NCBI RefSeq assembly: GCF_000423725.1
Contig: NZ_KE384084.1
Location: 248,001-312,000, forward strand
Origin: Streptococcus devriesei DSM 19639
GTDB taxonomy: Bacteria; Bacillota; Bacilli; Lactobacillales; Streptococcaceae
DNA length: 64,000 nucleotides
Direction of reading: 5' to 3'
Shown here piece after piece: positions 1 to 64,000 of this stretch. The translations under genes were made by a program, and so were the position numbers. The notes under the pieces are model-generated. The model worked only from the letters and a program-made list of their open reading frames with translations. It was not told the DNA's origin and made no database searches. Every line of letters starts with the position of its first letter. Positions within the stretch are counted from its first letter, which is position 1.

Positions 1-600
1 AGTGAAATTCCTGCCGGTTCCCGCATCAATGAAAAAGAACTGGCAACAGCACTCAATATCAGCCGGACACCGATTCGCTATGCACTGGGGGTTTTGCAGG
101 AAGAAAAATTAGTCGAGCATATTCCCAAACGCGGGATTATTGTGCGCGGCATTAGTTTAAAAGATGCTATCGAGATTTTTGATATCCGCAAGGCTTTGGA
201 TACCCTAGCCGCAACCAAGGCCATGTATCTGATGAACGAAAAAGATTTTGCAGAGATGAAAAAGATCCTGACTGACTGTGAAGGGTTTATTGATGATGGT
301 GATATCGAAACCATTCTGGACAACTTTAACCAGTTTAACGACCTTATCTACCGTAAAAGTCAGATGCTGCGCCTGAGAGAGATTGTGACGGAGCTGCAGA
401 CTTATCTCAGATACTTCAGGGAAATCTCCATTGGCTCTGTAGAGAGACGTAAACGTGCTTTAAAAGAGCACTGGATTATCTACCGCGGCATGCGTAACAG
501 AGATATTGAACAAATCACCCTGATTACCCATGAACACCTAAATTCCTCTCTGGAATTTATTCTGCAGCAAATGGAGAGCCGGCAAGATGGACACCATTAA
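1..600 (+). CDS. GntR-family (FadR/VanR-type) transcription regulator, 5' end missing
   Basis: The reading frame is open from base 1, so the start codon lies outside the window. The first ~45 codons encode a winged helix-turn-helix ([20 protein letters not shown], then [12 protein letters not shown] as the wing). The rest is an all-helical effector domain of the FCD type, starting near the [11 protein letters not shown] segment. The stop at 598-600 overlaps the start of the citG-like gene by 14 bases, so the two are probably co-transcribed and translationally coupled. By context it is likely a regulator of citrate utilisation; that role is inferred. A TTG at 94 is internal and is not the start, because the DNA-binding domain lies upstream of it. 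Confidence 0.85.
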
Positions 601-1477
601 CGAAAAGCTGGCGCATTTCAGCAGTTTGGCTGTAAAGGCTCTCTTGTATGAACTGGCTCTGACACCCAAACCCGGATTGGTAGATCGCCATGATACGGGC
701 GCCCATGATGATATGGACTTCTATACCTTCACGGACAGTATAATAGCACTGTATCCTTTTTTCCGTCTCTACATTCAGACGGGCTGGACCTACCGGAACG
801 AACAGCCCGAACAGCTCTTTCACCGTCTCAGGACTTTAGGGCTTAAGGCTGAGTCAGCTATGTTTGCTGCTACTTTAGGGATCAATACCCATAAAGGCGT
901 TAATTTTTCTTTTGCTCTGCTGCTTGGCGCGACAGGCGCTTATTTGGCTGAACATCCGGACTTACTGCAGGAAAAGACTCATTTCAGCCCTGCTGACAGT
1001 CAGGCTGTCTGCTCTTTAGCCGCTGATATGACCAAACAGCTGCTTGTAGAGGATCTAAGCCATTTAGAAAAGAAAACTGAATTAACGCATGGCGAGCGCC
1101 TCTTTCTTGAACATGGCATCAAGGGTCCTCGCGGAGAAGCCGCCAGCGGTTATGCGTCGCTTACTCAAAAAGCCCTGCCGTTTTTAAGACAGAAACTATC
1201 AAAAGAAACAGACAAGAATACTGTACAGCTGCAGCTATTGCTCTATCTTATGTCATTCGTTGAGGACGGCAATCTCATTCACCGCGGCGGAATCAGAGCT
1301 TGGAAAGAGGTCAAAAAGGAATCTAAACTTCTCTTAGAAAGTACCTCTTCTAAAGATTTGGTCAGCCAGATGGCTGTTTACAACCAAAAGCTGATCGAGC
1401 GGCAGCTAAGCCCCGGAGGGGCAGCTGATCTGCTGTCTTTGACTTTCTACTTTGCCTTTTTAGAGAAGATTCTCTAA
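587..1477 (+). CDS. citG: Triphosphoribosyl-dephospho-CoA synthase (CitG)
   Basis: CitG makes 2'-(5''-triphosphoribosyl)-3'-dephospho-CoA from ATP and dephospho-CoA, the precursor of the citrate lyase prosthetic group. The 296-residue protein has the family signatures [18 protein letters not shown] near residue 25 and [18 protein letters not shown] near residue 103, plus [14 protein letters not shown] in the C-terminal half. Length is normal for stand-alone CitG. The ATG at 587 follows GGAGAG at about nine bases and lies inside the end of the GntR gene. The structural citrate lyase genes (citD, citE, citF) are not in this window and presumably lie to the left. Confidence 0.88.
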
Positions 1478-1533
1478 GCTGTTAAGACGAGCCCAGTCTT
1501 TAACAGTCTTCCTTATCAGCTGTAATTATAACA

Positions 1534-1563
1534 AACATGCTGGGGTGAAAACCTCAGCATGTT
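1534..1563. terminator. Bidirectional hairpin terminator between citG and the AbrB-like gene
   Basis: AACATGCTG at 1534-1542 pairs with CAGCATGTT at 1555-1563, with GGGT/ACCT continuing the stem. It sits between convergent genes, so it can serve both. T-richness follows on both sides but is not a perfect U-tract. Confidence 0.6.
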
Positions 1564-1598
1564 AACTATTATCTATTTTACTTTTGCTCTTTTTTCCA

Positions 1599-2687
1599 CT
1601 ACAGAAAATGGACGATAAACCTTACTAAGATAGGCATGACAATAACGGTATAAAGTGTTCGGCTGATTTGAATACCTGCAATTTTAGGCATGTCACCGCC
1701 TAATTCTCCGGCAAGAAGAGAAATGTCTGTTGCACCGGCTGGCGATGAGGCGAACAGGGCAGACTGCAAATCTAAAATACCTCTCTTGTACATAACAAAA
1801 CCAAAGAAGGCATTGATCAGCAAATAGCTTGTCAGCAGTAAAATGATGGGTATGATTAAATGAACCAACTCCATCAGACTTTTCTGTGTGAAATTAATCC
1901 CGATCAGCGAACCGGCACAAACCTGCGCGACATAGCGGATAGCTTTTGTGAGCTGAACGGTGTTTTTGCTAATCTTTAAAATGCTGGAAAAAATAAGAGA
2001 AAAAATCAAAGCACCGACCGGAATATCCAGCCACAGTCCAATTAAACCGCCGACACTGGCAACCGCTAAAATCAAAGCGTTATTCAGCCACTCGTCTTTT
2101 AAAGACCGCTTATTTTCGGATGCTTCCTCGGACATATCATCTTTTACCATATCTGAGGAAGAAAGAAGAGTCTCATTTTTTTGATCATCAGGAGCAAAGC
2201 GTTTCGTGATAAAGGCAACCCACATAGGCAAAATAATGAGAATCCCCACCAGCCGAGCCGACTGCAAGGTCGCGACAATATCCGACTGCGCTCCCATATC
2301 TATACTCATAAGAGACACATCGACAATCCCGCCGGGCAGACAGGATAAAAAGGCTGTCACGGCATCCATTTTAAAAAACCAAATAAAGACAAAGCCTATC
2401 AGTATCATATTGATGGTAAACAGCAGCATCAAAGAGGCGATGGATACAGCCAGTTTAGGAAGATTAAGAAGATCTTTTTTGGAGACTTGCTGGCCGATAT
2501 AGGCACCGCTGACAATCTGGGCAAAAATTTTTAAGGACGCTTCCATCTTCATTTCCCCGGTAATGATGGAAACAACTGCTACAGCAACCATGCTGCCAAT
2601 CATAAAGGGGGCCGGGACCTGCAGTTTTTTGGCAGCTAAGCCGCCCAGAAGGCCTACTAAAAGCGTAAAAGTGATTTGTAAAATCAT
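1599..2687 (-). CDS. AbrB-family multi-pass membrane protein
   Basis: This 362-residue protein has about ten hydrophobic segments arranged as two similar halves split by a polar stretch (around residues 163-200). Each half carries the family hallmark of a glycine/proline-rich loop: CLPGGIVDVSLMSIDMG in the first and SSPAGATDISLLAGELGG in the second. This is the AbrB (COG3180) duplication, once linked by name to ammonia monooxygenase; no such enzyme is present here. The substrate is unknown. It lies between citG and citC on the opposite strand, so a transport role in citrate or glutamate metabolism is possible but unproven. A good ribosome site (GAAGGAAAG) precedes the ATG. Confidence 0.8.
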   Translation of the reverse strand: MILQITFTLLVGLLGGLAAKKLQVPAPFMIGSMVAVAVVSIITGEMKMEASLKIFAQIVSGAYIGQQVSKKDLLNLPKLAVSIASLMLLFTINMILIGFVFIWFFKMDAVTAFLSCLPGGIVDVSLMSIDMGAQSDIVATLQSARLVGILIILPMWVAFITKRFAPDDQKNETLLSSSDMVKDDMSEEASENKRSLKDEWLNNALILAVASVGGLIGLWLDIPVGALIFSLIFSSILKISKNTVQLTKAIRYVAQVCAGSLIGINFTQKSLMELVHLIIPIILLLTSYLLINAFFGFVMYKRGILDLQSALFASSPAGATDISLLAGELGGDMPKIAGIQISRTLYTVIVMPILVRFIVHFL

Positions 2688-2895
2688 AATCTTTCCTTCT
2701 TATCCTAAAGCTTCCCTTTTATTATGACACATTTAAGATTGTTTATAAAGTCAATTTAGGGTTTAAAAGTGTTTTAGAATTGCCCTTTGTATTTAAAAAA
2801 TGCTTGGTTAGTGCTAAAATAGAAGAAATGTCAGCGCTTTATTTTATGTTTTTTCTTTGCTTACAAGCAATCCCTATTTTATAAAGGAGTAAGTC

Positions 2896-3942
2896 ATGTC
2901 AACCTATCCGATTTCAAAAATTTACCCTTCCGATAAAAACAGCCTGCAAAAAATTGATGCCCTGCTGGAACAAGAAGGCATTCACCGAGATACCAATCTG
3001 GATTATACCTGTGCTATGTTTGATAGCGATCTCAATGTTGTTGCGACAGGCAGCTGCTTTGGCAATACTCTTCGCTGTCTGAGTGTCAGCAGCCGTTATC
3101 AAGGTGAAGGCCTGCTCAATGAAATCGTCACCCATCTCATCAACATTCAATTTGATCGCGGCAACACCCACATCTTTCTCTACACCAAGCCTTGTACGGC
3201 CAAATTCTTTGGTGATTTAGGCTTTTATGAGATTGCCAGAGCGGACAATCAAATTGTTTTCATGGAAAATAAAAAAGATGGTTTTGACAGCTATCTCAAA
3301 AATCTTCAGCTGCCCGAACGTAAAGCTCCTACTGCTGCTGCCTTGGTGATTAATGCCAATCCTTTCACCTTGGGACATCAGTATCTAGTTGAAAAAGCAG
3401 CTGCCGATAATGATGTTCTGCACCTTTTCATGGTCAGCGAAGACAGCAGTCTGATTCCTTTTGATATTCGCAAAAAGCTGATTTTAGAAGGAACTGCTCA
3501 TCTGCCTAATATTTGCTACCATGAAACCGGACCTTATATTATCAGCAAATCTACCTTCCCGAGCTATTTCCAAAAAGATCAGGCAGCGGTGATTGAAAGT
3601 CAGGCTCGTATTGACTTGGCTATTTTTACACGTATCGCTCATCATCTGGGCATCCAAAAGCGCTATGTCGGAGAAGAGCCGACAAGTCTGGTAACCGGTA
3701 TTTATAATCAGATTATGCTTGAGGAACTGCCTAAGCAGGGGATTGACTGTCTGGTTATCCCCCGCAAAGCCTATAAGAGCGGTCCGATCAGCGCTTCGAC
3801 TGTCCGGCAGGCTCTCAAAGAAGGAAATATGGACATTTTAAAAGAACTCCTGCCTCCAACCAGTCTAAATTATTTTTTGAGCTCTGAAGCTCAGCCGCTT
3901 ATTCGCAAAATCCAAAAAGAAGCTAATGTCATCCACTACTAG
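2896..3942 (+). CDS. citC: [Citrate (pro-3S)-lyase] ligase (CitC)
   Basis: CitC acetylates the thiol of the citrate lyase prosthetic group with acetate and ATP, switching the lyase on. The 348-residue protein has an N-terminal GNAT-like half (residues about 1-130; YQGEGLLNEIVTHLI is the acetyl-CoA-like loop) and a C-terminal nucleotidyltransferase half with ALVINANPFTLGHQYLVE (HxGH-like nucleotide-binding motif) and SGPISASTVR. Length and both halves fit the family. AAAGGAG lies at a good distance before the ATG. It stands alone as one transcription unit: a strong terminator follows and an unrelated histidine kinase gene converges on it. In citrate clusters it normally precedes citDEF, which is not the case here. 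Confidence 0.88.
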   Translation: MSTYPISKIYPSDKNSLQKIDALLEQEGIHRDTNLDYTCAMFDSDLNVVATGSCFGNTLRCLSVSSRYQGEGLLNEIVTHLINIQFDRGNTHIFLYTKPCTAKFFGDLGFYEIARADNQIVFMENKKDGFDSYLKNLQLPERKAPTAAALVINANPFTLGHQYLVEKAAADNDVLHLFMVSEDSSLIPFDIRKKLILEGTAHLPNICYHETGPYIISKSTFPSYFQKDQAAVIESQARIDLAIFTRIAHHLGIQKRYVGEEPTSLVTGIYNQIMLEELPKQGIDCLVIPRKAYKSGPISASTVRQALKEGNMDILKELLPPTSLNYFLSSEAQPLIRKIQKEANVIHY

Positions 3943-3953
3943 TTAACATAAAC

Positions 3954-4010
3954 AAAGAGACCAAAGAGCCACATTCTTAACAAAGACTGTTAGCCTTTTG
4001 GTCTCTTTTT
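3954..4010 (+). terminator. Rho-independent terminator after citC
   Basis: AAAGAGACCAAA (3954-3965) pairs with TTTTGGTCTCTTT (from 3996), followed by a run of T. The long loop contains a smaller AACA..TGTT stem. Confidence 0.8.
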
Positions 4011-4079
4011 ATGATTACGAAAAGCTACCTAAAATTCTACTTGATTTTTTAAGGAGCCGCAAAAATGCTTGAACAGATT

Positions 4080-5030
4080 TCATTTTCTGGTGATGCAGAC
4101 TTGCGTTCCTTGGTCAATCTGACTGTCAACAGCAATCTCCAGCTCTAAGCTGTTTAATATTTTTTTGGCCATATAAAGGCCTAAGCCTGTCGCTTTTTGA
4201 TGTTCGTGCCCATTGTAGCCCGTAAAACCTTCCTCAAAAAGTCTGGGAATATCTTCCTTTAGAATCCCCATTCCTGTATCTTCAATAAGCACTTGATTTT
4301 CTTGAATCGAAATAGTGATACGGCCGCCCTTTTTATTATACTTGATGGCATTATCCAAAATTTGTGAAAAGACAAAGCTCAGCCATTTTTTATCCGATTT
4401 GAGCTCCCATTCACCTTCGATGCTTACCGAAATGTCTTTCTGCAAAAAGAAAACCTGATTTTTCTTAATTAAATCAACAAGTATCTCACGGACCTGACAT
4501 TTTTCAAAACGAAAATCACTCTGGTTCTGGCTGAATTTGACATAGTTTAAAAGCCGGGCCAAATCATTTTCCAGCCTCAAGAGCTGACTTTGGACTTCGC
4601 TTTGGTTCAGCTGGTTCGTTTGCGCCATCAAGGAAATTGCCGAAATCGGCACCTTCATCTGATGAGACCACATTTTGATGAGCTGCTGCAGGTTTTCTTC
4701 CCTCGTTTTATAAGAAAGTCTGTCATCAAGCTGATCTTCCAATACTTTCTCAATCACCGCCTTATAGGCCAAGTCGCTGGGTGCCTGTAAATAATTCAAA
4801 TTTTTCAGCTCCCTAACAGTTATAAAATGGTGCAGGCTCTTTAATTTTTGATAGAATTTCCAGTACCAATACAGACTGATAATAACCAGAATGGTCAAAT
4901 TAAAAATGAGACTGCTGATAAAGTAAGCAAGAGGCAGATGATAAAGAGAGAAAGTCAGCAAAAAAGTTAAGCTAAGCACTAAGTACAGAGCGTACCAAGG
5001 GCTGTATTCTTTTAAATAAGATCTAATCAT
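4080..5030 (-). CDS. mbrD: Intramembrane-sensing histidine kinase (MbrD/BceS type)
   Basis: This 316-residue kinase has two membrane helices (about 13-30 and 34-58) joined by only a few residues, so it has essentially no external sensor. That is the hallmark of BceS-type kinases, which sense through their partner ABC transporter. The H-box is MWSHQMKVPIS with the phospho-acceptor His at residue 123. The N-box (LSFVFSQILDNAIKYN) and G-box (IEDTGMGI, then ATGLGLYMAKKI) are intact. The start codon overlaps the mbrC stop as ATGA. In S. mutans the orthologous four-gene set next to gtf genes is mbrABCD, which confers bacitracin resistance; the name rests on that synteny. Confidence 0.87.
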   Translation of the reverse strand: MIRSYLKEYSPWYALYLVLSLTFLLTFSLYHLPLAYFISSLIFNLTILVIISLYWYWKFYQKLKSLHHFITVRELKNLNYLQAPSDLAYKAVIEKVLEDQLDDRLSYKTREENLQQLIKMWSHQMKVPISAISLMAQTNQLNQSEVQSQLLRLENDLARLLNYVKFSQNQSDFRFEKCQVREILVDLIKKNQVFFLQKDISVSIEGEWELKSDKKWLSFVFSQILDNAIKYNKKGGRITISIQENQVLIEDTGMGILKEDIPRLFEEGFTGYNGHEHQKATGLGLYMAKKILNSLELEIAVDSQIDQGTQVCITRK

Positions 5031-5701
5031 TTGATTAAGTACCCCACTCCTCTGACTGTATGGATTTTATCAAAATTCAGGGTCTGCACCTTTTTGCGCA
5101 GTCTGGTCATATTGACGCTGAGCGTGTTTTGATCGATAAATTCCTCGCCTTCCCACAGCTGATTGAGAAGGGATTCTTTCGTCACCACTTCTCCTTTGTG
5201 ATCAATCAGCAAGGAGAGAATCTTGGTCTCTGTTGGCGTCAGCTGAATTTTTTGCTGCCTTTCAGTATTGGAAAATACACCGTCCAAAGTCAGCTCAAAG
5301 TCCGCAATTTTGTGGCTCTGCTTGGTAAATTCATTGGCCCGGCGCAGAAAAGCCGCGATTTTAGCATCGAGGATGGGGAGCGAAAACGGCTTGCTCAAAA
5401 AGTCATCACCTCCCATATTCATTGCCATGACGGCATTCATTTCTTCATCGGCGCTGGAAATGAAAATAATCGGCATGGTCAGCAGCTGTTTTCTGATTTC
5501 AGTGGTCCAATAAAAACCGTTAAAATAAGGCAGGGTAATATCCATAAGCACTAAATCCGGTTTAAACTCAGCGATTTCCTGCAAAATAGCCCTGAAATTA
5601 TCGACGCTTTTGACATGGTACTGCTGTCCTAAATGATTTTTCAACAAGCTGACGATGGTAGTATCATCTTCAACTATATAAACTTTTCCTTGCTTTTTCA
5701 T
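5027..5701 (-). CDS. mbrC: OmpR-family response regulator (MbrC/BceR type)
   Basis: The receiver domain (1-120) has the acidic pair EDD at 11-13, the phospho-acceptor Asp at residue 54 in DLVLMDITLP and the conserved Lys in FLSKPFSLP. A winged-helix DNA-binding domain follows (about 130-224; LTPTETKILSLLIDHKGEVVTK, and RLRKKVQ in the recognition region). It is expected to activate the transporter genes when the antibiotic target complex is sensed. It overlaps the kinase gene by four bases and lies 44 bases after the permease gene, so the set is probably one operon read mbrA-mbrB-mbrC-mbrD. Confidence 0.88.
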   Translation of the reverse strand: MKKQGKVYIVEDDTTIVSLLKNHLGQQYHVKSVDNFRAILQEIAEFKPDLVLMDITLPYFNGFYWTTEIRKQLLTMPIIFISSADEEMNAVMAMNMGGDDFLSKPFSLPILDAKIAAFLRRANEFTKQSHKIADFELTLDGVFSNTERQQKIQLTPTETKILSLLIDHKGEVVTKESLLNQLWEGEEFIDQNTLSVNMTRLRKKVQTLNFDKIHTVRGVGYLIK

Positions 5702-5744
5702 AATTTTATTCTACCAAAAAAGCGGCGAAAAATCGCCACTTGTC

Positions 5745-7757
5745 TTATCTTTCGATTAATTTGTAATAAGTTCTGCTGGTAATTTTGTAAATGATAAAGT
5801 ATACGATCAAGATTCCAGAAATCGTCAAAGCACTGACTGTATAGATAAGCCGGTCACCCTGCACACCAAATATGAGAAGGAGCTGTTTCAAAATCGGCAA
5901 TGCAAAGATAAAGTGCATGATAGCAATAGCCAAAGGCATAAAGAAGACCAGAATAATCTGTGAATTAATGGTCTGTTTAACCTGTTTTAGACTCATACCG
6001 ACTTCTTGCAGAATGGTATAGGAACGTTTGTCCTGAGTCCCTTCAGACAGCTGCTTATAGTAAATAATCAAGGCAGCCCCGAGCAAGAAAGCAATCCCTA
6101 GCAAGAAACCTGTAAACAGAAAGCCGCCGGTCATTTGCAGAGCTTCTTTACGAAAATCCTCAGCAGTTGAGATATTGGCAAAAGCACCGTTTTTTTGATT
6201 GATGAGAGCACCGCCGTTTTTCCTTGAAATATCCATTAAGACCTGCTGCTCCTTTTTAGACAGGTTGGCATAAGCAGAGTAGGAATAATTGGATGGCGAA
6301 ACAGCTGATTTATTGTAAATTTCAGTCATAGCTGCCATTACGCTGTCATCAGAAACGATGAGAATCCCCGCTGGAATACCGATATTTGCAATCTTCATGT
6401 TTTTGATGCTTTTAACGGAGGCAGCCTTTTTATAATGCTGGCCGAGCCAATTAACGGTATCAAACTGAAAGGATTTATTCTGGTTGTAATCATAAAAAGC
6501 GACCTCATCTGCAGCAAGCTGCTTGACCTTATTGCCCACTTTTTTGAAATCATCCTGAGTGACAACTTCTACAACACCGACCTTATCCATATGTTCATAG
6601 GGATTCTTAGAAATAAAAGAAGGTTTGACCTTTAAGGTTTTAAGCCGACCGTAAGGAACGGCAAAACTTACTGACTGGTACTGATCAAAGGACTTATGAA
6701 AATTTTTATCTGCTTTTTTAAGAGGTTCTACAGCCTTTGTTTTAACCAGATCCTGTACTTCCTTGCGGTTAGTAACTTTATAGAAGTCAATCATAGTGTT
6801 CTTAGGATAACTCATTTGAACAAGGTTTTCGTTGCTGGTATAAAGGGCAGCTGTTGAAAACACCGTCACAAAAGCCATGATCGCAAGCAAGGTAATGTTA
6901 GCCAGCCCGACAGCATTTTGTTTCATGCGGAAAATCATCTGTGAAGTGGTGACAAAATGCTCAGGTTTGTAAAAATAGCGTTTGCTTTTTCGACGAAATT
7001 TCAAATACCATGTGATGAAACTGATATAAAATAAATAGGTTCCCAAAATAACCGCTAAGATAGCTTTGAAAAAACGCACAATTCCTGTAAGAGCACTCAG
7101 ATTTACTGAAGAAACTGATAAATAGTAACCATAGCCAAGGGCTAAGATACCAATAAAAGCTAAAATAATATTGCCCTTAGGCTCGCGCTCTCCTTGGCTT
7201 TGATTGCTGAACAGGTTGAGTGCCGATGAACGGTAGATTCTAATGGCACTGACAACTTCAAGCAAAACAAAGATAGCTGCAAATAAGAGAATATTTATCG
7301 TAAAAGCCTTTGGATTAACAGAAAAATTCAGCTGGTCATAATGCACTAAGTTAATAAAGATCAGGTTAAAAAAGTTAGCAAAGACCAAACTTAAAATAAC
7401 TCCCAGAACCATAGTCACCAGATAAATGATAGTTAGTTCTATGGAAGACAGCCAGATAATCTGCTTTTTGTTCATGCCCAGAATGTTATAAAGCCCAAAT
7501 TCCTGATTGCGCTGCTTTAACAGGAAATTGTAACTGTAGAGACACATGATGGCAGCAAAAATACTCAGAACAGTGTTAGCCAATCCTAAGGCAGTCGTAC
7601 CAGTCCCCATGCTTTTAGCAGCCGGACTCAGCATGATTAACAGTGTGATACCGCTGAATAAAAAGGTTGTGACACTGACGAGAAAGAAAGGGGCAAAATG
7701 CTTGAAGGACTGTTTGATATTATTGAGAGCTAATTTAACATAAAACATCTTACTCAC
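5745..7757 (-). CDS. mbrB: Bce-type ABC transporter permease (MbrB)
   Basis: The 670-residue permease has ten predicted membrane segments: one at the N-terminus, groups of three, and a large external domain of about 200 residues (roughly 310-530, rich in Lys and Asp) before the last three. This FtsX-like plan, with a big loop between helices 7 and 8, defines BceB-type permeases, and the loop is where peptide antibiotics or their lipid-target complexes are recognised. The protein also relays the signal to the kinase MbrD. The start overlaps the end of mbrA by eight bases. Confidence 0.87.
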   Translation of the reverse strand: MSKMFYVKLALNNIKQSFKHFAPFFLVSVTTFLFSGITLLIMLSPAAKSMGTGTTALGLANTVLSIFAAIMCLYSYNFLLKQRNQEFGLYNILGMNKKQIIWLSSIELTIIYLVTMVLGVILSLVFANFFNLIFINLVHYDQLNFSVNPKAFTINILLFAAIFVLLEVVSAIRIYRSSALNLFSNQSQGEREPKGNIILAFIGILALGYGYYLSVSSVNLSALTGIVRFFKAILAVILGTYLFYISFITWYLKFRRKSKRYFYKPEHFVTTSQMIFRMKQNAVGLANITLLAIMAFVTVFSTAALYTSNENLVQMSYPKNTMIDFYKVTNRKEVQDLVKTKAVEPLKKADKNFHKSFDQYQSVSFAVPYGRLKTLKVKPSFISKNPYEHMDKVGVVEVVTQDDFKKVGNKVKQLAADEVAFYDYNQNKSFQFDTVNWLGQHYKKAASVKSIKNMKIANIGIPAGILIVSDDSVMAAMTEIYNKSAVSPSNYSYSAYANLSKKEQQVLMDISRKNGGALINQKNGAFANISTAEDFRKEALQMTGGFLFTGFLLGIAFLLGAALIIYYKQLSEGTQDKRSYTILQEVGMSLKQVKQTINSQIILVFFMPLAIAIMHFIFALPILKQLLLIFGVQGDRLIYTVSALTISGILIVYFIIYKITSRTYYKLIER

Positions 7758-8502
7758 CTCCTAAAAGAGCTGACATAGTCAGTGAGATATCTTTGCTGAA
7801 TTCCTGATTGTCCTTATTTCCCTTATAAATCTGATGAAAAATCCGCCCATCCTTGATAAAAAGAACTCGTTTTGCATGGCTGGCTGCATTGGCCGAGTGG
7901 GTCACCATCAAAACGGTCTGACCGTCAGCGTTAATAGTCTCAAACAAATTCAGCAGATCTTCTGAATTACGGTAGTCAAGAGCTGCTGTCGGCTCGTCTG
8001 CCAAAAGAATCTGAGGATTAGTAATTAAACTGCGGGCGATGGCAACGCGCTGCTTTTGCCCGCCGGAGAGCTCAAACGGCCGCTTTTCTAATAAGTCCTG
8101 AATTCTCAGCTTTGACGCAATGCGCTGCAGGCGCGTTTCCATTTCTTTATAGCTCTTGCGGTCCAGAACCAGCGGCAAAAAGATATTGTCTTTGACAGAG
8201 AGTGTATCCAGCAGATTAAATTCTTGAAAGACAAAGCCAAGGTTTTTCAGACGAAAACCAGCTAGTTCTCCTTCTTTAATCTTGGTGATGTCTTTGCCGT
8301 TTAAAATAACCGTTCCGTTTGTCGGCTTCTCCAGAGTGGCCAAGATATTCAGCAAGGTGGTCTTGCCTGACCCGGACTCTCCCATGATGGCAATAAATTC
8401 ACCATTATCAACTTTAAAATCGACATCCTGCAGGGCGCGTGTTTCTTCTTTTGAAAAGCGCGTGCGGAAGACTTTTTCTAAATGATTAATTTCTAAAAAC
8501 AT
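7750..8502 (-). CDS. mbrA: Bce-type ABC transporter ATPase (MbrA)
   Basis: This is the ATP-binding subunit for MbrB (250 residues from the chosen start). It has Walker A GESGSGKTTLLN, Q-loop FVFQEFNLLD, signature LSGGQKQRVAIARSL, Walker B ILLADEPTAALD and the switch His in LMVTHSA. An upstream in-frame ATG at 8520 overlaps the -10 box of the promoter, and its first codons contain the ribosome site AAAAAAGGAG. The true start is therefore the ATG at 8502. It is first in the mbrABCD unit. Confidence 0.88.
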   Translation of the reverse strand: MFLEINHLEKVFRTRFSKEETRALQDVDFKVDNGEFIAIMGESGSGKTTLLNILATLEKPTNGTVILNGKDITKIKEGELAGFRLKNLGFVFQEFNLLDTLSVKDNIFLPLVLDRKSYKEMETRLQRIASKLRIQDLLEKRPFELSGGQKQRVAIARSLITNPQILLADEPTAALDYRNSEDLLNLFETINADGQTVLMVTHSANAASHAKRVLFIKDGRIFHQIYKGNKDNQEFSKDISLTMSALLGGE

Positions 8503-8518
8503 AATGTCTCCTTTTTTC

Positions 8519-8546
8519 ATTATACCCTATACTCAAAGAAAATCAA
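8519..8546 (-). promoter_or_regulatory. Promoter of the mbr operon
   Basis: On the minus strand, TTGATT (8541-8546), a 16-base spacer and TATAAT (8519-8524) form a sigma-A promoter. The start point would fall about seven bases on, leaving a leader of roughly 10 bases that is mostly the ribosome site of mbrA. The -35 box lies inside the end of the small repeat at 8529-8606. Confidence 0.65.
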
Positions 8547-8606
8547 AAAGAGACAAGTACAGCAAATTGAAATCAGCGACCTATCATTTTAATTTTCAAA
8601 GCGTAT
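8529..8606. repeat. Small MITE-like element with terminal inverted repeats
   Basis: The 78-bp element begins ATACTCAAAGAAAATCAAAA and ends (read from the other side) ATACGCTTTGAAAATTAAAA; 15 of 20 bases match. It has no coding capacity. The ends resemble those of a common pneumococcal intergenic element that starts TATACTCAATGAAAATC and ends ATTTTCGAAGAGTAT; that likeness is from memory. Downstream of it, GGAAGGTGACTTCC (8617-8630) is a short inverted repeat that might be a regulator site. Confidence 0.5.
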
Positions 8607-8654
8607 TCATTCATTTGGAAGGTGACTTCCTTTTGGATACCTTTATTCTATACC

Positions 8655-8690
8655 AAAAAAGACATCCAAGCCTTACACTTGGATGTCTTA
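8655..8690 (-). terminator. Rho-independent terminator after gtfB
   Basis: AAGACATCCAAG pairs with CTTGGATGTCTT (12 bp, 7-base loop), and on the minus strand it is followed by a run of six T. It ends the glucosyltransferase transcript before the mbr promoter. Confidence 0.85.
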
Positions 8691-8742
8691 ATCTTACATA
8701 ATTGTAAGGTTAGCCTGAGCTGTTTGATAATAGTCCTATTTC

Positions 8743-11700
8743 TTAAAAGAAACGATAAAAGAAATGATAGAGGTTACCAAAGGAATTGAAGCCCCGGTTG
8801 ATACGATATTGATAACGGTAAGAGTTATGACGCTGTGAATAGCCGCCGTGACGGTATTGATAACTGCCATCAAAATAGAGTCTGCGGCCGTTAATCGTAT
8901 TCCAGCCCGTTACAGCATAGCCGTTATAATCGAAATAATACAGTCTGCCGTCAGAGGTCCTCACGTAACGGTTGCGGATTTGATCACCTGAATCAGCATC
9001 ATAGTAACTCAAGCGGCCGTAGCGGTCAGTGATGAATTCACCCTTAGCCTGAACGCCGTTGGCTTTGAAGTAGAGATGCTGACCGTTAATCGTTCTGGCA
9101 CCTGTTACAGCAACACCGTTAGCATCAAAGTAGAACCATTGGCCTTGAGCATTGCGGACAAAACGATTAGTAATTCGATCACCTGAATCAGCATCATAGT
9201 AACTCAAGCGGCCGTAGCGGTCAGTGATGAATTCACCTTTGGCCTGAACGCCGTTAGCTTTGAAGTAGAGATGCTGACCGTTAATTGTTCTGGCACCTGT
9301 TACGGCAGCACCGTTGGCATCAAAGTAGAACCATTGACCTTGTGCGTTTCTGACGAAGCGGTTGGTAATTTGATCACCAGAGTTTTGGTCAAAGTATCTG
9401 AGTTTGCCGTCTTTCGTTGTGACAAAAGCACCCTTAACTTGGAATCCGGAAGCATCGTAGTATTGCACAGAGCCATTAACGCTGGTCAATCCGACCGCCA
9501 TGACACCGTCTTTGAAATAGCGCCATTGCTGACCAAAGAGATGGTAGCCATTTTCATAACGTTTTCCGTCGTTGCCGTAATAAGACAGGACATGGTTGCC
9601 ATTGTCATAGATAGCATCTCTTAACTGCACACCGTTTGGCAGGAAGTAATAATTGTCACCGTCAATAACCTGAACACCAGTTACCATGTAGCCATCAGCA
9701 TCGAAGTAATACCATTTATCGCCTTCGCTGATAAAGGTAGCTTTGGCTTGATTGCCGCTGGTTGAATAATAGATATAGCCCTTGCCATCGTAAACGAAAC
9801 CGCTTTGGCTGTCTTGATTCAGCAATTGTTTTGGCAGGAAGACGTTATCTTTAGAAAGGTTAAAGTAAGTATTGGTTGCTTGATCTTTCAAGACATAACC
9901 GGCACCGCGGCCAAGAATATTGGTACCGTTGAAGTACTTAGCAGACCATTGTTTAATCTTCACAGACGGATCCATTGGCAGACCGGTTGAAATTTGTTTT
10001 CTGGTAAACAATTCAGGATACTTAGCCTGAAGTTCATCTAAAAATTCACCGCCGTATTTAGCCTGCTGGTCATTTCCTGAACTCTTGCTGTCAACTACAT
10101 AAAGGCTTTCTTTGATTTGAGATCCTGAAACAGGATTGCCGTATTTGTCAACACGTGTTACTGAAACAACTTCTTTTCCAGGGAAAGCGTACATTTGATC
10201 CGGCACCCAGTCAGCCATGACCTTTATTCCCTTGCTGTGAAGAGCTTTGATAGCATTGACAAGGTCGTCAGCCGTACCGTATTTATTAGCTTTTGAAATA
10301 CCTAAATCATAACGGTCAGTAAATGCGTAGCCGTTTTGGATAACAGAATCAAGGAAGCTTCCGTCAGTAGATGAAACATACTGCGGAGCCATCTCAAAAT
10401 CAGTAATTCCCCATTCAGCAAATTTGTCTGCATTTTTAGCAATAACAACGTTGGTGTACTCTTCTTTTGTTGTAGCAAATGCTTGGAAGTTTGAGAAACC
10501 TTCAAACATGACACGTGAATCAAGAGCGGCATTTTGGTGAATAGACTTGCCGTCTGCTGCGGCTGTCTCGCTAGGAGCCACACGGATATCTTGGTTATCA
10601 CTTGCACCTACCGGTACCCAAACAGCTAAATAGCCTGATACTTGAGGATTAGCATAGCCTTTGATGTCGTTAGCCGTAAAGATTAACTCACCATTTTCGT
10701 TGGTATAGCGAACCAGTGCTGCTGCTTCTTGGTCGGTATTATAGGTTGCAACACCGTTGTCCGTTGTCAAAATCAAAGGACGGTAAGCTTGGTTCTTATG
10801 AGCCGCACCCATGTTGATTACCAAACGTTCATCCTGATTGAGACGAAGACTTGGCTGGTTAGCTTCAATAACAGCGATACCTGACTGACGCGTTAATTGA
10901 TCGCCTGTTTCAGATGCAGTCATGGCACCTTTACCGTAGCGAACAGATGTCAGAACAGTTTGATCCCATTTTGTACGGTCAGTATTAGCAAGGTAGTTCA
11001 CTTTCATGCTTTGGCCGCCGGAAACGTATTTAATACGAGCCTTCAAGAGACTTTCGATAGCATCAAAGTTAATGGTTTTATTAGCCATGTACTGACCGTC
11101 ATCAGTGAACATATCCCCATAATAAATACGCGGAACACTGGACTTATTGGTCAAAATCAGAGCATAAGAAAGAGCTGTATTGTAGTGAGTGTATTTCTTA
11201 TTGGTTGCTTTCAGATCATCGTTATAAATCTTGAAAGCTTTTTCGATTTCTTCTTCTGTGAATGAATAACCAAATGAATTTGGATTGATTTCAGCCTTGA
11301 TGATATCACGAATCAAATCCTGTACTTCACTGTCATGTGCACGTACAAAGGAATAAGACGGAATCTCAGCTGTTTCAGCACTGTCATTCGTGCGGTCAAC
11401 TAAACTGTTGGTAACCAAGGGTTCAAGACCCGAACGAACATTTAAAGGCCGTGCCAATGACCAAATGAAAGACAAACGAAGCTTATTGTCCATGTTGATC
11501 ATGTTATCGCCGTCATCATGCAGATAAGGAGTATCGTTATCACTCCAAGCTTCTAAAATAGATAAATGATCGTTAGCAGCTTTATCACTCTTATTGATCC
11601 CCTTGACATATTTTAAATAGTCACCGGCAATTTGAAGCAAGTCAGCATCAACATTGTCCACGGCATCAACACGGATAGAGTCAAAATTGGCATCGGGGTC

Positions 11701-12987
11701 ATTTGCATAGATAGAACCAAAGTTCATCAGGAAATGCAGCCAGTTCAACTGCTCTGCCTGAACGACTGGGTTAGAATTATCAACATCGTTAGCCAGCAGG
11801 AATTCATAACCGCCGATAGTCGGATCGGCTGTATAGCGCGGATCCTTTTGTCCGGTTTGATTAGTCGGTGTGCGGTTCAAAGCACGGTAAGCAGAATCAG
11901 CATAAGGTGTCAATGGGCTTTCATTGTCATAAAGCAGAGCACCATTTTGCAAATGATCATCAAACGGTTTTTCACTGTCGCTGTTCCAAGCAGACTGTGT
12001 CTTCACAAAAGCAGAGATGGTCGCACGCAGCCAATTTGTATTTTGCGTGACAGAAATCTTTTCTTCGATCTTAGCTTGAACCATTTGTGCTGCTATATTC
12101 AGCTCTGCCTGATTGGCTGAAGAGCTGTAAGTCTTGTCAAGTCCAAGCTGGCTGTTCATATAATTAACATATTGACGCTGAACTTCTTTGTCCGGCCACC
12201 AAGCCATCAAAAGCGGACGGAAATCATCTTTTGTTGACTCAGTCCAAGTCTTGCCGTCTTTTAAGATGTATTTAGGACGATACCAGGATTCTGCAGTCAG
12301 ATAATTATCGATTTGCTCAAAGTTTTCAGCTGCAGTGCTGTACACTTGATTGTATTTGGCAAAAGAATTTTCAGCGGTTGATGAAGACGATTCTGCAGCA
12401 ACCTTGACACTTGATGTATCGGTATAAGCACCCGTTTCATCAAAATACAAGGTTTTTCCGTTAACAACTACTGTGTAGTTTTTTTGAACGGATCCGTCAG
12501 CATTATAATAGTAATAGTTACCATTAACTTTCTTGACATTAGCCATGCCTTCAAGAACTTTGATATCAGCAGAATTAGCTGCTGCTTGTGCCGCACGGCT
12601 GACAGCATTGCCTGTTGTTGCAGCAGGATTTGTCTGTACTGCGGTCCAGCTTTGTTCTTTTTGAGCACTTATTTGTGCTTGAGTTGTTGCGTTTACCGCT
12701 TTAGTTTGATTTTCAGCAGAAGTAACAGAGTTATTATCAGCCGTTGTTGCAGCCGGACTTGTGACTTCTTGGTTAGATGTAACGTCATTGACAGATGTTA
12801 CAGCAGATTCTTCTTCAGTGGTAACAACACTGGCAGCTGAATCCTCAGAAGGGACATCAGCCTCAATCGAATCTGCCTTGATATGCCCGCCTGACAGCGC
12901 AGCTAAAGTCATCATAGCAGATGCAACAGAAACTGTTACCCATCTTTTTTTCACTTTGCGCAATTTATAATGCACTTTTTTGTCCAT
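8743..12987 (-). CDS. gtfB: Secreted glucosyltransferase (glucansucrase, GH70; GtfB/GTF-I-like)
   Basis: The enzyme splits sucrose and polymerises the glucose into glucan, the matrix of dental plaque. The 1414-residue precursor has a long signal peptide (cut after about Ala38) and a Thr/Ser/Ala-rich variable region to about 140. One glucan-binding-type repeat follows ([24 protein letters not shown]), then the catalytic core from about 215. The nucleophile is Asp441 ([13 protein letters not shown]), the acid/base Glu479 (ILEAWSDND) and the transition-state stabiliser Asp552 ([10 protein letters not shown]). From about residue 1080 there are YG-type glucan-binding repeats, two of them a near-identical 65-residue duplication. 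The sequence and the Phe-rich end resemble S. mutans GtfB (water-insoluble glucan). Only one gtf gene is present where S. mutans has gtfB and gtfC in tandem. Confidence 0.93.
8982..9371 (-). repeat. Tandem 195-bp duplication inside gtfB
   Basis: Two adjacent 195-bp copies (8982-9176 and 9177-9371) encode the same 65-residue glucan-binding unit (from [20 protein letters not shown] to [10 protein letters not shown]). They differ at few bases, mostly silent, pointing to a recent in-frame duplication or to gene conversion. Flanking repeat units are much more diverged. Confidence 0.85.
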
Positions 12988-13030
12988 TAGGAACCTCCCA
13001 AATTAAGATGTTTTTTCACAAAACGTCACT

Positions 13031-13059
13031 ATTGTAACATTTTTCTAATTAAAATACAA
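13031..13059 (-). promoter_or_regulatory. Putative gtfB promoter
   Basis: On the minus strand, TTGTAT (13054-13059), 17 bases and TACAAT (13031-13036) lie about 45 bases before the gtfB ATG, which has GGGAGG as ribosome site. A second possible pair further up, TTTACA (13083-13088) and TATAAT (13062-13067), has a short 15-base spacer and is less likely. Confidence 0.5.
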
Positions 13060-13177
13060 TGATTATAATTTTATCTTAAAGATGTAAACGTTTTTCAATA
13101 ATTTTGAGGCCGCAAAAGAGATAGTCAAAAATTAGAGAGCGAACCCGCTGTATCAGACAGGTACTATATCTGCATAC

Positions 13178-13213
13178 AAAACAAGCCCGGAATCAACGCT
13201 CCAGACTTGTTTT
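13178..13213 (-). terminator. Terminator after trmFO
   Basis: AAAACAAG..CCGGA pairs with TCCAGA..CTTGTTTT across a short loop, just downstream of the trmFO stop. Confidence 0.65.
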
Positions 13214-13229
13214 AAAATCAACATAGAAT

Positions 13230-14564
13230 TTAGATAGTCATAAAATCAGTTAAAACCTCAAGTGAGCGCTGAGCAATCTTCTCATAGCGCTCTTTCTTAT
13301 CACGGATACGCGGTCCGTCCAGTTCTTTGATAATTCCAAAGTTGATATTCATGGGCTGAAAATGCTTGCTGTCAGTATGCGTAATGTAATGCGGCAAAGC
13401 ACCGATAGCGGTTGTCTGAGGAAAGACTACTCCTTCTTCTTCCTGCAAACGGCGGACAGCATTGATACCGGCAACAAGTCCTGATGCGGCAGATTCCACA
13501 TAACCCTCAACTCCTGTCATCTGACCGGCGAAGAAAAGATTTGGATTTTTGCGCGTAGCAAAAGTCGGTTCTAAAAGATTAGGAGAATCCATATAAGAAT
13601 TGCGGTGCATGACACCATAGCGCACAAACTCTGCCTTTTCCAGTCCGGGAATCATTTGAAAGACACGTTTTTGTTCTCCCCATTTCAAATGCGTCTGGAA
13701 GCCAACGATATTGTAAAGACTTCCGGCTGCATTGTCCTGACGGAGCTGTACAACTGCATAAGGCGTTTTGTAGTCACCGTCACGAGGTCCTTTATAATCA
13801 TCCGGATATTCCAGACCGACAGGCTTCATAGGACCGTAAAGCATGGTTTTAATGCCTCGCTTAGCCATGACCTCAATAGGCATGCAGCCTTCAAAATATT
13901 TTTCCTTTTCAAAAGAATTAAGCGGTGCCTCTTCTGCTCTTATCAAGGCATCATAAAAAGCCATAAACTCTTCTTTAGTCATGGGGCAGTTGAGATAAGC
14001 TGCTTGCCCCTTGTCATAGCGCGATTTGAGATAAACTTTTTCCATATCAATAGAATTCTTATCAACAATCGGTGCTGCCGCATCGTAAAAGTAAAAACCA
14101 TCTCCGCCATTGAGTGCATGAATTTTCTCAGCCAGAGCATCGCTTGTCAAAGGGCCGGTCGCAATAACTGTAACCGCATCCTCAGGAATTTCTGTGATCT
14201 CATCACGTATAACCTCAACAAGAGGATGATTCATGACATCATCTGTCACCCTTTGGGAAAAACCATCACGATCCACCGCTAAGGCTCCGCCGGCAGGCAC
14301 ACGAGTGCTTTCCGCTGCTCGCATAATGACAGAATCTAAGCGCCGCATTTCTTCTTTCAAAAGTCCAACCGCATTGGTCAAACTGTCGCCGCGCAGAGAA
14401 TTGGAACACACCAGCTCTGCAAATTTATCCGTCTTATGCTGCGGAGTGGATTTAACACCGCGCATTTCATAAAGCTTGACAGGGACGCCGCGTTTTGCAA
14501 TCTGATAAGCAGCTTCGCTTCCTGCAAGTCCTGCGCCAATAACATTAATATAAGATTGAGACAT
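13230..14564 (-). CDS. trmFO: Methylenetetrahydrofolate-dependent tRNA (uracil-54-C5)-methyltransferase TrmFO
   Basis: TrmFO makes ribothymidine at position 54 of tRNA using methylene-THF and reduced FAD. The 444-residue protein opens with the dinucleotide-binding motif [20 protein letters not shown] and has [20 protein letters not shown] (the conserved Cys segment), [20 protein letters not shown] near the C-terminus and an FAD-binding TGPLTSD segment. Length and motifs are canonical (formerly gid). It lies between gtfB and topA, as in S. mutans. Confidence 0.95.
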
Positions 14565-14793
14565 AAGACCAATACCTCTTTGGAAATAAGAAGAACTGCT
14601 GCCATTATGGCCACAGATATTTTGACCTGCAAATGATACAGCGGATTCTTTTTATTCCCTCAAATCTTTCTAAAATAATATAGTTTATTATACCATATTA
14701 AAAAATATTGAGACTGCCTCTTATCGGTTGCTGTGTCAGAAAAATAAACAGCAAAAAAATTTGCATAATTTTTATTACGCAAACTTTTATCAG

Positions 14794-16911
14794 TTATTTA
14801 ACAATTTCTTCTTTATAATCACAAGCATCGCTGCTGCAGATAACTTGCTTGCCGCCGCCGCGAACTTTTTTCTCAACCAGGAAATCTCCTGATTTGGGAC
14901 AGCTGCGTCCAACCGGTTTGTCCCATGATGTAAAGTCACATTCAGGATAGCGATCACAGCCATAAAAAATACGGTTGCGTTTTGTTTTACGCTCAATCAC
15001 CTGACCTTTTTGACAAAGCGGGCAGGTAACGCCGATTTCCTTGGTAATAGCCTTGGTATTATGGCATTCCGGAAAGTTGCTGCAGGCGTAAAATTTGCCA
15101 TAGCGTCCTAATTTAATGACCATCGGATGTCCGCAGACATCACAGTCAAATCCGGCAGGCTCATCTTTGATTTGGATTTTTTCAATTTCTGTTTCAGCCT
15201 TAGTAAGCTCTTTTTCAAAAGGTTTATAAAAACTGTCAATAACTTGCTGCCATTGCTCTTGACCTTCTTCTACTTGGTCGAGCTTACCTTCCATCTCGGC
15301 CGTAAATTTGACATCCACAATATCTGGGAAAAATTCAAGAATCAAGCTATTAACAATCTCACCCAGCTCAGTTGGTTCAAAGCGCTTAGCGGCCAGTTTG
15401 ACATAATAACGTTTTTGAATCGTCTCAAGAGTCGGTGCATAGGTAGACGGGCGGCCAACGCCATTTTCTTCCAGAGTTTTGATAAGTGTCGCTTCGGAAT
15501 AGCGGGCAGGCGGCTGAGTAAAATGCTGTTCAGGATTAGTTGAAACTTTCTTAACAGTGTCGCCTTCGGCCATATCAGGAAGCATCTTATTCTTATCGGA
15601 ATCATTGTAAACAGCTAAATAACCGTCAAATTTTACTTGACTGCCGTTAGCGGTAAAGCGAACCCCATTTTGCTCAAGATTGACCTTCATTGTATCGAAA
15701 ACGGCAGCCGTCATTTGACTGGCAACAAATCGATTCCAAATAAGCGTATAGAGCTTCAGCTGATCCTTATCTAAATATTTAGCAATAGACTCAGGTGTTT
15801 GGCTGACATTGGAAGGTCTGATTGCTTCGTGAGCATCCTGAGCTCCGGACGCATTTCTGACGCGGTTGCCGTGCTTAGCATACCTGTCTCCAAAATGCTC
15901 TGAAATAAAGTTTGCAGCGTCATTTTGAGCAACCGGACTGATTCTGGTTGAATCTGTACGCATATAGGTGATAAGCCCTTGCTGGCCGCGTGATCCCAAT
16001 CTGATACCCTCATAGAGCTGCTGAGCAACCATCATCGTTTTGCGGGTTCTAAAGTTAATCTTATTAGCTGCATCCTGCTGCAGTGATGACGTGGTATAAG
16101 GCAGCGGTGCATTGCGCTTGCGCTCCTTTTTTTCTACCTTGCTGACAAGAAATTCATCGCTCTTAATACGAGCCAGTACTTCTTTAACATCTGCATTATT
16201 TTTAAGTTTGACTTTTTTGCCATTAAGCCCATAAAAACTTGCCTGAAATTTTTTAGTGCCTTTCTTGAAGAAACCGTCAATACTCCAATATTCTTCCGGT
16301 TTAAAGGCTTTAATTTCATTTTCACGGTCAATGATCAGCTTAAGGGCAACAGATTGGACACGCCCGGCTGAAAGACCTTTTTTGACCTTTTTCCATAAAA
16401 TAGGCGAAATGGAATAGCCGACAATTCTATCTAAAACACGGCGCGCCTGCTGAGCATCAACAAGATTCATATCAATCTGACGCGGCTCAACAAAAGCATT
16501 TTTAACAGCATCCTTAGTGATTTCGTTAAAAACAACACGGTTTTTCCCTTTAGGATCAAGGTCCAAAATATGGGCTAAATGCCAAGAAATGGCTTCACCT
16601 TCACGGTCCGGGTCACTGGCCAGAAAAACCTGTTTGGCATTTTTAGCTTCTTTTTTCAGAGAATTAATCAAAGGACCTTTTCCGCGGATGTTGATATACT
16701 GGGGCTCATAGTTATTATCAAAATCAATGGACATGCTTGATTTTTTCAAATCACGAATATGCCCTACCGAAGCAACAACCTTGTATGACCGTCCAAGGTA
16801 CTTTTCAATCGTCTTTGCCTTGGCAGGAGATTCAACAATGACTAAATTTTTTTTAGGGGTCGCTCGTTTTTTGCCTGTCTTTTTTGTTTTTACCGTTGTT
16901 TTACTTGTCAA
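14794..16911 (-). CDS. topA: DNA topoisomerase I
   Basis: The type IA topoisomerase relaxes negative supercoils. The Toprim domain begins [19 protein letters not shown] and has the acidic DPDREGEAI. The catalytic Tyr is in [15 protein letters not shown]-terminal zinc ribbons follow: [32 protein letters not shown] and a third reduced one (CPKSGDF..CSSDAC). The 705-residue length is normal for Firmicutes. The start is a TTG at 16911 with GGAAG about ten bases before; no better ATG lies upstream of the Toprim domain. A perfect palindrome TTTTCCTATAGGAAAA (16984-16999) separates it from dprA. Confidence 0.95.
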
Positions 16912-17000
16912 TATTCTACACTTCCTATAAGTTATAAACTCCTAGAATAATATATCATTTTTAGAATACTGTCAAGAACAAACTTTTCCTATAGGAAAAC

Positions 17001-17849
17001 TTATTTTCTCAGCCCATACTCACTTAATATGTCTATGCCTGATGTAACGCACTTTGCCCCTTCTTGAATCAGATGATGGCAGCCGTCTGACTGGCCATCC
17101 AAAATATTTCCGGGAACAGCAAAAACATCCCTGCCTTCTTCCAATGCCCGTTCGCAGGTGATCAGACTGCCTGAGCGTGTTTTTGCTTCCGCTACTACAA
17201 CCCCTCGGGAAAGCCCGGCAATAATCCGATTACGTTCCGGGAAATGGTATTTGAGCGGCTGACTGCGGGGCTCATATTCTGACAAGAGCAGATGATTTTT
17301 GGCAATATAATTTTGCAGCTGGCGATTCTCCTTAGGGTAGCAGATATCAAGTCCTGTACCGATGACTGCGATAGTGGCTCCGCCGTTTTTTAGACTGGCC
17401 AGATGCGCAGCTGTATCAGCACCGCGTGCCAGACCGCTGACAATAACAAAACGATTGTCCAATTCCTGGATAATTTTTTTGACAGAATCAACGCCGATTT
17501 TGCTGACATTTCGAGAACCAACCACAGCAAGTTTAGGTCTGCTCATGAGTTCCAAGTCTCCCTGATAAAATAAGAGAACAGGCGGATTATAAATGTTTTT
17601 AAGTTCTAAAGGATATTCCTTATCTAAGATAGATAAAGACGGGAAATGATTAAACTCTTCACGCAGGTCCTTACCTTTTAGATTTTTATAGTGCTCCATA
17701 AAAATCAACGGCTCTTTGCACTTGGAAACAACCGCCATATCACGTAAAGACAAAGATTTTTCTTTCTTTTTCTGATAGTCAAGTATATTTAAGATATTAA
17801 GGTTCGTCAGCCCTGCTTTTTTTAGTTTAAATAGTTGAAAATTATCCAT
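17001..17849 (-). CDS. dprA: DNA-processing protein A (DprA/Smf)
   Basis: DprA loads RecA on incoming single-stranded DNA during transformation, and in streptococci it also shuts competence off by binding ComE-type regulators. The 282-residue protein has the Rossmann-like core AVVGSRNVSKIGV, IVSGLARGADTAAH, GTGLDICYPKENR and SEYEPRSQPLKYHFPERNRI, characteristic of the family. A short SAM-like N-terminal region precedes it. GCGAGGTG is the ribosome site. A ComX box 22 bases upstream of the ATG marks it as a late competence gene. Confidence 0.95.
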   Translation of the reverse strand: MDNFQLFKLKKAGLTNLNILNILDYQKKKEKSLSLRDMAVVSKCKEPLIFMEHYKNLKGKDLREEFNHFPSLSILDKEYPLELKNIYNPPVLLFYQGDLELMSRPKLAVVGSRNVSKIGVDSVKKIIQELDNRFVIVSGLARGADTAAHLASLKNGGATIAVIGTGLDICYPKENRQLQNYIAKNHLLLSEYEPRSQPLKYHFPERNRIIAGLSRGVVVAEAKTRSGSLITCERALEEGRDVFAVPGNILDGQSDGCHHLIQEGAKCVTSGIDILSEYGLRK

Positions 17850-17870
17850 TTTACACCTCGCTATTTAAAC

Positions 17871-17878
17871 TATTCGAA
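17871..17878 (-). promoter_or_regulatory. ComX (sigma-X) cin-box of dprA
   Basis: The minus strand reads TTCGAATA after a T run, one base off the streptococcal cin-box consensus TACGAATA, 22 bases before the dprA start. No sigma-A -10 box of comparable quality is seen there. This fits expression only during competence. Confidence 0.75.
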
Positions 17879-17880
17879 AA

Positions 17881-18200
17881 GGGAGTGGGAAAGAAACCAA
17901 AAATTGAAAATTTTGGTTCTCACCACTCCCCAGTTTCAAGGTGGTGACCTGAAACGGTCTCTCCCCCAGACCGTTTCACTCCCACCCCCGCACAGCTCAA
18001 AAGGTCTGGGGGACCTTTTGAGGTTGGAAATAAGATGAACGATGTTCATCACATTTGTTTAGGTTTTCCGCTTTGGCCTTGTGGCAAAAGGAAAGCCAGC
18101 CAGCAGTGGTTCATTGGTGCTAAAGCACCTAATGAACTGTGCAGGGGTAAGACTTCTTGGCTTAGCCAACAAATCTTACTCCCCACCACTGCGTCAAGAG
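17881..18200. repeat. Paired copies of a dispersed streptococcal intergenic hairpin repeat
   Basis: This 400-bp gap holds no gene. Unit one (17881-18025) begins GGGAGTGGGA, closes with CACCACTCCC, and continues CCGCACAG into the hairpin CTCAAAAGGTC/GACCTTTTGAG. Unit two (18103-18200) is in the opposite orientation: GCAGTGG, hairpin TTCATTGGTGC/GCACCTAATGAA, CTGTGCAG, then GGGGTAAGA pairing with TCTTACTCCCC, and CCACTGC closing on the first bases. Extra stems lie between them (GAAACGGTCT/AGACCGTTTC; GATGAAC/GTTCATC). The same plan with other stem sequences occurs at 58129-58265. Confidence 0.7.
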
Positions 18201-18250
18201 CTTATTCCAAAACAAGAATATTGGATGATTTTTTACCCAGCCTCTTAAGT

Positions 18251-18802
18251 TTATAAATTTTTGATAATCCTTGCAGGATTGCCGGCAATCAAAACATTGT
18301 CTCCAAACGATTTAGTCACAACACTTCCTGCCCCAACGACGACATTATCACCTAAGCTAACGCCGGGTAAGATAGTCGCTCCACCGCCTGCCCATAAGTT
18401 ATCGCCGATTGTGATGGGGGCACCATATTCCAGACCGGAAATGCGTTCTTTAGCATTCAGAGGATGCAGAGGGGTCAGAAACTGAACATTGGGACCGATC
18501 ATCGCATTATCACCGATACGAATTTCACAGACGTCAAGAAAGGTACAGTTGAAATTGGCATAAAAATTTTCACCAACATGAATATTGCAGCCGTAATCAC
18601 AGGCAAAACGAGGCTCTATCATAATCTTTTCGCCGGTCGTGCCAAACCAACTTTTGAGCAGTTCCTGGCGCTTGCTGCGATCAAGCTCATTATTAAAGAC
18701 AGCCATCTTATCACGCGCTGCTAATCTCAGCTGCTTTAATTCAGCATCACCCGCATCATACAGCTGACCGGCTAACATTTTTTCTTTTTCTGTCGTCATC
18801 AT
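18251..18802 (-). CDS. maa: Maltose O-acetyltransferase-like hexapeptide acetyltransferase
   Basis: The 183-residue protein has an N-terminal maltose-acetyltransferase cap ([18 protein letters not shown]) and then a left-handed beta helix built of hexapeptide repeats ([40 protein letters not shown]). The catalytic His lies in [12 protein letters not shown], and the signature [10 protein letters not shown] is present. It transfers acetyl from acetyl-CoA to a sugar hydroxyl; the true acceptor in streptococci is not known. It stands alone between the repeat region and rnhB. Confidence 0.85.
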
Positions 18803-18848
18803 CTTACCTTATCTCTTATGATTGTATTTCCAGGAAGTTTTGAAACTA

Positions 18849-19613
18849 CTAGCTTATCATACTCTTAATCGGCTCAAAACTTTGCCGATGGATTGCAGTT
18901 GCTCCTCTTTCCTGCAGCCCTTTTAAATGTTCCTTGGTTCCATAGCCGACATTTTGAGCAAAGCCATAACCAGGGTATTCTTGATCATAAGCTGCCATCA
19001 TACGGTCTCGCGTGATCTTAGCAACAATAGAAGCTGCAGCAATGGACAGCGATTTGGCATCTCCTTTGATGAGTGAGGTTTGAGGAATGTCGCTAGCAAG
19101 CGTCATCGCATCTATCAACAGATGCTGAGGCCGGACAGATAACTTCTCCAAAGCTTCTAACATGGCCAATTTAGTTGCTTCATAGATATTGATTTGATCA
19201 ATGATATCGTTTGACTTACTGCCAATTCCTATAGCAACAGCGTTTTTTACAATATCATTATAGATAATCTCGTGCTTGGACTTTGGAATTTTTTTGCTGT
19301 CATTAAGCCCTCTTATCTTGCAATTAGGCGGTAGAATAACAGCGGCTGCAACAACAGGACCTGCTAAAGGGCCCCTTCCAACTTCATCAATTCCGGCTAT
19401 AAGCTGACAGCCTTGCTCATGAAGCAGCTTTTCATGGATTAACATGCTCTCCAAGCGTTCATCCTCGGATTTTTCTGCTTGAATCTGTTTTTGCCGCTGC
19501 CTTACTACCCGCTGAACACCAGAACGCTGATCTAGCATCAAAGCTCTAAAAACGGCATCATCCAAGCTGTCAATACCAGCTAATTGCTCTTTGATTTCTT
19601 TAATCGTCGCCAT
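18849..19613 (-). CDS. rnhB: Ribonuclease HII
   Basis: RNase HII removes ribonucleotides from DNA and RNA primers. Motif [16 protein letters not shown] carries the Asp-Glu pair of the active site; LIDAM and a later Asp supply the other metal ligands. An N-terminal extension of about 75 residues precedes the core, as in other Firmicutes. The ATG at 19613 (MATIKEIK) lies inside the end of rbgA and has GGA-rich sequence ahead, and I prefer it to the further upstream non-ATG start. The protein is 254 residues, and the gene is coupled to rbgA. Confidence 0.93.
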
Positions 19614-20451
19614 CCAAATCACTGACCTTATCTAATGTGTATCTGCCAAATTTACCATCACGGACTTCCTTGACAAAAAGAGAATAAAACCGATCGTAAT
19701 CATCGCGAAATCCCAGTTTTTGTGTTAAAGACATAATCATTTCAGGTGCTTCTTCGCTAAAATCAATTTCTTTGAAACGCTCTTTCAAACGTTCCGGATA
19801 GTTTTCTTTAAAGTAATTGAGTCCAAAAATTGTGACATCATCCATGGGCAGAAGATTATCTTTAATTGCCCCTGTCAGGGCCAGTTTAAGTCCTACCGTT
19901 TCGTCTTCAAACTTCGGCCAGAGAATGCCGGGCGTATCTAAAATTTCCAAATACTTGTTAGATTTAAGCCACTGCTGACCTTTTGTAACACCGGGTTTAT
20001 TGCCGACCACAGCAACTTTTTTACCGGCCAGGCGATTCATCAGCGTTGATTTTCCGACATTGGGAATGCCGATAATCATTGTTCGCAAGGTTTCTTTTTG
20101 GATACCGCGCTCACGTAATTTAGCAAGCTTCGCTGCCATCAATTGCTTCGCCGCTTCGCCTACTTTTTTGACAGCACTTTGCTCTTTAGCATTAATAGCC
20201 AGAGATTTAATTCCCCGACTTTCAAAGTAATCTTGCCATTCCTTGGTACGGCTGCCGTCTGCCAAATCTGCCTTGTTCAAAATAATGAGTTTAGGCTTAT
20301 CCCCCACAATTTTAGTCAGCATAGGGTTTTGGCTGGAAAAAGGCAAGCGCGCATCAACTAAAATCGTGATAAAATCAACATGTTTTAGATTTTCCTGCAC
20401 CTGGCGGCGGGCTTTGGACATGTGTCCCGGAAACCATTGGATAGTAGCCAT
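19600..20451 (-). CDS. rbgA: Ribosome biogenesis GTPase RbgA (YlqF)
   Basis: RbgA is a circularly permuted GTPase needed for late assembly of the 50S subunit. The motif order shows the permutation: G4 LNKADLAD first, then G1 [14 protein letters not shown] and G3 DTPGILWP. The N-terminal [17 protein letters not shown] is highly typical. The 283-residue length is normal. A -10 box TATAAT with an upstream TG lies at 20494-20502 on the minus strand, giving a promoter for rbgA-rnhB. Confidence 0.95.
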
Positions 20452-20696
20452 GTGTGTAGATTCCTTTCATACAGATAAATTATAATCCTTTCTATTATAA
20501 CATTTATCCGCACAGAGATTGATTGAAAGGACAGAAAATTATGTTTTATTCGTGTGAAATGAAATCAGGCGCTGTTTTTTAAAGCTCTATCAACAATCAT
20601 TGAACCTATTAAAAAGAAGACAGAACTTTCATCCTGTCCTCTGTCTTTTAGCTGTAAATAGAACATCAATAGCACCAATTTACTCAGAAAGTACTG

Positions 20697-21143
20697 TCAT
20701 CTGCTTTCTTTGACTGCTGCTGTTCGGATAACTTTGACGCCATTTTGCAAGTTGTCACTCACCGGACAGTGCTGATCCATAAAGTCAGAAAAAGCATCAA
20801 TCTTATCCTGAGGTTCATCTGTTACAAAATGTGTTGAGTAACGAATTTCCTGAAAACCGTTGCGAGCATCAGATATTCCCATGAAACCTTCCGGATCAAG
20901 ATCGCCTTCAACTTCTATCCAAAATTCATCATAGTTAAAATCCTGTGATTCAGCAAATGATGCACAAACAATTGATTGGCAAGCACCAAACGCACACAAT
21001 AATGCTTCAACAGGATTCATTCCTGTATTTGTTCCTCCAAGTGCTTCCGGTTCATCCAAAATAAATTTGAAACCACGTGCATCGGTTTCTACCTGTAAGC
21101 CTTTTGATGTTTTTTTAGCGGTAACTTTAAATGTTTCTAACAT
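20697..21143 (-). CDS. OsmC/Ohr-family peroxide-detoxifying protein
   Basis: This 148-residue protein has the two reactive cysteines of the family: one in LCAFGACQSIVCASFAE (helix after GMNPVEALL) and one in FMDQHCPVSDNL. OsmC-like proteins reduce organic hydroperoxides with thiol partners. Which subfamily (OsmC, Ohr or YhfA-like) cannot be decided by eye. It is a single-gene unit with AAGACAG/CTGTCTT hairpin sequence around 20612-20648 downstream. Confidence 0.8.
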   Translation of the reverse strand: MLETFKVTAKKTSKGLQVETDARGFKFILDEPEALGGTNTGMNPVEALLCAFGACQSIVCASFAESQDFNYDEFWIEVEGDLDPEGFMGISDARNGFQEIRYSTHFVTDEPQDKIDAFSDFMDQHCPVSDNLQNGVKVIRTAAVKESR

Positions 21144-21304
21144 AGTTTTGCCCTCCAGACAATTTTAAAAGTGATGTGCTTACCCACCTAAGTTATAGCG
21201 CTTTCAATAATAATTAGCAAATTCAAGCTGCATTTTCGCATCTCAAAAAATCAGCCGCAAGCACAGACTTGCAGCTGATTAGGCAGGGTAATTGATCAAT
21301 TTTC

Positions 21305-22276
21305 TTAGAAAAGTTTATCATAGCCGATTTTAATGTTAGGGAAATATTCCTGCACGGCAGCAAAGAAAGGTTGGAGTTCTTCATCAGTTTTCTTGCCGCG
21401 GTTATGAATAAGCATGTTCTCCTTTTTCTTCTTATCAGCCTTAACAGCAACCAAAAAAGACTGCTGATTAACTGTAATAAAGTAACGTTTGGTCTTAACA
21501 ATACGATGATAGAGCTGAACAACCTGCTGCAAATCAACCACACGGAAGCCCCGGAAATAGGTAACTAAATGCTCTTTATAGATAACAATTTTAAGATTAT
21601 CATCATGGTAAAGCGCACCCGACAACAGGAGATCCAGATTGCCGTTTAGTTCTGGGTAGGCGGCATACAGCTCATCATAGGCTTGATTGACCTTATGCCG
21701 TGTAAAGAAAGCGACAGCGATAAAAATAAGCCCGACAAGTCCTAAAATGCCGCAGATAATCGGCAGGGCTGTTCGATCGGATTTGACATCCTGCAAGGAA
21801 ACATAGGTATAAAAGGAGAAATACTTGCTGATATCCGGCGTGGTTCTTAAAATGCCAGTCATGGCACCTGAGTAATTTCTGATGCGGCTCTTGCTGGAAC
21901 CTGCACGTGTATTGTAGTATTTAACGGTAATTCGTTTAGGCTTATCTTTCAGTGAATCGCCTGCATTTAACAGCTTAGCGACATCCTTGTCATCTTCTTT
22001 GGACTCTAATCCGACATAGCCGTTATCATAGCTGACCAGCCAGATAACCGTCTTGTGACCTTTGATATCTGCGATAGGTTTGGAGTAAATATCATATACT
22101 TCAAGAGATACCTTATCCCCAGAAGAAGCATTGGTTGATGTTCCGTTATACACAACATCCGGAGCTCTTTTGTCTCCTTGCGAAGCCAGCACAAAAATAC
22201 CTAAAGCACCGATAATAAAACAAAGCCCAAAAACCAGATATAAGACAAATCCCTTATTTCGTTTTTCCTTTAACAT
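21305..22276 (-). CDS. Two-helix membrane protein of unknown function
   Basis: I do not recognise a family. From the chosen ATG (22276, preceded by AGGAGG) the protein has 323 residues. It has a membrane helix near the N-terminus (about 12-33), an external domain of about 110 residues, a second helix (GILGLVGLIFIAVAFF) and a Lys-rich cytoplasmic domain of about 130 residues ending GYDKLF. The reading frame extends 46 codons upstream, but that stretch is Cys- and Arg-rich, lacks a ribosome site and covers the promoter region, so it is not used. The gene stands alone between osmC-like and the ATP-cone gene. Confidence 0.75.
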   Translation of the reverse strand: MLKEKRNKGFVLYLVFGLCFIIGALGIFVLASQGDKRAPDVVYNGTSTNASSGDKVSLEVYDIYSKPIADIKGHKTVIWLVSYDNGYVGLESKEDDKDVAKLLNAGDSLKDKPKRITVKYYNTRAGSSKSRIRNYSGAMTGILRTTPDISKYFSFYTYVSLQDVKSDRTALPIICGILGLVGLIFIAVAFFTRHKVNQAYDELYAAYPELNGNLDLLLSGALYHDDNLKIVIYKEHLVTYFRGFRVVDLQQVVQLYHRIVKTKRYFITVNQQSFLVAVKADKKKKENMLIHNRGKKTDEELQPFFAAVQEYFPNIKIGYDKLF

Positions 22277-22389
22277 AAAGCAAGACCTCCTGAAGCTACC
22301 CTTACACTTTCTTTTATTATAGCATAGGCATTCTTCCGGCAATGTTTTGTAACTGAATCTTAAATGTAAATTAATTAATCCATTTGTAA

Positions 22390-22446
22390 AAAAGACTGAA
22401 ACAAAAATCAGCATTCTTCAAGGAATTGATTCTTGTTTCAGTCTTT
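22390..22446 (-). terminator. Rho-independent terminator after the ATP-cone gene
   Basis: AAAGACTGAAACAA (minus strand) pairs with TTGTTTCAGTCTTT and is followed by a T run; the loop is long. It ends the transcript of the gene at 22478-22816. Confidence 0.75.
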
Positions 22447-22477
22447 AATAATTAAGCTGTTTCACTCTGCAGCGCCG

Positions 22478-22816
22478 TCACTTAAGCTGTTCAAAGTGCA
22501 AATGCACAACGATATGATCGCCATAACCGTTTCGCTCCAAATCGCGCTGAAGGCGATAAGAAATATAATGTTCAGCAATATTGATATAACCGGCATCCAG
22601 CAAACGATGTTCCACCAAAGATTGAATCATGCTGATCGTTGGACGCTCTGTTTTAGCCTCTTCTAAATCAACAACAACCTTTTTTGCTACCTGTGCTAAG
22701 TCTTGGCGCAGAGCATCATCTAATACGTAAACGGTTTGAGCCGCCCCAAGGATGGCTTGATAAATTTTATCAGGATCAAAGTCAACAACCTGACCGCTGC
22801 GTTTGATAACTTGCAT
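22478..22816 (-). CDS. Stand-alone ATP-cone domain protein
   Basis: The 112-residue protein is an ATP-cone domain and little else. It begins MQVIKRSGQVVDFDPDKIYQ, with the VIKRSG nucleotide-binding start seen in NrdR and at the N-terminus of class I and III ribonucleotide reductases, and has VEHRLLDAGYINIAEHYISY as the second half. It lacks the zinc ribbon of NrdR. A role as a nucleotide-sensing regulator or as a detached reductase domain is inference. It has its own terminator. Confidence 0.75.
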   Translation of the reverse strand: MQVIKRSGQVVDFDPDKIYQAILGAAQTVYVLDDALRQDLAQVAKKVVVDLEEAKTERPTISMIQSLVEHRLLDAGYINIAEHYISYRLQRDLERNGYGDHIVVHLHFEQLK

Positions 22817-22880
22817 AGAAACCTCTTTCTAAAATTCGTTCAGCGCTTTTAACGTTTATATTATTATCTAAATTGTTTGA

Positions 22881-23036
22881 CTAATTGTCAAGTCTTTTAA
22901 CCTGAACAATCACTTCTTCGGGCATTGGCCGGATTTCGTAAAAAATCATGAGAGGCTCGACTTGCACATTTTGACACAGCAGTTGATTAGGAAAAAGCGA
23001 CTTATCAAAAAACAAGGGCAAAGCAATAAGCTCCAC
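22881..23036 (-). CDS. Small ORF of 51 residues directly after dapA
   Basis: The frame starts at GTG (23034-23036), 12 bases after the dapA stop, with AAGGGA upstream, and runs to TAG at 22881-22883. The product begins MELIALPLFFDKSLFPNQLL and ends EEVIVQVKRLDN, with acidic and hydrophobic residues mixed like a small globular protein rather than random translation. No family is recognised. It is probably the last gene of the asd-dapA operon. It was found by reading the gap. Confidence 0.55.
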   Translation of the reverse strand: MELIALPLFFDKSLFPNQLLCQNVQVEPLMIFYEIRPMPEEVIVQVKRLDN

Positions 23037-23047
23037 CCTTAATTCCC

Positions 23048-23929
23048 TTATTTTTCAACAATTTCAATAATGCGCTTAGCTTCTTCATCTGTACAAGCGA
23101 CAAGAGGCAAGCGCAGAGGTCCTGCTTCAAAGCCTTGATGATTGAGTACCGCCTTCACAGGAGCCGGACTGGCAACTGAGAAAAGAGCGCTCACTTTCGG
23201 CAGAAACTGACGCTGAATCTGTGCAGCTTTTTTGATATCACTGCTTTCAATAGCTTCCACCATATCAAACAGCTCATCGCCGTTAGTATGCGCAGCCACA
23301 CTGATGACACCGTCTGCTCCCAAATTAAGAGCATGGAAGGCTTCACCGTCTTCACCGGTATAAATCAAGAAGTCATCCGGCTTGTTCTCAACTAAGTAGG
23401 CGATAGTGTCAAGGTCTGTACATTCCTTCACTCCGATGATATTGGGATGCTGAGCTAAGCGCAGCATGGTATCTGCTTCAAGCTTTGTCACTACACGTCC
23501 CGGAATGTTATAGATAATAATCGGCAGGTCACTGGCATCAGCAAGAGCTGTAAAATGCTGATACAGTCCTTCTTGACTTGGCTTGTTGTAGTAAGGAACA
23601 ATAGCCAAACCAGCTGCAAAGCCACCAAATTCTGCGACTTCTTTAGCAAAATTAACCGAATCACGCGTATCGTTTGTCCCGACACCTGCAATCAAAGGAA
23701 CCCGCCCCTTAACAATCTTTTGAACAGCGTCAAACAGCTCCAATTCTTCATCATGGGTAAGAGTCGGACTTTCAGCTGTCGTTCCTGCCAGAAGAAGTCC
23801 CTGAGTATGGTGAGCAAGCAAATGCTCAATAAGTTTTGGAAGAGCTGCAAAATTGATGGAACCGTCTTCGTTAAACGGTGTCACAAGTGCTGTAATAATT
23901 TTGGCATCTTTAAAATCGGTAATTGACAT
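23048..23929 (-). CDS. dapA: 4-Hydroxy-tetrahydrodipicolinate synthase
   Basis: DapA condenses pyruvate with aspartate semialdehyde, the first step special to lysine and diaminopimelate synthesis. The TIM-barrel protein (293 residues) has [13 protein letters not shown] (substrate-binding TT pair), the catalytic Tyr in IIYNIPGR and the Schiff-base Lys in [11 protein letters not shown]. It lies 40 bases after asd, which makes its substrate, so the two act in sequence and are co-transcribed. Confidence 0.95.
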
Positions 23930-23969
23930 AACCTCTCCCTTTCATTTGTGTTACGATTAGCTTGCGGCT

Positions 23970-25046
23970 TTATTTGAGTTCAAACTTTAATTCTGCAGTA
24001 GGACCTACCAAACCACGGTCATGAAGGCTTTCAGCAATCTGAACTGAGTTCCAAGCCGCTCCTTTGAGCAGGTTGTCCGAAACAACCCACATATGAATAC
24101 CCTTTTCGACATCTAAATCTTTACGGATACGTCCGACAAAGGTTTCACGCTTGCCAACAGCATTAACTGCCTGAGGGTAAACTTGATGGTCGGTATCATC
24201 TTCAAGAACTGCACCCGGAAACGCTGCAATTGCTGCTTTAACTTCCTCAATCGGTGCTGTTTCTTTTGTTTCAATATAGACAGACTCAGAATGCGAGAAA
24301 AGAACAGGAATACGAACACAGGTCGCTGAAACAGCAATAGAATCATCTTCCATGATTTTCTTGGTTTCGTTGGTCATCTTCATTTCTTCGTAAGTGTAAT
24401 CGTTATCGGTAAAGACATCGATTTGTGCCAAGGCATTAAAAGCGATTGGATAGTGTTTTTTATCACCGCCGGACGGTAAAATATCTGCATGAAGATCCCT
24501 AGGTTCAACACCGTCATTAACAACTTCTTTGATTTCTCGGACAGTCTCATTGATAGCTGACTGGCCTGCTCCTGATACAGCCTGATAAGTTGAAACAATA
24601 ACCCGTTCAAGTCCCCATTTTTGACGGATAGGCTCCAAAGCCACCATCATCTGGATTGTTGAACAGTTAGGGCAGGCAATGATACCATTGTGTTTATCCA
24701 TGGCCTGAGCGTTGACCTCGGGCACAATCAAAGGAACATCAGGATTTTGGCGGAAATATGAGGTATTATCTACAACTACCGCACCCGCCTTAACTGCATA
24801 AGGGGCAAATTTAGCCGAAACAGAACCGCCGGCTGAGAAAAGGGCAATGTCAACACCTTCAAATGATTCTTCGGTTGTTAGTTCAACAGTGATATCTTGT
24901 CCTTTATATTGCAAAACCTTGCCTGCAGACCGTGACGATGACAAAAGACGTACTTTATCAATCGGCAGCGTAGATTGTTCCAATTGTTGAATCATGCGAG
25001 TTCCCACGGCACCTGTAGCACCAACGACAGCAACTGTGTATCCCAT
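23970..25046 (-). CDS. asd: Aspartate-semialdehyde dehydrogenase
   Basis: Asd reduces aspartyl phosphate to aspartate semialdehyde with NADPH, feeding lysine, threonine and methionine synthesis. The 358-residue protein has the nucleotide-binding start [16 protein letters not shown], the catalytic Cys in [13 protein letters not shown] and LSSSRSAGK. It is first in the asd-dapA-small ORF unit. Upstream is the palindrome TTTTCAGCTGAAAA (25100-25113), next to a TATAAT at 25090-25095 (minus strand). Confidence 0.96.
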
Positions 25047-25282
25047 AGTCTAAATTTACCTCTTTATTATTATTCATTTAATAGGTTTAATTATACTACT
25101 TTTCAGCTGAAAATAAAACCCTGTAAAGGCTTAATTTAAATAAAAGGGAGCAAAAAGACTGCTTGAAAACCATTATTTCTGCAAAGTTAATCATTTTCAA
25201 AGTAAGACGCAGGATTTTAATTATTTTTCAAGGCTGTTAAACAGCATTCTTGCTGCAGTCAATGATTATCGTGGACTGCAAA

Positions 25283-25426
25283 CGAAAAAGCCGGGATTAA
25301 AATCCCGGCTTTAAAAGGCACCTTATCAAAAGATGTGGCAAGCAGGTTCACACAACTTGCCAAGATCCGCTCCTGCGTTATGATCTCCTTAGCGCATGTG
25401 GCATAGCCACAATCGACTCATCGCAT
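25283..25426 (-). ncRNA. asd-type small RNA
   Basis: A free-standing transcript of about 145 nt is predicted between cls and asd on the minus strand. It has a strong promoter (25433-25461), an inner hairpin GGCAAG..CTTGCC (CTTGCCAAG around 25359 and GGCAAG around 25338 on the plus strand) and a perfect terminator (GCCGGGATT/AATCCCGGC plus T run, 25285-25312). It contains no convincing ORF. Position just upstream of asd, size and own terminator fit the asd RNA motif of lactic acid bacteria, first seen as a roughly 170-nt RNA in S. pyogenes. I matched it by position and architecture, not by alignment. Confidence 0.75.
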
Positions 25427-25432
25427 GAAACT

Positions 25433-25461
25433 ATTATAACACAAGAATCGTGATTTGCCAA
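25433..25461 (-). promoter_or_regulatory. Promoter of the asd-type small RNA
   Basis: TTGGCA (25456-25461), 17 bases and TATAAT (25433-25438) on the minus strand form a near-ideal sigma-A promoter, directly after the cls stop codon. Expected start near 25426. Confidence 0.8.
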
Positions 25462-25464
25462 GTT

Positions 25465-27000
25465 TTACAGAAGCGGAGCTACCAGCTTAACAACCACACC
25501 GATTAGTTTAGTAGAAATTTTCTCTTTCCTAAGAGTTGCTCTGGTTACTCGTCTTGATTGTTTAAGCGTCTCTTGAAAATCATTTTCGATATCAACGATA
25601 CAGTCTGTCTGATACATATAGGTGGCACATTCAAAATGATGGTAGAGGCTGCGGTAGTCAAGATTGATCGTTCCTACCACTGCCTTGATGTCATCGGCTA
25701 CAAAGACTTTGGCGTGCACAAAACCAGGGGAAAATTCGTAAATCTTGACCCCTGCATCAAGAAGAGCAGGGAAATAACGTTTGGCTAAGGCATAAGGAAC
25801 CTTTTTATCAGGGATGCCCGGCATAATGATCTTAACATCAACCCCGCGTTCAGCAGCAAATTTCAGAGCATGCTCCAATTCACTGTCCAAAATAAGATAA
25901 GGAGTCATGATATGGACATAATCTCTGGCTTGATTAAGAATATCAATATAGACATTTTCACCCACTTTTTCATGGTCAAGCGGCGAATCACTGTATGGAA
26001 TGACATAGCCGTTTGCCGAAACCTTGTGCGAATTCTGCACATAAGGTTCAAAATAATAATCCTTATTGGTCGTGGACCACATTTGCAGAAACATCAGCGT
26101 AAAGGAGGCCACCCCTTCTCCTTCCAGCATAACTGCCGTGTCTTTCCAATAGCCAAAGCGCTCGATATGATTGATGTATTCATCTGCAAGATTTATTCCG
26201 CCATTAAAAGCAACCTTGTTGTCAATCACTAAAATCTTGCGGTGATCACGGTAGTTATAATAGGTCGACACAAAAGGAGAAATGGGAGAAAACACCTTAG
26301 CATTTATTCCGATTTTTTTCAGCCTTTTGACATAATCAAAAGACAATGTCGACAACTCCAGCATACCATCATACATGACACGGATTTCTACGCCTTCTTT
26401 AGCCTTTTGTTCTAAAATTGACAGAATCTCTCCCCACATCAGGCCCTCAGCGATGATAAAATATTCTAAAAAGATAAATTTTTCTGCTTTTAGCAGCTGT
26501 TTTTTCATCTCTTCGAATTTAGACTGGCCATCAGGAAAATAGGTGACCTTCGTGTTTTCGTAGACTGGAAAACCGCCGCTTCTGTGCAGATACTGAGCCA
26601 AATTATAAGTTCTGGCATGTCTCTCTTTCAGTCTGTTTAAGATGTCCTGATCATGCTGAAAATAGGGTTTTATCGCCTGAGTCGACTTTTTCATAAGTGT
26701 TTTCAGCTCTCGATATCCCCAATCCTGCTTAGTATAAATCAAAAAAAGCGTTCCTAAAAATGGGAAAGGCAGAATAACCAAAAGCCAGGTAATGATAGAA
26801 AGCGTATCCATCTGACTGTTAACAAGATAGAGTACCGCTCCTGTCATTAAAATGACTTCTAAAATTTCCAAGTGCAGTCTGTAATGACCGAACCAGAGAA
26901 ATGTAGATAGCAGCAAAAAAATCTGAATCAGAAATAAGATAATAATAATCGTTGCCCGGCTGAAAATCCCCCTTAAAAGTCCTTTTCGGCCTTTTTTCAA
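25465..27000 (-). CDS. cls: Cardiolipin synthase
   Basis: Cls joins two phosphatidylglycerols to cardiolipin in the membrane. The 511-residue protein starts with two membrane helices (about 13-35 and 42-60, then a third) and has two phospholipase-D HKD motifs: HRKILVIDNKVAFNGG in the middle and HAKVFVADDIKAVVGTINLD near the C-terminus. Length and layout are standard for Firmicutes. Confidence 0.95.
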   Translation of the reverse strand: MKKGRKGLLRGIFSRATIIIILFLIQIFLLLSTFLWFGHYRLHLEILEVILMTGAVLYLVNSQMDTLSIITWLLVILPFPFLGTLFLIYTKQDWGYRELKTLMKKSTQAIKPYFQHDQDILNRLKERHARTYNLAQYLHRSGGFPVYENTKVTYFPDGQSKFEEMKKQLLKAEKFIFLEYFIIAEGLMWGEILSILEQKAKEGVEIRVMYDGMLELSTLSFDYVKRLKKIGINAKVFSPISPFVSTYYNYRDHRKILVIDNKVAFNGGINLADEYINHIERFGYWKDTAVMLEGEGVASFTLMFLQMWSTTNKDYYFEPYVQNSHKVSANGYVIPYSDSPLDHEKVGENVYIDILNQARDYVHIMTPYLILDSELEHALKFAAERGVDVKIIMPGIPDKKVPYALAKRYFPALLDAGVKIYEFSPGFVHAKVFVADDIKAVVGTINLDYRSLYHHFECATYMYQTDCIVDIENDFQETLKQSRRVTRATLRKEKISTKLIGVVVKLVAPLL

Positions 27001-27142
27001 TAACCTTTTGGCTGTATTGTTACTACTGATAACATAACCCCCTTAAATGATTATTAAACCTATTATACCACAAAATAGCTTCTCTTAAAAAAAGCAATTC
27101 CTGCAAAAAGATTTGTGATCGCCGAAAGTCTGACAAATCACC

Positions 27143-27178
27143 AAAAAAGAGGCAGAACCATTAGTTCCAACCTCTGTT
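27143..27178 (-). terminator. Terminator after wapA
   Basis: AGAGG..GAAC pairs with GTTC..CCTCT, and the minus strand ends in six T, 27 bases after the wapA stop. Confidence 0.75.
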
Positions 27179-27204
27179 TATATCATAATAACTCTATTTT
27201 GTGA

Positions 27205-28611
27205 TTAACGACGTGTTCTATAGAAGTAAACACCCGCTACTATCACAATGACAACGCCAATAGCAGTCAGCCAAAGACCGGCTTGCTCACCAGTAGATGG
27301 CAAGACAAATTTCACTTTTTGTTTGACGGTTTCTTTAGAAGATGTTGTAGCATTTGTAGTCAAAGGACCTTCTATTGTTGTTGTCGTCTGATCGCCGCCG
27401 CTTGTTGTTTTCTCTTCTGTGGTGGTCGTTCCTGCTTCGGTTGTGGTGGAAGCATTGCCTGTTGTCGTTGTGGCTGCTTCTGTAGTAGTACTATTTTCTG
27501 TTGTAGTCGTTGTCTCAGCAGCGGTGCTGCTTTCTGTCGTAGATGCTTCGGTTGTTGTAGATGAAGCTGAAGTTGTTGTTTCAGCAACTGTCGTCAACTC
27601 TCTTCTTTGTCTTGAGCTGGCTTTACCATAAGCAGACTCAATACGAGCGTAACCAACCGTATCAGAATAGTTTACGTTATTTCCAGAAATCGCAATCGTG
27701 TTAGTCATATCATTGCCGACAGACTGTGATTTGGTTAGACGCGTACTATAAGAAATAAAGATAGCATTATTAGTTGTATTTCCAAAGGTATAGGTAAATC
27801 CAACCGCTGAGCCCGTGTTGTTCAACTGATAAGAAAGATTTTTAGAAAAATCTTCTGCATAAGGTCTTGAAGCAGCCTCATCTAAACTGTCAACATCATC
27901 ACCCTCAATATGCTGCAAGCGCACAGCCAACAAAGAATCTCTGACGATTTCTTGGCCTTCACCAACAACATCAGTTAAAGTGAGATTATCAATCGCCGCT
28001 TGCTTACTGTTAATCAGTGCTTGCCAGTGAATAATACTTGGATCATTAGGATCTTGATAGCCGGTCTTGTATACAGCCGGACTTACCGGAACAACCTCTT
28101 TTTCCTCAACCGTCGTAGTATAGGCTACTCCATTGTAGGTAAAATTAAGCGTTCCAGGAGTCGTTAAGCTGTCGTGATTGACCTGTACATTGAAATTAAG
28201 TGACATTTCCTTGTCAAGAGGCAGCTTCTCAAAAATATCTGTAAACGTTACAGTTACCTCTTGTGTCACCGGATCAGTAACCGCCTTACCGGCCAACTGG
28301 CCGTTAGAATGCAAGACATCAAATGTCAGAGCTGTTGTGAAACGCAGCTGCTCAGGGAGTTTCAAAGTCAGTGTATCACCAGCTTTGATGCTCACCTCAT
28401 TCGGAAATGTAATGTTGTTACTGACCGCCAACGGTTCCCAGTAGCGAATAGATGAATCAGCAGAAAGCGGTGTCCCATCAGACTTCGTAATAGAAGCCGT
28501 ATTTGCATAATTGGTAACTTGATCAGCTTTTGCAGTTTTGGTCATCCAAAAAGCTCCTACTAAAATAGTAAGAATTGAAACCAAGCTTAAAAGTTTCCAT
28601 TTCATTTTCAT
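27205..28611 (-). CDS. wapA: Wall-anchored antigen A (WapA), collagen-binding-type adhesin
   Basis: The 468-residue surface protein has a signal peptide cut after TAKA (about residue 29). Two Ig-like adhesin domains follow: residues about 30-165 resemble the collagen-binding domain (SIKAGDTLTLKLPEQLRF, TVTFTDIFEKLP) and about 170-320 form a second domain. Then comes a Thr/Ser-rich stalk (about 335-425) and the sortase signal LPSTG at 437 with a membrane helix and an RTRR tail. The order and sequence match S. mutans WapA as I recall it, including the KASSRQRREL joint before the stalk, where cleavage releases the soluble antigen. It is transcribed away from the AT-rich region at 28.6-29.0 kb. 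Confidence 0.93.
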   Translation of the reverse strand: MKMKWKLLSLVSILTILVGAFWMTKTAKADQVTNYANTASITKSDGTPLSADSSIRYWEPLAVSNNITFPNEVSIKAGDTLTLKLPEQLRFTTALTFDVLHSNGQLAGKAVTDPVTQEVTVTFTDIFEKLPLDKEMSLNFNVQVNHDSLTTPGTLNFTYNGVAYTTTVEEKEVVPVSPAVYKTGYQDPNDPSIIHWQALINSKQAAIDNLTLTDVVGEGQEIVRDSLLAVRLQHIEGDDVDSLDEAASRPYAEDFSKNLSYQLNNTGSAVGFTYTFGNTTNNAIFISYSTRLTKSQSVGNDMTNTIAISGNNVNYSDTVGYARIESAYGKASSRQRRELTTVAETTTSASSTTTEASTTESSTAAETTTTTENSTTTEAATTTTGNASTTTEAGTTTTEEKTTSGGDQTTTTIEGPLTTNATTSSKETVKQKVKFVLPSTGEQAGLWLTAIGVVIVIVAGVYFYRTRR

Positions 28612-28913
28612 AATAAAAAGAATTTCTCCTTAAAGATTTTCGTAGAATATTTCAAAACATTAAAAATATTATATCTACATCACGTATTTTAACATAAAAA
28701 CATTGTTTTTAATACAAAAATTCTAAATGTCATTAATTTGTTATTTTTAAAAAATTCTAATCTTTTGTTTAAAAAGTCTCGAAAATGTATTGATAAATCT
28801 GCCTTTCTAATTTTTCATCTTCTCATTTTAGAAGATTGTTTTCTAATTTTAGCAAGCCTTTTCATGAGAAACGAGTATTTCAGTGTCTTTCCTTTTTCAA
28901 AACGATTTTTTGC

Positions 28914-28961
28914 AATTAGATATAAAATATTTAATTTAAGTAAATTATTTTATATCTAATT
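28914..28961. repeat. 16-bp perfect inverted repeat in the wapA/HTH-gene intergenic region
   Basis: AATTAGATATAAAATA (28914-28929) is repeated inverted as TATTTTATATCTAATT (28946-28961) around a 16-base AT-only core. It ends four bases before the -35 box of the helix-turn-helix gene promoter. The rest of the 28612-28913 gap is very AT-rich with no gene, holding only a possible wapA -10 (TATAAT on the minus strand near 28669) and a weak hairpin at about 28820. An operator is the simplest reading; a weak bidirectional terminator is the alternative. Confidence 0.7.
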
Positions 28962-28965
28962 ATAA

Positions 28966-28994
28966 TTGACATGTATTATAATAAATTATATAAT
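28966..28994 (+). promoter_or_regulatory. Consensus promoter of the HTH gene
   Basis: TTGACA (28966-28971), 17 bases and TATAAT (28989-28994): a perfect sigma-A promoter. A second TTGACA-like hexamer (TAATTGACA) is repeated at 29006-29014 in the leader. Confidence 0.85.
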
Positions 28995-29029
28995 ATAGTA
29001 TAAAATAATTGACAAAAGGTGGTTTTTCT

Positions 29030-29536
29030 ATGCCAAAAAGAGTTTCACATTCAAATGAGAAGATTAAGCGATTGCAGGCTAACCTCTCCTCCCTTCGGAA
29101 TATTGCTAATTGGACTGCTGAAGACCTAGCAAAGAGGATCGGCGTAACAAAACAGACTATTAGCAACCTTGAAACTTCTGACGGAAAAACAAATCAAATG
29201 AATCCTACTCAGTACCTCGCCATTCGTTCAGTGATAGATAATGAAATTATTAGCAGCGAGAATCCCGTTTTACGAGAAGCAATGAATTATCTCTTCAACC
29301 CAGAATATAATATAACCACAGACAGCAATGATAAAATTGTCAAAGATTTAAAAATTGCTCAACTGGGTGCTGCTTCCAAGGCAGCTTATCTTTCTCAGCC
29401 TAAGAATGATGCGCAAACAGAATTAGAAAGAAAAGCAATGGCCGTTTTTGCCCTGCTTCCTTTAACGACTTCAATTTTGGGTACTGCTTCTACTGTCTAT
29501 AAAACTTTTGCATTTTTTAATGATATTAGCAGCTAA
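29030..29536 (+). CDS. XRE-type helix-turn-helix protein with hydrophobic C-terminus
   Basis: The ATG at 29030 follows AAAGGTGG by eight bases; the in-frame TTG at 29009 lies upstream of the ribosome site and is not used. Of 168 residues, about 12-65 form a Cro/CI-type HTH (WTAEDLAKRIGVTKQTISNL). The middle is polar and acidic. The last 35 residues hold a hydrophobic helix (MAVFALLPLTTSILGTAST), so the protein may be membrane-tethered. I do not recognise the family beyond the HTH. Base composition is more AT-rich than the neighbours, which suggests acquisition. Probable target: the inverted repeat at 28914-28961, with possible effect on wapA. Confidence 0.8.
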   Translation: MPKRVSHSNEKIKRLQANLSSLRNIANWTAEDLAKRIGVTKQTISNLETSDGKTNQMNPTQYLAIRSVIDNEIISSENPVLREAMNYLFNPEYNITTDSNDKIVKDLKIAQLGAASKAAYLSQPKNDAQTELERKAMAVFALLPLTTSILGTASTVYKTFAFFNDISS

Positions 29537-29552
29537 TATCCAAATACTCTGC

Positions 29553-29597
29553 AAAACATAAAAGTGCCGGGAGAAAATCCCAGCACTTTTATGTTTT
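29553..29597. terminator. Strong bidirectional terminator
   Basis: AAAACATAAAAGTGCCGGGA pairs with TCCCAGCACTTTTATGTTTT over a four-base loop. It separates the convergent HTH gene and bglA. Confidence 0.85.
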
Positions 29598-29611
29598 CAC
29601 AGTCTGTCTAT

Positions 29612-31206
<1,595 letters not shown>

Positions 31207-31245
31207 CGTATATTGTTATTTTACCTGCTATACAAGTCTGCCTGT

Positions 31246-31737
31246 TTAAAGATAGATAAAAACGGCCTGTGCCTGAGGATTTATATAACGCCAATTAAGA
31301 ATTTTGGGACTGGGCATTTCACTGACTATGAAACTCCCATCGCTGTTAAGATATTCCACAAAAGCCAGATGATCCTTTTTATTTCCATCTGCATCATCTG
31401 TTAAAAAACAGGCAACAGCTCCGACCTTAGCCGCATTTCCTAGGGAATATCCTTCTTGCTGTGCTTTCTCAGTCCACTCGCTTGCTGTACCCCAATGTGA
31501 GCCAATGATCTTATCTAATTGAGTGCATCGGTTATAAATATACCAAGCTGGTTCACCTTCAGTGTAGTCATTCCCTTCACTGCTCATTTTGATTGTTTGT
31601 TCACTTGGCAAGTTATAAATGAGCTGCGCTTCCTGCTGGCTGTTTAATCTGGCATTATAAAAGCCAGTTAACACAATATCCTTTTTGTCCACTTTTTCAT
31701 CCCCATTGTAATACCTTATCGGCAAAGTCTTGTACAT
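31246..31737 (-). CDS. Degenerate CHAP-domain protein lacking the catalytic cysteine
   Basis: Residues about 58-163 follow the CHAP amidase plan: GEPAWYIYNR where active enzymes have G-Q-C-T-W-Y, then SHWGTASEWTEKAQQ, KVGAVACF, KDHLAFVEYLNSDGSFIVSE with the His (residue 123), and WRYINPQ. The catalytic Cys position is Pro63 or Ala64, so peptidoglycan cleavage is unlikely; Cys71 lies a few residues on. There is no signal peptide. The first 50 residues are unlike CHAP proteins. A consensus promoter ends three bases before the ATG, so the start may be leaderless or the real start may lie at an internal GTG (MDKKDIVLTGFYN, preceded by GGGGAT). Function unknown; it sits between bglA and bglC. Confidence 0.7.
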   Translation of the reverse strand: MYKTLPIRYYNGDEKVDKKDIVLTGFYNARLNSQQEAQLIYNLPSEQTIKMSSEGNDYTEGEPAWYIYNRCTQLDKIIGSHWGTASEWTEKAQQEGYSLGNAAKVGAVACFLTDDADGNKKDHLAFVEYLNSDGSFIVSEMPSPKILNWRYINPQAQAVFIYL

Positions 31738-31740
31738 AAA

Positions 31741-31769
31741 ATTATATCCGTAAATATTACAAAAGTCAA
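31741..31769 (-). promoter_or_regulatory. Promoter abutting the CHAP-like gene
   Basis: TTGACT (31764-31769), 17 bases and TATAAT (31741-31746) on the minus strand. Only TTT separates the -10 box from the ATG at 31735-31737, so transcription should start inside or just after that ATG. Confidence 0.75.
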
Positions 31770-31863
31770 CAATTTTATTTCTATTTTATTACAAACATTT
31801 CTTATTCAAGACATTTCCTGTGGACAGCTTTTCCTTTTTAATCTCCTATCACCTATTATATGC

Positions 31864-31877
31864 TATAATAATACTAT
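31864..31877 (+). promoter_or_regulatory. Extended -10 promoter of bglC with overlapping half-site
   Basis: TGCTATAAT is an extended -10 box (TATAAT at 31864-31869). On the opposite strand ATAGTATTA (31869-31877) matches the half-site seen before bglA and the esterase, overlapping the -10 box and start point. This placement fits negative autoregulation. A 21-bp-spaced partner (ATAGGTGAT) is weaker. Confidence 0.5.
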
Positions 31878-31901
31878 CCTACGATTTAAGAGAGACTGCG
31901 G

Positions 31902-32795
31902 ATGAAAGCTTTTTTAACAGACAAAAATTTTAAGCATACAACAGATTTTGAAAATCAGCTCTTACCCTATAAAATTTTTGAGACAGCTATTTCTAATGGG
32001 CGGCCGGATACGCTTTTTCACTGGCATCCTGAATTAGAAATTTCTTATATTTATGAAGGAACTGCTCAATATCACATTGATTATGATTATTTTAACAGTC
32101 AGTCCGGTGATATTATCCTCGTACGTCCTAATGGCATGCACTCGATCCATCCCATCGGTGATAAGTCTCAAAAGGCTGAAACCTTGCTTTTTCACTTGGA
32201 TATGGTTGGTTACTCACTTTTAGACCAGACAAGCCTTCGCTATCTGCAGCCACTGCAAAATTCCAGCTTTAAACTGGTTCCTTGTATCAAACCCGGAATG
32301 TCCGGCTATGAAGCTATCAAAAACTGCCTCTTTACCATTTTTGATATTTATCATAAGCAGGGACGGCATTTTGAATTACTTTTAAAAGCCAGGCTGCAGG
32401 AGTTGATTTACTTACTCTACTTTCATCAGTACGTTCTGCGCAAGCATTCAGATGACATGTACCGAAAAAATGAAAAAATCCGCGAATTAATTGACTACAT
32501 TCATCAGCATTATCAAGAAGAGCTTCCTATCGAAATGCTGGCAGATCTCTTTGGTTACAGCAAAACTCATTTTATGACGGTATTTAAACAGTATACCGGC
32601 ACATCATGCACCGAGTTTATTATCCAATATCGACTCAGCAAAGCCTGTGATCTGCTCGTTAATTCCATCAAACCTATTCTTGAAATTTCAACCGAAGTCG
32701 GTTTCAATAATCTGTCGAATTTTAACCGTCAGTTCAAGCGCTATTATCAGATAACTCCCAGCCAATACCGGAAAACTACCAAAAAATCCAGCTGA
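31902..32795 (+). CDS. bglC: AraC-family regulator of the bgl cluster
   Basis: The 297-residue protein has an N-terminal cupin ligand-binding domain (FHWHPELEISYIYEGTAQYH, GDIILVRPNGMHSIHP) and a C-terminal double helix-turn-helix (about 190-292; LPIEMLADLFGYSKTHFMTV and ILEISTEVGFNNLSNFNRQF, ending ITPSQYRK). Length and layout are typical of sugar-responsive AraC regulators. In S. mutans the gene at this place is bglC, a regulator of beta-glucoside use. It is divergent from the CHAP-like gene and convergent with the esterase gene. Confidence 0.88.
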   Translation: MKAFLTDKNFKHTTDFENQLLPYKIFETAISNGRPDTLFHWHPELEISYIYEGTAQYHIDYDYFNSQSGDIILVRPNGMHSIHPIGDKSQKAETLLFHLDMVGYSLLDQTSLRYLQPLQNSSFKLVPCIKPGMSGYEAIKNCLFTIFDIYHKQGRHFELLLKARLQELIYLLYFHQYVLRKHSDDMYRKNEKIRELIDYIHQHYQEELPIEMLADLFGYSKTHFMTVFKQYTGTSCTEFIIQYRLSKACDLLVNSIKPILEISTEVGFNNLSNFNRQFKRYYQITPSQYRKTTKKSS

Positions 32796-32834
32796 GCTTG
32801 ATTCAAGCTAATTGGCATAACCTTTATCATTATT

Positions 32835-32890
32835 AAAAACGAACAAGTTGCTTTTGGATGGCTCCAACAGGCTGACTTGCTCGTTTTTTT
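32835..32890. terminator. Bidirectional terminator between bglC and the esterase
   Basis: AAAAACGAACAAGT pairs with ACTTGCTCGTTTTT across a GC-containing loop; T runs exist on both strands. Confidence 0.8.
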
Positions 32891-32916
32891 CTAGTACTTA
32901 TTTACCGGTAAATTTT

Positions 32917-34431
32917 TTATTTCTTTTGATCATTCAGCCAGTCAAAAACATTGGTATAAGATTTTTGGCCTAGTTTAACGGTAGCAGAACCGCCCTTTGT
33001 CTTATTGCTGGCTTTAAATCCTGATAATTTTGAAGCTTTTTTAACAGCTGATGGGTTTTGAACGCCTGATACTTGATCATTAAAGAAATAGGTCCAAGAC
33101 CAATGGCCGTTATAGACAGTATCTTTCATATCAAACCCCTGTACATTTTTATAATACGAGAACCATTTATTCTTAGCACCGCTGTCAATCAGAGATTTGT
33201 AAATCGGCAGTGAATAATTTTTAGGATTGACTACCTCATCTGCTGCCGAATGAACAAACCACATAGGAATAGGCTTTAATGTCTTCACTTTTTGGCTGTC
33301 AAACCAAACCTTATCTGTACGGACAGCAGATTTTCCGGAAATGCTGCTTTTATCTTCCACCATTTTATAGGTGCCATCAGCATTTCTTTCGTGCTCATAG
33401 TAAGAATAGGCCGCTGCTTGAGGAACTAAAGCAGCGAAATAATGCGGATAGTGCAAAGCCATATTGATGGTCATGTAACCGCCGTTAGAGCAGCCAGCCA
33501 GATAGATACGGTCAGCATCCACATCTTTATTATCAGCCACATATTGCTTGATTGCATCCATAAGTGCCTGAGTATAGCGCGACACGCCTGATCCTGAACC
33601 ATTAGTGCCATCGCCTTCATCCATCCAATAAGTCGGTGTCTGCACCGTTAAAATATAAGCTCCTTTTTGGCTTCCTGCGTTAAAATGATTTTGGATTTTC
33701 TTTTTAGCAAGAGCTGTCACTTCATTGCCAAGCAGGGTAATATCTTGGTCTGTCCCGCCTTCCCCTTGGCCATGCAGCCAGATGATTAAAGGATTTTTCT
33801 TGCCGGATTTCAGACTCTTAGGTTCATAAGCGGCATATTTTAGAGTAATATCTTCATCTTTTTTGGTTAAAGGATTGGTATAATTGCCCGAAAAATCACC
33901 TCGATTCTTAAAAACATCTGAATCTGGGGAAATTCGCTCATTGATAGCGTCACTGTTAATGTCTAAACGAGCGGATTTTCCTTTTTGACTGACGCTTAAC
34001 CCTTTGATAGATACAGGGTAGGTCTTGACCCACTGATTTTGAAACACGTCCATGTTGTAAACAAAGGGCGATGCATTTTTATCAGCATTATCAACGTCAT
34101 AAGTGACAGGCATTTGAATCGTGACGTAGCGACTTTCTTTAACTGCGCTCTTTTTACCGATTTTATCAGACAGATAAACTTTTTGAACTTGTCGGCTGAC
34201 ACCTGCAGTCTGAACTTCAAGATTTTTGGCTGATACCTTTGAAACTTTCTGGTCTAATCTCACAAGCAATTTAGGAACAGCAGGCCCAAACTCATAGCCT
34301 TTGATAATGATCTTAACATCATTAATTTGGTTTTCTGTTTCAGATGCCAAAGCACGATCTGCTGACATAAAAGCAAGACCTAGGACGCCCAGAGCAAGTA
34401 ATTTCTTCACTTCTTTTTTCATCGTAAACAC
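32917..34431 (-). CDS. Secreted alpha/beta-hydrolase (esterase)
   Basis: The 504-residue protein has a signal peptide (LALGVLGLAFMSADRALAS, cut near residue 29), an N-terminal beta-rich domain to about 170, then an alpha/beta-hydrolase domain. The nucleophile is Ser315 in YLAGCSNGGYMTINMALHYP, the oxyanion region is IIWLHGQGEGG, and a His in YNGHWSWTYFF completes a plausible triad. This layout is that of prolyl-oligopeptidase-like or PHB-depolymerase-like esterases. No wall anchor is seen, so it is probably released. It occupies the spot next to bglP where a phospho-beta-glucosidase would be expected. Possible role: freeing aryl or acyl groups from plant glycosides; this is inference from context. 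Confidence 0.75.
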   Translation of the reverse strand: MFTMKKEVKKLLALGVLGLAFMSADRALASETENQINDVKIIIKGYEFGPAVPKLLVRLDQKVSKVSAKNLEVQTAGVSRQVQKVYLSDKIGKKSAVKESRYVTIQMPVTYDVDNADKNASPFVYNMDVFQNQWVKTYPVSIKGLSVSQKGKSARLDINSDAINERISPDSDVFKNRGDFSGNYTNPLTKKDEDITLKYAAYEPKSLKSGKKNPLIIWLHGQGEGGTDQDITLLGNEVTALAKKKIQNHFNAGSQKGAYILTVQTPTYWMDEGDGTNGSGSGVSRYTQALMDAIKQYVADNKDVDADRIYLAGCSNGGYMTINMALHYPHYFAALVPQAAAYSYYEHERNADGTYKMVEDKSSISGKSAVRTDKVWFDSQKVKTLKPIPMWFVHSAADEVVNPKNYSLPIYKSLIDSGAKNKWFSYYKNVQGFDMKDTVYNGHWSWTYFFNDQVSGVQNPSAVKKASKLSGFKASNKTKGGSATVKLGQKSYTNVFDWLNDQKK

Positions 34432-34440
34432 CTCACATAA

Positions 34441-34455
34441 TTAAAACGCTTTCAT
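34441..34455 (-). promoter_or_regulatory. cre site (CcpA) before the esterase gene
   Basis: The minus strand reads ATGAAAGCGTTTTAA, one base away from the cre core (WTGNNARCGNWWWCAW). It lies between the promoter and the start codon, a roadblock position for carbon catabolite repression. Confidence 0.6.
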
Positions 34456-34521
34456 TTTAGCTCAGCAAATGCTTTTCATCCACTCATAGAAATACCCCCT
34501 TATCAAAAAATCTTTGACTTT

Positions 34522-34605
34522 ATCTTAGCAGAGCCAGATAAGGCTTTCAAGTATTCCTTTTATTTTCAGTAGGATAATACCATTCTTTCATAGTTTAATA
34601 CCATT
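34522..34605 (-). promoter_or_regulatory. Esterase promoter with tandem AraC-type half-sites
   Basis: TTGAAA (34545-34550), 17 bases and TAAGAT with upstream TG (34522-34527) form the promoter on the minus strand. Upstream, AATGGTATTA occurs twice as a direct repeat 21 bp apart (34596-34605 and 34575-34584). Motif and spacing match the repeats before bglA (shared core ATRGTRYYA), so the same regulator, most likely BglC, should act at both. Confidence 0.65.
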
Positions 34606-34652
34606 GCATCAAGAAAGTACAAGCAAGGCCTGTAACACTTCTTTTGCAAAAT

Positions 34653-34680
34653 AAAAAAGACCGGAATTTTTTCCGATCTT
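34653..34680 (-). terminator. Terminator after bglP
   Basis: AAGATCGGAA pairs imperfectly with TTCCGGTCTT, followed by T residues on the minus strand, 15 bases past the bglP stop. Confidence 0.65.
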
Positions 34681-34695
34681 ATAGACAATTCATTT

Positions 34696-36597
<1,902 letters not shown>

Positions 36598-36599
36598 TC

Positions 36600-36856
36600 A
36601 TAAGATGCTAAGGGCGTTAAGAAAACCGTATAAAAATAGGAGATTGACGCAGAGTCTTTGAAAGACTCAAGGAAGCTCCACTTTTTTACTAGGTTTTTAG
36701 CCCGAGCTCAATTAAATAAGATGCTAAGCCGTTAAGCGACTCACAGGAAAATAGGAACCATGACGAAGATGCTTGCATCTAGGAAATGGTTATCTTTTTC
36801 CAAAGAGTCGTAGGCGAGCTCGATTAAATAAGATGCTAAGCCGTTAAGTGACTTAT
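36600..36856. repeat. Tandem array of a 112-116 bp structured repeat in the bglP leader
   Basis: ATAAGATGCTAAG occurs at 36600, 36716 and 36828, each followed by a CGTTAAG-like sequence; AAATAGGA, TGACG and GAGCTC-ATTAA are also kept between units. The two full units keep the same three nested stems with different bases. Unit one has AAAACC/GGTTTT, GGAG/CTCC and GAGTC/GACTC. Unit two has CGACTC/GAGTCG, AACCAT/ATGGTT and AGATGC/GCATCT. The array lies between the LicT attenuator and bglP, ending 15 bases before the start codon. The core sequence is, from memory, found between genes in other streptococci; I cannot name the element. Confidence 0.75.
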
Positions 36857-36930
36857 TGATTTTAAATCATTGAACTCAGCCAGTCCAGCCTTAGCATAGT
36901 TATTTGTAAGAATATTACCGTTTTATACGC

Positions 36931-37029
36931 AAAAAAACCTAAACAAATACCAAATGACCAGACAAAGAGACACTCTTTGCAATCAATTCGTATTTATCTA
37001 GGTTTTGCCTGCTTAACCAGTAACAATCC
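36931..37029 (-). promoter_or_regulatory. LicT antiterminator (RAT) and overlapping attenuator of bglP
   Basis: On the minus strand GGATTGTTACTGGTTAAGCAGGCAAAACC (37001-37029, quoted in parts: GGATTGTTACTG and GCAGGCAAAACC) is an almost exact ribonucleic antiterminator of the BglG/SacY class. Its 3' end overlaps a terminator made of AACCTA-ATAAATAC and GTATTTGTTTAGGTT with a long T run (36931-37006). LicT bound to the RAT prevents terminator formation. An extra stem CAAAGAG/CTCTTTG lies in the loop. Confidence 0.92.
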
Positions 37030-37041
37030 TTTACGACTAGT

Positions 37042-37077
37042 ATTATAGCATACCATTTTATTTTTGCAAGCGCTTTT
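37042..37077 (-). promoter_or_regulatory. bglP promoter with overlapping cre site
   Basis: TTGCAA (37064-37069), 16 bases and TGCTATAAT (TATAAT at 37042-37047, extended -10) on the minus strand. AAAAGCGCTTGCAA (37064-37077) is a good CcpA cre site covering the -35 box, so glucose should repress initiation directly. Confidence 0.8.
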
Positions 37078-37101
37078 ACAAAAATAATTTAAAAAACTAG
37101 T

Positions 37102-37938
37102 CTACTGACTAGCTTCCAGACGCTGAATATGAATGGTGAGATAAACTTGCTCATCCTTGCTCATGGGAAAATCGTAAGCAGACACGACATAAGATTTGAT
37201 TTTTTCGGTACAGGCAAAGGCATGCGGATAATTTTCCTTGACTTGCTCATAAAGGAAGGCGTCATTCTTGCCCTGAACAAGACCGTTTGCCACACGCTGA
37301 GCAAAATATTGAACATGGGTGACAAAGCGATTGTAACTGATCGACTCTTCATCTGTGATTTGGCCGAAATGCAGGCGGACAATTTCCAAAATATCAATCA
37401 CAATCTTGGAAATCAGCCGATTTTTCTCCAGCAGACCGCCGTCTTTTTGGGCATTAATAAAGTGTAATGCAATCGAAGCCGCCTCATCATCAGCCAGCTC
37501 TACTCCTAGCTTCTCTTTGATGTACACGATAGCTTCTCTGCCCAGCTGAAATTCTCTGGGATAAAATTTTCTGACTTCCCAGGCCAGCGGATTTTGTATG
37601 ATCAAACCTTCTTTTGTCCGCTCAATGGTATAATGCAGGTGATCAGCCAAGGCAATATGGAGTGAAATATCAAAGGTTTGCTCTAAAACTTCCTGTCCTT
37701 GATGGATAATATCAAGAACCAGCTCTATTTCATCGCTGTCAAGGTCAACATAGACACGTGATAGTTCATCAGCCATATCCGTATTTTGCAAAACGAATCG
37801 TTTTTCGATTAATTCTTGATTGACCTCATCGCCGGCCTTCTTTTGAAAACCCAGCCCTTTTCCCATAACAATAATCTCTTCGTCCTTATCCCCCAGAACC
37901 TGAACGACATTATTATTAAATACCTTATCAATTTTCAT
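37102..37938 (-). CDS. licT: BglG-family transcription antiterminator LicT
   Basis: The 278-residue RNA-binding antiterminator has an N-terminal CAT domain (1-56, MKIDKVFNNNVVQVL) and two PTS regulation domains. PRD1 carries His100 (LADHLHYT) and His159 (SIALHFINAQ); PRD2 carries RFVTHVQYFAQR and YLTIHIQRL. Phosphorylation by BglP silences it and by HPr activates it, as known for the family. Its target RAT lies just downstream, before bglP. A transcript from licT may read into the leader. Confidence 0.95.
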   Translation of the reverse strand: MKIDKVFNNNVVQVLGDKDEEIIVMGKGLGFQKKAGDEVNQELIEKRFVLQNTDMADELSRVYVDLDSDEIELVLDIIHQGQEVLEQTFDISLHIALADHLHYTIERTKEGLIIQNPLAWEVRKFYPREFQLGREAIVYIKEKLGVELADDEAASIALHFINAQKDGGLLEKNRLISKIVIDILEIVRLHFGQITDEESISYNRFVTHVQYFAQRVANGLVQGKNDAFLYEQVKENYPHAFACTEKIKSYVVSAYDFPMSKDEQVYLTIHIQRLEASQ

Positions 37939-38043
37939 ATTATTTTCCTTAGCCTTTAACCAATTAACACTCTTTTATATCATATCAAATAAAATGATAA
38001 AAAGTAAAGGCTCTCTTTTCAAACTTGTCTTTAAAAGCCGGTT

Positions 38044-39117
38044 CTATTTGCGGTACATTTTAAACTGCAGATAGAGATCATTATAGACACCCAGCCATTT
38101 TTTACCGAGATTATCATAGACTTCCAAACGGCTGACCGTTTTAGCATCGGGGTAAAAAGCCTTATTGTTTTTGATATCAGCCGGCAGCAGCTCTTTGGCC
38201 TTGGCATTTGGTGTCGCATAGCCGATATAGCTGGCGTTTTGAGCAGCATTTTGAGGTTTTAGCATGAAATTAATAAAAGCATAGGCTTCTTTTTTGTGTT
38301 TTACTGTTTTAGGAATCACCAGATTATCAAACCAAAGATTTGAGCCTTCACTGGGAACAAGATAGCGTAAATCCTCATTAGCATCCAGCATTTCACTGGC
38401 TTCACCGGAAAAAGTCACTCCCAAAGCGGCATCACCCCTAATTAGATACCCTTTCATTTCATCGCCGACAATAGCCTTGATGTTGGGTGTTAATTGGTTC
38501 AGCCTGTTTTCAGCTTTTTTTAGCTCTGCGGAATTTTTAGTGTTTAAACTATAACCAAGACTGTTCAGACCAAATCCGATGACCTCGCGGGCACCGTCAA
38601 CCAGCATGATACTGTTGGCATAGTCTTTATTCCACAAATCACTCCAGTGCTTGGGCGCCTCAGTCAGCATCTTGCTGTTATAAACAATTCCCACTGTTCC
38701 CCAGAAATAAGGGATCGAATAGGCATTTGACGGATCGAAGCTTTTTCCAAGAAATTGCCGGTCAAGATTATTCCAGCCTTTGATTTGCGATTGATCAAGT
38801 TTGACCAAAAGCCGTTCAGCTCTCATCTTACTAATCATGTAATCGCTGGGAACAGCGATATCATAGGTTGTACCGCCCTGTTTGATTTTAGTGTACATGG
38901 CTTCATTGGAATCAAAGGTCTCATATTGAACCTGGATGCCGGTTTCCTTGGTGAATTTTGTCAAAAGCTCAGGATCAATGTAGTCACCCCAATTATAGAT
39001 AACCAGCTTATCAGACTTGCCGCTGCCGCTTGCCTGCCTGCTCATGTAAAAAACCAGACCGGCCAAAACGAGAACAATAGCCAAGACACCCCCCATAAAA
39101 GAGTAAAGTTTATGCAT
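38044..39117 (-). CDS. potD: Spermidine/putrescine ABC transporter substrate-binding protein
   Basis: PotD captures polyamines outside the membrane. The 357-residue protein has an N-terminal hydrophobic anchor (about 8-28) without a lipobox Cys, so it is probably held by an uncleaved helix. The mature part begins LVIYNWGDYIDPELL, the usual PotD start, and has YDIAVPSDYMISKM and IPYFWGTVGIVYNS. It is last in murB-potABCD, overlapping potC by eight bases, with AAGGAGG before the ATG. Confidence 0.94.
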   Translation of the reverse strand: MHKLYSFMGGVLAIVLVLAGLVFYMSRQASGSGKSDKLVIYNWGDYIDPELLTKFTKETGIQVQYETFDSNEAMYTKIKQGGTTYDIAVPSDYMISKMRAERLLVKLDQSQIKGWNNLDRQFLGKSFDPSNAYSIPYFWGTVGIVYNSKMLTEAPKHWSDLWNKDYANSIMLVDGAREVIGFGLNSLGYSLNTKNSAELKKAENRLNQLTPNIKAIVGDEMKGYLIRGDAALGVTFSGEASEMLDANEDLRYLVPSEGSNLWFDNLVIPKTVKHKKEAYAFINFMLKPQNAAQNASYIGYATPNAKAKELLPADIKNNKAFYPDAKTVSRLEVYDNLGKKWLGVYNDLYLQFKMYRK

Positions 39118-39886
39118 GTCTTTCCTCCTTATCCTGAGAAATAAAGTAATAGCCGATCACAAGCAGAATGCTGAACAGAAAAACGACAGCAGACAGAGCG
39201 TTGATTTCTAAAGAAATCCCCTGACGGGCTCGAGAATAAATTTCCACCGAAAGGGTCGAAAAGCCATTTCCGGTGACAAAAAAGGTAACGGCAAAATCAT
39301 CCAAAGAATAGGTAAAAGCCATGAAATAGCCGGCAATGATACTAGGCGTCAAATAAGGCAGCATGACTTCTTTTAACATCTGAAAATGACTGGCACCTAA
39401 ATCATAGGCAGCATTGACCATGTCATCATTCATTTCTTTCAATCGCGGCAGCACCATAAGAACAACGATAGGAATGGAAAAGGCAATGTGGCTGAGAAGC
39501 ACCGAAAGCATGCCTAATTTAAAACCAATAAAAGTAAAAAGGATCAGAAAAGAAGCGCCAATCATAACATCAGGAGCCACCATAAGAACATTGTTGACAG
39601 ACAGGATAGCATTTTGAGCCTTTCTTTTTGTTTGATAAATAAAGATGGCGCCAAAAGTTCCGATAATCGTTGCCAATAAAGAACTTAAAAAGGCAACAAG
39701 AAAGGTTTCAGCTAAAATCAGCATCAGCCGTTTGTCACCAAACATGCTCTCATAATGCTCCAGAGTAAAACCGGTGAAGTGATTCATGTCTCCCGCCTGA
39801 TTGAAGGAATAAAAGATCAGGTAAAAAATAGGGATATAAAGGATTAAAAAGACAAGGATCAAATAAAGATTAGCTATTTTTTTCAT
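39110..39886 (-). CDS. potC: Polyamine ABC transporter permease PotC
   Basis: This 258-residue inner-membrane permease has six helices and the EAA loop around NAAYDLGASHFQMLKEVMLP, which contacts PotA. It pairs with PotB. The start overlaps potB by four bases and the end overlaps potD. Confidence 0.93.
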   Translation of the reverse strand: MKKIANLYLILVFLILYIPIFYLIFYSFNQAGDMNHFTGFTLEHYESMFGDKRLMLILAETFLVAFLSSLLATIIGTFGAIFIYQTKRKAQNAILSVNNVLMVAPDVMIGASFLILFTFIGFKLGMLSVLLSHIAFSIPIVVLMVLPRLKEMNDDMVNAAYDLGASHFQMLKEVMLPYLTPSIIAGYFMAFTYSLDDFAVTFFVTGNGFSTLSVEIYSRARQGISLEINALSAVVFLFSILLVIGYYFISQDKEERHA

Positions 39887-40677
39887 TTATTTCTCTCCTT
39901 TGTCGCCCACATGATAAGAAGCATGGTTAGAATTAAAACCACTCCAATGGTTGAACCCATTCCCCAGTTCTGCGTTGTCAAAAAATGCTGTTCAATAGCC
40001 GTTCCCAGTGTAATCACACGGTTGCCGCCAATCAGCCGCGTCAGCATAAACAAGCTGAGACTGGGAATAAAAACAGACTGAACACCGCTTCTGACCCCGT
40101 TTAAAGACAGAGGAAAAACTACCTTGACAAAGGTTTGCCAATCGGTTGCTCCTAAATCGCGGCTGGCATGGATCAAATTGGGATCAATATCATCCAGTGC
40201 ATTGAAAATCGGCAGAATCATAAAGGGAATTTCAATATAAGAAGCCACAAAAATAAAGGAAAAATCCGTAAAAAGAATCTGCTTGGGCGCAAGGCCCATA
40301 AATTGCAGAAAGCTGTTGACACCGCCCTGACGGCCAAAGATGCCCATAAAGGCATAGGCTTTAAGCAGGAGATTGACCCAAGTCGGCAAAATAACCAGCA
40401 TCAGCCAGAGCTGTTTTTGCTTGAGCCGCGTCAGAATCAAGGCAGCCGGATAGGCAATCAGCAGTGTCACCAGTGTGATAATGGCAGCATATAAAATAGA
40501 ATTGAGACTCATTCGCAGATAAGTCCAGCTGGCAAAAAAAGTCTGGTAGTTACCCAGTGTCAGATGTCCTTCAATGTCAAAAAAAGATTTATACAGAATA
40601 AGAGCAACCGGTGCTAAAACAAAAAGGCCTATCCAAAGAAGATAGGGGAGAGAAAAGGCATTAAACTTTTTCTTCAT
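39883..40677 (-). CDS. potB: Polyamine ABC transporter permease PotB
   Basis: This 264-residue permease has six helices and the EAA loop [20 protein letters not shown]. It forms the channel with PotC. It overlaps potA by 17 bases and potC by four, which points to tight translational coupling. Confidence 0.93.
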
Positions 40678-41815
40678 GGCGCTCCTCCTCTATAGCATTG
40701 ATCAGGCCATCTTCGTGCTCTTGGGTTTCCGCGTATTCTTCAAGGCGGGCATCAAACTCTTCTTCAGTCTCATTGAGGCGCATAATATGAATGTCTTCGG
40801 GCCTGAAGTCCAGTCCGATAATCTCACCTTCAATAGCCTTGCGGGTCGAATGAATCATCCACTCATTGCCAAGCTCATCATAGGCAATGATTTCATAGTG
40901 GACACCGCGAAAAAGCTGCGTGTCTACTTTAACCTGCAGCTTGCCTTCCTCAGGCAGCGTGATTTGCAGATCTTCCGGCCGGATAACCACCTCAACAGGT
41001 TCGTTGGGACGCATACCGCCATCAACTGCTTCAAACTGCCGGCCGTTGAATTCTACCAAGTAATCTTCAATCATGGTTGCCGGCAAAATGTTCGATTCTC
41101 CAATAAAAGTTGCCACAAAATGATTGATAGGCTCGTCATAGATATCAACCGGAGTTCCGGATTGGACAATTTCACCCTCATTCATGACAAAAATCCAGTC
41201 ACTCATAGCTAGGGCTTCTTCCTGATCGTGAGTGACAAAAACAAAGGTAATGCCCAGTCTTTGCTGTAATTCCCGCAGCTCATACTGCATTTCGGTTCGC
41301 AGCTTTAAATCCAGAGCTGACAGCGGTTCATCCAGCAAAACGACCTTGGGCTGATTGATGATGGCACGGGCGATAGCCACGCGCTGCCTCTGGCCGCCTG
41401 ATAATTTATGGATGGAGCGATTTTCAAAACCGGCCAAACGGACCATTTTCAGGACTTCTGTTACCCGGTTTTCAATTTCCTTTTTGGCTATTTTTTGTAA
41501 TTTGAGCGGGAAAGCAACATTTTCAAAGACAGTCATGTGAGGAAAGAGTGCATAGGACTGAAAAACCGTATGAACATCGCGCTTATTGATCGGCAGGTCA
41601 TTGATTCTCTTGCCATCAAGAAAAATATCGCCGCTGCTTGCTTCCAACAAGCCTGCGATAAGATTTAGGATGGTTGATTTTCCTGACCCTGAGGCTCCAA
41701 GAAGCGTATAAAACTTTCCTTCTTCCAGTTCAAAATTAATATCTTTTAAAACAACAGTACCATTGTCCTCAAAGACTTTCGAAACATTTTTAAAGGCAAT
41801 GATTGGATTAGTCAA
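40661..41815 (-). CDS. potA: Polyamine ABC transporter ATPase PotA
   Basis: The 384-residue ATPase has Walker [15 protein letters not shown]-loop [13 protein letters not shown], signature [14 protein letters not shown], Walker [13 protein letters not shown] and a C-terminal TOBE domain (about 240-350). An acidic tail of about 35 residues ([20 protein letters not shown]) is a feature of streptococcal PotA. The start is TTG at 41815, three bases after the murB stop, with GAGG ahead; no ATG fits better. Confidence 0.94.
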
Positions 41816-41818
41816 TGC

Positions 41819-42736
41819 TTATGCGTCCTCCGCTTGTCCTTCTTTTTCACCAATAATGCGTACTTCCGGCTCTAAAGTAACTCCGGAATTTTCTTTAACC
41901 CTGCGAATCACATCCGCAATTAAATCCTCATAGTTTTTGGCAGAGCCATTATCAACATTAACCATAAAACCAGCGTGTTTTTTGCTGACTTCTACACCGC
42001 CGATACGATGCCCCATGAGATGAGCCTCCATGATAAGCTGACCGGCAAAATGTCCCATAGGACGTTTAAAAACCGAACCGCAGGACGGATGCTCCAAAGG
42101 CTGTTTCAGAGCTCGCAGGTGATTGAGGCGCTGCATTTCCTGACTGATAACAGTGTAGTCACCGGGTTTAAGCGAAAATTTAGCCGAAATCACGACCTCC
42201 TTATTATCCTGCAAGGCTGAGCGGCGGTAGCCAAAGCGCATATCACGCGCTTCAACCGTCTTAATTTCTCCATCCCTAGTCAAAACTTGTGCAGAAATCA
42301 AAATATGAGAAATCTCGCCTCCATAGGCGCCTGCATTCATAAAGACGGCTCCTCCGACACTGCCCGGAATACCGCAGGCAAACTCAAAACCGGTCAGGCT
42401 GTGGTATTGTGCAACCTTGGTTGTCTCAATCAAGTTGGAGCCTGCTTCTGCTTCAATGACGTAGCCGTTAACAGTAACGCTATTGAGCTTGTCAAACATA
42501 ATGACAAAACCTCGGATCCCACCGTCACGAACAATCAGATTGCTGGCATTGCCTAAAACCATCCAGGGCAGATTGTGTTTGTTGGCAAACTTAACAATTC
42601 TTGCCAGTTCATAGCGGTTGCGCGGAAAAGCAAGGAAATCAGCCGGTCCCCCCACTCTCGTATAGGTATATTTTTTTAAAGGCTCGTTAAAGCGAATATC
42701 AATGCCTTCTAAACTCGTTTTCATTTCTTTTAACAT
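41819..42736 (-). CDS. murB: UDP-N-acetylenolpyruvoylglucosamine reductase
   Basis: MurB makes UDP-MurNAc for peptidoglycan. The 305-residue flavoprotein has [16 protein letters not shown] and [18 protein letters not shown] (FAD binding), [20 protein letters not shown] and the catalytic Ser region [11 protein letters not shown]. It heads murB-potABCD. The start at 42736 has weak ribosome-site sequence; [12 protein letters not shown], five codons on, is an alternative start. Confidence 0.95.
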
Positions 42737-42768
42737 GATTATCTCAATTCTATACTTTTCAATACTAA

Positions 42769-42798
42769 AAAATCGGCAGCTAAACCGATTTTATTATA
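42769..42798 (-). promoter_or_regulatory. Hairpin terminator overlapped by the murB-pot promoter
   Basis: AAAATCGG (42769-42776) pairs with CCGATTTT (42785-42792), with a T run on the minus strand, so it can end the folate transcript. A TATAAT (42793-42798) directly precedes it, so a murB transcript would start inside the hairpin. The matching -35 is weak. Confidence 0.5.
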
Positions 42799-42903
42799 TC
42801 AAATTTTACTTACTTTGACGACAGAAGACATGATTTTTCATGTATCATTCTTTGCTTATTTCAACAAAGCGACTTCTGATGAGAAAAATTGAAGTACAGC
42901 AAG

Positions 42904-43389
42904 TCAGTCTTTGAAGCGTTTAACCCCGGATTGATCTGTCTCCTTTAGCAAATCAGCAGCTGATTTTTTCAGCAGAGGGTGGATAAAGCTTTCAGCAATA
43001 TCACTCAAAGGCACCAAAACAAAAGCGCGATTCTGAAGATAAGGATGGGGCACTCGCAGCTTTTCCTCATCAATAATCTCATGGCCATAAAAGAGAATAT
43101 CGATATCAATCGTTCTTGGACCCCAGTGCTCATGTCGGACACGACCCAGCCGGCTTTCAATGTTTTGGCAGCTGCGCAGCAGCTCTTGCGGTGACAAATC
43201 AGTTTCCAGCTGACAAACCATGTTTAAAAAGTCAGATTGATCTGTTTTGCCCCAAGCGGCGGTCTCATAAACTGCTGACTGAGCTAGCAGGCGTGTTCGA
43301 GGAAGCTCAGCCAGACTGGCTAAGGCTTTCTGCAAATAAGTTTCCCTATTTTCAATATTGCTGCCCAAACCTAGATAAACAAGGGTCAT
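42904..43389 (-). CDS. folK: 2-Amino-4-hydroxy-6-hydroxymethyldihydropteridine pyrophosphokinase
   Basis: HPPK transfers pyrophosphate to hydroxymethyldihydropterin in folate synthesis. The 161-residue protein has YLGLGSNIENRETYLQKAL, RHEHWGPRTIDIDILFYG (catalytic loop and metal Asp pair) and VPHPYLQNRAFVLVPL. It is last in the folate operon and overlaps folB by four bases. Confidence 0.95.
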   Translation of the reverse strand: MTLVYLGLGSNIENRETYLQKALASLAELPRTRLLAQSAVYETAAWGKTDQSDFLNMVCQLETDLSPQELLRSCQNIESRLGRVRHEHWGPRTIDIDILFYGHEIIDEEKLRVPHPYLQNRAFVLVPLSDIAESFIHPLLKKSAADLLKETDQSGVKRFKD

Positions 43390-43748
43390 GGGCGTTCACG
43401 CTTTAATTCCACGCCAACAGCATCGTAGTGGCCGGCAATAGGCGGGTTTTCTTTAGTGATCCGGATTGTAACGGCTAAAATGGCAGGAAAATGCTCAAAA
43501 ATATCCTGACAGACCGCACCCGCCAGCTTTTCAATCAAAACATAGCGGCTGTTTTCAACACGGTGTCTAATCACCTCAAAAACCTTGCCGTAGTGAACCG
43601 TATCTTCCAGATTATCTGTTTCTGATGCGGCCTTTAAATCAACTGCTAATTCAGCATCCACAACAAAGATCTGCCCCAAGGCCTGTTCTTCCGAAAAGGC
43701 ACCGTGATAAGCATAAAAACGGCAGCCTTTTAAAATAATCTTATCCAT
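43386..43748 (-). CDS. folB: Dihydroneopterin aldolase
   Basis: FolB cleaves dihydroneopterin to 6-hydroxymethyldihydropterin. The 120-residue protein has the substrate pocket GCRFYAYHGAFSEEQALGQ and the catalytic Lys in YVLIEKLAGAVCQDI. It also appears as folQ in S. mutans annotations. It lies between folP and folK. Confidence 0.94.
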   Translation of the reverse strand: MDKIILKGCRFYAYHGAFSEEQALGQIFVVDAELAVDLKAASETDNLEDTVHYGKVFEVIRHRVENSRYVLIEKLAGAVCQDIFEHFPAILAVTIRITKENPPIAGHYDAVGVELKRERP

Positions 43749-43754
43749 AACACC

Positions 43755-44555
43755 TCACATTAACTGACTGGCAACTTTGACAATATCCTTATTAACTGCT
43801 ACATTGTGCACTCTGACAATTTGGCAGCCCTTATCAATAGCATAGGCAGACAGAGCAGCTGTTGCCATGTCGCGTTCCTGCGGCTTCGTGCTGCCGCCAA
43901 GCATACTGTCAACAACACGTTTGCGGGAAATACCAAACAAAACAGGGTAACCAAGACTTGTAATCTGCTCCAAACCTTGCAGCAATTCTAGATTTTGCTC
44001 AACATTCTTAGCAAAACCAAAACCGGGATCAAGCCAAATATTTTCTTTTTTAACACCGGCTTTTTGCGCCACTTCTGCACGCGCCAAAAGAAAACGGCTG
44101 ACATCCTGCGTGACATCATCATAAACTTCCTCTTTTTGATTATGCATGAGAATGATTGGGACATCTTTCTGCGCTGCCAATTCAAACATGCGGCCGTCGT
44201 AGAGGCCTGACCAAACATCATTAAGAATATCAGCACCAGCTTCAAGCGCTGCCTGAGCTGTTTGGGTCTTATAGGTATCAATGCTGACGAGACAGTCAAA
44301 GCGTTCTTTAATGGCTTTGATAACCGGGATAACCCGCTTCATCTCATCTTCGGCAGAAACAAAAACAGCTCCGGGACGCGTTGATTCACCGCCGACGTCA
44401 ATAATCTTAGCACCTGCTGCCAGCATTTCTTCTGTTTGCTTGAGTGCCTGATCAACAGAAAGGTACTGACCCCCGTCTGAAAATGAATCCGGGGTCACAT
44501 TGAGAATCCCCATAATCACTGCCTGATCTGCCAATTCATGCTTGCCGATCTTCAT
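43755..44555 (-). CDS. folP: Dihydropteroate synthase
   Basis: DHPS joins p-aminobenzoate to the pterin pyrophosphate and is the sulfonamide target. The 266-residue TIM barrel has ILNVTPDSFSDGG, IDVGGESTRPGA and LDPGFGFAKN, plus GISRKRVVDSMLG. Six bases separate it from folB. Confidence 0.95.
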   Translation of the reverse strand: MKIGKHELADQAVIMGILNVTPDSFSDGGQYLSVDQALKQTEEMLAAGAKIIDVGGESTRPGAVFVSAEDEMKRVIPVIKAIKERFDCLVSIDTYKTQTAQAALEAGADILNDVWSGLYDGRMFELAAQKDVPIILMHNQKEEVYDDVTQDVSRFLLARAEVAQKAGVKKENIWLDPGFGFAKNVEQNLELLQGLEQITSLGYPVLFGISRKRVVDSMLGGSTKPQERDMATAALSAYAIDKGCQIVRVHNVAVNKDIVKVASQLM

Positions 44556-44564
44556 GTTAACTCC

Positions 44565-45125
44565 TTAATTGTGAATCATTGATATAATTTCCTGCCGGAC
44601 GTCTTTGTCAGACTGACAAACGCCTCTGGCAACGCTGGTTACTGTTTTACTGCCGGGCTTTTTAATTCCCCGCATGGTCATGCACATATGTTCTGCCTCA
44701 ATCATAACAAAGACACCTTTAGGCTTTAATGCCTCTTCAAGCGCATGTGCCACCTGAGCTGTCAAACGCTCTTGCAGCTGCGGCCGTTTGCTGGCCACTT
44801 CTACTGCACGCGCCAGTTTACTGAGTCCCGTTACCCGGCCATCACTTGGAATATAGGCAACATGAGCCACTCCATAAAAAGGAACCAAGTGATGCTCACA
44901 CATAGAATAAAAGGGAATATCTTTAACTAACACAACTTCTTCATGTCCTTCAGAAAAAACTGCTGTGAATTGATCCTTGGGATCCTGATTTAGTCCGGAA
45001 AACATTTCCTGATACATTCTGGCAACACGCTTTGGTGTCTCTAAAAGCCCCTCACGCTCAGGATTTTCGCCCAATGCTTCTAAAAGCTGATAAACAGCCT
45101 TTTCAATCTTTTTTTGGTCTGACAT
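44565..45125 (-). CDS. folE: GTP cyclohydrolase I
   Basis: FolE converts GTP to dihydroneopterin triphosphate, the first folate step. The 186-residue protein has the zinc ligands in [12 protein letters not shown] and [14 protein letters not shown], and [17 protein letters not shown]. It lies in the folate operon folC-folE-folP-folB-folK. Confidence 0.96.
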
Positions 45126-45144
45126 TTACTCTCTCACTCATTTT

Positions 45145-46422
45145 TTAATACAATCTATTATAGCCTATTTCTTTATTTTTCAAAAGGTCTTTTCTGACCT
45201 GTGAAATAAAATAAAGCGATCCTGTGATAACAAAGAGGTCATCTTTTTGAGCCTTTTTAAGTCTTTTCAGCCAGGCCGAAAAATCAGAAATCTGTTTATA
45301 TTGTGAAGGATAATCTTCCAAAGCTAAAGCTCTGGGATAAGGAAAAGTTGTCACTGTCACATCTGCAAATTGACTCAGCTGCGCAAGCATGTTCTCAACT
45401 GGTTTACCTGCAATAGCCGCAAAAAGAACATGAATGTTTTTGTCGGCATACTGCTCTTTTAAGAGGTCGGCTAACACAGCGACACTTTCATTGTTGTGAG
45501 CACCGTCAATCATGAGGTTTTCTCTGATAAACTCCGTCCTGCCCGCCCAGCGGCTGTCTGCTAAAGCTTCTTTAATAACAGTTTTTGTCACCTTTGGAAA
45601 ATCTTTTTGCAGCAAAAAGCTGGTCATAACAGCCAAAGCAGCATTAGATCTTTGGTGGCTTCCCTTCATCACAAGGCGGATATCAGAAATCGTCTCGCCG
45701 CCATAACTGAAATCAAAAACCGCTCCTTTATCTGAAATCTTAAAATCTTCTCCCAGCTGATACAGAGGACTTCCGGTTTCCTTAGCCTTCTGATAAAAAA
45801 CAGCCTTAACATCGCTGCGCTTTTCAGCAAAAACAAAGGGCACTCCTTCTTTTAAAACACCCACCTTTTGTCCAGCAATGTCAGCATGGCTATTTCCCAA
45901 AACAGCCTGATGATCCAGCCCGATTGAGGTACAGATGACTGCCTGTGCTTTAAAGACATTGGTCGAATCATACAAGCCTCCCATTCCTGCTTCGATGATT
46001 ACCAGATCAACCGGATGAACCTGCCCAAAATAAACGAACATCAACAGCGTGATAATTTCAAATTCTGTTGCCGCTTCAAGACTGGTTTCAAGCGGCAGAC
46101 GTTCCACCACAGGCTTAACTAGCTGAACCAAACGGACCAGCTCGTCTTTGCTGATCATGTGACCATTGACAGAGATGCGTTCCCTGAAATCAATAATATA
46201 GGGAGACGTAAAGGTACCGACATCATAGCCTGCCTTGGTAAAAATAGTTTGCAGGTAATTGACGGTTGAGCCTTTTCCGTTAGTACCGACAACGTGAATC
46301 CCGTGAATATTTTGCTGGGGATTGCCCATTTCCTCAAGCATCCAAGCCATCCGTTCAAGACCCGGTTTGATACCAAATTTTAAATTGTCATTTATCCAAG
46401 CTAAGGCTTCTTGATAGTTCAT
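45145..46422 (-). CDS. folC: Folylpolyglutamate synthase/dihydrofolate synthase
   Basis: FolC adds glutamates to folates. The 425-residue Mur-ligase-like protein has the P-loop VVGTNGKGSTVNYLQTIF, FTSPYIIDFRERISVNG and MIDGAHNNESVAVL. I chose the ATG at 46422 (MNYQEALAWIN) because GAGAG lies just before it; an in-frame ATG four codons upstream has no ribosome site. It is first in the folate operon, with a GCCGG/CCGGC hairpin (46441-46460) upstream. Confidence 0.94.
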   Translation of the reverse strand: MNYQEALAWINDNLKFGIKPGLERMAWMLEEMGNPQQNIHGIHVVGTNGKGSTVNYLQTIFTKAGYDVGTFTSPYIIDFRERISVNGHMISKDELVRLVQLVKPVVERLPLETSLEAATEFEIITLLMFVYFGQVHPVDLVIIEAGMGGLYDSTNVFKAQAVICTSIGLDHQAVLGNSHADIAGQKVGVLKEGVPFVFAEKRSDVKAVFYQKAKETGSPLYQLGEDFKISDKGAVFDFSYGGETISDIRLVMKGSHQRSNAALAVMTSFLLQKDFPKVTKTVIKEALADSRWAGRTEFIRENLMIDGAHNNESVAVLADLLKEQYADKNIHVLFAAIAGKPVENMLAQLSQFADVTVTTFPYPRALALEDYPSQYKQISDFSAWLKRLKKAQKDDLFVITGSLYFISQVRKDLLKNKEIGYNRLY

Positions 46423-46502
46423 CACTTCTCTCATTTATTTGCCGGCAATAAAAACCGGCTGCCTCCTTTTTAGCATTTATGAAAATTGTCTCCGCTAGGC
46501 TC

Positions 46503-47387
46503 TTATCTGTTTTTTCTTAACATTAAAATCTGCCCTATGATAAAGATGAAAACCGCCAGCCAAATGAAAATAAAGCCAGGCAATTCACCAAGAGTAATGG
46601 TTTCGCCAAAAATTAAAACAGCAATCACCAGCTGTATGGTGGGATTAATATACTGGATAAAACCTATTAGATTAAGAGGGGCTTTTTTAACCCCTTCTGC
46701 AAACAGCAGCAAGGGAACAGCGGTCACAAGTCCTGAAAGCATGAGCAGAATATTTTCCAAAAGACTGTAATCAAACAGGCTTTCACCGCTGAAAAAGAAG
46801 AGATAAAGCAAAGCCAAAGGCGCTATGACACAGGCTTCTACCAGCATAGCGACATCACTGGAGAGCTTAACATTTTTCTTAATCAGTCCGTAAAAGGCAA
46901 AAGAAAAAGCCAGCAGAAAGGTTACCGCAGGAATTTCTCCTGTATGAAAGATGAGAAGGCCAACACCCAAAGCCGCTAGCAATACTGAAAAAGCCGTCCA
47001 CCTGTCCAGATGCTCGCCCAGAAAGATTAGTGATAAGAGCACAGAAACCAAGGGCATAACATAATAGCCCAAACTTGCTTGGGTGGCTTGCTGGTTAGTA
47101 ACAGCATAGATGTAAGAAAGCCAGTTAACCGCAATCAAAAAACTAGCCAGAACTGCGGCAGCTCCTGCTTTTTTATCTGTCATTAAACCTTTTATCTGCT
47201 GCTTATAAATACGCTGACGCTGAGATAAAAGCATATAAAGCAGCATGGTGACTAAGGTCCAAAGGATGCGGTAGGAAAAAATGGCATAGGCATTGATTCC
47301 TGACAGCTGCTTCCAAAAAAGGGAGATAACTCCCCATAATAGATATGCTTCTAAACCGAGCAGCAGCCCCTGTTTAGTCTCTTTCAA
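46503..47387 (-). CDS. rarD: EamA-family permease (RarD-like)
   Basis: The 294-residue protein has ten membrane helices in two EamA halves. It starts [22 protein letters not shown], as in RarD, and has [20 protein letters not shown] and [20 protein letters not shown] near the half ends. Its substrate is unknown. The start overlaps the thrB end by 14 bases, so it is co-transcribed with hom-thrB and may export an amino acid of that pathway (inference). Confidence 0.85.
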
Positions 47388-48240
47388 TCCTTACTCCTTC
47401 AGTATCAACAGATAAAAGATAGGTTTTTCCATCCAAGCCCAAACGATCAATCGCTGCTTTGATTCTTTTCCCTTTATCTTGTTCAGACAAAACAATAACG
47501 GTCGGGCCTGCTCCTGAAAGATAGGTTGCATAGGCCGCGTTTTCTTCGCCGACAGCCTTAATTGCTGGAAATTCTTTAACGAGGGACTGGCGGAAGCGTT
47601 CATGAAAAAGATCGCCTTCGATCGCCTTTCCGGCAGTCTCTAAATCACCTGTCAAAAGACCCGCAACAGCTACGTTGGCAATCGAGCTGGCTGCAACAGC
47701 TTCCTTGTAGCTTAGCTGATCAGGCAAAACATTGCGGCTGTCGCTGGTCTTAAGCTCATAGTTAGGAATAAAGGTCACAAAAGAACACTTAGGAAAATCT
47801 GCAACAGCATAATTGACCTTTTCATTGACATAACTGGATACTACAAGATTGCCAAAAATGGCTGGCGCTACATTGTCAGGATGACCTTCAATAGCTGTGG
47901 CAATAGTTAGTTTTTCGCCGGCTGTCAGCTGTAAATCCGCTAATTGATTGGCCAGCTCGATTCCGGCAACGATAACAGAACTTGATGACCCTAATCCTCT
48001 TGCAAGAGGAATATCGCTGGTCATCCGCAGCCGATGAGGCTGCAGGTTAGGGGCAACCTTTAAGGCTGTCACAATCAATAAATTACGGTCATCACTCGGG
48101 ATGTTCTCCAAATCATGGATAATTTCCCAGGAATCAGCCGCTTCTAAAACTTCAATAGAAAGATATTTGGAAAGGGCAACACCAACAGAATCAAAACCCG
48201 GTCCGATATTAGCCGATGTTGCAGGTACTGTAATTTTCAT
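47374..48240 (-). CDS. thrB: Homoserine kinase
   Basis: ThrB phosphorylates homoserine for threonine synthesis. The 288-residue GHMP kinase has [19 protein letters not shown], the ATP loop [16 protein letters not shown] and [12 protein letters not shown]. It starts one base after the hom stop. Confidence 0.95.
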
Positions 48241-48241
48241 C

Positions 48242-49528
48242 CTATTCCCCTAACACCTTGAAAGTATTTACTAATTCAAAATCGGCAACAGCCTTCAGTT
48301 TTTCAGTAACATTGGCTAACTGTGTCTTGCTCAGAGAGTGCGTGATGATGACAACACGCGCTGTTTGACCGTTGGCCTTTTGCTGCAGAACCTGCTCAAA
48401 CGAAATATCTTCTGAATTAAAAATTTCAGCTAAGCGCAGCATCTTGCCTTTTTCATCTGCAGTATTGATGGCAAAATAATAGTGGCTCTTAACATCATCA
48501 GGATGCGCAATCTGAGTATCGCGAACAAATTCATTAAAAGGTTTGCCGACGTTACCGTCTTTAATACGGCGGGCAATGCGAACAATATCTGCCGTCACAG
48601 AGGTTGCTGTCGGTTTCTGTCCGGCACCCGGTCCGTAGTACATGGATTCGCCAATGCCGATAGACTCCACAAAAACAGCATTCATCACATCGTTGACACT
48701 GGCAAGCGGATGAGATTTTGGCAGAAATGTCGGTGAAACCTCAGCAAAAATTCCCGATTCGGTTTCTTCAACAGAGCCGACCAGTTTAATCACATAGCCC
48801 AGTTGCTGAGCAACACTGACATCATCGGGCGTAATACTTGAAATGCCTTGGTGGGTCACTTGGTCAAAATCAATAGTCATTCCAAAACCAAACTGACTTA
48901 AAATAACGGCTTTGTAGGCTGCATCAATCCCTTCGACATCGTTAGTTGGGTCACTTTCAGCATAGCCCAGAGCCTGCGCTTCTGCCAAAGCAGCTTCATA
49001 GGTCCAGCCCTCATCAACCATCTTGGTCATCATAAAATTAGATGTTCCGTTGAGCACGCCTAAAATGCGTGTTACCTTGTCAGAGGTCAAAGAGTTTGCC
49101 AAGGTCCGCAAAATGGGAATACCGCCGGCAACAGCTGCTTCATAGTAAAAAGCTACGCCCTGATCCTTCGCCAGTTTAATCAGCTCCCTACCGTGTGTGG
49201 CAATCAGATCCTTGTTAGCAGAAACAACGTGTTTACCCGCTTCAAGCGCCTTAGTAATAAAGGTTTTGGCAGGCTCGATGCGTCCCATTAGCTCAACAAC
49301 AATATCAATCGTCTCATCAGATAAAATGTCATCAACATTAGTTACAAAGTTAAAATCATTGCCGGCAGCCAAAAGGCGATCCTTTTCCTCATTGTCCTTG
49401 ACCAAAACCTTAGCAATTTCCAACTGGTCTCTTGAAGCAGCCGTGATTTTCTCATGATTTTCCTTTAACAAAAACGGAATACCGCTTGCCACTGTCCCGA
49501 AACCAAGCAAACCAATTTTTATAGACAT
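48242..49528 (-). CDS. hom: Homoserine dehydrogenase
   Basis: Hom reduces aspartate semialdehyde (made by Asd) to homoserine. The 428-residue protein has an NAD-binding start [18 protein letters not shown], the catalytic stretch [13 protein letters not shown] and [18 protein letters not shown], and a C-terminal ACT domain (about 350-428; [20 protein letters not shown]), so feedback control by threonine is likely. A TATAAT on the minus strand (49559-49564) lies upstream. Confidence 0.95.
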
Positions 49529-49586
49529 TTCTTTCTCCTTGTAAAAAACATTTTTTTCATTATATCAAATTTTCAGCAGAATTTAC

Positions 49587-49616
49587 AGCTAATTAGCTCC
49601 TCCATTATGCTATAAT
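49587..49616 (+). promoter_or_regulatory. Promoter of the deacetylase gene with nearby palindrome
   Basis: TGCTATAAT (49608-49616) is an extended -10 box. Upstream, AGCTAATTAGCT (49587-49598) is a perfect 12-bp palindrome, and ATTAGCT repeats after the -10 box. The palindrome lies between the divergent hom and deacetylase promoters and could bind a regulator. Confidence 0.5.
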
Positions 49617-49634
49617 TAGCTAAGAGGATAATTT

Positions 49635-50516
49635 ATGATGAAGAAAAATAAAAAGCTGACCATTATCAATATCATCTTGATGCTTGCCTGCCTTGCAGCT
49701 TTGGGAAGTCTTGTGATTGTACTCATGCGGCAAAACAGCAAAACCAGCACTAAAACCGCTGTTCCTGTCACCCGTATCAGTCAGGACAAGGCTCAAAAAG
49801 CCCAAAAAAAGATTAAATGGATAAAGCAAAAACAGCCTGTTCACCTTCCTATTTTGATGTATCATGCCATTCATGATATGACACCTGATGAGGCAGGCAA
49901 TGCCAATCTCATTGTGTCACCTGCTGTTTTTGAAAGCCATATCAGGCGCTTGAGCGAAGAAGGCTACTATTTTTTAAGCCCCGAAGAAGCTTATCGGGCT
50001 CTCAGTCAAAATGCCCTTCCTGCTAAAAAAGTTATCTGGCTGACTTTCGATGATAGTTTGCTTGATTTTTATACTATTGCTTATCCTATTTTGAAAAAAT
50101 ATCAGGCTAGGGCAACCAACAATGTCATTACCTCCTTTACAGATGAAGGCAGAAGCGGCAACCTGACCATTAAGCAAATGAAAGAAATGAAAACAAACGG
50201 TATGTCCTTTCAGTCCCATACGGTTAATCACCCTGACTTAGCAGTTTCTGATCAAGAAACGCAGGCCAAGGAATTATCAGAGTCAAGAACTTATTTGGAT
50301 AAAGAACTTAATCAAACAACGACAGCCATCGCCTATCCGGCAGGACGCTACAGCGATACCACCCTTAGTCTTGCTAATCAATACAAACTGGGTCTAACAA
50401 CCAACGAAGGCTTGGCCAGTGCTGAAAACGGGCTGCTGTCTTTGAACCGCGTAAGAATTCTGCCTGATACCAGTGCTGATATTCTGATGAGCACTATTGC
50501 TCCTGCTTTGCCATAA
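49635..50516 (+). CDS. Polysaccharide deacetylase (NodB/PgdA-type), membrane-anchored
   Basis: The 293-residue protein has an N-terminal membrane helix (about 9-29), a basic linker and a NodB deacetylase domain. LPILMYHAIHDM opens the domain, WLTFDDSLLDFY holds the catalytic Asp pair (Ser replaces the usual Gly), SFQSHTVNHPDL is the His-x3-His metal site and AIAYPAGRYSDTTL is motif 3. It is expected outside the membrane, removing N-acetyl groups from peptidoglycan or a wall glycan. GAGGATAA precedes the ATG. Confidence 0.88.
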   Translation: MMKKNKKLTIINIILMLACLAALGSLVIVLMRQNSKTSTKTAVPVTRISQDKAQKAQKKIKWIKQKQPVHLPILMYHAIHDMTPDEAGNANLIVSPAVFESHIRRLSEEGYYFLSPEEAYRALSQNALPAKKVIWLTFDDSLLDFYTIAYPILKKYQARATNNVITSFTDEGRSGNLTIKQMKEMKTNGMSFQSHTVNHPDLAVSDQETQAKELSESRTYLDKELNQTTTAIAYPAGRYSDTTLSLANQYKLGLTTNEGLASAENGLLSLNRVRILPDTSADILMSTIAPALP

Positions 50517-50532
50517 TTTTTTAAAAGAAAAG

Positions 50533-50560
50533 AAGGCCGAGACAAATGTGTTTCGGCCTT
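50533..50560. terminator. Terminator after the deacetylase gene
   Basis: AAGGCCGA pairs with TCGGCCTT over a 12-base loop; located between convergent genes. Confidence 0.75.
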
Positions 50561-50574
50561 GTTTCTTTGCCTGA

Positions 50575-51642
50575 TTAAACAGTTTCCAAAATATGCCGAA
50601 GCTGCACAGCACTTGGAGAAACAATGGGCAAAAAAGCTCCTTCATTCCAGCGGCGGATAAAACCAGAAGCCGACCCTTTAAGATAACCTCTGCCGCCGCT
50701 TGCCTGCAATTCTAACAATAAGCTGGCAGCAACAATATCAACAATGTCTATACGCAGCTGAAAGAGCTGACGAGGATTGTCAATAAAGACCTCTTCTGCT
50801 TCCAGACCCTTAAACAGGCTCTGCCGAACAGCAGTCAGCTTGTCCTTTGTTTCATCGTACTCCTGCTTAAGTACCGAGCGATTGCTGCTTAGGCTTTGCG
50901 CTACTTCATCCAATGAACGCTCTGCTAAGCCAAAAGCCAGACCAAATTGATAGCCCAAAAATTCCGGCCGCGTCTGAGCCAAAAAGCTTTTGGCATCATC
51001 AGACAGTATCCAACTATCATCCAAAAGCACATTATCAAAGCTTAAAGCTGCCGTGTTAGAACCTTGCAGGGCTGCAAATTCTAAATCAGCTGAACGCGAC
51101 AAACCGGCTGCTCCGGAAGGAATGGCCAAAACGATAGGCTCCTTGCTGCTGTCTTCAAATTGAGCTGCAAAAACAGCCGCAAAACGATCAGACCGCAGAT
51201 TTGTTACCCAGGGAAGCCTTCCTCTCAGATAGTATTTTCCATCTTGTTCTGCCAAGGTAACATTCAGCTCTTCAATTTTTGATAGATATTTGGTGGCATT
51301 TGACAGAGCCGTTCCGGCTGCCAGCTTTCCTGTTAATAAATCCGGCAGCCAAGACTTCTTCAGGACGTCGTTGCTGCTAGCAAGAAGCGTTTCAATAAAA
51401 GTTCGATGTCCCCATGATATAAAAGAAGCCGTCAGTGAATGCCGGGCCAGCTCTGACAAAAATTCGACTACTTCTGTCTTACTGCCGCCTTGGCCGCCAT
51501 AGATTTCAGGCACCGCAATACCAAAAACACCTTCTGCTGCAATGCGCTCCAAGAGCTGATCAGCCAAATCTCCGGACTCTTTGTCAATCTGATCGGCATG
51601 GGCATCCAGCCAAGTTATAAAATTTTCCGAAAAATAAGCCAT
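50575..51642 (-). CDS. Acyl-CoA dehydrogenase-like flavoprotein
   Basis: The 355-residue protein follows the acyl-CoA dehydrogenase fold: helical start with GVFGIAVPEIYGGQGGS, TALSNATKYLSKIEELNVTL in the middle beta domain and a C-terminal helical bundle with ASGGRGYLKGSASGFIRRWNE. Streptococci do not degrade fatty acids, so it is more likely a flavin-dependent oxidoreductase or monooxygenase of the DszC-like branch. I chose the second ATG (51642, MAYFSENF), since the G-run ribosome site directly abuts the first. It lies just downstream of the AhpD-like gene and is probably co-transcribed with it. Confidence 0.8.
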   Translation of the reverse strand: MAYFSENFITWLDAHADQIDKESGDLADQLLERIAAEGVFGIAVPEIYGGQGGSKTEVVEFLSELARHSLTASFISWGHRTFIETLLASSNDVLKKSWLPDLLTGKLAAGTALSNATKYLSKIEELNVTLAEQDGKYYLRGRLPWVTNLRSDRFAAVFAAQFEDSSKEPIVLAIPSGAAGLSRSADLEFAALQGSNTAALSFDNVLLDDSWILSDDAKSFLAQTRPEFLGYQFGLAFGLAERSLDEVAQSLSSNRSVLKQEYDETKDKLTAVRQSLFKGLEAEEVFIDNPRQLFQLRIDIVDIVAASLLLELQASGGRGYLKGSASGFIRRWNEGAFLPIVSPSAVQLRHILETV

Positions 51643-51670
51643 TGTCATCCCCCCCTTTCCTCATGCGGAA

Positions 51671-52222
51671 CTATTTTGCATATTGCTGCAGCTCCGGATT
51701 AATCGGTGTATCCGCCATATTATTAGCATAATTACAGAGCGACGCTAAGCTGACACCTAAAACAACATCAAGAGCATTTTCCCGAGTATAACCCGCCTCT
51801 AAAAAATCAGCAAAAGCTTCATCTCCGACACGTCCTTTGGTGTTAATCACGGCAATAGTGAATTTAGCCAGTGTATCGAGCTTAGGATCATCATCAATAG
51901 GCGTACTGTTGCGCAGGGCTTCCAAAAGATCGGGTGCCATCTGAATCTGCTTAATCGAAAAGGCCGTGTGACCGGCGACACAAAAGGCACAGCCATTGGT
52001 TACAGCCGCAGTAATCTGGACCACTTCCCTCTCTGTCGGTGTCAGGGAATTGCGGCGGTTAATGGCTCCAACGGTGCGGTAAGTTTCCAGTGCTGTCGGC
52101 GCATTAGCCAACAGTCCGATAAGATTAGGAATATAACCACCGTTATCCTTTTCAACGGTACGCAGTGTTTCTTTGACTTCCTCAGGTGCAGTGTCAATGG
52201 TATGTATGGTAAATTTAGACAT
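51671..52222 (-). CDS. AhpD/carboxymuconolactone-decarboxylase-family protein
   Basis: The 183-residue protein (start ATG 52222, GAGGTTAT ahead) carries the redox motif NGCAFCVAGHTAFS, the Cys-x2-Cys-x3-His arrangement of AhpD-like alkylhydroperoxidases, preceded by EREVVQITAAV. Members reduce peroxides or act as proton-relay thiol proteins. The C-terminal half continues as the second part of the all-helical fold. Pairing with the dehydrogenase-like gene suggests one redox pathway of unknown substrate. Codons upstream of 52222 lack a ribosome site. Confidence 0.82.
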   Translation of the reverse strand: MSKFTIHTIDTAPEEVKETLRTVEKDNGGYIPNLIGLLANAPTALETYRTVGAINRRNSLTPTEREVVQITAAVTNGCAFCVAGHTAFSIKQIQMAPDLLEALRNSTPIDDDPKLDTLAKFTIAVINTKGRVGDEAFADFLEAGYTRENALDVVLGVSLASLCNYANNMADTPINPELQQYAK

Positions 52223-52395
52223 AAAATAACCTCGATTCTTTTGATATTGCTGATAGGATACCATCTCCTGTGCGTCCTGCATAGTCTAAATTTTTTATGG
52301 CCGGCTATAAGCATTAATTATGGGGAAAATGGGCAGCGTTTTTGAAAAAGTAAGCTTTCTATGCTTATCTTGCATCAAAAAATAAGAGGACATGC

Positions 52396-52427
52396 AAAAA
52401 AGACTGGGCAAAATGCCTGCAGTCTTT
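52396..52427 (-). terminator. Terminator after the alcohol dehydrogenase gene
   Basis: AAAGACTG..GGCA pairs with TGCC..CAGTCTTT, and the minus strand ends in six T. Confidence 0.75.
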
Positions 52428-52455
52428 CTTACTTATACTTGATTTACCAGAGCTA

Positions 52456-53502
52456 TCAATCCATGACAATCATTGCTTTGATCGTTTTTCTTGCTTCCAT
52501 ATCCTTGTAAGCCTGATCGATGTCATCTAATTTATAACTTTGAGTGAAGACCTTACCGGGATTGATCTCACCATCAAGGACAGCCTTCAGCAAGACACTC
52601 TTATCATAAGTTGTCACCGAAGCAGGTCCCCCCGCAAAAACAGTATTTCTCATGAAATAATCTCCCGGATTGATGTCATCCGTATGCGGAACTCCGACAC
52701 GCCCGACAACAGCACCCGGACGGGCAATCTTGATAGCTGTTTCAGTTGAGAGCTGTGTGCCGACACATTCAAGCGCAGCGTCTACACCGTCTCCGTTTGT
52801 CAGTTCCAGAACCTTGGCAATACCTTCTTCGCCGCGCTCTGCCACAATATCAGTCGCACCAAATTCTACAGCCAATTCTTGACGGTCTTTGTGGCGGCTC
52901 ATGATGATAATTCGCTTAGCACCGCGCATTTTAGCTGCAATAACTGCACAAAGCCCAACAGCACCATCGCCGACGACTGCAACGGTATCACCCTTTTGCA
53001 CATTGGCAACTCGAGCCGCATGATAGCCTGTCGGCATCACATCAGCAAGTGATAAGAAAGAGGCAATCATCCCTTCGCTGTAATCGCTCGGCTGACCAGG
53101 GATTTTCACCAAGGACCAATCGGCATGGGCATAGCGAGCATATTCAGCCTGATAGCCGGAGCTGAAGTTAGTGCTGGCATCGTGCCCCTGACAGCCGCCC
53201 TCAAAGCCGGCACGGCAGGCCGCACAGTGACCGCAGCCGTGTGTGAAAGGTGCAATGACAAAATCACCCTTGGTGACTGTGTTGACATCAGAGCCCACCT
53301 CTTCAATAATCCCGATAATTTCATGACCGGTATTATCTGAACCACTTTCTTTTTGGTCATCACCGCGGTAGGACCAAAGATCCGAACCGCAGACACAAGA
53401 ACGTACCACACGGATAACAGCATCATCAGATTCGATAATTGCCGGTTTATCAACAGTTTTAACAGCCACTTGGCCTGCTTTAACAAATACAGTTGTTTTC
53501 AT
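52456..53502 (-). CDS. Zinc-dependent alcohol dehydrogenase
   Basis: The 348-residue medium-chain dehydrogenase has the catalytic zinc site (CVCGSDLWSYRG with GHEIIGIIEEVG), structural zinc cysteines CGHCAACRAGFEGGC and the Rossmann motif VAVVGDGAVGLCAVIAAKM. The start is ATG 53502 (MKTTVFVKAG), preceded by AAGGAGG at the right distance, rather than the upstream ATG nine codons earlier. Substrate unknown; an NADP-linked aldehyde reductase role is plausible. The gene stands alone. Confidence 0.87.
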   Translation of the reverse strand: MKTTVFVKAGQVAVKTVDKPAIIESDDAVIRVVRSCVCGSDLWSYRGDDQKESGSDNTGHEIIGIIEEVGSDVNTVTKGDFVIAPFTHGCGHCAACRAGFEGGCQGHDASTNFSSGYQAEYARYAHADWSLVKIPGQPSDYSEGMIASFLSLADVMPTGYHAARVANVQKGDTVAVVGDGAVGLCAVIAAKMRGAKRIIIMSRHKDRQELAVEFGATDIVAERGEEGIAKVLELTNGDGVDAALECVGTQLSTETAIKIARPGAVVGRVGVPHTDDINPGDYFMRNTVFAGGPASVTTYDKSVLLKAVLDGEINPGKVFTQSYKLDDIDQAYKDMEARKTIKAMIVMD

Positions 53503-53664
53503 AATATCCTCCTTAACAATACTAGTCATACTTTAACATATCATATCTGGATAATCAAATCTGAGCATTGATAAAACAAACAAAATTTTAGCATTGTTCT
53601 TAAGCATTGGCACGATTCATAAAACTTTAGCCGCAAGAAAATAATTCATGATGCCAGATAAGGA

Positions 53665-53699
53665 AAATCCCCACCAAGAATAAATCTTAGTGGGGATTT
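53665..53699. terminator. Terminator after rplL
   Basis: AAATCCCCAC..AAGA pairs with TCTT..GTGGGGATTT; strong stem with T run. A second inverted repeat TAAATAATCA/TGATTATTTA (53769-53793) overlaps the rplL stop codon. Confidence 0.85.
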
Positions 53700-53786
53700 G
53701 AAATGTTAAGCTAATTTTCTTATCGCCTTGACACTAGCGAAAAGGCTTTAAGACTCGGCTTTCAGCCCTAAATAATCAGTAATTGA

Positions 53787-54155
53787 TTATTTAAGCGTAA
53801 CAGTTGCTCCAGCTTCTTCAAGTTTAGCTTTAAGTTCTTCAGCTTCTGCTGCTGCAACACCTTCTTTAAGAACTGATGGTGCGTTGTCAACAAGACCTTT
53901 AGCTTCTTTAAGGCCTTCGCCTGTGATTTCACGAACAACTTTGATAACAGCAACTTTCTTGTCACCGCCAGCAGTCAATTCAACGTCAAATGAATCTTTA
54001 GCTGCAGCTTCTTCTCCGCCGGCAGCACCAGCTACAGCTACAGGAGCAGCTGCAGTTACACCAAATTCTTCTTCGATAGCTTTTACAAGGTCGTTCAATT
54101 CAAGAATTGAAGCTTCTTTAATTTCAGCAATAATGTTTTCAATGTTCAATGCCAT
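53787..54155 (-). CDS. rplL: 50S ribosomal protein L7/L12
   Basis: The 122-residue stalk protein has the N-terminal dimer domain ([20 protein letters not shown]), an Ala/Gly-rich hinge ([18 protein letters not shown]) and the C-terminal factor-binding domain ([20 protein letters not shown]). It recruits translation GTPases. It follows rplJ by 65 bases. Confidence 0.98.
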
Positions 54156-54220
54156 TGTTAGTTTCCTCCAAATATGTTTTTTATAAGATTGTCGGCAGCA
54201 CTAGGCTGCTGTTTGAAGAC

Positions 54221-54721
54221 TTAGGCAGCGTCTTCTTTGCTTTCTGCAACAGCTTTGACAGCATATGCAACGTTGCGGACTGGCGCCTGAAGTACAGACA
54301 AGAGCATAGAAAGAAGTCCTTCTCTGTTTGGCAGCGTTGCGAGAGCCATGATTTCTTCTTTAGAAGAAACAGCGCCTTCGATTGCACCGCCTTTGATTTC
54401 AAGTGCATCAGCATTTTTAGCAAAATCGTTGATAATTTTAGCCGGCGCAACAACATCTTCATTTGAAAATGCTACGGCAGACGGTCCGGTAAAGACATCG
54501 CCAAGTCCTTCAAGACCAGCTTTTTCGGCTGCACGGCGCAAGATTGAGTTTTTAATCACTTTAAATTCAATATCGCTTTCGCGAAGTGAACGGCGAAGAA
54601 CAGTATCTTGTTCTACTGTAAGACCGCGTGAATCAACAACGACGATACTTGCAGCTGCTTTCATTTTCTCAGCGACAGCATCAACCAATTCTGCTTTTTT
54701 AGCAATACTTGCTTCACTCAT
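54221..54721 (-). CDS. rplJ: 50S ribosomal protein L10
   Basis: The 166-residue protein forms the base of the ribosomal stalk and binds the L7/L12 dimers through its C-terminal helix. It begins [20 protein letters not shown] and has [18 protein letters not shown] and [10 protein letters not shown]. It is first in rplJ-rplL and is expected to repress its own operon by binding the leader upstream. Confidence 0.98.
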
Positions 54722-54883
54722 CAGTGTTTAACCTCCGTTTTTATTTTTGGCTGGATCCAATAAAAAATCGCATCCAAACCCAGACACGAAAGTACAATAC
54801 GTTTTTAGTTTACGTTTTGTGCCTCGGCAGGAATATTATGAGCACGGCTCCCCTGCTGTCTTAGGTCAGTTTTTTTCAAAACC
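54722..54883 (-). promoter_or_regulatory. L10 leader (autoregulatory mRNA structure)
   Basis: The roughly 160-nt leader contains the segments of the L10-leader family: GACAGCAGGGGAGC, a hairpin region and CCTGCCGAGGCAC, where the CAGG/CCTG pairing and flanking internal loop form the L10(L12)4 binding site, then GTTTGGATGCGA before the ribosome site GGAGG. Recognised by position and sequence pattern. Confidence 0.85.
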
Positions 54884-54889
54884 TTTTTT

Positions 54890-54917
54890 ATCATATCATA
54901 TTCTGGAAATAAGTCAA
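54890..54917 (-). promoter_or_regulatory. rplJL promoter
   Basis: TTGACT (54912-54917), 16 bases and TATGAT (54890-54895) on the minus strand, at the upstream end of the L10 leader. Confidence 0.75.
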
Positions 54918-54974
54918 CCCTTATCTCTTTTTCTGATGCGAGTTAAAAATATTTTTATTATATAATACATATCT

Positions 54975-55093
54975 CTTGATATATAACAATCAAGGTGTTA
55001 TAATATAGGCAAATAGTTGATAAAGACTGTTGCAGCAAGGATTTTTACAAAAAACCCTTTTAAAACTGTTATAGTATAACTCTATCAACTATT
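54975..55093 (+). promoter_or_regulatory. clpL promoter and leader with long-range stem
   Basis: TTGATA (54976-54981), 17 bases and TATAAT (54999-55004) form the promoter. CTTGAT/ATCAAG (54975-54980 and 54989-54994) is an inverted repeat across the spacer. In the leader, AATAGTTGATA (55012-55022) pairs perfectly with TATCAACTATT (55083-55093), looping out about 60 bases. No CIRCE element and no clear CtsR heptad repeat were found. Confidence 0.6.
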
Positions 55094-55124
55094 ATATTAA
55101 TAAAAAGTAAAAGAGGTAATAATT

Positions 55125-57233
55125 ATGGCAAATGATTTTTATGGACGTGATCCATTCGGAAATATGGATGACATTTTCAATCAACTAATGGGAAATATGG
55201 GGGGTTATAATTCAGAGAGACGCCGCTATCTAATTAACGGCCGTGAGGTCAGCCCCGAAGAGTTCGCTCAATACCGACAAAGCGGAAAACTTCCTGCCGG
55301 TGCTGACGCTCAGCAATATCAAGAAGCTGCTCCTAATGCACCAAAGAAAGATGGTATTTTAGCCAAACTGGGCCGCAATCTGACAGATGAAGCACGCGCC
55401 GGTAAGCTGGACCCGGTCATCGGACGCAACAAGGAGATTCAAGAAACAGCCGAAATCCTCTCCCGCCGTACAAAGAACAATCCTGTTCTCGTCGGCGATG
55501 CGGGTGTTGGTAAAACAGCTGTTGTTGAAGGTCTGGCTCAGGCTATTGTCAACGGTGATGTCCCTGCTGCTATTAAAAACAAGGAAATCATCTCTATTGA
55601 TATTTCCGGTTTGGAAGCAGGCACACAGTATCGCGGATCCTTTGAAGAAAATATTCAAAATTTGGTCAGCGAAGTCAAAGAAGCCGGCAATATCATCCTG
55701 TTCTTCGATGAAATTCACCAAGTTCTCGGTGCAGGAAGTACGGGCGGCGACAGCGGCTCCAAAGGTCTGGCGGATATCCTCAAACCAGCTCTTTCCCGCG
55801 GTGAATTAACTGTTATCGGTGCAACGACTCAGGACGAATACCGCAATACTATTATGAAGAACGCTGCTCTAGCCCGCCGCTTTAATGAAGTCAAAGTCAA
55901 CGCTCCTTCTGCTGAAGATACCTATGAGATTTTGCAGGGTATTTCAGCTCTCTATGAAAAACACCATAATGTTGTTTTGCCTAAGGAGGTTTTAAAGGCA
56001 GCAGTTGATTTGTCAGTCCAATATATTCCGCAGCGCAGCCTGCCAGATAAGGCTATTGACCTTATAGACATGACTGCTGCTCACTTAGCTGCTCAGCATC
56101 CGGTTACAGATGTTAAGACACTTGAAAAAGAAATTCAGGCAGAAAAGGACAGACAGCAAACAGCGGTTGACAAAGAAGATTATGAAGAAGCTTTGAAAGC
56201 TAAAACTAAAATTGACAAACTGCAAGCTCAAATTGATAACCACACTGAAGGCAACAAGGTAACAGCAACCATAAATGACGTAGCCGAAGCTGTCGAAAGA
56301 CTGACTGGTATTCCGGTTTCACAGATGGGAACCAGCGATATTGAACGACTGAAAGAAATGACTTCTCGTCTAAAAGGCAAAGTTATCGGTCAGGATGATG
56401 CGGTTGAAGCTGTTTCTCGTGCTATCCGCCGCAATCGTGCGGGCTTTGATGAAGGCAACCGCCCTATCGGCAGCTTCCTTTTTGTCGGACCTACCGGTGT
56501 GGGCAAGACTGAGTTGGCTAAGCAGCTGGCCTTTGACATGTTCGGCTCCAAAGATGCTATTATTCGTCTTGATATGTCCGAATACAGTGATCGCACGGCT
56601 GTTTCTAAGCTAATTGGTACTACTGCCGGTTATGTGGGCTATGATGATAACAGCAACACCCTTACCGAACGCGTTCGCCGCAATCCTTATTCTATCGTTC
56701 TGCTTGATGAAATTGAAAAAGCCGACCCGCAAGTCATCACCCTGCTCTTGCAAGTCTTGGACGACGGCCGCTTAACAGACGGTCAGGGCAATACTATTAA
56801 TTTCAAAAATACGGTCATCATAGCAACATCAAATGCCGGTTTTGGCAATGAATCCTTTAGCGGAAAAGACGAGGATGTCAAAATTATGGACCGTATCGCT
56901 CCTTACTTCCGTCCGGAATTCCTCAACCGCTTCAACGCTGTCATTGAATTCTCACATCTGACCAAGGAAGATCTGGATGAAATCGTTGAGCTGATGCTCT
57001 CTGAAGTAAATATCACGCTCGCTAAAAAAGGAATTGATCTGACTGTCAGTGACAGTGCCAAAGCGCATCTGATCGAAGAAGGCTATGATGAAGCCATGGG
57101 CGTTCGGCCGCTTCGCCGCGTTATCGAACAGGAAATTCGTGACAAGGTAACCGACTTCTATCTGGATCATACCGATGTCAAACATCTTAAGGCTGACATG
57201 AAAGACGGCAAACTGGTTATTGAAGAAAACTAA
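55125..57233 (+). CDS. clpL: ATP-dependent Clp protease ATP-binding subunit ClpL
   Basis: ClpL is a class-two Clp ATPase with chaperone activity in heat and acid stress. It lacks the usual N-domain repeats: the 702 residues start with a short Gly/Asn-rich region ([19 protein letters not shown]) and soon reach the first AAA module (Walker A GDAGVGKT from residue 124, Walker [10 protein letters not shown]). A coiled middle of about 60 residues (330-390) follows, then the second module (Walker A GPTGVGKT from residue 455, Walker [10 protein letters not shown]). No ClpP-binding IGF/L loop is evident, which fits a ClpP-independent role. AAGAGGTAA precedes the ATG. Confidence 0.94.
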
Positions 57234-57253
57234 TTTTTCCATAAGAGTATATG

Positions 57254-57280
57254 AGTCCAGCTCCTTTAGGGGCTGGGCTT
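57254..57280 (+). terminator. Terminator after clpL
   Basis: AGTCCAGCTCC, loop TTTA, GGGGCTGGGCT then T-rich sequence. Confidence 0.8.
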
Positions 57281-57348
57281 ATTGTCTATTTGAAAATGCT
57301 TGGATAATTTGTTAAAGTAAGATTATTCTAACAGAAAGCCTGCTATCT

Positions 57349-57993
57349 ATGGAACTAACTTTATACGATTTATATCAAAAAATGCTCCGTCACATGGGGC
57401 CTACTGACTGGTGGCCCGCTGACAGCAAACAGCAGATTATCATCGAAGCCATTCTCATTCAAAATACAACCGAAAAAAACGCTACACGCGCCTCACAGCT
57501 GATCAAAGCTGAGACGGATTACGATTTTCGCAGGATACAGGACCTGTCCTCAGAACAATTAGAATTTTTAGTCCGCCCGGCCGGCTTTATGAAAAATAAA
57601 AGCAAGGCGATTCGGACAGTTTCTAAGTGGTATCTGGAGAATCAGGAAGATTCTCATGCCGCTGTGAAACAATACGGGCAAAACCTGCGCCAAACCCTGC
57701 TGAAACTCCACGGTGTTGGTCCCGAAACGGCCGACGTTCTTCTGACCTATATCTTTGATCAGCCGCAGTTTATTGCTGATAAATATGCCAGAACGCTTTT
57801 CAGCCATCTGGGTCTTTCCGGCTTAAGCGATTATCAGAGCCTGAGCCGTCAGCTGACCCAGCTGCCAGCCCCTTTTACTTATCAGGACGCCCAAGAATTT
57901 CATGGTTTGATTGATGAATTTGGCAAAGACTATTTTCATCCGCCCAAAAATTTTGAAAACAGCTTTTTGGCGGGTGATAAACTCATTTTATAA
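57349..57993 (+). CDS. Endonuclease III-related HhH-GPD protein
   Basis: The 214-residue protein has the HhH-GPD fold: AILIQNTTEKNATRASQLI in the helical start, hairpin LHGVGPETADVLLTYIF and catalytic-Asp region FIADKYARTLFSHLG. Compared with Nth, the catalytic Lys (GxKTA) is replaced by Glu in GPETA, while the Asp is kept, and the C-terminal iron-sulfur cysteines are absent. This matches the COG2231 group, which includes 3-methyladenine glycosylases such as MagIII. A monofunctional DNA glycosylase is the best guess. Confidence 0.75.
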   Translation: MELTLYDLYQKMLRHMGPTDWWPADSKQQIIIEAILIQNTTEKNATRASQLIKAETDYDFRRIQDLSSEQLEFLVRPAGFMKNKSKAIRTVSKWYLENQEDSHAAVKQYGQNLRQTLLKLHGVGPETADVLLTYIFDQPQFIADKYARTLFSHLGLSGLSDYQSLSRQLTQLPAPFTYQDAQEFHGLIDEFGKDYFHPPKNFENSFLAGDKLIL

Positions 57994-58070
57994 AACAAAG
58001 CTGCTTGTCTGTAACTTTTGCTTGCTGTCTAAAACACTGCCAGTGTGCACCTGTTATTTTTGAATAATAA

Positions 58071-58102
58071 AAAAGAGTTTGGGACAAAAGTCTCAAACTC
58101 TT
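58071..58102. terminator. Bidirectional terminator
   Basis: AAAGAGTTTGGGA pairs with TCTCAAACTCTTT over a short loop, downstream of the endonuclease-like gene. Confidence 0.75.
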
Positions 58103-58128
58103 TCAATTTATGAAGTATCACATATTTA

Positions 58129-58265
58129 ACGCAGTGGTTTATTGGAAGTCCTTATCCCTTGCTACGCAAGTGATAGCGGCCATCCTAATAAACTGTGCGG
58201 AGGTGGGACAACAAAATCGGTAAATCGCCATTTCATGACGATTTACCGATTTTTGTCCCACTCTC
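58129..58265. repeat. Dispersed intergenic hairpin repeat, second locus
   Basis: The order is CGCAGTGG, hairpin TTTATT..AATAAA, CTGTGCGGAGGTGGGA, hairpin AAAATCGGTAAATCG/CGATTTACCGATTTT, GTCCCACTC. The plan, boundary words and orientation equal unit two at 18103-18200, but stem sequences differ. It lies between convergent genes. Confidence 0.7.
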
Positions 58266-58286
58266 TCATTTTTTTACTTCATTCGA

Positions 58287-58823
58287 CTATTGTCTTTTGC
58301 CCTGAACAATACCTTTGAAAACAGGGTACAGCAAGGGCACTGCAAGAGCAGTTACTATTGAAGTTCCGAAAGTTCCGGTAATTTTGACAAGAGCTCCTGT
58401 CATGGCCGCAAGCAAAGGCAGATTCCCCACTAAGCTGTTAATGATGGTGTACTTGACTAGGTTGAGAATGATTTTTGTCAGGGCAGCAATAATGCCGACA
58501 GCAAGGATATTGCTTGCCTTATCCTTTGATTTCATAGCCTTCTCATAAACCAGATGCAGCACATAACAGACAATCAAGGATTCTAAAATCGTTATCCAAA
58601 CTTCCGCTGCATAGCCATTTAAAATATCAAACAAGCCTAGCCCCAGCGCTGCCGCTAGGGCGCCAAATTTAGAACCAAACACAAGGACAGCCACGACTAC
58701 CAAAGCATTCCCCAAGTGAATAAACTGCGGCCCCACTTGTATCCGTAAAAATTGAACACTGACCAAAATCAAAGCGGCAAACAAGCTGACTTCTATTATC
58801 CGACGCAATTCTTCTTTTTTCAT
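58287..58823 (-). CDS. ECF transporter S component, probable pyridoxine uptake (PdxU-like)
   Basis: The 178-residue protein has six membrane helices and the ECF substrate-binding plan: VSLFAALILVSVQFLRIQVG, FIHLGNALVVVAVLVFGSKF and ALGLGLFDILNGYAAEVW. The start is ATG 58823 with GGAGG ahead, overlapping the kinase stop as ATGA; codons upstream belong to the kinase region. Partner ECF ATPases are elsewhere. Coupling to pyridoxal kinase indicates vitamin B6 as substrate. Confidence 0.8.
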   Translation of the reverse strand: MKKEELRRIIEVSLFAALILVSVQFLRIQVGPQFIHLGNALVVVAVLVFGSKFGALAAALGLGLFDILNGYAAEVWITILESLIVCYVLHLVYEKAMKSKDKASNILAVGIIAALTKIILNLVKYTIINSLVGNLPLLAAMTGALVKITGTFGTSIVTALAVPLLYPVFKGIVQGKRQ

Positions 58824-59671
58824 TTTATTTCCTCCAATAACAGGTGATGCTGTTTGATAAGCTCGAACAAGTGCGGCTCGTAGCAAAGACCGTATTTTAA
58901 GTCACGCTTTAAAGCCAGCGTACTTTGGATGGCCTCGTCCAGAAAGTCTAAGGCCAGGCGGGCTGATTTTTCCGCTGCAATCCCATGGAAATAGCCGCTG
59001 GCCATGATAGCTGTGACAATATCTCCGGTTCCGTAAAATAGCTGAGGATAGCGTTTGGCCATCACATAAACGATTTTGTCAGCTTTCTTTTGATACAGGG
59101 CTAAGCCGATCTTATCTTTTTCAAAAGACACCCCGGTCAAAACCGTGATTTGGGGACCTAGGTCAGACAACTGCCACAAAAGATTCTCAATCTGGGCCGG
59201 CCCATAACTATCTCCAAGATAGGCTGTGTCTGTTAAAAAAGCAGCTTCTGTCAGATTAGGCGTAATGACATCTGCTTTTTGACAGAGGCGGCGGATATTT
59301 TGTGCATAAGCTTGATCAAATCCTTGATAAAACTGTCCATTGTCCCCCATAATAGGATCTACAAAAAGCGGAATCTTCTTTTTCTCCGCAAAATCAATCA
59401 GCAGAGCAATCTGGTCCTTATTTTTTAAATAGCCTGTCACTAAGCCATCAAAAACAAGATCCAATTCCTGCCACTGTGACAGAAAGCCAGCCATTCCGGC
59501 GGTGTAATCATCTATTTGAATATTTTTAAAACCGCCTGTATGTGAAGACAAAAGGACGGTCGGTAAAATCGCTGTTTCTGCCTGACAGGCTGCCATAATG
59601 GGCAGACTGCCGGCCAGAGCAACCTTGCCTAAGCCGGGCAGATCACTCGCCACCAGCAAACGCGGTATCAT
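58820..59671 (-). CDS. pdxK: Pyridoxal/pyridoxine kinase
   Basis: PdxK phosphorylates B6 vitamers taken up from outside. The 283-residue ribokinase-fold protein (start ATG 59671, GAGGGA ahead) has SDLPGLGKVALAGSLPIMAA, FVDPIMGDNGQFY, VITPNLTEAAFLT and the catalytic-Asp anion hole FYGTGDIVTAIMA. It is first in the pdxK-pdxU unit, divergent from the MocR regulator. Confidence 0.9.
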   Translation of the reverse strand: MIPRLLVASDLPGLGKVALAGSLPIMAACQAETAILPTVLLSSHTGGFKNIQIDDYTAGMAGFLSQWQELDLVFDGLVTGYLKNKDQIALLIDFAEKKKIPLFVDPIMGDNGQFYQGFDQAYAQNIRRLCQKADVITPNLTEAAFLTDTAYLGDSYGPAQIENLLWQLSDLGPQITVLTGVSFEKDKIGLALYQKKADKIVYVMAKRYPQLFYGTGDIVTAIMASGYFHGIAAEKSARLALDFLDEAIQSTLALKRDLKYGLCYEPHLFELIKQHHLLLEEIK

Positions 59672-59707
59672 AAAAAATCCCTCAATTTCTTTTAAAAACT
59701 CAAAATT

Positions 59708-59769
59708 ATTGTAAGAAATTTTGGAATAAGGTACAATAGGGACAAAATCAAACTGTATGGGGACAAAAT
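59708..59769. promoter_or_regulatory. Fully overlapping divergent pdxK and regulator promoters with direct-repeat operators
   Basis: Plus strand: TTGTAA (59709-59714), 17 bases, TACAAT (59732-59737). Minus strand: TTGTAC (59731-59736), 17 bases, TACAAT (59708-59713). Each -10 box is the other promoter's -35 box. GGGACAAAAT occurs at 59739-59748 and 59760-59769, 21 bp apart, over the regulator's transcription and translation start, as expected for autorepression by a MocR protein. Confidence 0.7.
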
Positions 59770-61033
59770 GGCTAGTAAGTATCAAGAAATTTTAACAACT
59801 ATTGTTCAGCAAATCGAAAGCGGCAAACTCAAGCGAGGAGACAAACTGCCCTCTATCCGCCAGCTAAGTTCTGAATTTAGCTGCAGCAAGGACACCGTCC
59901 AAAAGGCCTTATCAGAATTAAAATATCAAAAATATATTTACCCTGTTCCGAAAAGCGGCTATTATGTTTTGGAAGACAATCACGAAGAAGAACTGCTGCC
60001 TGAGGTCTCTTCCAGTGATTACAACAATATGGCCTATGAAGACTTCAGAACCTGCATGAACGAAACCTTAGTCGGCCGGGAAAATTACCTCTTCAACTAT
60101 TACCACCGGCAGGAAGGGCTGGAGGAATTGACCCAGTCCTTGCAGACCCTGTTTTTAGACCAGGCCGTTTACAGCAAAAAAGAAATGATTGCGGTCACCT
60201 CCGGAACTCAGCAGGCATTGTATATCCTGTCTCAGATGGACTTTCCTAATAAGAAAAAAACGATTCTGCTGGAACAGCCAACCTATCATCGCATGAACGC
60301 CTTGGTGAAATCCCAAAACCTTCCCTATCTGACCATTGATCGCAGTTTCGGAAGCCTTGATTTTAATGTCTTGGAAGAACTTTTCCGCCGGGAAGATATT
60401 AAATTTTTTTATACCATTCCGCGGCTTTCCAATCCTTTAGGCCTCTCATACAGTCTTAAAGAAAAGCAGCTTCTGGTAGAGCTGGCGCAAAAATACGATG
60501 TCTATATCGTGGAAGATGACTACATGGCAGATTTTGATAAAACGTCCAATGTTTCCCTGCACTATTTGGATACCAATGATAAGGTTATCTACCTCAAGTC
60601 TTTTTCGGCAACGCTTTTCCCGGCTCTGCGTCTGGGCGGCTTAGTATTGCCAAGAAAACTGCTGAAAAATTTTCTGGCCTACAAAAGTTTGATCGACTAT
60701 GACACCAACCTTATCATGCAAAAGGCGCTGTCGCTCTATATTGATAACGGCATGTTTGCCAAAAACAAGAAGCACCTCAGACAGATTCGCAGCCAAGAGC
60801 GAAATGAACTAGAAAAAGAAATTCCGGCTGCTCTTCTTCAGCTTCCTCACCATCTCTTTCATGATTCGCTGGTTCTTGAGCTGCCTCCTAAGACAAACCT
60901 GGCACTTTTGCGGCATAGGCTGCATGCGCCTGACTTCTTAGAAAAAAATTATATCACTGACTGTCCCTATCAGTTTGTCCATCTCAAAAAAGACAGCAAT
61001 TGGCAGGATGTGGTAAGCCTTTTAAATAGCTAA
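59768..61033 (+). CDS. pdxR: MocR-family (PdxR-type) transcription regulator
   Basis: The 421-residue protein has an N-terminal GntR winged helix (about 1-70; GDKLPSIRQLSSEFSCSKDT, VQKALSELK) and a C-terminal aminotransferase-fold domain. The latter keeps TSGTQQALYIL, RLSNPLGLSYS (Asn) and VEDDYMADF (Asp). At the PLP lysine position the sequence is SFSATLFPALRLGG: Ala281 replaces the Lys found in most MocR proteins (SFSKTL). PLP could therefore bind only non-covalently. Context (divergent pdxK-pdxU) indicates control of B6 salvage. The leader is very short, with GGGGAC as ribosome site. Confidence 0.85.
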   Translation: MASKYQEILTTIVQQIESGKLKRGDKLPSIRQLSSEFSCSKDTVQKALSELKYQKYIYPVPKSGYYVLEDNHEEELLPEVSSSDYNNMAYEDFRTCMNETLVGRENYLFNYYHRQEGLEELTQSLQTLFLDQAVYSKKEMIAVTSGTQQALYILSQMDFPNKKKTILLEQPTYHRMNALVKSQNLPYLTIDRSFGSLDFNVLEELFRREDIKFFYTIPRLSNPLGLSYSLKEKQLLVELAQKYDVYIVEDDYMADFDKTSNVSLHYLDTNDKVIYLKSFSATLFPALRLGGLVLPRKLLKNFLAYKSLIDYDTNLIMQKALSLYIDNGMFAKNKKHLRQIRSQERNELEKEIPAALLQLPHHLFHDSLVLELPPKTNLALLRHRLHAPDFLEKNYITDCPYQFVHLKKDSNWQDVVSLLNS

Positions 61034-61037
61034 AATC

Positions 61038-61074
61038 AAAGGGACTGAAAATTTTTACTCAGCCCCTTTATTTT
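61038..61074. terminator. Bidirectional terminator between pdxR and mmuM
   Basis: AAAGGGACTGA pairs with TCAGCCCCTTT and is followed by T residues on the plus strand. Confidence 0.75.
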
Positions 61075-61096
61075 TGATAATGTTTAAAGCACAGCT

Positions 61097-62053
61097 TTAG
61101 CGGCGCAGTTTTAGTCCCTTGCTTAAGCTTTCAATATCACTGGGTCTCGTCCGGCAGCAGCCGCCTACAACTTTAGCTCCCAGATTTTGCCAAGAAAGGG
61201 TATTTTCTAAAAGCGTGTGCGATCTGTCAGCTGTCTGAGTCCATGTCTGGTGCTGACCGTCATAAACCTCACCTGAATTGGGATAGGTTACCAGCGGTTT
61301 ATCGGTAACAGCACTGATTTTCTTTAAAAGCTCATCATAAACCAAGGGTGAGCTGCAGTTAATGCCCACAGCCAAAATCTGCGGTACCCCGTCCAGCAAA
61401 GCTGCGACGTCTTCTATAGCGGTACCATCAGAAATGCCGCTGCTGTTTTGAGCGGTGAAGCTCATATAAGCTTCTGCATCAGGAAACTCCTCCTGCAGCA
61501 GTTCAGTTAAAGCCTGAGCTTCTAAAAAACTGGGAATAGTTTCTAATGCTAACAGATCACTGCCCTTGTCCAGCAGGACAGCAAGGCGCGGTCTGTGAAA
61601 ATCTTTAAGCGCTTCTTTGTCTATATCACCGTAATCGCCGGTGTATTCGGAACCATCAGCCAAGTAAGCGGCATAAGGACCGACATCGCCGCTGATCAAA
61701 GGATAAGGACGCGCTTGTTTTTCTTCCTCGCTTAATTCCTGCCAGACGTTTTCCCTAGCTTTTTTAGCCAAATCAACAGTCAAGGCGATGGTTTTTTCGG
61801 CCTCTTTCTGGCTGAGACCGTAATCACACAGCCCCTGCAGGCTGGCTTGGTAGCTGGAAGTTGTTACGATATCAGAACCTGCACGCAAATAGGTCTCGTG
61901 AACAGACTGAATCAATCCGGGATCTTCTAACAAGTATTTGGCTGACCACAGTTTTCCTGATACATCGTGCCCTAAGAATTCCAATTCTGTTCCCAAAGCA
62001 CCGTGCAAAATCAAATAATCTTCCTGCTCTAACAATGTTTTAAATCGTCCCAT
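61097..62053 (-). CDS. mmuM: Homocysteine S-methyltransferase (MmuM)
   Basis: MmuM makes methionine from homocysteine with S-methylmethionine as methyl donor. The 318-residue protein has YLILHGALGTELEFLGHDVS, VTTSSYQAS, and the zinc ligands in VGINCSSPL and VVGGCCRTRPSDIE. It follows the permease gene by nine bases. Confidence 0.92.
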   Translation of the reverse strand: MGRFKTLLEQEDYLILHGALGTELEFLGHDVSGKLWSAKYLLEDPGLIQSVHETYLRAGSDIVTTSSYQASLQGLCDYGLSQKEAEKTIALTVDLAKKARENVWQELSEEEKQARPYPLISGDVGPYAAYLADGSEYTGDYGDIDKEALKDFHRPRLAVLLDKGSDLLALETIPSFLEAQALTELLQEEFPDAEAYMSFTAQNSSGISDGTAIEDVAALLDGVPQILAVGINCSSPLVYDELLKKISAVTDKPLVTYPNSGEVYDGQHQTWTQTADRSHTLLENTLSWQNLGAKVVGGCCRTRPSDIESLSKGLKLRR

Positions 62054-62062
62054 AAAACCTCC

Positions 62063-63439
62063 TTAAAACGTTCGATAACGCCAATAATAATACAGATAGC
62101 ATAAGGCTATAAAGGGCAGACCGAAATAAAGCCCTGCTCTTTGTGAAGCATCCCATGCAATACCAATGATAGAAATCAGCAATAAAACAATGGTCACATA
62201 AGGCAACACCGGCGTAAAAGGCGTTCTGTATGACAGCTCTTTCTCGCTGTGATCTTTTAACCACTCTTTACGGAAATTAATCTGCGCCATAGGAATGGAC
62301 AGCCATACGACCACTACTGCAAAACCGGCAATTGACACAAGAGCCAGATAAACCGTATCTGCAGCATAGATACTTGAAAACAGAGCCAAAACAGCACCGG
62401 CCATAGACAGCAGCAAGGCCCGCATGGGAACACCGTGTTCATTGATTTTGACAACCTTTTGGCTGATCATACCCTCATTGGCCAAAGACCAAAGCATGCG
62501 GCTGGAAGCGTAAAGTCCTGAATTTCCTGCTGACAAAATAGCCGTTAAAATAACAAAATTCATGATATCGGCAGCAAAGGGAACTCCCATCTTATCAAAG
62601 ACATCAACAAAGGGGGCGCTTGAAACACCTGCTTCTTTCATTGGTAAAAGCGAAGCTAGAACCACAATGGTTAATACAAAGAAAATCACCAAGCGACCGA
62701 TTGTTGTCTTAATCGCTTTGGGAACAGCTTCTTTAGGATTATCTGTTTCACCCGCGGCAATACCGATCAACTCAGTTCCGCTAAAGGCATAGTTAACTGC
62801 CAGCATAACCGAAACGAGAGCCGCAAAACCCTTAGGCATAGCTCCGTGAGCCAGCAAATGCTTGAAAAGAATAGCCTCATGCCTGCCCTCAAAGGAAACA
62901 ACTCCAATCATAGCTCCAATTCCCAAAACAATAAACACAAGGATAGCAATCACTTTAATGCTTGAAAAGAAAGACTCGGCTTCCGCAAAAGAGCGGACGC
63001 TGAGGGCATTAATGGCAAAAATAACCAGAGCAAAAAGCGTCGCAAACACCCAAGTCGGAACATGGGGAAACCACCGTCCCATGAGCATGCCTGCTCCCAG
63101 AAATTCCGTTCCCAGAGCAACGGTCCAGCAGATCCAGTAGAGCCAGGCAACGGTAAATCCGGTCCCCGGGCTGATAAATTTAGTCGCATACGTATGAAAA
63201 GAACCGGTGACAGGCATGGCAACCGCCAGCTCTCCCAGCGACAGCATCACCAGATAAACCACCACTGCACCGATTAAATAGGAAATCACCGCTCCTAAGG
63301 GTCCGGCCTGTGCAATCGTATAACCGGAACTCAAGAAAAGCCCAGTTCCGATAACACCGCCCAAAGACAGCATAAAAAGGTGGCGGCTGGTCATTTTTCG
63401 CTTGAACCGGCCTTCGTTTTCAAAATTATGGTTTTCCAT
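62063..63439 (-). CDS. mmuP: Amino acid permease, probable S-methylmethionine transporter (MmuP)
   Basis: The 458-residue APC-superfamily permease has 12 helices, the family start [20 protein letters not shown] and [20 protein letters not shown]. Operon partnership with MmuM points to S-methylmethionine as substrate. GGAGGG precedes the ATG at 63439. It is upstream of mmuM and co-transcribed with it. Confidence 0.85.
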
Positions 63440-63516
63440 AAACCCTCCTAATGTCTGATACCTCTATCATACCACAGAAAGGCAGGAATTCAGACATAGT
63501 TTTTATCTATCATCCG

Positions 63517-63533
63517 ATATAGAAAAACTATAT
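63517..63533. promoter_or_regulatory. 17-bp palindrome upstream of mmuP
   Basis: ATATAG-AAAAA-CTATAT lies about 45 bases upstream of a possible -10 (TATGAT on the minus strand near 63468). The half-sites TATAG/CTATA are those of streptococcal methionine boxes recognised by LysR-type MetR/MtaR, but the spacing is 5 instead of 7 bases, so identity is uncertain. Confidence 0.4.
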
Positions 63534-63567
63534 GCGCAAGCAGCCACCCTTGCTTAAATCAGCATAC

Positions 63568-63600
63568 AAAAACGATAGAAGCATTGCTTTCTATCGTTTT
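63568..63600 (-). terminator. Terminator after the NADH-oxidase-like gene
   Basis: AAAACGATAGAA pairs with TTCTATCGTTTT around a 8-base loop, 15 bases after the stop. Confidence 0.8.
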
Positions 63601-63614
63601 GAGATTTATTCAGA

Positions 63615-64000
63615 TTAAAAGCGTGCCAAATCAAGAGCGTGCTGAGCAGCCAAATTAAGCAGGCTCCACTGCCGGTCAAAGCCCGGCTGGAAGAAGAAAT
63701 CAGCCTGTGCTAAATCTTCTAAGGTCATCTTATGGCCGATAGCCAGTGATAGGACGTTGCCTTGTGCTGTTACATCGTATTTGGATAAAACGGCACCGCC
63801 CAAAATCTGATGTGTTAACGGGTTAAATGTCAAGCTGACATAAACTTTAGGATTGCTGTCATCAGGAATATAAGCTGGACGCAGGCGATCTTCATAAAAG
63901 CTGGTTTTAAATGGTATTTCCGCTTTTGCGGCTGAAAAGGCATTTAAACCGCTGGCTGCAAAATGATAATCAAACAGACTCAAGGCCGAAGAACCAACGA
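63615..64000 (-). CDS. nox: NADH oxidase / CoA-disulfide reductase family protein, C-terminal part
   Basis: Only the last ~128 residues are in the window; the frame is open to base 64000. The segment (SSALSLFDYHFAASGLNAFS, VYVSLTFNPLTHQILGGAVL, LEDLAQADFFFQPGFDRQWS) is the C-terminal dimerisation domain of flavin-dependent NADH oxidases, as in streptococcal water-forming Nox. The FAD and NADH domains and the redox Cys would lie outside the window, so the exact member cannot be fixed. Confidence 0.78.
   Translation of the reverse strand, partial: VGSSALSLFDYHFAASGLNAFSAAKAEIPFKTSFYEDRLRPAYIPDDSNPKVYVSLTFNPLTHQILGGAVLSKYDVTAQGNVLSLAIGHKMTLEDLAQADFFFQPGFDRQWSLLNLAAQHALDLARF

Follow-up and report, generated by a model that had tools for sequence, protein, structure and literature searches.

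A tandem array of hairpins stands in the leader of the beta-glucoside gene bglP within the stretch of Streptococcus devriesei DNA analysed here (64,000 nucleotides, hereafter the window), and the question it raises is whether the array serves this gene as an RNA element or is a hairpin mobile repeat, two options which the first-pass annotation had left side by side. The two full tandem units and partial third described there are found in the sequence: the word ATAAGATGCTAAG recurs at 36600, 36716 and 36828 (spacings of 116 and 112 nt), a 39-nt word with 95% identity is common to 36703 and 36815, and the third copy turns into a degenerate stretch directly after its left end (36828-36856). The stem words named for units one and two are likewise present, and besides these three stems there are three more helices, two of them outer ones (in unit 1, GA.GCT/AGCTC and GGGC/GCCC) and one rich in A/T. 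A unit measures ~110 nt and forms one long nested hairpin, both ends of which meet at the base. Folded singly and compared with dinucleotide shuffles, units 1 and 2 have z values of -3.6 and -4.8 on the plus strand, and of -3.2 and -4.6 on the minus strand. An Rfam search returned no family above its gathering score at the window units; elsewhere on the minus strand of the window it matched the MarS sRNA (RF01732, 25284-25426) and the L10 leader (RF00557, 54753-54883).

The start codon of bglP is at 36583-36585 on the minus strand, and the mRNA therefore contains the reverse complement of the units as they read in window orientation (W). Along the transcript the order is licT, antiterminator/terminator, degenerate third unit, unit 2 (subtype B), unit 1 (subtype A), AAAGGAG and ATG, with unit 1 at 16 nt from the ATG and an intact Shine-Dalgarno sequence in between. 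The array does lie, as had been proposed, between a LicT attenuator and the bglP ribosome site, with licT and an RF03530-like element upstream and the Shine-Dalgarno sequence and start downstream; this leader element we take, from its sequence, to be a LicT-type antiterminator/terminator.

Table 1. Features of the bglP region in the window; R1 is the covariance model described in the text.
Feature	Position	Strand	Remarks
bglP (beta-glucoside PTS IIABC)	34696..36585	-	ORF; TIGR01995, E 8.6e-211
bglP Shine-Dalgarno AAAGGAG	36592..36598	-	between unit 1 and start codon; locus L066
Unit 1, subtype A	36602..36713	+ (window orientation W)	R1 108.9 bits, E 1.2e-26, within training set; fold z -3.6
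Unit 2, subtype B	36718..36825	+	R1 75.6 bits, E 1.6e-17, outside training set; fold z -4.8
Partial, degenerate third unit, left end	36828..36856	+	common word ATAAGATGCTAAGCCGTTAAG; no R1 match
Presumed LicT-type antiterminator/terminator, bglP leader	about 36914..37046	-	weak Rfam RF03530 match, 25.5 bits, below gathering score 80
licT	37102..37938	-	ORF; NF046042 LicT, 333.7 bits, cut-off 300 exceeded

We have analysed the pairing with a covariance model, R1, built from 11 subtype A copies of the S. devriesei genome on a hand-derived nested hairpin of 34 pairs. From 24 copies aligned by sequence only, RNAalifold obtained no structure, because MAFFT misaligns the stems of one subtype with respect to those of the other. 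Trained on subtype A alone, R1 nonetheless recovers subtype B, window unit 2 included (75.6 bits), and this recovery is evidence less open to the objection of model fitting. Once identical rows had been removed, the alignment of 150 of the 158 R1 matches (80 named loci) held 146 distinct copies, in which 94.5% of pair cells are standard pairs as against 71.1% in shuffles, double changes occur in 30 of the 34 pairs as against 23.5, and the covariation score reaches 0.563 as against 0.152 in shuffles and 0.05-0.09 with a slid partner. Alignments made by fit to R1 are biased towards it, and kinship of the sequences inflates the contrast with shuffles. The 70 distinct R1 matches of the dnaJ loci behave comparably (94.8% standard pairs, double changes in 28/34, covariation 0.538), and in this set the measure of further pair types was matched by 46 of 500 shuffles. 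The copies thus demonstrate that the predicted pairing is kept while stem sequences change, and the earlier reading of the stems along these lines has gained strong support from the covariance model, the shuffles and the dnaJ loci, with covariation scores among copies above those of shuffles.

The covariance-model search of streptococcal genomes that had also been suggested places the array in a wide context. Indeed, a BLAST search with the array against its own genome gives 44 matches at E<=10, and R1 gives 57 at E<=1; among the 41 genomes of a sample of relatives, the S. devriesei genome included, 22 have BLAST matches at E<=0.001. At the same threshold R1 matches 116 of the 118 genomes of the genus, the two genomes of that set in which it found no match being G004 and G005, and as at most 32 candidates were scored per genome, copy numbers are minimum values. 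Of 198 genomes sampled from the order, with 19 candidates scored in each, 40 have a match, of which 27 belong to the same genus and 13 to five other genera. Among the matches listed, a DNA pattern scan gives as hosts S. suis, S. mitis, S. oralis, S. pseudopneumoniae, S. parasanguinis, S. gordonii, S. ratti, S. equinus and S. gallolyticus; a pattern match in Lactobacillus hominis (L141) received no confirmation from R1 and was excluded from the counts. The window array had no match in the phage and plasmid collections searched with it. Judged from these sequence searches, the array represents, with its two units, a family of modular hairpin repeats which is dispersed among the streptococci and thinner in other genera of the order. 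Within the S. devriesei genome a subfamily (L077-L081) has a GC content of 0.47-0.48, and two of its members, L077 and L078, have long near-identical flanks, as if they lay within a larger repeat; at L075 and L076 the same unit, with identical flanks of tRNA-like sequence, opens contigs C4 and C10, so that repeats stand at assembly breaks. A weak R1 match on the minus strand of the window (31144-31213, 18.8 bits, E 0.069) is perhaps a relic or a chance match.

A comparison of bglP leaders, made without L453, L456 and L458, where the gene start was not located, indicates what the array contributes at its own site. The antiterminator word GGATTGTTACTG...GCAGGCAAAACC is present in all 6 leaders compared, and GAAAGGAGCC precedes the ATG in 5 of the 6, G042 differing. 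Among the closest relatives examined (G059 and G058, with BglP 99% and 95% identical over 80 residues) the leader has one B unit and two B units, respectively, and in G016, G053 and G042 it has none. Unit A of the window would accordingly be either a lineage-specific gain or a unit lost in the relatives; copies of TTAGCATCTTAT stand on both sides of the extra block at the window bglP, a layout compatible with exchange between repeats. A role of the units as cis-regulatory RNA for bglP or for sugar genes is suggested by the array itself and by the copies that stand before sugar genes, but units also precede dnaJ, alaS, era, prfA, hisA, deoD and atpD, and with the three unit-free bglP leaders this makes such a role hardly credible; a sugar-regulon element is ruled out on the same ground, as copies precede genes of many functions. 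As far as the compared loci tell, the units are not an element specific to the bglP leader, since bglP elsewhere has 0, 1 or 2 of them behind a similar attenuator, and most likely they are carried along in the read-through transcript and by themselves have little effect.

A distinct scenario results from the position of units at other genes. One end of each unit, AAGATAC/GTATCTT (the former as read in window orientation), abuts predicted coding boundaries: among 377 distinct units an ORF ATG lies within 24 nt of this end in 82 and of the other end in 1, and an ORF stop codon lies at -6 to +8 nt in 47 and 12, respectively. At the dnaK stop, units of the opposite orientation are seen to start at the codon or a few nt past it (L326, L333, L335), and in some genomes the dnaK-dnaJ spacer is bracketed by inverted units. 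The distances from unit to ATG are bimodal, being mainly 2-6 nt or 13-21 nt, and in the latter group, to which bglP belongs, the Shine-Dalgarno sequence lies between unit and start. Of 495 distinct copies, 69 lie at most 7 nt from an ATG, and 68 of these have GAAAGG or GGAAGG within 80 nt on the 5' side of the hairpin, the flank of the 69th being cut off. GAAAGG stands within 75 nt upstream in none of the 43 units that have a Shine-Dalgarno sequence of their own after them, and in 17 of the remaining 271.

The contrast can be followed at orthologous genes. For dnaJ the start was located in 62 of 64 loci, and in 50 of the 62 a unit lies 2-5 nt before the ATG; these 50 loci have no local Shine-Dalgarno sequence, and all have (A)GAAAGGA 5' of the unit, either abutting it or up to 65 nt off behind a prefix, whereas 7 of the 12 loci without an R1 unit have a local Shine-Dalgarno sequence. 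When dnaJ, alaS, era and prfA are taken together (without L344, L357 and L375, whose gene starts were not located, and with a local Shine-Dalgarno rule of ten words, fewer being used in the dnaJ-only count), a local site is found in 0 of 61 unit-bearing loci as against 68 of 90 unit-free ones, and the upstream GAAAGG/GGAAGG in 61/61 as against 1 of those 68 (Fisher's test, 6e-24, the loci being related and hence not independent). The 61 unit-bearing loci are of dnaJ, alaS and era, no prfA locus of the set having an R1 unit at its start. Among the 22 unit-free loci without a local site the upstream word is found in 16 and is missing in 6. Several of these 16, for instance era L391, L398 and L414 and prfA L424, show a short or diverged hairpin between GAAAGG and ATG, and such hairpins are also seen in alaS (L365, L366, L380, L382) and in era L394 and L418; they may have arisen from units by deletion, the split site being preserved. 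In the S. devriesei genome itself the split arrangement occurs at hisA, deoD and era and is absent at dnaJ (L341). Clearly, where a unit abuts the start codon, the candidate Shine-Dalgarno word stands on the far side of the hairpin. An N-terminal extension was considered in place of a split site and rejected, as 60 of the 61 loci have an in-frame stop between GAAAGG and ATG. Translational coupling is another way to read the far-side word: GAAAGG would serve a short frame in the repeat, whose termination would feed ribosomes to the gene without looping-out. A frame with GTG or TTG as its first codon does start 7-11 nt past the word and end within 20 nt of the gene's ATG in 8 of the 61 unit loci, but such a frame exists in these 8 only, the unit starts right behind the word in 21 of 61 and no frame is common across subtypes, all of which renders coupling very improbable.

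We have also folded the segments from word to ATG. The Shine-Dalgarno-to-start spacers measure about 107-180 nt, with one of 87. In 59 distinct dnaJ and alaS segments folded alone (two alaS segments, L359 and L368, starting at a GAAAGG within the unit), the exterior stretch beyond the hairpin measures exactly 7 nt in 22 cases, and its median is 10 nt as against 14.8 in shuffles, with a mean energy z of -3.9. When folded in a wider context the median path is 16 steps as against 125 along the linear sequence, and the median unpaired values are 0.50 for the Shine-Dalgarno sequence and 0.58 for the AUG. Predicted folding thus lends modest support to a hairpin bridge; the exterior spacing is a weak discriminator, as is folding in the wider context, and the case for split sites therefore rests on the comparison of Shine-Dalgarno sequences.

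These observations would be accommodated by a unit that folds on itself in the mRNA and is skipped, so that it may sit directly 5' of a Shine-Dalgarno sequence, bglP being an example, or else separate the Shine-Dalgarno GAAAGGA from the start codon. In the latter position the closed base of the hairpin would join the two halves of the split ribosome-binding site, and the fold would for this reason matter to the host genes (dnaJ, alaS, era, prfA, hisA, deoD and others). We consider it fairly probable, from the sequence comparisons above, that the array belongs to a dispersed modular hairpin family whose folded units are passed over in mRNA, closing split ribosome-binding sites, and have little effect of their own at bglP. 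Against split sites count the 6 of 90 unit-free loci with neither local nor upstream site, and alaS L378 and L379 are ambiguous. Both options initially offered for the array, RNA element and mobile repeat, are in part supported, the first by the units inside ribosome-binding sites elsewhere and the second by their dispersal and variable number.

There is precedent for such bridging. In phage T4 genes 38 and 25, structure between Shine-Dalgarno sequence and AUG cuts the effective spacing from 22 to 5 nt and from 27 to 11 nt, according to the accessible part of the account (PMC3014915), and the structured spacer resembles that of the 61/61 unit loci of dnaJ, alaS and era; by analogy the hairpin is probably looped out here too and the split site closed. 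The T4 cases differ in being two phage genes with short, gene-specific structures, whereas here a dispersed repeat provides spacers of the length given above at many housekeeping genes. If the bridging is real, split ribosome-binding sites would be no phage curiosity but, made by repeats and evolving fast, would be common at the housekeeping genes of a large genus, and start annotation or expression prediction that seeks a Shine-Dalgarno sequence within 20 nt would fail at these genes. Varied stems with one job, together with orthologues with and without the insertion, would moreover make initiation over folded spacers directly testable. The byp elements of yeast mitochondria are also mobile hairpins that translation passes over, like the units proposed here, but they lie inside coding sequence.

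The types of pairs in the stems bear on what maintains them. Counted on the window strand, the 12673 pair cells of 386 distinct units comprise 11747 Watson-Crick, 211 G-T, 172 A-C and 543 other combinations. Split by direction of transcription, the counts are 69 G-T and 36 A-C for units read along the window strand, a mild wobble excess in the transcript, and 93 and 87 for those read opposite to it, with no excess; in the 1100 cells of dnaJ-adjacent units they are 8 and 11. In a small control on tRNAs, 168 cells comprised 144 Watson-Crick, 16 G-T, 0 A-C and 8 others; these came from the 14 of 25 tRNAs retained by a filter which required Watson-Crick or G-T in at least 10 of 12 pairs and itself disfavours A-C. 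Scarce wobble pairs on both strands are unexpected if selection acts on RNA alone, and this scarcity bears on how genomes maintain long hairpins. In fact, such near-exclusive Watson-Crick pairing, with G-T barely above A-C and unlike the tRNA control, suits a plain palindromic, MITE-like mobile repeat, in which pairing would be kept at the DNA level, by a folded single strand or cruciform needed for mobilisation or by arm-templated repair, while the positions in mRNA would be what purifying selection tolerated; the varying unit number at bglP suits it as well. It leaves unexplained, however, both the far-side Shine-Dalgarno words of all 61 unit loci and the persistence of reduced hairpins at split sites, and the words of the internal loop are conserved and asymmetric, an asymmetry which arm-to-arm repair would erase. 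We regard a repeat of this plain kind as rather unlikely, and keep to units that are passed over in the mRNA. A broader scenario, plausible but held tentatively, is that mobile hairpins colonised ribosome-binding sites throughout the genus, splitting Shine-Dalgarno sequence from start without loss of translation, that dnaJ, alaS, era and prfA now depend on the fold, and that the near-strict Watson-Crick rewriting of stems on both strands hints at arm-to-arm copying at the DNA level.

As to kinship with described repeats, the accessible passages of PMC3049150 present the pneumococcal BOX as a modular, intergenic, folded and array-forming streptococcal repeat of few species; the units share all of these properties except the last, being genus-wide, and have another sequence. 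RUP (107 bp) and SPRITE, in the same passages, are short folded pneumococcal repeats with mean GC contents of 27.5% and 28.1%, nearly absent outside S. pneumoniae and S. mitis (PMC3049150); the units, with about 31-51% GC and their presence in 116/118 genomes of the genus, do not answer to either. The part of the D39 annotation available gives BOX, RUP and SPRITE as the small repeats (PMC6212727), and that of a structured-RNA survey names one Streptococcus motif, before pnuC (PMC8632094). The units might still be the BOX-type modules boxE/boxB/boxF of S. suis, described in 2011, in which case the family would be known in part, the novelty being limited to its spread through the genus and its placement. 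By description, which is all that was compared, the two agree in module length, arrays and genus: the modules average 115 and 133 nt in modular arrays (PMC3049150, in part), and S. suis contigs contain R1-family units. The same partial source, however, has BOX-type repeats in hardly any species but S. pneumoniae, S. mitis and S. suis, against the genus-wide matches of R1, and its accessible text makes no mention of placement at start codons (PMC3049150), so that we find this identity quite unlikely. A literature search, beyond whose reach much subscription literature lay, found no description of hairpin repeats that split ribosome-binding sites. As a modular interspersed repeat the family is of a known kind; what would be new is that split ribosome-binding sites tolerate it, or use it, as their bridge.

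Orthologous sites vary in whether they have units and in how many, and such presence and absence, by which MITEs and other mobile repeats are recognised, was observed at atpG-atpD, bglP and dnaJ alike in the sequences compared. For the atpG-atpD spacer the start was located in 26 of 30 loci, L275, L276, L287 and L293 being left out of the comparison, and the R1 scan of atpD and dnaJ loci covered 93 of 94, without L275. Two R1 units each are present in the S. devriesei genome and G020, a unit-like stretch without an R1 match is discernible by eye in G010, and other spacers are short and without a unit (e.g. L269, L271, L272, L280). At six loci (L283-L286, L288, L294) the spacer has a mini-hairpin with similar ends, and in L291 and L292 the same mini-hairpin has an element inserted inside, which we take to be BOX-like. 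R1 fails to match this element, and on that presumed identity the family was rejected as being the pneumococcal BOX itself. Tandem arrays built in the same way are also found in the sample of the order: in L261 (G033, of a non-streptococcal genus), for example, six tandem units of two alternating types extend over 1501-2213. Elements that contain units are, as their sequences are parsed here, composites of joined modules. Joined to the right side of units we have observed a GGCAGAGG..TTGTTATCTAAGTG..CACTTGATAACAAAC hairpin (L002, L008, L009, L011), and joined to the left side a GGTTAGTAAAATCGACTAACC hairpin with GTGTCGC (L003, L009, L012).
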